Virus record (IMG/VR): IMGVR_UViG_3300018080_000419
Span: 1-32,565 of that record
Length of the DNA stretch: 32,565 nt
Direction: 5' to 3' (one strand)
Source: a virus
Below the pieces are notes generated by a model. That model was not told where the DNA came from, made no database searches, and worked only from the letters and a program-made list of their open reading frames with translations. The position numbers and the translations under genes were made by a program. Position 1 is the stretch's first letter; each line of letters opens with the position of its first letter. Shown here one piece after another: positions 1-32,565 of this stretch.

Positions 1-42
1 GCCGACCTCCCCGGTTGATTCATTGCGGTTCTGGTTGTCCAT
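1..42 (-). CDS. 5' end of an unidentified gene (partial)
   Basis: Only the first 14 codons lie in the window, reading MDNQNRNESTGEVG. The start is supported by a good ribosome site (AAAGGAG) a few bases upstream on the minus strand and by a TGATG overlap with the stop of the preceding gene, which is typical of translational coupling. It continues the leftward operon headed by the primase-helicase. Nothing can be said about function from so short a piece. Confidence 0.6.
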   Translation of the reverse strand, partial: MDNQNRNESTGEVG

Positions 43-338
43 CAGTTTCTCCTTTGTTTCGGCGGCACCTCATCTTTGACGTTGGAAAGAGGGAGGTGCA
101 ACAGTGCAGCAACCCTGTGATCCGTTTCCACGTTCTGCCGCAAGGTCAACCGCCCTTCCTCAACCGCACGTTTTACGAACGGCCCAAGCAACCCGAGTTG
201 GTTGCCGTAGTTCGTCATCTTCTGGTGGATGTACGAAATGCTGTTTCCCGCGTAGGTTTGGTTTGCCAGTTCACGCTCCAAGTGTCCAACCTGGTCGCGC
301 AGCTCATTCAAGTCATCCAGTTCAATGTCAACCTTCAT
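42..338 (-). CDS. Small helical protein of unknown function
   Basis: 98 aa when started at the ATG at 338, which has a strong GGAAAGGAG site 8 bases upstream; an upstream in-frame start adds nine residues but has no comparable site. The N-terminal third (VDIELDDLNELRDQVGHLER) has the heptad spacing of a short coiled coil, suggesting an oligomer or scaffold-like role. The rest is basic and lacks catalytic motifs. It lies 45 bases downstream of the exonuclease gene and its TGA overlaps the ATG of the next gene, so it belongs to the leftward operon. Function not recognised. Confidence 0.75.
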   Translation of the reverse strand: MKVDIELDDLNELRDQVGHLERELANQTYAGNSISYIHQKMTNYGNQLGLLGPFVKRAVEEGRLTLRQNVETDHRVAALLHLPLSNVKDEVPPKQRRN

Positions 339-383
339 TGTCGTTCTCCTTTCCAACAATCCCATCGACGGTTTTGTTTTCCT

Positions 384-1016
384 CTAAATAGCATTGAATC
401 GTTTCAACATACGACGATAACATTCAGCTGTTGCAATGCAGTCTTGAAGAGCATCATGTGCTTTTCGATTTTTAAGATCTAATCGACTACACAGAGCGCC
501 AAGACTTACTTTAGCGTAAGGAACTTTCTCAGCATGATAAGCCATACCGTCGTTGATCAAGAGTGAGAAAGTCATCGTGTCACGGGCGTGTCCATGAAAA
601 ATGTTGTTGTATTCCTCGAACCCCAACCATGATTTCACAAATCCTTGATCAAAGCCAAGGTAATTGTGTCCAAGTGGGATGATGTATTTTCGAGCGCCGC
701 TTGGGGTACAAGGAAGTCCGAGCTTGTCAACCCAATCAATAAACAGATCGCGGGCAACAAGAGGATCAAAACCCGTTCTCATGATTTCAGTGATGTCTGT
801 ACTGGTTACTGTTCGTGCAGCTTTTTCCCATCTTTCAGGATGGTCAGGCTTCATATTGACATAGAAAGGTTGTACGTCCTCACGCGGGAAAAGATTTGAA
901 TCCAAAGGTAATACAGCGATCTGAAAAATCTCATGCCAGCCAGCTTCAAGTCCCGTGGTTTCAACGTCTACCACACACATCTGTGATCCATTCCAATGTT
1001 GCATTGATATACCCAT
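384..1016 (-). CDS. DEDDh-family 3'-5' exonuclease (DnaQ/RNase T-like)
   Basis: 210 aa. The three motifs of the DEDDh family are in order: Exo I VVDVETTG (Asp17, Glu19), Exo II GHNYLGFDQGF, and Exo III HDALQDCIATAE with the catalytic His and final Asp. Enzymes of this fold remove nucleotides 3'-5' from DNA or RNA with two metal ions; in a phage replication operon it may proofread or trim ends. The ATG at 1016 follows AAGGAG by 6 bases; a GTG one codon earlier is also possible. The upstream methylase stop is 3 bases away, so the two are coupled. A second DEDDh exonuclease is encoded at 25632. The substrate (DNA or RNA) cannot be told from sequence. Confidence 0.9.
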   Translation of the reverse strand: MGISMQHWNGSQMCVVDVETTGLEAGWHEIFQIAVLPLDSNLFPREDVQPFYVNMKPDHPERWEKAARTVTSTDITEIMRTGFDPLVARDLFIDWVDKLGLPCTPSGARKYIIPLGHNYLGFDQGFVKSWLGFEEYNNIFHGHARDTMTFSLLINDGMAYHAEKVPYAKVSLGALCSRLDLKNRKAHDALQDCIATAECYRRMLKRFNAI

Positions 1017-1019
1017 CAC

Positions 1020-1895
1020 TTACTCCTTAATATAAAGTGCTTCTTTTGCTGTAGAGCGTTTAGCTACATGTGCTAAATGTTCTTTCTTATTACCTTCAAC
1101 GGAACTCAAACTTTGAATTGAAACGAACGCATCCCAAGTATGAACATGATCCCAACCAAACTGATCATAAAGATCATTTTGATAAGCTGACACAGCAACG
1201 TAACCTTTACAATCAAACACCACATCAAGCATATCACGATGTTGTTGTCGTGTCAACTCATGTCGGTAAACACCTTCACTTGAATCCACGTATGGCGGAT
1301 CAAGATAAAAGACAGTATCATAATCATCATAATCCTTGATACATCTTTCCCAATCAAGATTCTCAACTTGAACATTACGAAAACGTTTATGCACTTGTTC
1401 TAGGTGCGGGATTTTGTTAATCACTTTACCGGATAGTGTGCCGGCTCCACTTGTGGAACGTCCCCAATTCCTTCCAAGACCGCCGAAGGAATAACACACC
1501 ATTGAGTACCAGCGACATGCACGTTCTACGTCGTCATGGCAGTTTTCCCACGTTGCTTTCATCCAAACAAAATCCTCGCGTGAGTGTACTGATAAACGCA
1601 ACCATTCACACATGCGTTTGAACTTTTCTGGATCACGCAAGCAACGATAGAATGCTACAACACCCGCGAAACGATCATTAAAGACATCTAATTTAGAATT
1701 GTGTCTTGCAAGAAGCACAGCGCCCGACCCGCCGAACACTTCAACATACTTATTGCGATATGGTAACACAGATGTTATTTCTTTAATTGATCGACTCTTG
1801 CCACCAGGATATGGAAATGGTGCTCGGACAATTTCGTCTCTTGAACCAGTGCTTGTTGATCGATCTAAATCCTCTAACTTATCAAATAGGCTCAT
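1020..1895 (-). CDS. Dam-type (D12 class) DNA adenine-N6 methyltransferase
   Basis: 291 aa, the usual length for Dam-like enzymes. Residues 27-33 (FPYPGGK) form the N-terminal AdoMet/DNA motif, 53-58 (VFGGSG) the glycine-rich AdoMet loop, and 199-202 (DPPY) the catalytic motif IV of N6-adenine methylases. It would methylate adenine in a short site, probably for protection from host restriction or for marking phage DNA. ATG 1895 follows GGAGGAG and overlaps the TAA of the upstream gene by one base. A second, only distantly similar enzyme of the same class lies at 8205 in the rightward operon. The recognition site cannot be read from sequence. Confidence 0.92.
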   Translation of the reverse strand: MSLFDKLEDLDRSTSTGSRDEIVRAPFPYPGGKSRSIKEITSVLPYRNKYVEVFGGSGAVLLARHNSKLDVFNDRFAGVVAFYRCLRDPEKFKRMCEWLRLSVHSREDFVWMKATWENCHDDVERACRWYSMVCYSFGGLGRNWGRSTSGAGTLSGKVINKIPHLEQVHKRFRNVQVENLDWERCIKDYDDYDTVFYLDPPYVDSSEGVYRHELTRQQHRDMLDVVFDCKGYVAVSAYQNDLYDQFGWDHVHTWDAFVSIQSLSSVEGNKKEHLAHVAKRSTAKEALYIKE

Positions 1896-2476
1896 TACTT
1901 CTCCTCCGTGTGATGTTTTGCATCGATGCCCACTGGATTAAAATGAAAATTTTCATGTGACTGAAAACAAAACCAAAGGCACATAAACTGTGCAACTCTA
2001 ACCAAGTAAGCAAGATTACCAGTTTGTTCATATAATTCAAGTTTGTTGTCAATATAGACTGTTGTGGCTGTTGGTCCGATGTGGGCTTTTGGGTGGTTCC
2101 CTTCTTCAAACTCAAGTAACATCATGTTTGCAACATCAATAAGATGTTCCCCGTTTCCCGTTTCACGAAAAAGTCTTATGCGTTCTTTGGCACTTGATAT
2201 TCTATCCCAGTTTTTCTTACCTTCAGCATGTAATAGACCATATCGAAATGCTCCTTGAACCAAACGATTCTTCATCAATTGTAGAAAATATTCATCAACA
2301 GCATCATAAGGTGCGTTTTGAATCATAAGATTCTCGAATCGGGGAGACCACTCTGTTTGGATTAGAGAATCAAACAATGGCATTTGATTTGTATCATAAT
2401 TCCAAACAGTAGTTTTCTCTAATAGACGTTTACGCAATGATTCTCGAATCATTTGTTGTGGATATTCGCTTTCCAT
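1895..2476 (-). CDS. Conserved phage-type helical protein with an internal repeat
   Basis: 193 aa from the ATG at 2476, which has AAGGAG about 9 bases upstream. Two stretches resemble each other: LFRETGNGEHLIDVANMMLL and LYEQTGNLAYLVRVAQFMCL. The TGN-x3-L-x-D-x-AN pattern is one I associate with unannotated helical phage proteins next to replication genes; it recalls, without matching, MazG-like nucleotide pyrophosphohydrolases. No metal-binding EExxE signature of MazG is seen. The first 47 bases overlap the end of the small gene upstream. Function unknown; a nucleotide-pool role is only a guess. Confidence 0.8.
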   Translation of the reverse strand: MESEYPQQMIRESLRKRLLEKTTVWNYDTNQMPLFDSLIQTEWSPRFENLMIQNAPYDAVDEYFLQLMKNRLVQGAFRYGLLHAEGKKNWDRISSAKERIRLFRETGNGEHLIDVANMMLLEFEEGNHPKAHIGPTATTVYIDNKLELYEQTGNLAYLVRVAQFMCLWFCFQSHENFHFNPVGIDAKHHTEEK

Positions 2477-2648
2477 ATAACCACACTCCTTGCTGTTCAA
2501 TAGTTTCAATACCAGGAAGTTCTGTGACATGAACAGCAATGATTCGAGAATCATCTAGTTCAATCACACATCTTTCCTCATTGTTAAAAGCCAGCATTAA
2601 CAATTTCAAGTCATCTGGATGAAGTTGTTTAACGATTTGGTTAATCAT
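2430..2648 (-). CDS. Small unknown protein coupled to the primase-helicase
   Basis: 72 aa from the ATG at 2648, whose GGAGGAGG ribosome site lies inside the last codons of the primase-helicase gene; the two overlap by 8 bases. Residues DDSRIIAVHV mid-protein and NDSRIIA at the C-terminus repeat the same peptide with different Ser and Arg codons. No domain recognised. Its 3' end overlaps the next gene by 47 bases, so the true C-terminus should be treated with caution. Confidence 0.65.
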   Translation of the reverse strand: MINQIVKQLHPDDLKLLMLAFNNEERCVIELDDSRIIAVHVTELPGIETIEQQGVWLYGKRISTTNDSRIIA

Positions 2649-5349
2649 TGATTGGTACCTCCTCCAAATACTTCTCACGAGAGACATACTTAAAGTCTTT
2701 TCTCTCTAAGTCAGTACCAACCCAACCAATATTACCAACATAAAACTGCATATCTTTGTGTCGTCGTCCTTTAGGATATTGTGGTGGTAAGGACTTACCT
2801 ACACGTTGCTTTGTCCACATCCTTGACTCATCTGGATCAACCCAATCAATGAATCGTTCATACAAATCACTGAACTTAATCATGTGACCATTGATGGGCA
2901 TACATTTTTCTTCAATGAATCGTTCAAGCGGTGTTTGATTCATTTCTTGAGCTAAGACTTTATCTTCTGTTTCAATGACAGGGATGTGGAGTCGATCATT
3001 AGATTCGGGAATCTCTAACCGAAGAACCTCAGCTATGAAGTCCGGTGCTTCTTTCTCCAACATATCCAATAGTCTTTTCTTAGGGATCAAGTCTAATGGT
3101 TCGAGAGGCTCAACATAACACATTGTGATTCGAGTATCCCCAGGGAATATTGGACACGCTTGATGATCATTAGCACACTGAACCCAATGTGTGGTGTTGG
3201 GTATGTGATACGGGGTTTCACCTTTCCTGTGTAAAAGAATCTCACGAGATGTAACCCAATCCTTAATCTTGTTGTATGCTGACGTATTCTTACGCAAATC
3301 TGTTTCTTCAATAATATTGAGAACTGTACCTTCAAGCTCAGCATTGAATCCAGATTGAGATGTGAGAGCAGCATCCGCTCGCTTGTATCCCGTAGTGAGA
3401 AGCACGCTTAATGCCTCATGGAAAATAGATTTACCACTATTCTGTGGGCCGTAGAAAAATAGAAATGGTAAAGGTTCTTCGGGTTCTTGGAAGAATGATG
3501 CTATCCAACACTTTAGATAATCCGCACCAGTGATAATACCATTGGCTCTACACCAAGCATTATGTTTTACCGTTTGATCAAGACCCGAACCACAATGCTT
3601 CAAAACTTTTTGCCAAGTACCATATTCTAAAGACTCAGTATTTTCTGATGGTGCAAATCTGATCTGTACAGCATTCCTATTCCAACGCCTGTTTCCTGGA
3701 TATTCTGGTTGGAAAGGTTTGTTTACAAGAATCCATGCTTTGAAGATTGATGATCCAACAATCACAGAACACTCTTTACTGGAATAACCCAACGATAAAA
3801 GTGCTTGTTTAATGTGGTTCAGTGGTTCACGCCTCCACATACCTTCGGACTTTATTGTCCACCCACAATCCTCGCCTTGTTCGGATACAATATGTCTGAT
3901 GATGTCATCATGGTTCGGGACTTCGGGTTCCACAGACTCAACAACACGAGTGTTATAGATACGTGTCCAAGGCTTATTACCTTTCGCAAGCCACCCTTGC
4001 ATATCTACATTGTCACCATCTTGCTTATCGATTTCGCAAATCAATCTACCGTCTTTGTGTTGTTTCAATACAGCTTGACGACCATTTAATGATGGATGAA
4101 AATTCAAAGATACACCAAGGAGTCGTGCAGCTTCAGAAGCAATCTCAGCTTCACGAAACATGAATCCACCTTTCGTATCTTCAATTCCGCCTTTGGCTCT
4201 ACATGCAGTTCTGAAATCGGGTTCCTTGTTAAAATAACATCTTGTCCAACCAGAGCCATCTTGATCCCAAGACGGGTGTTCATTTACACCACGCGTATAT
4301 CTACGCACACCCCACGCACCATTACGCAAGGGAAATAGAAAACAATTATAGTCTCCATGCTCTCGACCCTCAGATAGTGTTTCAAAATAACCACGACAAT
4401 TCAAATCTTCATGTGCTTTCTTGAGGTCTGAGGTGTGAGCCACGAGGAGATGATTATCTGTATCCCACCAACAGTTACCACCATGCTCACGCAGATAATT
4501 GAAAAGTTTCTTGTGTTCTTCATCTAATTGAATATGTGTACGTTGGCTACACAAATCTTCAAACTCGTCAACTTCTCTTTCTTCAATGTCACTATGTTTT
4601 ATGCGTCTTGAAGAACCTTTAATGACATTAAGATGGTCTTTCCAGTTTGTTGGAATTTCTGTTAAGACCTCACCTTCTTTGATAAGTTTCAATCCTTGTG
4701 TACCACGCATCTTACGATGCCATACCCACATGTTACTCCCGCATACGTCTACCTTGGATGCAAAATCAAAGCCAGTAATTGCGGATAGAGTTCCGAGGAT
4801 TGAACGTGCTAAAGCTGCGTGTTCACTGTGGTTTTCTGTAGGTACATTATCCACGAACACATAAAGATGTAATCCTTTACCAGATGTTGATTTGCGAATC
4901 GTCACCCACGACACATCATAAGCAGCTTTCTGAATTTCGTGTAATTCTTCACTAGTCAGCTTCTTGCCATGTTTATCTGAGTGTCCTGTGATAGCGTCAA
5001 AATCGAAAGCAACCCACTCACTAAGACGTTTCTCCCAATTCCAACCTGTCATACCGATAGCTTCAACGTGTTCAGCTAGGTCAAATTTGATTTCCGTATC
5101 ATTGAACTCTGGTTCTGACATGGCATTCCAAGGTATGCGAAATGATTTCCACGTCGTTATACCATCAGTCCAACCATTCCATTTTCGGCCACGGTAGTCA
5201 CCGTTAATACGCTCACCATTATCTTGGGCAACATTAACCTGGCACTCCATGCCATAGTGATATAGATTGGCCAAATCACTGTGAGTGGAATGATTTAAAA
5301 ATCTGGCAATAGCTTCTGTCTTTGTTGGCATTGGGATTTGATTCTCCAT
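2641..5349 (-). CDS. Primase-helicase: AEP-type primase fused to SF3 (D5-like) helicase
   Basis: 902 aa. The N-terminal half has archaeo-eukaryotic primase signatures: FDFD with metal-binding Asp116 and Asp118, then KSTSGKGLHLYVF with His161. The C-terminal half is a superfamily 3 helicase: Walker A GPQNSGKS (Lys640), acidic Walker B VLNIIEE, a sensor Asn in WVQCAND, and a likely arginine finger in GDTRI. Such proteins synthesise primers and unwind DNA at the fork. It heads the leftward operon, 50 bases from the promoter in the 32-bp repeat. Its ATG has no clear ribosome site (AAACAAG precedes it), so the start is somewhat uncertain. Domain assignment is firm; priming activity is inferred from the family. 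Confidence 0.92.
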   Translation of the reverse strand: MENQIPMPTKTEAIARFLNHSTHSDLANLYHYGMECQVNVAQDNGERINGDYRGRKWNGWTDGITTWKSFRIPWNAMSEPEFNDTEIKFDLAEHVEAIGMTGWNWEKRLSEWVAFDFDAITGHSDKHGKKLTSEELHEIQKAAYDVSWVTIRKSTSGKGLHLYVFVDNVPTENHSEHAALARSILGTLSAITGFDFASKVDVCGSNMWVWHRKMRGTQGLKLIKEGEVLTEIPTNWKDHLNVIKGSSRRIKHSDIEEREVDEFEDLCSQRTHIQLDEEHKKLFNYLREHGGNCWWDTDNHLLVAHTSDLKKAHEDLNCRGYFETLSEGREHGDYNCFLFPLRNGAWGVRRYTRGVNEHPSWDQDGSGWTRCYFNKEPDFRTACRAKGGIEDTKGGFMFREAEIASEAARLLGVSLNFHPSLNGRQAVLKQHKDGRLICEIDKQDGDNVDMQGWLAKGNKPWTRIYNTRVVESVEPEVPNHDDIIRHIVSEQGEDCGWTIKSEGMWRREPLNHIKQALLSLGYSSKECSVIVGSSIFKAWILVNKPFQPEYPGNRRWNRNAVQIRFAPSENTESLEYGTWQKVLKHCGSGLDQTVKHNAWCRANGIITGADYLKCWIASFFQEPEEPLPFLFFYGPQNSGKSIFHEALSVLLTTGYKRADAALTSQSGFNAELEGTVLNIIEETDLRKNTSAYNKIKDWVTSREILLHRKGETPYHIPNTTHWVQCANDHQACPIFPGDTRITMCYVEPLEPLDLIPKKRLLDMLEKEAPDFIAEVLRLEIPESNDRLHIPVIETEDKVLAQEMNQTPLERFIEEKCMPINGHMIKFSDLYERFIDWVDPDESRMWTKQRVGKSLPPQYPKGRRHKDMQFYVGNIGWVGTDLERKDFKYVSREKYLEEVPIND

Positions 5350-5377
5350 CTTGTTTATATAATCAAATCATAATTGA

Positions 5378-5432
5378 ATAAGCATAGAGTCTCTCCATAA
5401 TGTATAACGGTCAAAACTTGCAAAACTTGCAT
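5378..5432 (-). promoter_or_regulatory. Candidate phage promoter P1, leftward, before the primase-helicase
   Basis: Read on the minus strand this is ATGCAAGTTTT, 11 bases, then CCGTTATACATTATGGAGAG. The same layout recurs at P2 (5587) and P3 (30988), each just upstream of the first gene of a transcription unit and pointing into it. The conserved blocks sit about where -35 and -10 elements would. Three independent positions upstream of operons make a promoter the best reading; recognition by the phage sigma factor at 16739 is inference. Confidence 0.6.
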
Positions 5433-5618
5433 AACTAACTAACTAACTAACCCTATTTTTGTTATTGTGTGAAGAGTAAAAACATATTTTATTTTCTTTC
5501 AGTCAGAAACATATTTTCAGTCAGTTAGTTGTAAAGTTACACGCGGGCGCGTCAATATTTATATATATTTATATATTATTGCGCCCATGCAAGTTTTGCA
5601 AGTTTTGACCGTTATACA
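5401..5618. repeat. Perfect 32-bp inverted repeat around an AT-rich core (possible origin)
   Basis: Arms 5401-5432 and 5587-5618 are exact reverse complements over 32 bases. Between them are (TAAC)5 at 5432-5451, an imperfect inverted match to it near 5518-5533 (CAGTCAGTTAGTTG), and a run of almost pure A/T (5551-5580) bracketed by GGGCGC at 5545 and GCGCCC at 5581, which could form a hairpin. The arms contain the outward promoters P1 and P2. AT-rich DNA framed by repeats between primase and ParB genes is a plausible replication origin, but this is not proven by sequence. Confidence 0.6.
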
Positions 5619-5628
5619 GTATAGTGGT
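5587..5628 (+). promoter_or_regulatory. Candidate phage promoter P2, rightward, before parB-like gene
   Basis: Sequence ATGCAAGTTTT, 11 bases, CCGTTATACAGTAT, then AGTGG. It is identical to P1 over 32 bases and matches P3 at 30 of 36 aligned positions with the same spacing. It could also pass as a weak sigma70 promoter (TTGCAA, 18 bases, TATAGT at 5619-5624), which would place the start near 5630, exactly at the base of the structured leader. Confidence 0.6.
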
Positions 5629-5741
5629 GGAAAACGTCACAAGTGAGGAAAGCAGAATCAAATCCAAACATGATTTGATTATTCTTACAGGATGCGAAAT
5701 CATTAAAGATCGCAAGTGATTAAAGAATCCGTGACGTTTCC
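5629..5741 (+). ncRNA. Candidate structured 5' leader RNA with pseudoknot
   Basis: A closing stem pairs GGAAAACGTCAC (5629-5640) with GTGACGTTTCC (5731-5741): 11 pairs with one bulged A. Inside, AGAATCAAATC at 5654-5664 pairs with GATTTGATT at 5672-5680 (9 pairs, 7-base loop). TGCGA (5693-5697) pairs with TCGCA (5710-5714), and its loop AATCA (5698-5702) can pair with TGATT (5717-5721), an H-type pseudoknot. GGAT 5690-5693 and ATCC 5727-5730 could also pair. It starts where P2 would begin transcription and ends 30 bases before the AAGGAG of the ParB-like gene. It may be a leader, riboswitch-like or protein-binding RNA. No known class recognised. Confidence 0.5.
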
Positions 5742-5784
5742 ATGTATCTCTATTAACAATGCGATCATATAAGGAGTTTCTTCT

Positions 5785-6849
5785 ATGTCAGAAGAACAAG
5801 CACCCCAGGTTGAGGAGACCGAAGCTGTGGATGTTACCGCCCCGAAACACAAAGTTCAAGAAATCCCTTTGGCAGAGATTCGGGAAAATCCGAAAGCCCT
5901 GCGCGATGTGGATAAGGAAACCGAAAGCTATCAAGCGATGGTTGATTCCGTTCGGGATCGCGGTATCTTGAATCCGGTTGTTGTTCGCAAGTCCAAAGAT
6001 GAAGATACGGGAGAGAAATTCTTCCAGCTTGTTGATGGTTTGCATCGTGTTACCAGCGCCCGTGATGCTGGTCTTACCACTGTTCCTGCGAATGTGATTG
6101 CTGCATCTGATGAAGAAGTTCTCGAACTTCAGATCATCGGGAATATTCACAAGGTCGAAACCAAACCCCACCAGTACGCGACTCAGCTGAAACGCATCAT
6201 GGGTCTCCGTCCCTTGATGACCATGAGTGAGATGGCGCGTAAGGTCAATCAGTCTGAGCAGTGGGTTCGGAATCGTCTTTCGCTCGTCAAGATCAAGAAT
6301 CCGAAAATTGCCGACGCTGTTGACAATGGTCAGATTCCGCTGGCGAATGCTTATGCCCTCACCAAACTGCCGGAAGAAGAACAAGTGGCCTTCATGGATA
6401 TGGCCATCACCGAACCAGCTGAGAAGTTTGTTGATATCATCAACGAACGAGCAAAAGAAATTCGTGATGCCAATCGTTCTGGCCAAAACTCAAAGCGTGA
6501 GTTCAAACCCGTTGCCTTCATGCGCAAGATGACAGAAGTCAAGAAAGAAGCTGGCATGATTGACGGTGAGAAGGGCGGCGAAGCTGCCAAGGCTCTTATT
6601 AAGGAACTCAAGATCGAGTCTCCTGAACAGGCCGCCGCAACTATGGTCAAATGGATGCTTCATCTGGATGATCTTTCCGTTGATTCCCAACGTGTAGAGT
6701 GGGAAGCTAACGAGAAAGAAAAGGCTGAACGTTCCGCTCGCCGCAAGGCACAGCGTGAAGCTGACAAAGCCAAGAAGAAGGCTGAAGAAGCTGAAGCCGC
6801 CAAGAAAGCTCAGGCTGAAGCTGAAGCTGAATTGGCCAATTTGGGTTAA
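5785..6849 (+). CDS. ParB/Spo0J-like DNA-binding protein
   Basis: 354 aa. Residues 23-110 form a ParB N-terminal domain with the nucleotide-binding box DGLHRVTSARDAG (84-96), followed by the NIHKVETKPHQYA segment in place of the usual ENxQR box, and a helix-turn-helix around 145-170 (MSEMARKVNQSEQWVRNRLS). The C-terminal 50 residues are an Ala/Glu/Lys-rich predicted coiled coil, different from the usual ParB dimer domain. ParB proteins bind palindromic parS sites and clamp DNA with CTP; phage homologues may instead act in gene control. ATG 5785 follows AAGGAG by 8 bases and a 155-base leader from P2. No ParA is seen in the window. A second ParB-like protein is at 11058. Confidence 0.88.
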   Translation: MSEEQAPQVEETEAVDVTAPKHKVQEIPLAEIRENPKALRDVDKETESYQAMVDSVRDRGILNPVVVRKSKDEDTGEKFFQLVDGLHRVTSARDAGLTTVPANVIAASDEEVLELQIIGNIHKVETKPHQYATQLKRIMGLRPLMTMSEMARKVNQSEQWVRNRLSLVKIKNPKIADAVDNGQIPLANAYALTKLPEEEQVAFMDMAITEPAEKFVDIINERAKEIRDANRSGQNSKREFKPVAFMRKMTEVKKEAGMIDGEKGGEAAKALIKELKIESPEQAAATMVKWMLHLDDLSVDSQRVEWEANEKEKAERSARRKAQREADKAKKKAEEAEAAKKAQAEAEAELANLG

Positions 6850-6863
6850 GAATTATTGTTAAT

Positions 6864-6888
6864 GGTGGGGTGTAATTTGCACCCCACC
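6864..6888 (+). terminator. Strong hairpin after the ParB-like gene
   Basis: GGTGGGGTG (6864-6872) pairs perfectly with CACCCCACC (6880-6888) around a 7-base loop. Only TT follows, so termination without Rho is likely partial. It may set the level of downstream expression or protect an RNA 3' end. Confidence 0.5.
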
Positions 6889-6922
6889 TTCCTCACACAT
6901 AGTACATAAGGACATACACATC

Positions 6923-7621
6923 ATGGCAAAGAAGAACGAAGACGCCGTTGCACCAGTCGAAGAAACCGCAATGACTACCGTGGATGATTTGGAAAATCTT
7001 CCAACCGTTCACGAGGACAGCGATTTTGATGATCTGACACAAGCCGGCGACTATTTGCCTCGGTTGCAATTGGCTTCGGCCAACTCAGACCTGGTGACTG
7101 ATGAAGTCGTTCCTGCGAATGACTTTGCCTTGGTCTATGATAAGTCAACAGCGGATTCACTTGGAAAAGAGGTGGACTGCATCATGTTGGACTATCGTGC
7201 CAAGGCTCTTGATACGGGATCAGATGAACCTGTATCAGTCTTTGATCGTTCACATCCGGAGTTTGAGCGGATAAAGAAACAGTCCGATATCAAAGATTCG
7301 GGGTGCATGTTTGGGCCGGAGTTTCTTGTTTATATCCCATCTGTTGAGAAGTTCGCAACATTCTTCTGTTGCAGTAAATCACTGCGTCGTGAAGCACGAC
7401 GTTTCCGTGATTCAATGAAGCGACCAATCACGTTGTTTGGCCGTAAAGTTGAAACACCAAAATACAAATGGTGGATTGCTACACTGAAAGAATGTTCAAC
7501 TCCTTTCGCCCTGCCTCCAAAGGCAGAGATAATGAAGCAGTTGGAGCAGTTCCAAAATCCGCCAGCACCGGAAATCGGTGAGCGTGTTGAAGATGATGCT
7601 GATACAGGACGCGAAGTCTAG
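6923..7621 (+). CDS. Conserved phage protein, possibly replication-linked
   Basis: 232 aa. The core runs from LPRLQLASANSDLV (about 45) through DSLGKEVDCIMLDYRAKALD, DSGCMFGPEFLVYIPS and KYKWW to STPFALPP near residue 195. I recognise this order of motifs from unannotated phage proteins beside replication and recombination genes; a single-stranded DNA-binding-like role is possible but not shown. The N-terminus (about 40 residues) and C-terminus are acidic and probably disordered, the latter as in many ssDNA-binding proteins. It sits between two hairpins, which may give it a separate, abundant transcript. No ribosome site better than AAGGA at 6909 is seen. Confidence 0.75.
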   Translation: MAKKNEDAVAPVEETAMTTVDDLENLPTVHEDSDFDDLTQAGDYLPRLQLASANSDLVTDEVVPANDFALVYDKSTADSLGKEVDCIMLDYRAKALDTGSDEPVSVFDRSHPEFERIKKQSDIKDSGCMFGPEFLVYIPSVEKFATFFCCSKSLRREARRFRDSMKRPITLFGRKVETPKYKWWIATLKECSTPFALPPKAEIMKQLEQFQNPPAPEIGERVEDDADTGREV

Positions 7622-7632
7622 TTCAACCCGTG

Positions 7633-7656
7633 GTGAGCACCCTTCGGGGTGCTCAC
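7633..7656 (+). terminator. GC-rich hairpin with TTCG tetraloop
   Basis: GTGAGCACCC (7633-7642) pairs perfectly with GGGTGCTCAC (7647-7656) closed by the very stable TTCG loop. The tail TACTTATCACTT is only moderately T-rich, so this is a likely but possibly leaky terminator or an mRNA-stabilising end for the gene before it. Confidence 0.6.
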
Positions 7657-7680
7657 TACTTATCACTTAGAGAGAAGCAA

Positions 7681-8208
7681 ATGCTTCAATATAACATAAT
7701 TCCTATAGCTATTACACAAGTTAATTGGGAAAAGTTCATACACTTTTACAAAGAGTGTGTGGGCGAAAGCCCGACTCGTGGATTAGATAATCAAAAGATA
7801 CCTCTCAAAGACCCCGCCTCATTCTGCGCTAGTCTTGGATTCGATGATAACCCACTCAATACTTTGCGTGGTAGTCGTGATTCTGAGAATGCAAAGAAAC
7901 ATGCCTCATTCAGTGTGATTACAAATATCGATACCGAACTCCTTATCCAAATACTCAAGTATACGGAACTCAAGTGTGCAACCAAGAAAGCACAAGCAGG
8001 AATACTGGTTGTTATTTCTGGTAATATACTTGAGTGGCGTGACGCTATTGTTGCTGGATGTAAAGAATACTCAGTATTCAATTTAAGGGTATTCATGAAT
8101 CAATGTCACGGGATTCTTTCATCAAGTAAATATCGTGAGATATTCTATAACTATTCACAAGTAAAATGCTATAAAGGTGATGGTACTTTCATCTTGAAAC
8201 ATCAATGA
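7681..8208 (+). CDS. Unknown protein coupled to the second Dam-type methylase
   Basis: 175 aa from ATG 7681, preceded by AGAGAGAAG. The region around residues 80-130 (HASFSVITNIDTELLIQILK, then GILVVISGNILEWRDAI) recalls the general pattern of flavin-dependent thymidylate synthase ThyX, but the RHRxxSxxxxS signature is absent, so I do not assign it. The TGA overlaps the ATG of the methylase gene (ATGA), and the protein may act with it. The C-terminus ends in DGTFILKHQ. Function not recognised. Confidence 0.75.
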   Translation: MLQYNIIPIAITQVNWEKFIHFYKECVGESPTRGLDNQKIPLKDPASFCASLGFDDNPLNTLRGSRDSENAKKHASFSVITNIDTELLIQILKYTELKCATKKAQAGILVVISGNILEWRDAIVAGCKEYSVFNLRVFMNQCHGILSSSKYREIFYNYSQVKCYKGDGTFILKHQ

Positions 8209-8936
8209 AATATCTAGGATCAAAAGCAAGAATTGTTAATGACTTAAAGGAACTGGTTTGTGATGGACGCAAGCCAGGACAATTTGTTGTTGATCCGTTT
8301 TGTGGTGGTTGTAATTTCATTGATAGGATACCCAATCCTAGATACATTAGTGACAGTCACTATTATCTTATTGCAATGTGGGATAGATTAGTGAATCATA
8401 ATTGGGATCCTCCGTCTCACGTTTCAGAGGATTTATATAAAGAATTACAACATAATCCAAGAGGCCACGAACCTTGGCTCGTCGGCTTCGTTGGGTTTGG
8501 TTGTTCATTTGGTGCAAAATGGTTTGCAGGATACGCTCGTGGGAATACCCGCAACTATGCACTTGAAACAGCGAGAGCATTACGTTTACAGGCGGATAGA
8601 TTACAAGGATCAATAATCGAACATAGACACTATCAGAATATAGTCATTCCTGATAATTCAATCATCTATTGTGATCCACCCTATAATAGAACAACTGAAT
8701 ATGACCAAGAGTTTAACAGTTCTAGGTTCTGGGATTGGGTTAGACAAATGATCGCAAAGGGACATCGTGTTTATGTTAGTGAGTATCAAGCTCCGTCGGA
8801 TTTTGTTTGTATCTATGAGAAACCAGTTAATTGTTCTATCGCAGAAAATAGAAAGGAGACAAGGATAGAGAAACTATTTACACAATCATCATGCTTATCA
8901 TTGATGCAGAAATTAAACATATCATTTGAGGATTAA
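8205..8936 (+). CDS. Second Dam-type DNA adenine methyltransferase
   Basis: 243 aa, slightly short for the class. MKYLGSKARI at the N-terminus is the D12-class motif, VDPFCGGCNF (29-38) replaces the usual FxGxG AdoMet loop and has two Cys, and DPPY at 157-160 is the catalytic motif. It is not close to the methylase at 1020 and probably has a different target site. Start ATG 8205 overlaps the upstream stop by 4 bases. Two methylases on opposite transcription arms suggest separate timing or separate restriction systems to evade; this is inference. Confidence 0.88.
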   Translation: MKYLGSKARIVNDLKELVCDGRKPGQFVVDPFCGGCNFIDRIPNPRYISDSHYYLIAMWDRLVNHNWDPPSHVSEDLYKELQHNPRGHEPWLVGFVGFGCSFGAKWFAGYARGNTRNYALETARALRLQADRLQGSIIEHRHYQNIVIPDNSIIYCDPPYNRTTEYDQEFNSSRFWDWVRQMIAKGHRVYVSEYQAPSDFVCIYEKPVNCSIAENRKETRIEKLFTQSSCLSLMQKLNISFED

Positions 8937-8937
8937 C

Positions 8938-10893
8938 ATGCAAAGTCTAAGAACCAAATTCAAAGCAGGAAACTATTACAAGCCAGTCACATTGGAATTT
9001 GATGGCAACCGCATATATATCAATTTTCGATACAACAAGTATCTGATAAACGAGATTAAAGAATCTATGTCTCGCCCAAAATATCATGGTTTTGATGATG
9101 TGAAGCCTCGTAAAATTTGGTCAGTTGAAAATGATCTCAGAACACAATTCATTATACAGCGTCTTGAGAACAAGAACCCTTATGCTCGATACGATGAAGA
9201 ATTACCCGATGATTTGGAAACAAATAGACCATTATATAAACATCAAAAGAAGATGGTGGTTCATGGCTTGAACAGACATTATGTTGTCTGGGCGTGTGAA
9301 ATGGGAACAGGTAAAACTCTATCCATGATTGAGTTGATGGAAAAAGCTAAAGTACGAAACCCTTTAGCTTGGTATGTCGGGCCGAAGTCTGGTGTCAAAG
9401 CTGTCAACATGGAATTAGAGAAGTGGGGAGCGTTGGTATTACCACGAATGTTCACCTATGAAGGATTGGTAAAAGAACTTGAAGAGTGGATTGATGGGAC
9501 ACCCGCACCAAGAGTCGTGGTTTTCGATGAGTCATCCAAACTCAAGAATCCAACATCCAAGCGGTCCCAAGCTGCCTTACATCTAGCCAATTCTGTCAGA
9601 GAGCAGTGGGGTGATAATGGTTACACGATTCTCATGTCTGGTACTCCTGCACCTAAGAGTCCTGTTGATTGGTGGCATCAGTGTGAAGTCGCCTGCCCTG
9701 GATTCTTACGTGAGGGAAATATCCACACATTTAAGAAAAGATTGTGTATCGTTGAGGAACGACAAAGCGTAACAGGTGGTGTGTATCCACACATTGTCAC
9801 ATGGTTAGATGATGAGAATAAGTGTAATAAATGTGGTATGGATAAAGAGGATAACATACATGGCCCTGCATGTGATGTTTTTGGCGAAAATGAAACACAC
9901 GAATTTGTGCCATCTGTGAATGAAATTGCTAAATTATATCGACGAATGTCCGGTTTGGTTCTTGTGCAGTTCAAGAAAGATTGTTTAGATCTACCGGAAA
10001 AACAATACAAGGTTATCAAGATCAAGCCTACTATCGAAATGATACGGGCATCAAAACTTATTGTTGCGAAATCTGCAAGGGCAATAACAGCCTTGTCATT
10101 GTTACGAGAATTGAGTGACGGGTTCCAGTATGAAGAAGTGAGAGATGGGGAGCAAGTGTGTCCAGAGTGTAAGGGTAAGAAAACAGTCATCATACCTATC
10201 CCCATAGAAGAGCAAGACCCATTTTCAGAACCTGTTGAAATTTCTGAAGATAGATTTGAGGAACAAGAGCATACTTGCCCTCATTGTGGTGGGATAGGAA
10301 AAACCCCGATCTTCAAGAGGTCAACAGCCGTCATTGGAGAGAACCCAAAAGACAAACAGCTTATTCAAGATTTAGAGGATCATGAGGATGTTGGTCGTTT
10401 GGTTGTGTGGGCTGGATTCACAGGAACGATTGACCACATTGTTGAAGTGTGTAAAAGTCGTGGTTGGAATGTTTTGAGAATTGATGGGCGTGGATACACT
10501 GGCTTCGATCCATATGGTTCACCAATTAACTCACAAGATTTGCTGTACGCTATGGATGGATCACATCCGAAGAAACAACATTATTACGATCTTTATGGTA
10601 AAGTTGTAGTTGTTGCTAATCCCGAAGCGGGTGGTATGGCTCTTACATTAAATGCTAGTCCAACGGAAATCTTTTATTCTAACAGCTTCAAGGGTGAAGC
10701 AAGAATGCAAGCTGAGGATCGTGGGCATCGTCCTGGTATGGATACAAACCGTGGACTTACTATTGTAGATTACATTTGCCTACCAACAGACCAACTTGTC
10801 CTTGATAACTTGAAAAAGAAGAAGAAATTACAGGACTTGACACTTGGAGAATTAAACACTTATGTCAAAGTTGATCACGAAGAAGAACGATAA
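8938..10893 (+). CDS. SNF2-type superfamily 2 helicase with zinc-cluster insertions
   Basis: 651 aa from ATG 8938 (GAGG 7 bases upstream). Motif I is CEMGTGKT (about 119-127), motif II reads FDESS (Asp197, Glu198) rather than DEAH, motif III MSGTPAP, and motif VI QAEDRGHRPG (591-600) carries the arginine fingers. Two Cys pairs, CNKC near 296 and CPEC(408-411)/CPHC(447-450), form zinc-ribbon insertions, the second resembling DnaJ zinc fingers. Phage SNF2-like ATPases remodel or translocate on double-stranded DNA, for example in replication or recombination. It lies 1 base after the methylase stop. Confidence 0.9.
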   Translation: MQSLRTKFKAGNYYKPVTLEFDGNRIYINFRYNKYLINEIKESMSRPKYHGFDDVKPRKIWSVENDLRTQFIIQRLENKNPYARYDEELPDDLETNRPLYKHQKKMVVHGLNRHYVVWACEMGTGKTLSMIELMEKAKVRNPLAWYVGPKSGVKAVNMELEKWGALVLPRMFTYEGLVKELEEWIDGTPAPRVVVFDESSKLKNPTSKRSQAALHLANSVREQWGDNGYTILMSGTPAPKSPVDWWHQCEVACPGFLREGNIHTFKKRLCIVEERQSVTGGVYPHIVTWLDDENKCNKCGMDKEDNIHGPACDVFGENETHEFVPSVNEIAKLYRRMSGLVLVQFKKDCLDLPEKQYKVIKIKPTIEMIRASKLIVAKSARAITALSLLRELSDGFQYEEVRDGEQVCPECKGKKTVIIPIPIEEQDPFSEPVEISEDRFEEQEHTCPHCGGIGKTPIFKRSTAVIGENPKDKQLIQDLEDHEDVGRLVVWAGFTGTIDHIVEVCKSRGWNVLRIDGRGYTGFDPYGSPINSQDLLYAMDGSHPKKQHYYDLYGKVVVVANPEAGGMALTLNASPTEIFYSNSFKGEARMQAEDRGHRPGMDTNRGLTIVDYICLPTDQLVLDNLKKKKKLQDLTLGELNTYVKVDHEEER

Positions 10894-11065
10894 TGCACAT
10901 CCAGATCATGGAAAGTGTGTATTGCATTTTGCTTGTACTTGTAACAAAAACTTGTGGCAAGTTCGTGGGAGAGAAATTACATGTTCTAGGTGTGAAAGAG
11001 TTTGGTATGCACCAACTCTTGATGAAGGAAACGAAGCAATATTAAAGGAAAAGAAAAATGACTGA
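10862..11065 (+). CDS. Small zinc-ribbon-like protein
   Basis: 67 aa. Four Cys/His candidates (CVLHFACTC, then CSRCERVW) fit a compact zinc ribbon, a common nucleic-acid-binding element in phage replication operons. It overlaps the helicase end by 32 bases and its last codons overlap the next ParB-like gene by 8, so all three are probably translated together. GGAGA lies about 11 bases before the ATG, a little far. Function not known. Confidence 0.65.
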   Translation: MSKLITKKNDNAHPDHGKCVLHFACTCNKNLWQVRGREITCSRCERVWYAPTLDEGNEAILKEKKND

Positions 11066-11894
11066 ACAGACTCTTTTATCGGTTCCATTGAGTGAGATAC
11101 TTGCTGATGATCAATTTAACTGTCGTGGCAGGATTGACGCCTTTGACGTAGCAGACCTTGCTGAAGACATCAAGATGAATGGATTACTTCAGCCTGTTCT
11201 TCTAGGCCCGCTACCCAAAGACTTTGAGTTAGATGGTGTGAAGAAATATCGTCTGGTTGCAGGGTTTCGTCGTTTCCACGCACATCAAATTATTAAGGCT
11301 GAAAAGATTCGTGCAATCTTTGATGACTCAATGGGTGATGAAGTCAAGGCCAGATGTTTCAATCTGACAGAGAACATTCAACGTAAAGACTTGACTATTG
11401 TTCAAGAAGCCAAAGCGTTGTCCAAGCTGTATGAATTGGGGATTTCAGAGGTTGAAGCTGCTGAAAGATTAAACAAATCCCGTGGCTGGATTCAGATGCG
11501 TTACATGACGTTGAAACTTCCCGAGGACGTTCAAAAAGAGATACATGCTGGTGTGATTACACAATCACACATTCGAGATCTGTACACACGCTACATTAAG
11601 GGTGGAACAAAAGCATGTGTTGAGTCCGCGTTGGCTGTCAAGAAAGCCAAGGAGCGTGGAGAACGGGTTCCTTCGATCATCAACAAAGCAAAGAAGAACA
11701 AAGAAAGCAAGAAGCATCGTCGCCGGCCTGAGATATTTGATATGATGGATGCGATCCGAGATGGCGGGATTCCAAACTGTGAAATTCATCGCGCTCTTGC
11801 TTGGGCTGCAGGTGAAATTTCAACGGGTGAACTCTTCGAATCATTGAAAGAATATGCTGACAGAAACGGCTATGATTTCATGCCAATGTTGTAG
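11058..11894 (+). CDS. Second ParB/Spo0J-like protein
   Basis: 278 aa, closer to canonical ParB than the one at 5785. Residues 67-76 read VAGFRRFHAH (the GERRxxA nucleotide-binding box), 102-112 NLTENIQRKDL is the ENxQR box, and a helix-turn-helix follows at about 129-150 (ISEVEAAERLNKSRGWIQMR). A basic stretch KKNKESKKHRRR at about 214-225 could bind nucleic acid. The C-terminus is unlike known ParB dimer domains. It may bind parS-like sites such as the palindromes at 26655-26741. Phage ParB-like proteins can also be nucleases or regulators. It directly precedes the DNA polymerase gene. Confidence 0.9.
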   Translation: MTEQTLLSVPLSEILADDQFNCRGRIDAFDVADLAEDIKMNGLLQPVLLGPLPKDFELDGVKKYRLVAGFRRFHAHQIIKAEKIRAIFDDSMGDEVKARCFNLTENIQRKDLTIVQEAKALSKLYELGISEVEAAERLNKSRGWIQMRYMTLKLPEDVQKEIHAGVITQSHIRDLYTRYIKGGTKACVESALAVKKAKERGERVPSIINKAKKNKESKKHRRRPEIFDMMDAIRDGGIPNCEIHRALAWAAGEISTGELFESLKEYADRNGYDFMPML

Positions 11895-11903
11895 GTATAA
11901 AGA

Positions 11904-14390
11904 ATGATATTCTTCGATACAGAAACAATAGGACTCCACGGCATCGCGTGTCTCATTCAATGGGCACGCGATGACGGGGAGGTACATCTACACGATGTGT
12001 TCTATGAGCCTGTTGAAAAGACTCTCGAACTCATCGAAATGTTTTGTGATGAAGAGGATGGTGTTTGTGGATTTAATTTAGCATTTGACTGGTTTCATCT
12101 TTGCAAGTTGTATACCACATTTATGCAGTTCCAGGATAGAGAAACTATCCCAATAGACCATATAAACGAAGTTGCAGTATTCGAGGAGAGAGCTAGACTC
12201 GGGCCGTGTGTCAAGCCTAAGAAAGCGTGTGATATTATGTTACATGCAAGACACGGGGAATATCAGTCTACAATGGAACGAGATGATATTCGTATCAAAA
12301 AAGTTCCAACTCTTCTTGCACATGAACTGGCTGAGGAATTATCCACACGCATCCCTATTAAAGACATCTATTTTGCTCGTAAAAAGAACAAGAAACAACG
12401 GTGGGTTGTGGATGATGTGACCGATGACTTTGGTGACATTATTCCAGAGTTCAAAGATATAAGATTATCTTTCGCACCATCAAGCGGCTTAAAGTCTCTA
12501 GCTGCTGATGCATTAGGTGTTGAAGATGATGACATCTTATTGTTTTCAAATATTGAACCAGATAAACACTACGCCCCTCTTGAAATGGGATATGCTCCTT
12601 ATGCACTAGCCCCGTTTAAGGAAAAGAAAACAGGTAAGATAATTCATCCCTCACCTAGCAACTGGCATAAAAAATGGCCACAAGTAGCAGAACATTATTG
12701 TGCGCATTGGCGACACCATAGACTTGCCCGTAAGTATGCTGGTAATGATGTTATTTACACTCGTGACTTGTGGAAGTTCTTTGGTAAGCCCGAAGCGGGT
12801 GACTATGAAAGCACGTTAGCTTGTATGGTTGGGGCAGTAAGGTGGCGTGGATTCAAGGTTGATGTTGAGAAGATGAAACAACTAAGAACAGATGCATATG
12901 GTAAATTGCATCTGATTAAACGCATTGTTGATTTCAATTCTCCAGTTGTTTGTCGTAAGTATCTTGAACAAGTTCTCACTGATACCGAAATGATGGTAAT
13001 GCGTGAGAATGAGAAAATAAGCACAAAGAAAAACATCCTTGAAGAAATTGTTAAGTGGCGAGATTCGGAGGTTTGCAGTTATTGCAATGGATCGGGCACA
13101 ACCGGAACCACGGAACAAACTTTCGAGGAGATTATTGCAGGGATTGGTGAATCCGAGAATACTTGCCCACATTGTGTTGGTGGGTTGATTGAAACGGATA
13201 AGCCACATCCAGCGGCCAAACGTGCTCAACACATATTAGATGGTCGACGTATTCAAAAAGAGATTGAGTTATATGACAAAATACTTCTTGCAGACAGATT
13301 TCATGCATCCTTCAAAGTTATTGGCACCTTGTCTGACCGAATGGCAGGATCTGATGGACTTAACGCACAAGGAATTAAACACTCTACTGAAGTCCGAGAA
13401 TGCTTTGTTCTCGCAGATGAGGGTGAAGAACTTGATGGTGGTGACTTTGACGGATTTGAAGTTTCCATTGCTGATGCTGTCTACCAAGATGAGACACTAC
13501 ATAAGGAACTCACAACCCCAACAACATGCGTTGAGTGTGGAGGTTCGGGGTGTGATATTTGTGGCAACACAGGAAAGATCAAGTATAAAATTCATGCCCT
13601 TTTCGGCTCATGCTTGTTTCCCACAATGACTCCATTTGAGATAACAAAATCAAAAAATGATCCGCCACCTAAAGACTACTATGATAGATCTAAACGTGGT
13701 GTGTTTGCTTTGATGTATGGGGGTGAGGCGTACACGTTACAGACAAGAGTTGGTGTATCTGAAAGTGTAGCAGAGGAAGCCTATCAAAAATGGATTTCCA
13801 AATACAAGCAGTGGGGAAAAGCTAGACGTAACATATATGATAAATTCTGTTCTATGCGACAACCTAACGGATTAGGTACTCGTGTTGAGTGGAATGACCC
13901 AGCCGAGTACATTGAGTCAATATTCGGATTTCGTCGTTACTTCACTCTTGAAAACAGAATAACGAAAGCACTATATGACTTAGGTGAAAAACCGCCAAAG
14001 AAATGGTTAGAACTTGGTAAACACATCAAAGTCACTAGACGCGATAGGGAGCAAACTTCAGTTGGTGCATTAAGGTCAGCATTATTTGCTGCGGCATTTG
14101 CAATGCAAGCTGCTTGTATGAGAGCTGCAGCTAACCATGAGATACAATCACCTGGTGCTACTATAACAAAGAAACTACAGTGTGAAATTTGGACATTACA
14201 ACCAGCTGGAATACATCCTTGGTTTGTTAGACCGTTGAATGTTCATGATGAAGTGATGAATGTGTCAGATCCGATAATTGCTTGTGATGTTAAAACTATT
14301 GTCAATAAATTTGTTAATGGTAAGAAGAATGTTATACCTTTAATTCAAATGGAGTGGAAACAAGGATTATCGTCATGGGCGGACAAATAA
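11904..14390 (+). CDS. Family A DNA polymerase with 3'-5' exonuclease and two zinc clusters
   Basis: 828 aa. The exonuclease domain has FDTETIG (Asp5, Glu7), GFNLAFDWFHL (Asp62) and YAGNDVIYTRDL (Asp281). The polymerase domain has motif A GDFDGFE (Asp514), motif B with Lys597 to Tyr605 (KRGVFALMY), and motif C HDE (781-783). There is no 5'-3' exonuclease domain, as in T7-type enzymes. Unusually, two Cys clusters interrupt it: C391-x2-C394/C421-x2-C424 before the palm and C542-x2-C545-x4-C550-x2-C553 between motifs A and B. This is the replicative polymerase, probably working with the primase-helicase and ligase of this window. Confidence 0.95.
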   Translation: MIFFDTETIGLHGIACLIQWARDDGEVHLHDVFYEPVEKTLELIEMFCDEEDGVCGFNLAFDWFHLCKLYTTFMQFQDRETIPIDHINEVAVFEERARLGPCVKPKKACDIMLHARHGEYQSTMERDDIRIKKVPTLLAHELAEELSTRIPIKDIYFARKKNKKQRWVVDDVTDDFGDIIPEFKDIRLSFAPSSGLKSLAADALGVEDDDILLFSNIEPDKHYAPLEMGYAPYALAPFKEKKTGKIIHPSPSNWHKKWPQVAEHYCAHWRHHRLARKYAGNDVIYTRDLWKFFGKPEAGDYESTLACMVGAVRWRGFKVDVEKMKQLRTDAYGKLHLIKRIVDFNSPVVCRKYLEQVLTDTEMMVMRENEKISTKKNILEEIVKWRDSEVCSYCNGSGTTGTTEQTFEEIIAGIGESENTCPHCVGGLIETDKPHPAAKRAQHILDGRRIQKEIELYDKILLADRFHASFKVIGTLSDRMAGSDGLNAQGIKHSTEVRECFVLADEGEELDGGDFDGFEVSIADAVYQDETLHKELTTPTTCVECGGSGCDICGNTGKIKYKIHALFGSCLFPTMTPFEITKSKNDPPPKDYYDRSKRGVFALMYGGEAYTLQTRVGVSESVAEEAYQKWISKYKQWGKARRNIYDKFCSMRQPNGLGTRVEWNDPAEYIESIFGFRRYFTLENRITKALYDLGEKPPKKWLELGKHIKVTRRDREQTSVGALRSALFAAAFAMQAACMRAAANHEIQSPGATITKKLQCEIWTLQPAGIHPWFVRPLNVHDEVMNVSDPIIACDVKTIVNKFVNGKKNVIPLIQMEWKQGLSSWADK

Positions 14391-14758
14391 CAATGTGGCC
14401 TGTTACAGGTGTTGATACTTATAGTGAATTAACTGATAGTGTTCATGATGCTGTTTTGAAGTTACGAAATATTGATCGCGTTATACATACATCAGCGTTT
14501 AAGCAAGTCTGGGATCATGCCGCTCATGATGAAAAGTTTGATGCTCTATATCATATTGCTAATTTAGATAAAGCGTCTTTAATACGTTGGATGCGTGGAC
14601 ATCCAGATGTAGAACTAGGAGCCAAAACATATGATTCATTGCGTTCTATTGCGAGTGAATTAAATATTCCAAAATACTCGCGTCTTGACAAGGCATTGTT
14701 GATACAAGAAATCACAGAAGCAAGGAAAAAACGAAATGGAGAAGTTAAGTCACGTTAA
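14375..14758 (+). CDS. SAP/Rho-N-like small DNA-binding protein (likely)
   Basis: 127 aa from ATG 14375 (AAGGA 9 bases upstream); ATG 14393, just after the polymerase stop, is an alternative. The C-terminal segment DSLRSIASELNIPKYSRLDK followed by ALLIQEI has the LrxIAxelgI-x-sRlkKxxLI pattern of SAP and Rho N-terminal domains, which bind nucleic acids. The N-terminal part is helical with no known motif. It overlaps both neighbours, so it belongs to the polymerase transcription unit. Binding is inferred from the fold pattern. Confidence 0.75.
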   Translation: MGGQITMWPVTGVDTYSELTDSVHDAVLKLRNIDRVIHTSAFKQVWDHAAHDEKFDALYHIANLDKASLIRWMRGHPDVELGAKTYDSLRSIASELNIPKYSRLDKALLIQEITEARKKRNGEVKSR

Positions 14759-15140
14759 AACATTGTTACATATAATGCGCAATGAAATTAGAGATGTTGG
14801 TCTTGATAAATATTTATGTTTACATGATGAAATCTCCTTGGTTGAAGATTCATGGTTGGATGAAGCTATCACGTGGCTAGAAGGGATTGTTGAGAATGAG
14901 GCTCAACAGTTGAGAGATATATTGAAGTGCCAGCCTAAAGAGCAATGGGACTGGTATGATCGCAGTGGGCTTTATGAAGAGACTGTCGAATATCGGTTGC
15001 GAGAAAAAGCGCGTGTTGCACTGCGTAAAGTTATCCGTTCAAAGAAGCGACCAAAATTATTCAAGAAGTCGCGTGTAGAAAGCCATATAAGGAGAATGAA
15101 AAATGTCCAAGCAAAAGATAACAAAAACCAAGATTCGTGA
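14736..15140 (+). CDS. Unknown helical, highly charged protein
   Basis: 134 aa. Predicted mostly helical, with an acidic N-terminal half and a strongly basic C-terminal tail (RSKKRPKLFKKSRVESHIRR) that could contact nucleic acid. It overlaps the genes on both sides (23 and 38 bases). AAGCAAGGA lies about 12 bases before the ATG. No domain recognised. Confidence 0.75.
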   Translation: MEKLSHVKTLLHIMRNEIRDVGLDKYLCLHDEISLVEDSWLDEAITWLEGIVENEAQQLRDILKCQPKEQWDWYDRSGLYEETVEYRLREKARVALRKVIRSKKRPKLFKKSRVESHIRRMKNVQAKDNKNQDS

Positions 15141-15384
15141 TTTTCTGAATGGGATTAAGTTTGATCCCAATGAGACAACTATTGCACCAGTAGTTGAACT
15201 TAATGATGAACATTATTGTATCGCTCGCGCACGTATTCTTCTACAAGAAGCCGAACTGTGTGTCGGGGCAGATTCTGAGCGTCGCGTGATTCAAGCTATC
15301 AAACTTCAAACGCTTTCGGTTCTAATCAAAAGAGAAAAGGATAAGATCCGTGGACAAATTGAAGACCAAACGAACCAGGCATAA
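15103..15384 (+). CDS. Unknown small protein
   Basis: 93 aa with a clear AAGGAG site 10 bases before ATG 15103. Mostly helical, with single Cys residues that do not form a cluster. Its end overlaps the nuclease gene by 35 bases. No family recognised. Confidence 0.75.
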   Translation: MSKQKITKTKIRDFLNGIKFDPNETTIAPVVELNDEHYCIARARILLQEAELCVGADSERRVIQAIKLQTLSVLIKREKDKIRGQIEDQTNQA

Positions 15385-15715
15385 TGGGCCAGAAAGAAAA
15401 ATACAAAATGACATCATCAAGATGTTACGTTACAAGGGTTGGTTTGTCAAAGAAACCCATGGTAACATGTATCAACAAGGATTCCCTGATCTATATGCTA
15501 CACATGAAATGTATGGTATTCGTTGGATTGAAGTAAAGAACCCAGAAGCCTTTCATTTCACACAAGCACAGCTCCGTGACTTTAGGCTGTTTACAGCACA
15601 TGGAACAAAGATCTGGGTATTAGTCGCCGCCACCACAACAGAATACAATAAATTATTCCGTGAACCTAATTGGTGGCAATATTTGCAAATCTTCAAGGAA
15701 TGTGTCACAAAATAA
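15350..15715 (+). CDS. VRR-NUC domain nuclease
   Basis: 121 aa from a GTG at 15350 (AAAAGGA about 9 bases upstream); no ATG fits. The stand-alone VRR-NUC pattern of phage proteins is complete: Glu15 and Gln19 in PERKIQN, GFPDL at 44-48 (Asp47), and IEVK at 60-63 (Glu61, Lys63), followed by Gln72 or Gln74. These PD-(D/E)XK-fold enzymes cut branched DNA such as Holliday junctions or flaps. It would help resolve replication or recombination intermediates. Confidence 0.9.
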   Translation: MDKLKTKRTRHNGPERKIQNDIIKMLRYKGWFVKETHGNMYQQGFPDLYATHEMYGIRWIEVKNPEAFHFTQAQLRDFRLFTAHGTKIWVLVAATTTEYNKLFREPNWWQYLQIFKECVTK

Positions 15716-15725
15716 GGAAAACAAA

Positions 15726-16199
15726 ATGAAACGCATTGGATTATTTGTTGATGTTTCAAATCTATATTACACGCTGAAGCGTGAATATAAAAGAAAACTG
15801 GACTACGCAAAGCTCAAAGAATTTGTTGAGGATATGGGTGAAATTCAAGTGATGATTGCCTATGGTGCATCAAAAAATGGGTGTGCTAAGAAGTTCATTT
15901 ACAAACTTGATACGCTAGGGTATCAAACAAAATTCAAAGAAGTCAAGACGTTCCAGAACGCAACATCTATTCGCCATAAAGCAGATCAAGATGTTGCTAT
16001 TGCTGTTGACATGTTAAATATGTGTGATCGTCTTGACCTTATTATTCTTGTGTCTGCTGATGGTGACTTACTACCCGCAGTCGAAACTCTTATGTCTAAA
16101 GGTATCAATGTCCTTATAATCGGATGCAACATATCACACGACTTCAAAGCTGTTGCTCGTGAAGTTATCGAGATACCACAATCACTATTGGAGAATTGA
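15726..16199 (+). CDS. NYN/LabA-like (PIN-fold) ribonuclease
   Basis: 157 aa from ATG 15726 (AAGGA 7 bases upstream). The N-terminal FVDVSNLY (Asp9, Asn12), KADQDVAIAVDM (85-96; Asp87, Asp89) and VSADGDLLP (109-117; Asp112, Asp114) are the acidic residues of the NYN domain, a metal-dependent RNase fold related to PIN. In a phage it could degrade host or early mRNA, or process tRNA. Its stop is 2 bases before the next start. Specific substrate unknown. Confidence 0.88.
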   Translation: MKRIGLFVDVSNLYYTLKREYKRKLDYAKLKEFVEDMGEIQVMIAYGASKNGCAKKFIYKLDTLGYQTKFKEVKTFQNATSIRHKADQDVAIAVDMLNMCDRLDLIILVSADGDLLPAVETLMSKGINVLIIGCNISHDFKAVAREVIEIPQSLLEN

Positions 16200-16201
16200 A
16201 G

Positions 16202-16681
16202 ATGAAACTATTAACCATGCCTCCTGGAAAACCCGTTTGTATGATTTATGCTTATGCTATGTTGATGGATAAACATCCACAAGATGTAATCAACGCTTTA
16301 GGACACGATGGTCTTGATGTCTGGTTTGCGGGCGCGATTGGTAATAAACGATATCGCGGCATCATTATGCAAGATCTCCAAGACTTAGCAAATGATGAAG
16401 GATATCTACTCGCACCAATCTCCGAATATCCAGCAGTCCAAAATGATCCACACATTGAGGGTATCATGATTCATGAGCCTCACGTCTGTGAAGCGCGTAT
16501 ACGCAGGTACTTGAATAACACAAAAGGTATTTTACGGACGATAAATAATCGTGGTACACACGCAATGGCGTGGGATGGAGTACAAGCATATGACCCACGT
16601 GGGTATATATTAAGACTGCATGATTTGAAAGATCAGATTCATGACTATTGGATTCTGACCTCAAAAATCTCGAATCGATAA
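16202..16681 (+). CDS. Papain/C39-like cysteine peptidase-fold protein
   Basis: 159 aa from ATG 16202 with GGAG about 9 bases upstream. Cys13 in PVCMIYAYAML, His120 in GTHAMAWDG and Asp131 in AYDPRG are in the order and context of a C39/papain-type catalytic triad; the HAxxWDG-x3-YDP ending is typical of this fold. It might process a phage protein or attack a host one; no partner is evident. It is the last gene before the sigma-factor promoter, 57 bases upstream of the sigma gene. Confidence 0.7.
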   Translation: MKLLTMPPGKPVCMIYAYAMLMDKHPQDVINALGHDGLDVWFAGAIGNKRYRGIIMQDLQDLANDEGYLLAPISEYPAVQNDPHIEGIMIHEPHVCEARIRRYLNNTKGILRTINNRGTHAMAWDGVQAYDPRGYILRLHDLKDQIHDYWILTSKISNR

Positions 16682-16705
16682 TCAAATCGTGTTCAAAGTA
16701 ACAAT

Positions 16706-16733
16706 TTGACTTTCTCTAAATATGTGCTATAGT
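16706..16733 (+). promoter_or_regulatory. Consensus host-type sigma70 promoter before the sigma gene
   Basis: TTGACT at 16706-16711, a 16-base spacer, and TATAGT at 16728-16733. This is the best sigma70-type promoter seen in the window. The expected start site falls at or next to the ATG at 16739, so the transcript would be leaderless or nearly so. Confidence 0.7.
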
Positions 16734-16738
16734 AAGTT

Positions 16739-17431
16739 ATGGCGAGAAAAGTGCAAAATCAAATCCGAAATCGCGAATATGGATTCTACGAACAGATGCA
16801 TAAAATCATAGTCCCCAAAACAAGAGCCGATTACACTGATGATGAAATTCAGGATTTAGTTGATAAGATTCGAGATCAAGACGACATTGATGCTTTTCAG
16901 GAATTAGTGCTACTACATATTCCTACAGCTAAAGCGATAGCTAGACAAACATGTATACAATCACACTTGGATATATGGACGTGTCAAGCTGAAGGCTTCG
17001 CATTGCTTGTTGACGCTGTTGAGAGGATTCGAAAGGGGAATTGTTCTCACACTAACTATACTTCATATATTGTTAAGATCATTCGTTGTGGACTTGTCGA
17101 GTATTCAGTTAATGACCACATTGTTAGAATACCACGAAAAACAGCCTCGCGAAATAATCTTGATGCTCCTATATTCTTCAGTATGAATAATTCTGACCAA
17201 GCTGAAAGTGTCTCAAAAGAGATTGCAACAAACCATTATACGAAAAAGCCAAGATTCCCGATTCAGGAAATCTTAGCTGAGATAACGATGACAGAGCGTG
17301 AGTTCAAGATTGTTCGAGAAGTATTGAATGGTAAAACGTTCAAGGTTATTGGGTCTGAAGTTGGAGTTTCAGAGTCACAAGTTGGAAGGATACTAAAGGG
17401 TCTAAAGAGAAGATTCAAGGAGGTATTATGA
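16739..17431 (+). CDS. Phage-encoded sigma70-family RNA polymerase sigma factor
   Basis: 230 aa. Residues about 50-115 resemble region 2 (FQELVLLHIPTAKAIARQTC, then a helix like the core-binding segment), and 180-228 is a clear region 4 helix-turn-helix (MTEREFKIVREVLNG, then VIGSEVGVSESQVGRILKGL). It would direct host RNA polymerase to phage promoters, with P1, P2 and P3 as the obvious candidates. There is no ribosome site before the ATG, in keeping with leaderless translation from the promoter at 16706. Its stop overlaps the next start (ATGA). The -10 region contacts look divergent, so promoter preference probably differs from the host's. Confidence 0.85.
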   Translation: MARKVQNQIRNREYGFYEQMHKIIVPKTRADYTDDEIQDLVDKIRDQDDIDAFQELVLLHIPTAKAIARQTCIQSHLDIWTCQAEGFALLVDAVERIRKGNCSHTNYTSYIVKIIRCGLVEYSVNDHIVRIPRKTASRNNLDAPIFFSMNNSDQAESVSKEIATNHYTKKPRFPIQEILAEITMTEREFKIVREVLNGKTFKVIGSEVGVSESQVGRILKGLKRRFKEVL

Positions 17432-17940
17432 CTAAAGAAGATTATAGGTTTTTGTTTATTGGTTCTATAGGCATTTTATTTATTTCATCATTTATTGGCG
17501 GATGTCATGCAAATAAGTTGAGAGATGAAAGAGATAGATATCGAAAGATAATTGTTTCCGTTGCAGAAAACCAAGCCAAGCAACGAGTTGCGAGGATCAA
17601 GATCTATGAAGTTGAGTCTAAAAAGTTTCAACCGAGTAATCTTGAGTTCATTGATATTGGCCGTTTTAATATAAGCGCCTACACGACAAGTGATCCTGGG
17701 TGTGATAATACAACAGCGAGCGGAGTTATTGCTGACTATCGTGATAACATCATCGCTACGGATTGGAATATCTTACCTGTAGGTACAGTCGTGTATATCC
17801 AGAATCACGGTTTCTATACCGTACAAGACAAGGGAGGTGTTATTAAAGGTAGAATGATAGATGTTCTTGTTAGGGATAAAATGACGGCGGTTCAATTTGG
17901 TCGTCAAAACTTAAACGTCTGGCTTGTTAAGGAGAAATGA
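17428..17940 (+). CDS. 3D-domain (MltA/RlpA-like barrel) cell-wall protein with membrane anchor
   Basis: 170 aa. A hydrophobic segment at about 8-25 ends in IGGC, which could be a lipoprotein signal with Cys26, or a simple anchor. A short charged helix follows, then the 3D domain: SAYTTSDPGCDNTTASGV, ILPVGTVVYI, and DKGGVIKGRMIDVLV with the three conserved Asp residues. This double-psi barrel binds or cleaves peptidoglycan glycan strands. It would act outside the cytoplasmic membrane, in lysis or in wall changes during infection. ATG 17428 has AAGGAGG and overlaps the sigma stop, so the two are made together. Confidence 0.85.
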   Translation: MTKEDYRFLFIGSIGILFISSFIGGCHANKLRDERDRYRKIIVSVAENQAKQRVARIKIYEVESKKFQPSNLEFIDIGRFNISAYTTSDPGCDNTTASGVIADYRDNIIATDWNILPVGTVVYIQNHGFYTVQDKGGVIKGRMIDVLVRDKMTAVQFGRQNLNVWLVKEK

Positions 17941-17941
17941 A

Positions 17942-18310
17942 ATGGATAAAAGAATTCTTATGATGTTGGGGCAATTATTGGGGAATGAAACTGCACAGGA
18001 GGCTGTATACTTATATGAAAAAGTGACAGACTTGAAACTAGTGTTGGGTGAAGCTTGTCAGAAAGATGATAATAACATCACTATTATTATGGAAGAAACA
18101 AGTTCATGGATTAAGCGGCTTTCACCTGTAGATACGATTTATTTCATCGTTGCAATAAGTTGTATTATAGGCAATGCATCTGCTGCACACTCACAGATGT
18201 TGGCTTGGTTTGATCGTTGTTTAGGTTGTACCCGTAATTGGGATCGGGATGTTTTGGATACCGCCTTCGAAACTGCAAAACAACGACTGGAGGGAGCTAT
18301 CAATGGTTAA
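17942..18310 (+). CDS. Unknown protein downstream of the 3D-domain gene
   Basis: 122 aa from ATG 17942 with AAGGAG 8 bases upstream, one base after the preceding stop. Mostly helical, with a hydrophobic stretch PVDTIYFIVAISCIIGNASA near residues 62-81 that is borderline for a membrane segment. A role with the neighbouring wall protein is possible but unsupported. Confidence 0.7.
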   Translation: MDKRILMMLGQLLGNETAQEAVYLYEKVTDLKLVLGEACQKDDNNITIIMEETSSWIKRLSPVDTIYFIVAISCIIGNASAAHSQMLAWFDRCLGCTRNWDRDVLDTAFETAKQRLEGAING

Positions 18311-18500
18311 GCCAGTTAAACAAGTGTTGATTGAACGAGACGGATTCGGTGAACAAGAAGCCGAAGAACGTGTTCAAGAGGTACAAAGCCAGATTCATGA
18401 CTTGATTGCCACACCAGGAACCACGCTCATGGATATTGAGCAAGTTATCGAAGATGAGTTTGGCCTTGAACCAGATTATGTAGTTGAATTCCTTAACTGA
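18303..18500 (+). CDS. Small acidic phage protein
   Basis: 65 aa from ATG 18303, preceded by GGAGGG and overlapping the gene before by 8 bases. The pattern (LIERDGFGEQEAEERVQEVQ, then FGLEPDYVVEFL) is one I have met in unannotated small phage proteins that end in LEPDYxxxLL. It is helical and acidic. Function unknown. Confidence 0.75.
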   Translation: MVKPVKQVLIERDGFGEQEAEERVQEVQSQIHDLIATPGTTLMDIEQVIEDEFGLEPDYVVEFLN

Positions 18501-18513
18501 AAGGACCGAACAA

Positions 18514-19593
18514 GTGGCAAAAAGAGAATTCTTACAACTTGCACACGAATATGTGCCAAAGAAGCATGATATTGCTGGTAAGTGGTTGAGTGAGAAGTTA
18601 GATGGTATGCGTTGTTATTGGGATGGTGGTATCACGCAAGGACTCCCTAAAGAGGATGTTCCGTGGGCAAACATGGATAAAGATGAAAGGTACGTGGATA
18701 CACACATCTCTACTGGACTGTGGTCACGTTATGGGAATGTAATACATGCACCTAAGTTCTGGCTTAATGCTCTACCGCGGATGCCATTGGATGGAGAGTT
18801 GTGGTTTGAGAGGGGTCAAGGCAAAAGACAGAAACTAATGTCTATTGTGAAAGACTTGTCACCTGACCACACACAGTGGAACGCAGTCAAGTTCATGTGC
18901 TTTGATAGTCCACCTTATATGACATTGTTTGCAGATGGAAAAATCAATACCACGAACTACAAAAAACAGTTCAAAGGTATTATTCCTTGGATACAGCAAA
19001 GGTTGATACATTATCCAATGGAAATAGTCCCGAAACTAACGTGGACATATAGAACAACATACTGGATGTTGCGTAAGCACTTGAGAGCTAATCCAGTTGC
19101 GATTGCACATCTACAGCATGAGTTGCCGTTTTCAACGCCTTTGGCTGAGAAACGACTCAACAAAATGCTGAGAGATGTAGTTCAGTTAGACGGTGAAGGG
19201 TTAATGCTTCGCCATCCCGACAAGTTGTATGAATGTCGCAGATCTTATTATCTCCTCAAGATCAAAAAGTTCAAAGATCAAGAGGTTAAGGTTATTGGTT
19301 ATGTAACTGGTAAGGTCACTGATAAAGGAAGCCGAAACTTGGGTCGCATTGGCTCCCTTGTCGTGAAACTACAAAACGGCTTAACGTGTCATGTTGGAGG
19401 CTTGACAGATGCCATGCGTGAGTTTGCGACCGAAGACCAGTCGAAATGGGCTGAAGAAAATCCGGATACAAGATGCCCGGATAATTTCAGTAGTCCATTC
19501 TTTCCGATGGGAAAAATCATCACGATCAAATACAATGATGTAAGTCGTGATGGTATCCCAAACACTGCAACATACTGGAGAGATTATGAATAA
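18514..19593 (+). CDS. ATP-dependent DNA ligase
   Basis: 359 aa from the GTG at 18514, which has AAAGGA 9 bases upstream; a TTG ten codons earlier lacks one. Motif I SEKLDGMR carries the adenylated Lys (residue 28), followed by LDGELW, a middle MCFD, GEGLMLRHP (motif IV) and LLKIKKFKDQE (motif V), then an OB-fold C-terminus. It seals nicks using ATP, as in Okazaki fragment joining. It does not use NAD, which sets it apart from the bacterial host's ligase. Some acceptors (EDVPWANMDK) form an insertion after motif I. Confidence 0.95.
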   Translation: MAKREFLQLAHEYVPKKHDIAGKWLSEKLDGMRCYWDGGITQGLPKEDVPWANMDKDERYVDTHISTGLWSRYGNVIHAPKFWLNALPRMPLDGELWFERGQGKRQKLMSIVKDLSPDHTQWNAVKFMCFDSPPYMTLFADGKINTTNYKKQFKGIIPWIQQRLIHYPMEIVPKLTWTYRTTYWMLRKHLRANPVAIAHLQHELPFSTPLAEKRLNKMLRDVVQLDGEGLMLRHPDKLYECRRSYYLLKIKKFKDQEVKVIGYVTGKVTDKGSRNLGRIGSLVVKLQNGLTCHVGGLTDAMREFATEDQSKWAEENPDTRCPDNFSSPFFPMGKIITIKYNDVSRDGIPNTATYWRDYE

Positions 19594-19834
19594 GCTGTTT
19601 CTACTCACATTGAAGTCCGAACAGGGTCTTCACAGTCATCACGACTACAACAAGAAGTTCGTGATCAGCGCACCCACGCCAGCGAGGGCCAGGAAAATGG
19701 CTTCCGAGAAAGCCTTTGACGAAGGCCCAATGACATGGGAAAACCCAGAACTCTCTCGCTGTAAAATGATTGCTGATATGAGCAAGTTGGGCGAGAATAT
19801 TGTTTGTGTAGAAAGTAACGTTCACCCATTCTAA
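19586..19834 (+). CDS. Unknown small protein
   Basis: 82 aa from ATG 19586, which overlaps the ligase stop by 8 bases and has GGAGAG upstream. The segment HDYNKKFVISAPTPARARKM resembles small phage proteins with an alpha/beta fold in which a strand is followed by an Ala/Arg-rich helix. Function not known. Confidence 0.75.
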   Translation: MNKLFLLTLKSEQGLHSHHDYNKKFVISAPTPARARKMASEKAFDEGPMTWENPELSRCKMIADMSKLGENIVCVESNVHPF

Positions 19835-19849
19835 GAAAAGGATTAAGTT

Positions 19850-20323
19850 ATGGAAACTGTATTAGTTGGTGATGTAATTCTGCGCCATGTAACCATTTTG
19901 TCAGATAACAATATCCGTCCAACATATAGCAAAATGATTACACCGATGGAAATAACTAAAAGTAATAGAGGTGTTACCATGTTTCGCGCTAGGCGAAGCA
20001 AGGTTGTTCAAAACCGTTATGTGGTTCTTGATAAACTTGATCAAGGTCTTGTTTGCTTTTGTGAAAAAGAGATAACAGACAAGACAACACATTTCATAGT
20101 TACGAAAGTGATGCGCGGTGGTTCAAGTGTAAATGTCGAGCCAATAGAAGGGGATATGGAAGATCTGAAAAATGAATTTCCAACACCACCAGAGGTTGTG
20201 AGTCTTGTTGAACATACAATACAAAATAATCCTCGCCTCGTTTGTTCCTTGATTTCAATTCAAGAATTGAAGGAGCATCTTTCCAAGAAACAGATTGAGG
20301 AGTTGTGTGCTTTAGTCAATTAA
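19850..20323 (+). CDS. Unknown protein
   Basis: 157 aa with AAAGGA 8 bases before ATG 19850. The N-terminal half looks beta-rich (VLVGDVILRHVTIL and further strands), the C-terminal half helical (SIQELKEHLSKKQIEELCAL). A pair of Cys near 69-71 (VCFCEK) is not part of a visible zinc site. No family recognised. Confidence 0.75.
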   Translation: METVLVGDVILRHVTILSDNNIRPTYSKMITPMEITKSNRGVTMFRARRSKVVQNRYVVLDKLDQGLVCFCEKEITDKTTHFIVTKVMRGGSSVNVEPIEGDMEDLKNEFPTPPEVVSLVEHTIQNNPRLVCSLISIQELKEHLSKKQIEELCALVN

Positions 20324-20337
20324 GAAAGGATCATGTT

Positions 20338-20574
20338 ATGTATTGTTTTCCTGAACAAAAGAATAGGGCATTTCTACAATGTGCCTTATTGCTTGGTGAG
20401 GATATCGTTGTTAGATCTGGTTCACGTGGTGTCATTGCTCCGCAATCTGGTGTAATGGAGATAAATGTAAATAAAGATAACTTATCTGAGACTGTCCACG
20501 TGCATGTTAAGTGTGGCGTTGTTGTCGCAATGATCACAAATAATGGACATATAATTGTGAAACGAGAGGATTAA
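20338..20574 (+). CDS. Unknown small beta-rich protein
   Basis: 78 aa from ATG 20338 with AAAGGA upstream. Alternating strands (EDIVVRSGSRGVIAP, VHVHVKCGVVVAMI) suggest a small barrel. It lies 14 bases after the previous gene and just before the nuclease gene. Function unknown. Confidence 0.7.
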   Translation: MYCFPEQKNRAFLQCALLLGEDIVVRSGSRGVIAPQSGVMEINVNKDNLSETVHVHVKCGVVVAMITNNGHIIVKRED

Positions 20575-20579
20575 AAAAA

Positions 20580-21566
20580 ATGCGTGAAGTTAAATATTTA
20601 TCAAGTAGTAGTGTTAAGAAGTTCTACGCTAATCGAGAGGAGTTCTATCTGCAATACCTCTCAGAATACAAACCACCGCGTCCCGAACAGACACAAGCAA
20701 TGTCCGTCGGGTCTGCATTTGATGCCTGGATTAAACATCATCTTCACAATATTGTGTTTGGTGGTAATGATCCGAGGTTCGAGATTGATAATATCATCGA
20801 AAAACAAGTCGAGCCACAACATCGTGCTTGGGCACGCAAAGCTGGCCACTATATCTTCAAATGTTATGAGAAATCTGGGGCACTTGCAAACCTCATCCTG
20901 GAGCTTGATTTGGCAATCGAAGAGCCAAGGATGGAATTGCGTCTTGAAGGAGACATCCTTCATGAGACAGTGACCGAAGGAATACCTATCGTGGGTTATC
21001 CCGATTTGTATTTCGTCAACAAATACGGGCGTGCCGTGGTCTTTGACTGGAAAGTGAATGGCTTTTGCTCGAAATACGCGGCCAGTCCTCGTCGTGGATA
21101 CATCAATATCCATGATGGCTGGAGCCATGATATTAACCCACCGAGTCGGGGTTCGGGAAAACCACATCGAGATGCAGAACCCGTGGTTGTGGACGGTGTA
21201 ACAATCAATTCCACCTGTTCTTTGAATGTGGCCGATAAAGACTGGGCTGGCCAGCTTTGTCTTTATGCTTGGCTTCTCGGAGAACCGATTGGTGGTAACT
21301 TCGTTTGTTGCATTGATCAGATCATTGCAAAGCCGTGCGGAACTGAGTATCCGCTGTTGCGTGTGGCCAATCATCGTGCCACTGTCGATGACTTATTCCA
21401 GACAGACTGGTTCAAGAAGATTCTGTTTGTGTGGAATACAATCAAAAGTGGACACATCTTCACTGAAATGAGTCGCGAGGAGTCCGATGCAAAATGCGAG
21501 GAGTTGGATCGTTACGCATCCTTGTATGAGGATGATCCAGTGTTCGCTGAACTCACAAGGAGCTAA
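20580..21566 (+). CDS. PD-(D/E)XK exonuclease (RecB/Cas4-like family)
   Basis: 328 aa. MSVGSAFDAWIKHHL (41-55) has the family's N-terminal His motif, GYPDL (139-143, Asp142) and VFDWKVNG (154-161; Asp156, Lys158) make up the active site, and GQLCLYAWL is the usual glutamine-tyrosine helix. Relatives are phage 5'-3' exonucleases used in recombination and are often partnered with an ssDNA-annealing protein, which I do not find here. The ATG follows an eight-A run with AGAGGA upstream. The gene has higher G+C than its immediate neighbours. Confidence 0.88.
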   Translation: MREVKYLSSSSVKKFYANREEFYLQYLSEYKPPRPEQTQAMSVGSAFDAWIKHHLHNIVFGGNDPRFEIDNIIEKQVEPQHRAWARKAGHYIFKCYEKSGALANLILELDLAIEEPRMELRLEGDILHETVTEGIPIVGYPDLYFVNKYGRAVVFDWKVNGFCSKYAASPRRGYINIHDGWSHDINPPSRGSGKPHRDAEPVVVDGVTINSTCSLNVADKDWAGQLCLYAWLLGEPIGGNFVCCIDQIIAKPCGTEYPLLRVANHRATVDDLFQTDWFKKILFVWNTIKSGHIFTEMSREESDAKCEELDRYASLYEDDPVFAELTRS

Positions 21567-21568
21567 AA

Positions 21569-21826
21569 ATGAGAGAAACATGCTTGATGTGTGTAAAGAA
21601 ACATCTGGCACAAGCTATAGTCTTGTGTCGGGAGGCTCGAACGGATTATCCTATCCACCAACAATTTGCCGTTGGTCACTTGGCCGAGGCTGAAGAGGAG
21701 ATTGAGAAGGAATATCCTAAGCTCGCATACAAGATTCGTGTTGCTCGTTTTGCTGTTAGTGCTGATGTTCATAATTCAGATCAAATTGTAATATTATTGA
21801 AGGAGATTTGTGAAAATGATGGCTGA
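21569..21826 (+). CDS. Small conserved phage protein with CxxC and GHLAEAE motif
   Basis: 85 aa with GGAG 6 bases before ATG 21569, only 2 bases after the nuclease stop. The pattern CLMCVKKHLAQA, then GHLAEAEEEI, then KIRVARF is one I associate with unannotated phage proteins in replication modules. The CxxC and His residues might bind zinc. Function unknown; tight spacing suggests it may act with the nuclease. Confidence 0.75.
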   Translation: MRETCLMCVKKHLAQAIVLCREARTDYPIHQQFAVGHLAEAEEEIEKEYPKLAYKIRVARFAVSADVHNSDQIVILLKEICENDG

Positions 21827-21965
21827 ATCCAAAGGAATGTTGAAGGGATGTTTGAAGAATATCATGGAAAAGCGTTTACCACAAGCCCAACGGCTTGACG
21901 ATAAAGAGCGTATCGAAATGCTTACAGCAAATGCCAAGAAGCTCAAAACGTTGATTGGTGACTAA
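21816..21965 (+). CDS. Very small helical basic protein
   Basis: 49 aa starting MMAESKGMLKGC. AAGGAG lies about 11 bases before the first ATG and it overlaps the gene before by 11 bases. Predicted as two amphipathic helices with net positive charge. It is the last gene before the GC-rich hairpin element. No family recognised. Confidence 0.65.
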   Translation: MMAESKGMLKGCLKNIMEKRLPQAQRLDDKERIEMLTANAKKLKTLIGD

Positions 21966-21970
21966 CATCT

Positions 21971-22045
21971 TAGCCCCGCGGGATGGCGTCCGTTCAACGC
22001 GATACGTAACGTGGCCCAGGGTTCGGGGTTCCTGGGGCGGGGCTA
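21971..22045 (+). ncRNA. GC-rich branched RNA element or terminator
   Basis: 75 bases, of which 51 are G or C, in DNA otherwise near 40%. TAGCCCCGC (21971-21979) pairs perfectly with GCGGGGCTA (22037-22045). Inside are GCGT/ACGC around a 7-base loop near 21987-22000 and CCCAGG (22015-22020) with CCTGGG (22031-22036). TATTTAACTTT follows, so it may end transcripts. The outline is cloverleaf-like, but it does not fit a tRNA. A terminator with a structured loop is the cautious call; a structured RNA is possible. Confidence 0.5.
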
Positions 22046-22080
22046 TTTAACTTTATGATTTAGACAGGAAGGGATATGAT

Positions 22081-22512
22081 ATGCCAGTCAAAGTAACAAA
22101 TTTCTGTAAACATTACAGATCGCCAGACCACAATAAGACTTGTTCTCTTGGTATTGCATTTAACGATGTGACACCCGAACCAGAAAGACTAGCTGGCTTG
22201 TTCTGGAGAATGCCTTGTCACCGTGGTATTGAGCCAACGAACGCGCAACAGGCACAGGAGCTCAAGAAGCGTGGTTCTTGTGATAAGTTTGAGCAATATA
22301 CAGCAGATGACTTGAAGGAAATGCAACGAGACGCTGAGGAACGGATTGAACAAATCCATGATGCAATATCCACGATCAATATGACTGGCTTATCAGTTGG
22401 CACGATCAAGTGTCCAAGATGTGGGTCACTTGATTTGAGGTTCGAGGTCTTCTCAAACGGACGTATTTGGGGTAAGTGCCCAACAAAAGGATGTCTATCA
22501 TGGATGGAATAA
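22081..22512 (+). CDS. Zinc-ribbon protein with central coiled coil
   Basis: 143 aa with GGAAGGG 8 bases before ATG 22081. The N-terminus has CKHY and CSLG, with further Cys at PCHRG and SCDKF, suggesting one zinc site. Residues about 75-100 (DLKEMQRDAEERIEQIHDAI) form a coiled coil. The C-terminus (CPRCGSLDLRF, then GKCPTKGC) is a four-Cys zinc ribbon. Likely nucleic-acid binding or a dimeric adaptor; not assigned to a known family. Confidence 0.75.
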   Translation: MPVKVTNFCKHYRSPDHNKTCSLGIAFNDVTPEPERLAGLFWRMPCHRGIEPTNAQQAQELKKRGSCDKFEQYTADDLKEMQRDAEERIEQIHDAISTINMTGLSVGTIKCPRCGSLDLRFEVFSNGRIWGKCPTKGCLSWME

Positions 22513-22721
22513 AATATCGTCAAATAAAAGGTGGGAAGATTCACATTGCTAAAAAGGGCAGTGGTCTCTATCTTTGTGGTGTTTCTATAGGTTCTGATGA
22601 CCGTTTCCCTGTTTCCAAGTTTGATGATTCACAAATCTGTAAGAACTGTCTCAAGATTCGGGGTAAGCAGGTGTTTCATGATTACCTCAAATCTGTAAGA
22701 ACTGTTCAAGATTCGGGGTAA
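22500..22721 (+). CDS. Small Cys-rich protein with a rearranged 3' end
   Basis: 73 aa from ATG 22500, which has AAAAGGA 8 bases upstream inside the previous gene. Cys residues at LCGV and ICKNC could bind zinc. The 3' part is a direct duplication: 22632-22669 is repeated, less one base, at 22688-22724. The first copy reads QICKNCLKIRGK in frame; the second is shifted and reads SVRTVQDSG before the stop. The present C-terminus therefore looks like a product of the duplication, and the gene may be altered or newly lengthened. Confidence 0.6.
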   Translation: MDGIKYRQIKGGKIHIAKKGSGLYLCGVSIGSDDRFPVSKFDDSQICKNCLKIRGKQVFHDYLKSVRTVQDSG

Positions 22722-22724
22722 GCA
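22632..22724 (+). repeat. Near-identical direct repeat at a gene end
   Basis: Two copies (38 and 37 bases), offset by 56 bases, beginning CAAATCTGTAAGAACTGT and ending ATTCGGGGTAAGCA. They differ by one deleted base. A recent slipped duplication is the simplest explanation. Confidence 0.9.
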
Positions 22725-23365
22725 TGAAGCAAGTATTTAAGCTACGAGACCCTGTGTATGATCAGCACGTTACTGTGTTCATTGGAACCCGCAGACAAAG
22801 TGAAGCCTATTTAAGGAGGGTTCACAAAGACTTTGAGAACCATGAAGCACATTGCACAGGTGAGACCAGAACCGTTAAACATGTCGACAATGAACATACG
22901 TGGCGTGAGTTCTATATTTGGTGTGGGCCTGACTGGAATAGTACACCATATAATATTGCACATCTATCACATGAACTACTCCATGTTGCTTTACATGTTT
23001 TAGATAGATGTGATATCAGAGTATCGTTTGATGATCATGAGGTCTTGACTTATTATCACTCATACCTGTTGCGGGAGTTTCTAAAACAAATGAAGCGTAG
23101 CGAAATGCAGTCTGATGCACCGTCTTGTTATTTTCGCCCTCGGACACGCGGCGATCTAGTCAGGGCATTGCACGCGGGAACTCCGTGCGAGGTGGTAGCC
23201 GATAACGAGAGCACGACGCGAATACTGATAGACGGGTGGCTTAACCCGCCGCCGTACACGGTTCGCCCGTCCGAAAATGCCGGGTGGGTGGTTTTCGAGA
23301 GAGATAACGACAAAGGTGAGGTGCGTGGTGGAGCGCAGCGGAACCACGTCAGTCTCAGTTCCTGA
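22724..23365 (+). CDS. HExxH metallopeptidase-like protein with a GC-rich C-terminal module
   Basis: 213 aa. Residues 79-94 (AHLSHELLHVALHVLD) contain HELLH (83-87), the zinc-binding motif of metallopeptidases, with Glu106 a candidate third ligand; an inactive or non-peptidase role is possible. From about residue 136 the DNA becomes GC-rich (35 of 60 bases at 23221-23280 against 24 of 60 at 22921-22980), and the protein changes to RPRTRGDLVRALHAGTPCEV through TVRPSENAGWVVFERD. I recognise that segment as a small stand-alone phage protein type, so this gene is probably a fusion. ATG 22724 lies 2 bases after the previous stop. Confidence 0.7.
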   Translation: MKQVFKLRDPVYDQHVTVFIGTRRQSEAYLRRVHKDFENHEAHCTGETRTVKHVDNEHTWREFYIWCGPDWNSTPYNIAHLSHELLHVALHVLDRCDIRVSFDDHEVLTYYHSYLLREFLKQMKRSEMQSDAPSCYFRPRTRGDLVRALHAGTPCEVVADNESTTRILIDGWLNPPPYTVRPSENAGWVVFERDNDKGEVRGGAQRNHVSLSS

Positions 23366-23468
23366 CAGCGACACCCAGCCCTTGGAGGTAATCGAGAACT
23401 TGCTACAAGAGCGAAGAGAAGATAACCCCAGACTCCTCAGTGAGGTTTGTGGAAAGGATTTAGCATGA
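23325..23468 (+). CDS. Small acidic protein, translationally coupled
   Basis: 47 aa if it starts at the GTG at 23325 (or 23328), with GAGG just upstream; the start is uncertain because the frame is open further up. The end (TQPLEVIENLLQERREDNPR, then LLSEVCGKDLA) is a convincing amphipathic acidic helix, and its TGA overlaps the ATG of the next gene (ATGA at 23465), which supports real translation. It overlaps the metallopeptidase gene end in another frame. Function unknown. Confidence 0.5.
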   Translation: MVERSGTTSVSVPDSDTQPLEVIENLLQERREDNPRLLSEVCGKDLA

Positions 23469-23815
23469 AACGAGTAATCATCGAGTCCCCGTATCAAGGT
23501 GCTGGGCTTCTGCAATCAACTTATCAAGTATACTTGCATAAGTGTTTACTTGATTCGTTGAATCGAGGTGAGGCACCTTTCGCAAGCCACGGCTTCTATA
23601 CACAAGTTCTTGACGATGATGATCCCAAGGAGCGGGCTTTGGGGATGAAGTCAGGAATGGCTTGGTATGGTTGCGCAGATCTTGTGGCCGTTTACATGGA
23701 TCATGGTATCAGTCCAGGAATGCAAGCTGGTATTGATTTTGCTATTGGGTTAGGGATACCTATCGAAGAAAGGAGATTGAGATGCCAGTATACAGTGTCC
23801 GAGTCAAGAATTTGA
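23465..23815 (+). CDS. Nucleoside deoxyribosyltransferase-like / DUF7768-type protein
   Basis: 116 aa from ATG 23465 with AAAGGA 8 bases upstream. The sequence RVIIESPYQG, DSLNRGEAPFASHGFYTQVL, ERALGMKSGMAW and YMDHGISPGMQAGIDFA follows the pattern of phage proteins with a fold like nucleoside 2-deoxyribosyltransferases. These act on nucleotide sugars or base exchange, but the activity of this subgroup is not established. A role in nucleotide metabolism is inference. Confidence 0.8.
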   Translation: MKRVIIESPYQGAGLLQSTYQVYLHKCLLDSLNRGEAPFASHGFYTQVLDDDDPKERALGMKSGMAWYGCADLVAVYMDHGISPGMQAGIDFAIGLGIPIEERRLRCQYTVSESRI

Positions 23816-23952
23816 GTAGTGATCGCGAAGATCAACAAGACGTTCCAATAACCGTGGAGCTTCGGTCTAAGCCTCCCGTAGGTTCGATCATCCGAAGTAA
23901 GAAATCGGATGCGAGGTTCGAGGTTCTGTCAGCCAGAAGGAAACGGAAATGA
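23782..23952 (+). CDS. Small basic protein
   Basis: 56 aa with AAGGAG before ATG 23782; it overlaps the gene before by 34 bases and its TGA overlaps the next ATG (ATGA at 23949). Starts MPVYSVRVKNLSSDREDQQD and ends with the basic tail SARRKRK. Reads like a small beta-barrel (VPITVELRSKPPVGSIIRS). Function not known. Confidence 0.65.
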   Translation: MPVYSVRVKNLSSDREDQQDVPITVELRSKPPVGSIIRSKKSDARFEVLSARRKRK

Positions 23953-24353
23953 TTAAACAGCACACGTTTTATAAGGTCGTAGCTGAAACGTCAGCGTATG
24001 ATCTTGTATCTTGTATTGTGCCTCCTCCTTACAGGCTCACATATTGTTTAGAGCATGAAACTCGACCCAAGATTCCTGGCTCTAAGATATTTGGGTTTGT
24101 TTCCCTGAATCATGCTAAAAACTGGATGCGTCACATGTATGACACGTCTGCTGATAACTGGTTTGTGGTTCGGGGTGTGGGATTTAATGTTCAACATCAA
24201 TTTTCTGTTCCTGTTTGCTTTAGTAAAATTATTGATTTCTGGAGTGGTGAGATGGGAATGATGATGAGTTGTATTCCAGAAGGTGCAATTATGTGTAATT
24301 CATTCATCCCAAAGGAAATATTGAGAGGTGAAAGATGGCGTACAGAATATTGA
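23949..24353 (+). CDS. Unknown protein, paralogue A of a pair flanking dnaJ
   Basis: 134 aa. It shares with the protein at 25245 the order FYKVV, SCIV, PKIPGSKIFGF, a Trp-rich middle (NWM, NWFVVRGVG), QFSVPVCFSKI, FW-x-G, PEGAIMCNSF. The two are about the same length and clearly related, so they arose by duplication. No known domain recognised. Start ATG 23949 is preceded by AGAAGGAAACGGAA. Confidence 0.75.
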   Translation: MIKQHTFYKVVAETSAYDLVSCIVPPPYRLTYCLEHETRPKIPGSKIFGFVSLNHAKNWMRHMYDTSADNWFVVRGVGFNVQHQFSVPVCFSKIIDFWSGEMGMMMSCIPEGAIMCNSFIPKEILRGERWRTEY

Positions 24354-24592
24354 TTGTCTTAGTCTTATTGATGTGGTTGTTACTGTTTTATTTTGACCAC
24401 TTGCGTGTGATTTATCACATCAAGTGTAAACGAGGTGATGTCACTGTCCAATTAGCAGAGAAGAATGGTTCGTGGTATGTGATCTGTGATAAATATATTG
24501 TTTATTGTCACAGGTTTCGTGGTGCTAGTCGTTTCTATTGTTTCTGTCGGAGATTCGCTAAGAAGTTAAGGAGTCAATATGAATCTATATGA
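24335..24592 (+). CDS. Small membrane protein
   Basis: 85 aa with GAGG before ATG 24335 and an overlap of 19 bases with paralogue A. Residues 4-20 (RILIVLVLLMWLLLFYF) form a strong membrane segment; the rest is basic and Cys-rich (CKRG, ICDK, YCHRF, YCFCRRF), probably cytoplasmic. Its stop overlaps the DnaJ gene start by 14 bases. Function unknown. Confidence 0.7.
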   Translation: MAYRILIVLVLLMWLLLFYFDHLRVIYHIKCKRGDVTVQLAEKNGSWYVICDKYIVYCHRFRGASRFYCFCRRFAKKLRSQYESI

Positions 24593-25151
24593 TATATTAG
24601 GCGTGAGGCGGGACGCAACTGATTATGAAATCAAGAAGGCATTTATCAACAAATCCAAAGTATTGCATCCCGATGCGGGAGGTGGGCATGAAGAGTTCGT
24701 GGAGTTACAGAATGCATACACGATTTTGTCGGACCCACAGGAGCGGGCGTATTATGATCAACACGGTCGAACCAGGAACCAGAAACCTAGAGTTGAAGAG
24801 CTTGCCAAAATGTTACTGAATGAGATCGTGACCAAAGTGTTGCGAGTGGGTAATCATAATACGGATATAGTGTATCTGGCGACGCGTGAAACGGATCGAC
24901 GAATCGTGGAAATACAAAAAGGGATTCGTAAGTATGAGAAAGAGAGTGAGCAACTCAAGAAAATGCGCAGTCGTTGTCGTGGCGATGTGCTATTATCGGC
25001 CATCGATTCGCGGATCGAGGGACTTGAGACACAAATAACGGCAAAACGAAAGGAGGAGGCACTGGTTGAGGAGATTCGAAATATCGTTGATGAGTGTGAA
25101 TATGAATATGAAAAGATGGAGATGTATGATGAGTACGTCAAAATGGGATGA
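24579..25151 (+). CDS. J-domain (DnaJ-like) protein with long coiled coil
   Basis: 190 aa with AAGGAG 10 bases before ATG 24579. Residues 1-65 are a J domain with the HPD motif at 30-32 and YYDQHG at its end; HPD is needed to stimulate Hsp70 (DnaK). The rest has no Gly/Phe or zinc region but a long coiled coil (about 100-180), so it is not a general co-chaperone. It might direct host DnaK to a phage complex, as phage systems that use DnaJ/DnaK for replication or assembly do. It lies between two paralogues and two small membrane proteins. Confidence 0.88.
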   Translation: MNLYDILGVRRDATDYEIKKAFINKSKVLHPDAGGGHEEFVELQNAYTILSDPQERAYYDQHGRTRNQKPRVEELAKMLLNEIVTKVLRVGNHNTDIVYLATRETDRRIVEIQKGIRKYEKESEQLKKMRSRCRGDVLLSAIDSRIEGLETQITAKRKEEALVEEIRNIVDECEYEYEKMEMYDEYVKMG

Positions 25152-25233
25152 TCCGATGGAAGTTTTTGCTGCATTAGTGATTGGTATTTTGGTATTTTTG
25201 TTTATGTTAGCCATAGCACTTATTGCTATGTGA
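25129..25233 (+). CDS. Very small single-span membrane protein
   Basis: 34 aa, MSTSKWDDPMEVFAALVIGI onward, almost wholly hydrophobic after residue 10 (VFAALVIGILVFLFMLAIAL). The ATG at 25129 has GGAG 7 bases upstream, overlapping the end of the DnaJ gene in another frame; a shorter version starts at 25156. Its TGA lies in the ribosome site of the next gene. It may be a small membrane partner of its neighbours. Confidence 0.55.
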   Translation: MSTSKWDDPMEVFAALVIGILVFLFMLAIALIAM

Positions 25234-25244
25234 AAGGAGGTATC

Positions 25245-25622
25245 ATGATTTACAAAGTGGTTAGGAAATTTGATGATGTGTATCGCTCTTGTTGTGTTTA
25301 TTATCCAAATGCACTAGAATATCGGTATCATATACCGACTTTTCCAAAGATACCAAACTCGAAGATATTTTGCTTTGATAGTGTTGATGCCGCAATTCAT
25401 TGGGCTGAATATCATGGATGGTGGGTTGCTCGTAGACGTTGCATTGTTCGGGGTGTGGGGACTGGTGTCATACCTCAATTCTCTGTACCATTAACACGCT
25501 CCGAGATACGGAAGTTTTGGGCGGGTGTTACAGATCTTTATGAATGCGCAAACATTTATCCTGGGGCATTGATGTGTGAATCATTTACTGTTATTGATGA
25601 AGTAGCTTGGCCAAGTAAATAG
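25245..25622 (+). CDS. Unknown protein, paralogue B of a pair flanking dnaJ
   Basis: 125 aa from ATG 25245 with AAAGGAGG 8 bases upstream. Related along its length to the protein at 23949 (YKVV, SCCV, FPKIPNSKIFCF, W-rich segment, CIVRGVG, PQFSVPLTRSEI, FWAGV, YPGALMCESF). Both may bind the same partner. No domain recognised. Confidence 0.75.
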   Translation: MIYKVVRKFDDVYRSCCVYYPNALEYRYHIPTFPKIPNSKIFCFDSVDAAIHWAEYHGWWVARRRCIVRGVGTGVIPQFSVPLTRSEIRKFWAGVTDLYECANIYPGALMCESFTVIDEVAWPSK

Positions 25623-25631
25623 GAGAGTATC

Positions 25632-26192
25632 ATGGATGTGAATATCATGTTAGACTTAGAAACGTTGGGACGCGAACCTGGATGCGTGGTTTGTTCAGTG
25701 GGAGCCGTGGCTTTCGACTTGACACAAATGTTACCTGAAACATTTGATAGGAAGATCGACATTGTTCACTCGAACAAACGTTTCATGCTTACAATGGACC
25801 CCGAAACGGTGTTATGGTGGCTTGGGGCTGAAGACTCGTCTCCTACTGAGGAGACAAGGAAAGCCTTATTCTCGAAGCGGGGACTACCGTTGCGGGTTGT
25901 TTGTATGTCTTTCGTTCGATGGTATGCTATGCTTCGGGAACGTTACAATGTCAAGACAATCCCGGTGTGGGGAAACTCCGCTTCCTTCGATTGTAAAATC
26001 TGGGAGCATTGCTTTCATGTTACCAACGTCAAAGTTCCGTGGACATTTCGGGATGTACGTTGTTATAGAACGTGGAAGAATTTGCCCATGGTGAAAATGT
26101 CAAAAACACAGCCAAAACGGAGTGAACATCATGATGCCTTGAGTGATGCAAAATATCAAGCTCAGCATATGGTGAATTATTGGAATAGTTAG
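25632..26192 (+). CDS. DEDDh 3'-5' exonuclease (Rv2179c/DexA-like)
   Basis: 186 aa with AGGAG 8 bases before ATG 25632. MLDLETLG (Asp8, Glu10), VWGNSASFDCKIW (Exo II) and HHDALSDAKYQAQH (Exo III) make the DEDDh set. The close-by LWWLGAEDS after the first motif, with the MLDLETLG start, is like the Rv2179c and T4 DexA type, which degrade single strands of DNA or RNA. This is a second enzyme of the class in the window; it is the last gene of the rightward operon and is followed by a strong terminator. Confidence 0.88.
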   Translation: MDVNIMLDLETLGREPGCVVCSVGAVAFDLTQMLPETFDRKIDIVHSNKRFMLTMDPETVLWWLGAEDSSPTEETRKALFSKRGLPLRVVCMSFVRWYAMLRERYNVKTIPVWGNSASFDCKIWEHCFHVTNVKVPWTFRDVRCYRTWKNLPMVKMSKTQPKRSEHHDALSDAKYQAQHMVNYWNS

Positions 26193-26231
26193 TGGACGGA
26201 TGATTTGGACAAAATAAACGATCGTCTGTAT

Positions 26232-26269
26232 GCGTACAATTCCCCGATTAGGGGTATTGTACGCTTTTT
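26232..26269 (+). terminator. Rho-independent terminator of the rightward operon
   Basis: GCGTACAAT (26232-26240) pairs with ATTGTACGC (26256-26264); inside, CCCC pairs with GGGG around GATTA with one T-T mismatch; TTTTT follows at 26265. It ends the long rightward block 40 bases after the exonuclease stop. It is the clearest terminator in the window. Confidence 0.9.
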
Positions 26270-26643
26270 CTTGTCAGACGTCACATGAGCCGCCGCTGTA
26301 AGCGACAAGGGGTAATATTCATATATGACAGACAGGGTTCGGGGTTCATATAACGGAATAACGCACTGACCCTTAAAATATTCTATAGTAAGAATATATA
26401 TTTTTCTCTTTTTATTTCTCACTCTATAACTAAATTAAGGTTAGTTAGTTATTTAGTTAGAATAGTAGAATAGTAAGGTTTTTGTAACTCTTTGTCAATA
26501 AACGACTTATGACTTTTCCTGAAAAATAATGTTGACTGCTTTTGTAAGGAGAGCCCCACATGTACATTAGGTACGTTAATTACATGTAATAAATCTTGTC
26601 CATATTCCCCGACCCTATATTCCATAAGATGAGATAGATCTAT

Positions 26644-26750
26644 CTATGCAGGGTTGTTAAACATTTAACAGGAGGATTGGATTGGAGGGTTGTTAAATAT
26701 TTAACAGGAGATGAGATTGGAGGGTTGTTAAACATTTAACAGGAGGATTG
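26644..26750. repeat. Three copies of a 16-bp palindrome (parS-like or operator)
   Basis: TGTTAAACATTTAACA at 26655-26670 and 26726-26741 and TGTTAAATATTTAACA at 26691-26706, each between GGAGGGT and GGAG. Spacing is 36 and 35 bases. It is a 7-bp dyad around 2 bases, the same size as parS with the same TGTT and AACA ends as the consensus TGTTNCACGTGAAACA, but with a different centre. It could be a ParB site for one of the two ParB-like proteins, or repressor operators. Confidence 0.75.
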
Positions 26751-26765
26751 GATTTGGACGATCAA

Positions 26766-26876
26766 GGATTGTGTCAGATTTATTGATTATTGGTTCGGGA
26801 TTGTGACAGTTTTTATAGATTCTTGGTTCGGGATTGTGACAGTTTTATAGATTATTGGTTCGGGATTCTGGTACAG
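26766..26876. repeat. Tandem repeat of about 33 bases
   Basis: GGGATTGTGACAGTTTTTAT, AGATTCTTGGTTC is the unit; two near-complete copies (26797-26829, 26830-26861) are flanked by a diverged one (from 26766) and a partial one (from 26862). Period 33 and 32 bases. Function unknown; may be iterons. Confidence 0.85.
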
Positions 26877-26926
26877 CATCAAGAGTCCGCGCGCCTTATA
26901 TGAAAATCCCTATTGTGGTTTATAAA

Positions 26927-27095
26927 TGAACACGAACCACGAACCTTGTAAACGAACCACGAACCACGAACCACGAACCTTGTAAATGAATCATGAACCT
27001 TGTAAATGAACCACGAACCACGAACCACGAACCACGAACCTTGTAAACGAATGAACCTCGAATCATGAACCACGAATCATGAACCTCGTAAACGA
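26927..27095. repeat. GAACCAC heptamer satellite array
   Basis: Runs of the 7-base word GAACCAC (one to four copies) are broken by CTTGTAAAYGAA or CTCGTAAACGAG spacers, about 170 bases in all. Heptamer runs of this sort can be replication iterons, protein-binding arrays or slippage products. It has no gene-like coding signal. Confidence 0.85.
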
Positions 27096-27248
27096 GTTGA
27101 CCATAGTCAAGGTTCGGGGTTTTTGGATTCCGAATCGCGATTGGCCTAAAATTCAAGACACACTCCCTTGTCTCCCCGCACGAAACAGGAACATAGTCCT
27201 GCGTTGCAGTGACAGGCGTTTATAGTCCTACCTTACGACTTACCACTG

Positions 27249-27279
27249 AACTGAGCTGATTAACTAATCAGCCTCAGTT
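27249..27279 (-). terminator. Long hairpin at the end of the leftward accessory block
   Basis: AACTGA and TCAGTT frame GCTGATTA-AC-TAATCAGC, 14 pairs with one bulge, at 27249-27279. The stop codon of the 74-aa gene lies inside it. No T-run follows on the minus strand, so it could be a Rho-dependent end or an mRNA-protecting stem. Confidence 0.5.
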
Positions 27280-27484
27280 TAATAGTGTTGGAATTGATAC
27301 TCACGATTGCGGAAGGGTCGAAATAGCAGTTCCCACCTTTGGCAACAACGGTATATAACCCGTCATCAATGCCAAGGAAACCACTGATCTCGAATCCCGA
27401 ACAGCAATCCTTTGACGTACAAAAGATGGAGACCTTCTCCCCGCTTAGGGCATTCAATCTCTCATCAATGGTTGCTTGATCCAT
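27260..27484 (-). CDS. Small Sm/SH3-like barrel protein (likely)
   Basis: 74 aa. ATG 27484 follows AAGGAGG by 8 bases on the minus strand. The strand pattern (EKVSIFCTSKDCCSGFEISG, then FLGIDDGLYTVV, then YFDPSAIVSI) fits a small barrel of the LSm/SH3 type with a Cys pair (DCC) and CY. Such folds bind RNA or peptides. No specific family recognised. It is the last gene of the leftward accessory block. Confidence 0.75.
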   Translation of the reverse strand: MDQATIDERLNALSGEKVSIFCTSKDCCSGFEISGFLGIDDGLYTVVAKGGNCYFDPSAIVSINSNTIKLRLIS

Positions 27485-27536
27485 GATACACCTCCTTCAT
27501 TGGATTGGTTGAGTTGGGGTGCGGGTTCGGGGTGCG

Positions 27537-27744
27537 GGGATTCGCCACATCCTCTTGTAGCCTTGTCAGTTGACGTAATAGTTGACTGCGGACATACATG
27601 ATGAGAATATCCACAGGATAAATGCTACAGTATTACCAATTACAATCCACATGACTGGAACATCATAGCCCAGCCATCGTACCGTTTTTCTAGGTTTCTT
27701 CATTCATGGAAACCTCCTTCCTGACAAAGGATGTGGCGAATCCC
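27537..27744. repeat. 17-bp perfect inverted repeat around a small gene
   Basis: GGGATTCGCCACATCCT (27537-27553) is the exact reverse complement of 27728-27744. The arms frame the 45-aa membrane gene, 12 bases after its stop and 24 upstream of its start. The transcript could fold into a long stem enclosing the gene, or the arms may be ends of a mobile piece; no transposase is present. Confidence 0.85.
27566..27703 (-). CDS. Small membrane protein between inverted repeats
   Basis: 45 aa starting MKKPRKTVRWLGYDVPVMWI and followed by one hydrophobic span (VIGNTVAFILWIFSSC). AAGGAGG stands 9 bases before the ATG on the minus strand. A basic N-terminus followed by one span suggests the N-terminus stays in the cytoplasm. 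It is bracketed by the 17-bp inverted repeat. Function unknown; a holin-like or regulatory role is possible but unproven. Confidence 0.6.
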   Translation of the reverse strand: MKKPRKTVRWLGYDVPVMWIVIGNTVAFILWIFSSCMSAVNYYVN

Positions 27745-27777
27745 ACTCACGGCCAGCAGTTCATAGTCAAGTCAAAG

Positions 27778-27799
27778 GATCACCAATCAATAGGTGATC
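27778..27799 (-). terminator. Hairpin after the 331-aa gene
   Basis: GATCACC (27778-27784) pairs with GGTGATC (27793-27799) around an 8-base loop. On the minus strand CCTTTGAC follows, so it is only a weak intrinsic terminator. Confidence 0.45.
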
Positions 27800-27801
27800 T
27801 A

Positions 27802-28797
27802 TTACTTTGCCTTGGCAAACACAGCGTTGTATTCTTCCGCCAACGCCAGATGCGGTTTCAGAGCGGAGACATCCTCTTCGCCCAGATCGATCTTCGCCAA
27901 TAGGCGAACGATCATGAGCGGAGATTGGTCACGGAGTCCTTCAACTCCGGATTTTGTCATCCGCGTGGTTGTGGTTTTTGCGTCGCCCTTCGGGTTCTTG
28001 GCAAAGGCTTTCACCTCCGCTTCGGTGGGAGTACCATCAAGAAGCTTCTTGATGTCTTCCTTGCCGAAAGGTGCGAGCTTCTGATCACCGGAGATGATGC
28101 TGTCAACGATTCCGACCTTCGGATACTCCGCATCAAGCTTCATCAATCGGTGCAACTTTTGCGCCATGCCGCGCTTGAACCCAGAGCGAACGAAGCCTGC
28201 TTCATTCACTCCAAGCTGGAACATTTCACGGGCTGCCCGTGCCATGTCAGCATCACCAAGACTACGGGACCCCGCAGTCTTCTTAAGGTTCTCACGCACA
28301 CACGCTTCAGCACGCTCCGCCGGAGTCATCTCTTCAATGGAAGCCGGAGCTTCCAAAATCGGAGGCAAGTCCAACATGGCGCGAACAGCATTCACACGAT
28401 GCATTACAGCATTCCGTCTGAATGAGTACACACCAGCATACTTCGGTGTGATGATTTTGCCGTTTTTCACGTTGAGCCGTTCCCATTCCTGCAAGATAAT
28501 ACTCGCAGGAACAGTTACTTCTCTCAACTTGCCGTCGTGCGTAACTTTGATCGTCATCGGGGTCAGGTCAGCTTTGAGCTGATCCCAGACACCGCTACGA
28601 TACTCAGCCAGCTTCTTGGCTTCGGCATCCTCGATTGGCGTAGCGCCTAACACACCCAGACCGACGTCCCAGCCGTTAAGCAGGTTATCAATCAAGGCAT
28701 TGCGATCCGCTTCATCTTTGAACAGGTTACCCGTTCGGGAAACGTTGTCATCAAGACGAAAGCAGACAGTACTCAGTGCAATTACTTGCAGACTCAT
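27802..28797 (-). CDS. Unknown protein, distantly ParB-like
   Basis: 331 aa from ATG 28797, with AAGGAG 8 bases upstream on the minus strand. The region AGVYSFRRNAVMHRVNAVRA followed by CVRENLKKTAGSRSLGDADM and a helical part (ARAAREMFQLGVNEAGF) recalls the FRR/ENxxR/helix-turn-helix order of ParB proteins, but the match is weak and I would not assign it. Higher G+C than the repeat-rich DNA around it. It is the largest gene of the minus-strand accessory block. Confidence 0.65.
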   Translation of the reverse strand: MSLQVIALSTVCFRLDDNVSRTGNLFKDEADRNALIDNLLNGWDVGLGVLGATPIEDAEAKKLAEYRSGVWDQLKADLTPMTIKVTHDGKLREVTVPASIILQEWERLNVKNGKIITPKYAGVYSFRRNAVMHRVNAVRAMLDLPPILEAPASIEEMTPAERAEACVRENLKKTAGSRSLGDADMARAAREMFQLGVNEAGFVRSGFKRGMAQKLHRLMKLDAEYPKVGIVDSIISGDQKLAPFGKEDIKKLLDGTPTEAEVKAFAKNPKGDAKTTTTRMTKSGVEGLRDQSPLMIVRLLAKIDLGEEDVSALKPHLALAEEYNAVFAKAK

Positions 28798-28808
28798 AAT
28801 CAATCTCC

Positions 28809-28982
28809 TTAGTGCCCAGTCTCAACGATAGGGCACAGGATGCGCTGACCATAAGCAGGAGTCGCCACACCCCAACAAGGCACGCCATCCGAAACATGGC
28901 GCAGATTGATTTCATAATCCGAACTTGTAAGCTGTTTCTGTTTTTTCAAAATCGGAGACTGGTCTCCAGTCTCCGTTGTCAT
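28809..28982 (-). CDS. Small protein with RHVSDGVPC motif
   Basis: 57 aa, MTTETGDQSPILKKQKQLTS and then SDYEINLRHVSDGVPCWGVA. The ATG at 28982 has only a weak site, and it overlaps the preceding gene by 71 bases; a TTG at about 28949 would shorten the overlap. The TAA is 11 bases before the start of the 331-aa gene. A stretch encoding RHVSDDVPC also lies, inverted, at 29113-29145 with mostly synonymous differences, which supports real coding. Function unknown. Confidence 0.5.
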   Translation of the reverse strand: MTTETGDQSPILKKQKQLTSSDYEINLRHVSDGVPCWGVATPAYGQRILCPIVETGH

Positions 28983-29091
28983 CTTGATACTCGATCAAGG
29001 TCTCCTCATCATTCTCCACCAGCGCATCGATGAGCATATGATAAATCATATACTCTTGTTTAACAACGTCAAAAACCCTGAAAGTGAACAT
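28912..29091 (-). CDS. Small acidic unknown protein
   Basis: 59 aa, MFTFRVFDVVKQEYMIYHML then an acidic stretch (ENDEETLIEYQDDNGDWRPV). ATG 29091 has CAGGAG 10 bases upstream on the minus strand. The compact strand-helix-strand look is that of a small regulatory or inhibitor protein, though no family is recognised. Confidence 0.6.
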   Translation of the reverse strand: MFTFRVFDVVKQEYMIYHMLIDALVENDEETLIEYQDDNGDWRPVSDFEKTETAYKFGL

Positions 29092-29272
29092 GGCACAGTA
29101 CTCCTGTGAGTTGTTGCGCCATGTCTCAGATGACGTGCCTTGCGCTGAGTACTCCGTACAATACTCAGTCTTCGTGCAATGTGCAGGCAGTCAGGCACAT
29201 GGTTCAGGTTATAGCTTTGAACACTTCATAAATTCGTACAAGGCATCAATAATTACTTTTGAAAGTGTCTGA
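29090..29272 (+). CDS. Possible small plus-strand gene related to the 57-aa protein
   Basis: 60 aa, MAQYSCELLRHVSDDVPCAE then YSVQYSV. The part RHVSDDVPC matches RHVSDGVPC of the minus-strand 57-aa protein, with differing bases nearly all in third codon positions, a coding-like pattern. It starts within a CATG shared with the minus-strand gene start and lacks a good ribosome site, and it overlaps the end of the 92-aa gene. Real gene, remnant of an inverted duplication, or chance: low confidence. Confidence 0.3.
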   Translation: MAQYSCELLRHVSDDVPCAEYSVQYSVFVQCAGSQAHGSGYSFEHFINSYKASIITFESV

Positions 29273-29522
29273 CCTTCAACAGGCAAGTCACGTTTACGGG
29301 TTTCTGTTAACAAGTTGAAGTCTGTGTCACGCCGATGACCGCAGATACCGCGGTATCGCCTTTCGTTGTGTCCTGCACGGACAGGTACTGAAAATCCACG
29401 TTCACGGATTACTGTATCCGTCCCAGGCTTCAACAGGCTATGTTTTGCATCATTGTACTTGATGATGGGCACTGTGGAGAGTTTCATATCATCGCCTCCT
29501 ATGTGCCTGACTGCCTGCACAT
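29179..29522. repeat. 22-bp perfect inverted repeat around the 92-aa gene
   Basis: ATGTGCAGGCAGTCAGGCAC followed by AT (29179-29200) is exactly complementary to 29501-29522. The arms lie 8 bases after the stop and 13 upstream of the start of the 92-aa gene, the right arm abutting its ribosome site. Invertible unit, transcript stem or remnant of a mobile cassette are all possible. Confidence 0.9.
29209..29487 (-). CDS. Unknown basic protein bracketed by inverted repeats
   Basis: 92 aa from ATG 29487, with AGGAGG 9 bases upstream on the minus strand. It is basic and rich in Arg (RERGFSVPVRAGHNERRYRG then CGHRR), with a helical C-terminus (SKVIIDALYEFMKC). It is the first gene after the minus-strand control region at 29523-29800. 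No family recognised; nucleic-acid binding is possible. Confidence 0.7.
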   Translation of the reverse strand: MKLSTVPIIKYNDAKHSLLKPGTDTVIRERGFSVPVRAGHNERRYRGICGHRRDTDFNLLTETRKRDLPVEGQTLSKVIIDALYEFMKCSKL

Positions 29523-29699
29523 CTTCTGGTTGGACTGGTGTCTTACTTCCAGAGTTCACCCAACTTTGACAGCCTGCTGGTGTTCTTACAAGAACTGACT
29601 ACTGAGCCGGATCTCCACATCCACAGGCTTTTGTATAAATTGTTGTCAGTTCGGGGATTGGCGCCGGGTGGCGCGTCCTCCGAAGGACAGCTATATATA

Positions 29700-29715
29700 G
29701 CAAGACCCATGCCAA
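29700..29715 (-). promoter_or_regulatory. Sigma54-like -24/-12 element M1, leftward
   Basis: On the minus strand TTGGCATGGGTCTTGCTATA: GG (29713-29712), 10 bases, GC (29701-29700), the fixed sigma54 spacing with TGGCAY and TTGC boxes. It lies directly beyond dyad R1 (29721-29747) and points to the 92-aa gene. Confidence 0.55.
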
Positions 29716-29720
29716 CTTTT

Positions 29721-29747
29721 GTAACCTGTTGACTTGCAACAGGTTAC
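29721..29747. repeat. Dyad R1, perfect palindrome
   Basis: GTAACCTGTTG-ACTTG-CAACAGGTTAC; with flanking bases, 13 pairs. It is the most regular of six related dyads and probably a binding site for a dimeric regulator or an RNA hairpin. Confidence 0.85.
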
Positions 29748-29787
29748 AACTCAAGTGAGTCACGCGCAGATGACTCATGCGTGTCTA

Positions 29788-29802
29788 GCAGATTTCGTGC
29801 CA
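29788..29802 (-). promoter_or_regulatory. Sigma54-like -24/-12 element M2, leftward
   Basis: Minus strand CTGGCACGAAATCTGCTA: GG (29801-29800), N10, GC (29789-29788). The best match of the four to the sigma54 consensus TGGCACG-N4-TTGC, downstream (leftward) of dyad R2 at 29815-29838. Confidence 0.55.
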
Positions 29803-29814
29803 GCTTGATGTGTT

Positions 29815-29944
29815 GTATCCCGTTGCGTTGCAACGTATTATGAATGTTTAGCTGGTTATAGTAGTATAGCAATACCACTTAAATACAAAAATGTACCGCG
29901 ACTATTGTAAATATTATGTAAGTGCTTGCAACGCAACGGGATAC
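29815..29944. repeat. Dyads R2 and R3, 19-bp perfect inverted pair
   Basis: GTATCCCGTTGCGTTGCAA at 29815-29833 is the exact reverse complement of 29926-29944. R3 is followed by TGGCACAAAAATGTATT, where the -24 GG is kept but the -12 GC has become TA, so it is a decayed or different element. Confidence 0.85.
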
Positions 29945-29987
29945 GTGGCACAAAAATGTATTGACGAAAGTACAATTTTGTGTCGCT

Positions 29988-30113
29988 ATAACCTGTTGCG
30001 TTGCAATGAGTTCTGGAGATTTTAGTATATTTTTAGAAGTTTTAGTCTAATAAATGTTAGGAAAGAATGAAGGATTTATTTTGTCTTGTGTTCTATAACC
30101 TGTTGTATTGCAA
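29988..30113. repeat. Dyads R4 and R5, direct repeats
   Basis: ATAACCTGTTGCGTTGCAA (29988-30006) and ATAACCTGTTGTATTGCAA (30095-30113) match at 17 of 19 positions. Both have a TTGTGT word a few bases to their left, as does R6, so the conserved unit is longer than the dyad. Confidence 0.85.
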
Positions 30114-30139
30114 GCACTTGTAACTTTTTCGTTGAATAT

Positions 30140-30154
30140 TGGTACGAAACCTGC
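30140..30154 (+). promoter_or_regulatory. Sigma54-like -24/-12 element M5, rightward
   Basis: TTGGTACGAAACCTGCTAA: GG 30141-30142, N10, GC 30153-30154. One base departs from the TGGCAC box. Points to the gene at 30341. Confidence 0.5.
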
Positions 30155-30186
30155 TAACGCGGATGAAACGGTCAAAATCTTGTGTC

Positions 30187-30230
30187 GGAACCTGTTGCAA
30201 CGCAACGGGTTACGTTGGCATGAAACTTGC
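30187..30230 (+). promoter_or_regulatory. Dyad R6 abutting sigma54-like element M6, rightward
   Basis: R6 is AACCTGTTGCAACGCAACGG then GTT; it is followed at once by GTTGGCATGAAACTTGCTAT with GG 30217-30218, N10, GC 30229-30230. The expected start is about 30242, giving the gene at 30341 a leader of about 100 bases. Confidence 0.55.
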
Positions 30231-30366
30231 TATATGCGTGTATGTTCACCTTTCACCATATCACGAAAATCCTAAAAGCGACAACTTGGAGGCTTGTCGC
30301 AGATGTCGCGAAAAGTACAATAGTAACAATGGGAGTAATAATGATGAAAAAACTAATTTGGCTTGA
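30220..30366 (+). CDS. Possible small HNH/zinc-finger-like ORF
   Basis: 48 aa from ATG 30220. The stretch HLSPYHENPKSDNLEACRRC then REKYN resembles the end of HNH-type zinc fingers (H...NP..DNL..C..C), but lacks the first Cys pair and the final His. The ATG lies inside the proposed promoter M6 and has no ribosome site, so a start further on or a dead remnant is likely. The end overlaps the gene at 30341. Confidence 0.35.
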   Translation: MKLAICVYVHLSPYHENPKSDNLEACRRCREKYNSNNGSNNDEKTNLA

Positions 30367-30655
30367 AAGTGTTGGCGTGGATAAATTATACATTGATAAC
30401 CATATTCCAATAAAGCATGTAGATACCATTTTACTTGCTTTGAAACATCAGCTTGAAAGACTCGATGATCCTGAATTTAATGAAATGCCAGTAAATCGAA
30501 AAATGGCAATAATGCACCATATACTTGTTTGGAGTGAAGAAGTCGAAACGATTGCAAAGCGAAAGTTTGACGAATTGCGTGCAACTCCAGAATATGCCAA
30601 GTATTATGAAAGAAAAGTAAGAGAACATAAAGACATCCTGCGCGATAAGGCGTAA
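30341..30655 (+). CDS. Unknown helical protein
   Basis: 104 aa from ATG 30341 (GGGAG 5 bases upstream; a second ATG at 30344 has better spacing). Mostly helical, with LLALKHQLERLDDPEF and a basic C-terminal end YYERKVREHKDILRDKA. It is the only gene between the palindromic control region and its terminator, so it may be a regulator of that region; nothing in the sequence is a known DNA-binding motif. Function unknown. Confidence 0.75.
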   Translation: MMKKLIWLESVGVDKLYIDNHIPIKHVDTILLALKHQLERLDDPEFNEMPVNRKMAIMHHILVWSEEVETIAKRKFDELRATPEYAKYYERKVREHKDILRDKA

Positions 30656-30666
30656 AAGAACAAAGG

Positions 30667-30709
30667 ACACAAAAAGTACGTTATATACAAAATAACGTGC
30701 TTTTTGTGT
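30667..30709. terminator. Long A/T-rich hairpin terminator
   Basis: ACACAAAAAGTACGTTAT (30667-30684) pairs with ATAACGTGCTTTTTGTGT (30692-30709) over 18 positions including one U-G, loop of 7. The stem has T5 on one side and A5 on the other, so it can act in either direction. Confidence 0.7.
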
Positions 30710-30987
30710 GGTGGGGTTATTTCTAATAGATAAATGCTAACTTTTTGTAGTATGTCCCCACTTCTGAACCCCGAACCGCAGACCACGCAACTTTTAGTTT
30801 TAATACAATCACGAACCCCGAACCGCAGACCTCGCAACTTTTATATCGCAACTTTTAGTTTTACACGAACTGCAGACATTTATCATCAACACAACAAAGG
30901 GTTGTGGGGTTAAATGACCAATAATAGATAAAGTCAATCAAGTATACTGGACTTGAACCTTGGACAAAAAATCTAATTTCAAGTTCT
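30710..30987. other. Non-coding stretch before the structural block
   Basis: No gene seen. It holds the direct repeats listed separately, ACAACAAAGGGTTGT near 30890-30905 that can form a small hairpin, and leads into P3. Confidence 0.7.
30766..30880. repeat. Direct repeats with GAACCCCGAACCGCAGACC
   Basis: GAACCCCGAACCGCAGACC followed by A/TCGCAACTTTT occurs at 30766 and 30813 (offset 47), then a partial copy (CGCAACTTTTAGTTTTA) ending in CACGAACTGCAGAC near 30865. The word is the complement of GGTTCGGGGTT found elsewhere. Confidence 0.85.
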
Positions 30988-31027
30988 ATGCAAGTTTTCC
31001 GTTTTCTGGCCGTTATACAGTATGGAG
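30988..31027 (+). promoter_or_regulatory. Candidate phage promoter P3 before the structural block
   Basis: ATGCAAGTTTT, 11 bases, CCGTTATACAGTAT, then GGAGAG. It agrees with P2 at 30 of 36 positions with no gaps and with P1 in the GGAGAG that follows. It stands 50 bases before the ATG of the terminase-like gene. Confidence 0.65.
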
Positions 31028-31075
31028 AGACATGATTCAAAAAATCTGGACAAAATAATCCGACCGGAGTATGAT

Positions 31076-31603
31076 ATGTCAGAGGCAGTATTAAAAAGAG
31101 CTGAGCCGGATTCACCAAATCGGTGTCAGGCCACAGGACGCGAAGGACAATGTCCCTATCTCGCGGTTCCTGGTGGAACTGTGTGTCAACGGCATGGCGG
31201 AAACAAAGTCGAAGCTTCACAGGAAGCACAGGCGTTGCGTAATTATCGTTTTACAAAGTATCGCGAGCGTATAAACGAGAAGGCGGATTCCCCGAAACTC
31301 AAACTTCTTAACGAGGAGATTGGTGTTTTGAGGATGAGCCTCGAATCCATAGTCAATACTTGTCAAGACGATAATGACTTGATTCGTAACTCTGGCCCCA
31401 TTGCTTCACTGATTCGACAAATCGAGATGACAGTACAATCCTGTGATAAGCTCGAACGAAATATGGGGCGCCATTTTGATAAGCAACAATTGATACAATT
31501 TGCTGCTGAAATCGTCACGATTGCTGGGGACGTTTTTGCTGGCGAAGATGACAAGCTCGCAGAGTTTGGTGACAAGATCCTCGAAACAATTACCTTTAGC
31601 TAG
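31076..31603 (+). CDS. Terminase small-subunit-like protein with N-terminal zinc motif
   Basis: 175 aa from ATG 31076 (GGAG 6 bases upstream). An earlier ATG at 31022 falls inside P3 and is unlikely. The N-terminus has RCQATG, GQCPYLAVPG and VCQRHGGNK, a C...C...C..HGG zinc motif that I associate with small terminases and other phage DNA-binding proteins. The helical remainder (LLNEEIGVLRMSLESIVNTC, then LIRQIEMTVQSCDKLE) ends in an acidic tail. It would recognise the packaging site and recruit a large subunit, which must lie outside the window. The family call is moderate. Confidence 0.6.
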   Translation: MSEAVLKRAEPDSPNRCQATGREGQCPYLAVPGGTVCQRHGGNKVEASQEAQALRNYRFTKYRERINEKADSPKLKLLNEEIGVLRMSLESIVNTCQDDNDLIRNSGPIASLIRQIEMTVQSCDKLERNMGRHFDKQQLIQFAAEIVTIAGDVFAGEDDKLAEFGDKILETITFS

Positions 31604-31613
31604 GAGACATAAT

Positions 31614-31907
31614 ATGGCAAATACAACCCGAACCAAGAATCAAACTCTTACGACTGAGTGGTCACGTATGGATCTTTCACATCTTGACTTAGCAATCGAA
31701 GATGTGAAATCCGTTACTGTTAAGCCGGCGACTAAAGACACTGTTGAAATGCGTGGGAAAGTTGGTGATGATGCAATCAACATCGGGGCGGGGATTATTA
31801 TTGACGTGGATTTTGATGATCGATATGTGGATTACTTACCACAATTCCGCGCAACATCTGGAAGTAAGGTGTGTGGCTTTGTTGCATCTGTTGAAAGGGA
31901 GATTTAA
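31614..31907 (+). CDS. Small unknown virion or virion-linked protein
   Basis: 97 aa from ATG 31614 with AGGAGA 7 bases upstream. Mostly strands (VKSVTVKPATKDTVEMRGKV and IGAGIIIDVDFDDRYVDY). It lies between the terminase-like gene and the tail-fibre gene. No family recognised. Confidence 0.65.
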   Translation: MANTTRTKNQTLTTEWSRMDLSHLDLAIEDVKSVTVKPATKDTVEMRGKVGDDAINIGAGIIIDVDFDDRYVDYLPQFRATSGSKVCGFVASVEREI

Positions 31908-31909
31908 TT

Positions 31910-32565
31910 ATGATTGAGTTTTTACCAGAAACAAAAACAGATGCAGAAATCCAAGCTGCAATGGGTGCGAAATCAAATGACAACCCGCTCAACCACGACC
32001 GGCCTACCGGAGCATTGGCAGACAAAAACACTGTAGGTACGTCGGAGATTGATGACGAAGCAGTGACGCTGGCGAAACTGGCTCACATTGCAACGGCGCG
32101 GATATTAGGACGCACGACTGGCGAAACTGGCGATGTGGAGGCGTTGACAGCGGCGCAGGCTACAGCACTGCTGAACGAAGCCACGTTATCGGTGAAAGGA
32201 CTGCTGTCTTCTACCGACTACCGCAAGCTCCAGCGCGTACCGGACGCGCAAGGGAGCCAGACCGGGGCACAGAGCATTACGCCGGACCTGGCGAATGGAG
32301 GAATCTATGATTTCTCCATGGCCGCCGGGGATGCGACGTTAGAGGTTACATTTAACAACGCCGTCAACATGCAGATTGGCGACATCATAATTTTGACCGT
32401 GACCGATTGGGGCGGTGTGGATACAGCACCGGCATTCGGCGCGGACTACGAGTTTGCGGGCGACGACCCATCGTGGACCGAGAGCGGCACGGATCAGATC
32501 GTGATGCGCTATAACGGCAGCAAATGGCGCGAGAGCGGGCTACGCACGGCGCTCAATGTGGAGGA
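31910..32565 (+). CDS. Tail fibre-like protein (partial, runs off the window)
   Basis: At least 218 codons with no stop before the edge; starts MIEFLPETKTDAEIQAAMGA. GAAAGGGAG is about 9 bases before the ATG. The segment TARILGRTTGETGDVEALTA followed by QATALL is a pattern I associate with tail fibres and appendages, and ITPDLANGGIYDFSMAAGDA leads into beta-rich repeats. From about 32040 the DNA turns GC-rich (37 of 60 bases at 32101-32160 against 26 of 60 at 31621-31680), so the host-binding part was probably exchanged. Confidence 0.75.
   Translation, partial: MIEFLPETKTDAEIQAAMGAKSNDNPLNHDRPTGALADKNTVGTSEIDDEAVTLAKLAHIATARILGRTTGETGDVEALTAAQATALLNEATLSVKGLLSSTDYRKLQRVPDAQGSQTGAQSITPDLANGGIYDFSMAAGDATLEVTFNNAVNMQIGDIIILTVTDWGGVDTAPAFGADYEFAGDDPSWTESGTDQIVMRYNGSKWRESGLRTALNVE

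Follow-up and report, generated by a model that had tools for sequence, protein, structure and literature searches.

Within one 530-bp intergenic region (29.70-30.23 kb) of an uncultivated phage, four elements of the sigma54 (-24/-12) type are found, with a minus-strand pair at the left end and a plus-strand pair at the right end, all four facing outward. The whole stretch of DNA that was analyzed, referred to here as the window, is a complete IMG/VR record and consists of a linear fragment of 32,565 bases. Judging from their sequence, we propose that the elements are most likely genuine binding sites for the host sigma54-RNA polymerase, and that transcription from them would be divergent, probably late, and controlled by a phage-specific regulator that binds dyads in the same region. 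The joint scheme, in which promoter pairs read by host RpoN, six dyad operators and a host activator would together form a divergent control region, appears rather probable to us, although with considerable room for doubt.

In all four elements the GG and GC boxes show the exact GG-N10-GC spacing, inside the extended consensus TGGCAYR-N4-YTGCW (Table 1). The first-pass annotation had listed four such outward-pointing elements, and all of its 15-mers are present as written, so that the four-element observation in the window is real. Scored with an approximate sigma54 matrix, pA to pD reach 16.4-19.4, and nowhere else in the window is a score of 14 or more attained. The consensus pattern occurred on average 0.65 times in whole-window shuffles, with four sites reached in two of 100 shuffles, and windows simulated with a Markov-1 model contained a mean of 0.18 sites (maximum, 1) scoring at least 16. 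At the rate found in 1.83 Mb of relatives' DNA, which itself includes true sites, 0.006 sites would be expected in 530 bp (P ~6e-11). Given that the pattern was picked post hoc from the sites, these chance figures are flattering for the window, and the independent support is therefore that given by the relatives.

The four promoters are also not independent events, because one outer module (29695-29755) is an inverted duplicate of the other (30179-30235). Between these modules, the promoter boxes of pA and pD differ only in the N4 spacer (GGTC versus AAAC), and the distance from dyad to promoter differs by 4 bp. The four-base spacer is not read by sigma54, and differences restricted to it are therefore the pattern expected if the two boxes, and not the spacer, are under selection. 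We also considered a sigma70 reading, as an extended -10-like sequence, TGCTATAT, is found at pA and pD. This was rejected because the sequence is absent from pB and pC and the GG box would be left unexplained; the sigma70 scan gave 10 sites versus 5.5 expected.

Table 1. Features of the control region and of the flanking genes (positions in the window)
Feature	Positions	Strand	Sequence or basis	Remark
pA, sigma54-type promoter (predicted)	29700..29714	-	TGGCATGGGTCTTGC, TGGCATG-GGTC-TTGC	predicted start ~29688
pB, sigma54-type promoter (predicted)	29788..29802	-	TGGCACGAAATCTGC, TGGCACG-AAAT-CTGC	predicted start ~29776
pC, sigma54-type promoter (predicted)	30140..30154	+	TGGTACGAAACCTGC, TGGTACG-AAAC-CTGC	predicted start ~30166
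pD, sigma54-type promoter (predicted)	30216..30230	+	TGGCATGAAACTTGC, TGGCATG-AAAC-TTGC	predicted start ~30242
Dyad A	29721..29749	+	near-perfect palindrome	upstream of pA
Dyad B	29813..29841	+	half conserved	upstream of pB
Dyad E	29918..29946	-		central
Dyad F	29987..30015	+		central
Dyad C	30094..30122	+		upstream of pC
Dyad D	30187..30215	-	near-perfect palindrome	upstream of pD
331-aa protein, predicted ParB/Noc/KorB N-domain fold	27802..28797	-	structure model	
59-aa ORF	28912..29091	-	has ribosome-binding site	
92-aa ORF	29209..29487	-	AGGAGG ahead of ATG; no family match	first gene of leftward operon
104-aa ORF	30341..30655	+		first gene of rightward operon
193-aa conserved protein, likely small terminase subunit	31022..31603	+	gene order in relatives	

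With the primase (window 2641-5349) as the query, more than 100 related contigs were obtained, and a small-terminase profile gave 80 loci. We counted TGG[CT]A-Nk-TGC in 59 non-duplicate regions of up to 2.5 kb upstream of the terminase gene, that of the window included, and found 38 occurrences at k=7, which corresponds to the sigma54 spacing, versus 2-19 at any other k. The relatives' other intergenic DNA, with the window excluded, showed 31 occurrences at k=7 versus 1-13 elsewhere. The intergenic DNA of the relatives thus has a single Nk peak, at the sigma54 spacing, whereas their coding DNA has little peak (150 at k=7 and up to 182 at other k). This spacing test, in which the sigma54 matrix is not used, is the strongest independent support for the sigma54 reading. 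The earlier view of the elements as sigma54-type promoters is accordingly backed by spacing, consensus and recurrence in relatives, and its expectation of conserved spacing also held: the dyad sequence varies from phage to phage, and the GG-N10-GC spacing stays.

Strong sigma54-type sites were found in 13 of about 58 relatives, many of them as divergent pairs, and most relatives are without them. In four relatives (L205, L158, L155 and L160), ribosome-bound ORFs lie 20-80 bases downstream of the sites, and in L213 nine copies of TAAGGACTTA, a repeated dyad of its own, adjoin a divergent pair. The Planctomycetota phages or prophages that carry the primase (G046 and G153) showed no strong sites near the primase or terminase, which indicates that the trait is not universal in the phage family. 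Searches by DNA, polymerase or terminase region returned no named phage relatives, and only weak primase-domain matches. In another relative (L138, G018), an inverted repeat with arms of more than 40 bases lies beside a sigma54-type pair, ~1,130-1,330 bases upstream of the terminase gene.

Sigma54 transcription strictly requires an ATP-driven activator, and its usual targets are nitrogen, motility and stress genes. The first-pass annotation had suggested a switch that depends on an enhancer-binding protein (EBP), and a dedicated one did not emerge: neither the window nor 63 other family records, which are fragments, contained the sigma54 activator domain PF00158 at a score above the cut-off, and the same search matched in all 14 control genomes. 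Any activator would thus have to be supplied by the host or encoded in phage DNA that lies beyond the sequenced part. A search for the GAFTGA motif gave no match, with the host control equally empty, and no HMM match to a phage-encoded RpoN was obtained in the loci examined.

Three bacterial bins, two from Planctomycetota and one from Anaerolinea, contain relatives of the primase, and each of them encodes RpoN. The presence of rpoN, on which the annotation had made its reading depend, is thus established for the bins that hold relatives. One relative is integrated in the DNA of a Planctomycetota bin, where a 444-kb contig carries the phage primase and terminase as well as ATP synthase and AcrB genes, and another primase relative, with an integrase and a ParB gene, is found inside a closed Planctomycetota chromosome. 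These locations suggest that Planctomycetota is a likely host group of the phage family. When Planctomycetota genomes were scanned for TGGCAYGNNNNYTGCTA, the 24 matches were fewer than those of the reversed-pattern control, a result that carries little information because these genomes are mostly coding and GC-rich. In Planctomycetia, chaperones and proteases are reported to be enriched among predicted sigma54 targets (PMC12316311). This makes a link to host stress plausible, in our analysis at least as much as the link to nutrient state that had been raised before. A Wadjet JetD-like gene (L264 16393-17724; G046 contig 1, ~96-98 kb) is located on the same Planctomycetota contig as a phage relative.

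The control region, the center of which is A+T-rich (35% GC), also contains six copies of a 19-bp dyad-like element with the consensus [GA]TA[AT]CC[CT]GTTGNNTTGCAA, and the element is confined to this region, since the six copies score at least 31.7 and the rest of the window at most 13.5. Six palindromes had been claimed originally: the number of copies stands, but near-complete palindromes are limited to dyads A and D, and the other four copies keep one half and the inner TTGCAA. Measured from each predicted start, the dyad centers lie at -41 to -58, -134 to -165 and -225 to -244, so that the placement of dyads beside the promoters is borne out by position. For all four promoters, the copies at -134 to -165 are within the enhancer (UAS) range of ~80-200 bases upstream.

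It is possible, if unlikely, that a host bEBP uses the dyads as its enhancers and that the switch senses a host condition. The two more distant sets of dyads lie at typical enhancer distances, and a phage activator was not found. However, the dyad that every promoter also has at -41 to -58 is nearer than a usual enhancer and suits a repressor equally. In addition, the dyads differ between phages, to which a phage-encoded binder fits at least equally well, and they show no match to a host EBP motif. The dyad sequence of the window is carried by none of the relatives, and its binder is therefore not traceable by conservation. A scan across viral contigs for the window dyad together with the promoter pattern also gave no match.

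Among 2.9 million viral contigs, the back-to-back pattern GCAANNNNCRTGCCA-N10-40-TGGCAYGNNNNYTGCW was found in at least 120 stretches, versus none when the same pattern was given five-base spacers. The matches are diverse, and no locus has the window's primase, polymerase or terminase. Many of the loci contain arrays in which up to 13 elements face in both directions, often at intervals of 19-28 or ~47 bases (examples in the unrelated contigs L269-L451 are L283:7081-7300, L367:1778-2130 and L302:3562-3780), and several adjoin large terminase genes. Convergent pairs are also common, in arrays with 18-22-base offsets; therefore, divergent-only orientation was rejected as proof of promoters. Neither these pairs nor the dense arrays have the appearance of simple promoters. 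In L273, L274, L321 and L348, several divergent sigma54-type pairs of one phage share an inner dyad, CCGAnCCGGTTCGG, inside a constant 26-base gap.

These arrays bear on the main rival explanation, which we regard as unlikely, namely that the host sigma54-polymerase binds without firing, so that closed complexes repress or act as roadblocks, or phage DNA titrates sigma54 from host stress genes. Consistent with this, neither the 64 family records nor the 50 array-bearing ones yielded an activator gene, except for one doubtful match in the second set, and in unrelated phages the elements are often too close for simultaneous promoter use. However, the four sites of the window all face operons and are too few for titration unless the copy number is high, and the ORFs just downstream of the sites in four relatives also argue for firing. 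Repression or titration by unactivated holoenzyme suits the dense arrays more than it does the window. As for phages in general, we see about even chances that control regions made from Esigma54 sites (pairs to dozen-element arrays), often near packaging genes and with no activator of the phage's own, arose independently in many unrelated tailed phages. Such phages would thereby couple late transcription to host EBPs, or repress with or titrate unactivated Esigma54.

In the window, the control region lies between two operons: the leftward one encodes a ParB/KorB-fold protein, and the rightward one extends as far as the small terminase gene. In the relatives, large terminase and portal genes lie directly 3' of the homologue of the 193-aa protein, which from this gene order is probably the small terminase. 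The three leftward ORFs are preceded by good ribosome-binding sites, and the nearest regulator-like gene to the control region is that of the ParB/KorB-fold protein and not an EBP. This 331-aa protein had no match in Pfam or PHROGs. Its distant homologues in relatives do reach PHROGs ParB (1e-5), but the A3-A4 profile similarity was not significant. When its AlphaFold model (pLDDT 75.5, from an alignment of five sequences) was searched with Foldseek, the only good matches were ParB, Noc and KorB structures (best E 6e-5). In VIA, the model showed a Z of 9.4 to 7bm8 (rmsd 2.4 over 98 residues), and Z exceeded 6 for ParB-family rows only. A ParB N-domain fold is thus supported by the model. We also considered whether a ParB-like gene is tied to phages with sigma54-type sites only, and rejected this, as ParB-like genes divergent from the terminase occur in several relatives with or without such sites. 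Two further ParB-domain proteins are encoded in the window (5785-6849 and 11058-11894), which gives at least three ParB-fold genes in the phage, and a DnaJ-domain protein is encoded at 24579-25151.

KorB is a repressor that acts from operators. The arrangement in the window resembles the KorB/ParB operator systems (RK2 KorB, Noc and ParB-parS) in that a ParB-fold gene stands beside repeated palindromes in a divergent control region. It differs from them in the pairing with sigma54-type promoters and in the 331-aa protein itself, which has an insertion in the N-domain, is no more than ~23% identical to its distant relatives and is a putative binder of the dyads. One might also suppose that the clustered dyads serve in partition (as a parS-like site) or in replication (as an origin) and that the promoter-like boxes are largely unrelated to it. 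The adjacent ParB-fold gene, the two other ParB-domain genes and the A+T-rich center are in line with this idea, but it leaves unexplained both the four exact sigma54 boxes and their conservation in relatives without this dyad, and we consider it improbable.

In the divergent-promoter scheme that we favor, host RpoN-RNA polymerase would recognize and occupy the four sites, one pair of which would drive the leftward operon, ending in the ParB/KorB-like protein, and the other the rightward operon, toward the packaging genes. The six dyads would be operators of a phage-specific regulator, for which the ParB/KorB-like protein is the best candidate, by autoregulation. Bound to the dyads, this regulator would set the balance between the two operons, and an ATPase activator supplied by the host would fire the promoters.

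We also constructed a matrix of 1,076 elements from other phages; its TGG, A and TGC columns were predetermined by the search pattern, and only the remaining columns are informative. The matrix agrees with the sigma54 consensus used for comparison (mrNrYTGGCACG-N4-TTGCW), including the weak flanking positions, and N4 is nearly free. Among cultured phages, Pseudomonas phage vB_Pae_Kat (ON361135, L494/L495; Pakpunavirus, host PAO1) has seven sites scoring at least 16 in two clusters, at 45.2-45.9 kb, in the 45.1-46.1 kb stretch, and at 57.5-57.6 kb (simulation mean 0.15, maximum 2), and five lie in the right 48 kb of Vibrio phage D419 (simulation mean 0.05); there are none in Brevundimonas phage StAshley, which was chosen by its portal protein. 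That the TGGCAYG-N4-YTGC elements are read by a phage protein and resemble sigma54 sites only superficially is very unlikely: the convergent array pairs with their 18-22-base offsets do resemble large palindromic binding sites, but the agreement extends to weak positions with N4 free, and the element is common to phages without the window's primase, polymerase and terminase and is present in both Pseudomonas and Vibrio phages. In the genome paper of phage PaP1, promoters were predicted by a neural network, and sigma54 is unmentioned (PMC3652863).

The published sigma54 consensus is TGGCAC-N5-7-TTGCT (quoted in PMC12316311). The elements are like bacterial sigma54 (RpoN) -24/-12 promoters in their boxes, fixed 10-base GG-GC spacing and extended consensus, and unlike them in lying in a phage control region, as divergent pairs and with no recognized phage activator gene, and in forming dense arrays in other phages. 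The phage shock response (PspF, sigma54) also joins sigma54 with phage infection, but its promoters are in the host genome and not in the phage. Similarly, genes of the Salmonella Gifsy-1 prophage influence a sigma54-dependent host operon (RpoN/RtcR; PMC9879122). In that case, too, the sigma54 promoter belongs to the host. No phage proven to use sigma54 for its own genes was found in the open-access literature (subscription journals were outside the search), and we know of none. The signal in the window phage, its relatives, unrelated arrays and one cultured Pseudomonas phage suggests that many phages use a host system so far unlinked to phage gene control. If this is true, then phage development in many environments would hinge on host activators, and host physiology would have a direct route to gate phage late genes. 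The sigma54 finding would also account for a feature seen in the intergenic DNA of this large uncultivated family of phages.

Several other repeats were observed close to the control region. A perfect 22-base inverted repeat, ATGTGCAGGCAGTCAGGCACAT, is found at 29179-29200 and 29501-29522, on either side of the 92-aa ORF. Downstream of the 104-aa ORF and ahead of the terminase gene there is a long near-perfect hairpin (ACACAAAAAGTACGTTAT..ATAACGTGCTTTTTGTGT, 30667-30709), possibly a bidirectional terminator, and a direct repeat, GAACCCCGAACCGCAGACCnCGCAACTTTTA, is located at 30766-30843, upstream of the terminase gene.
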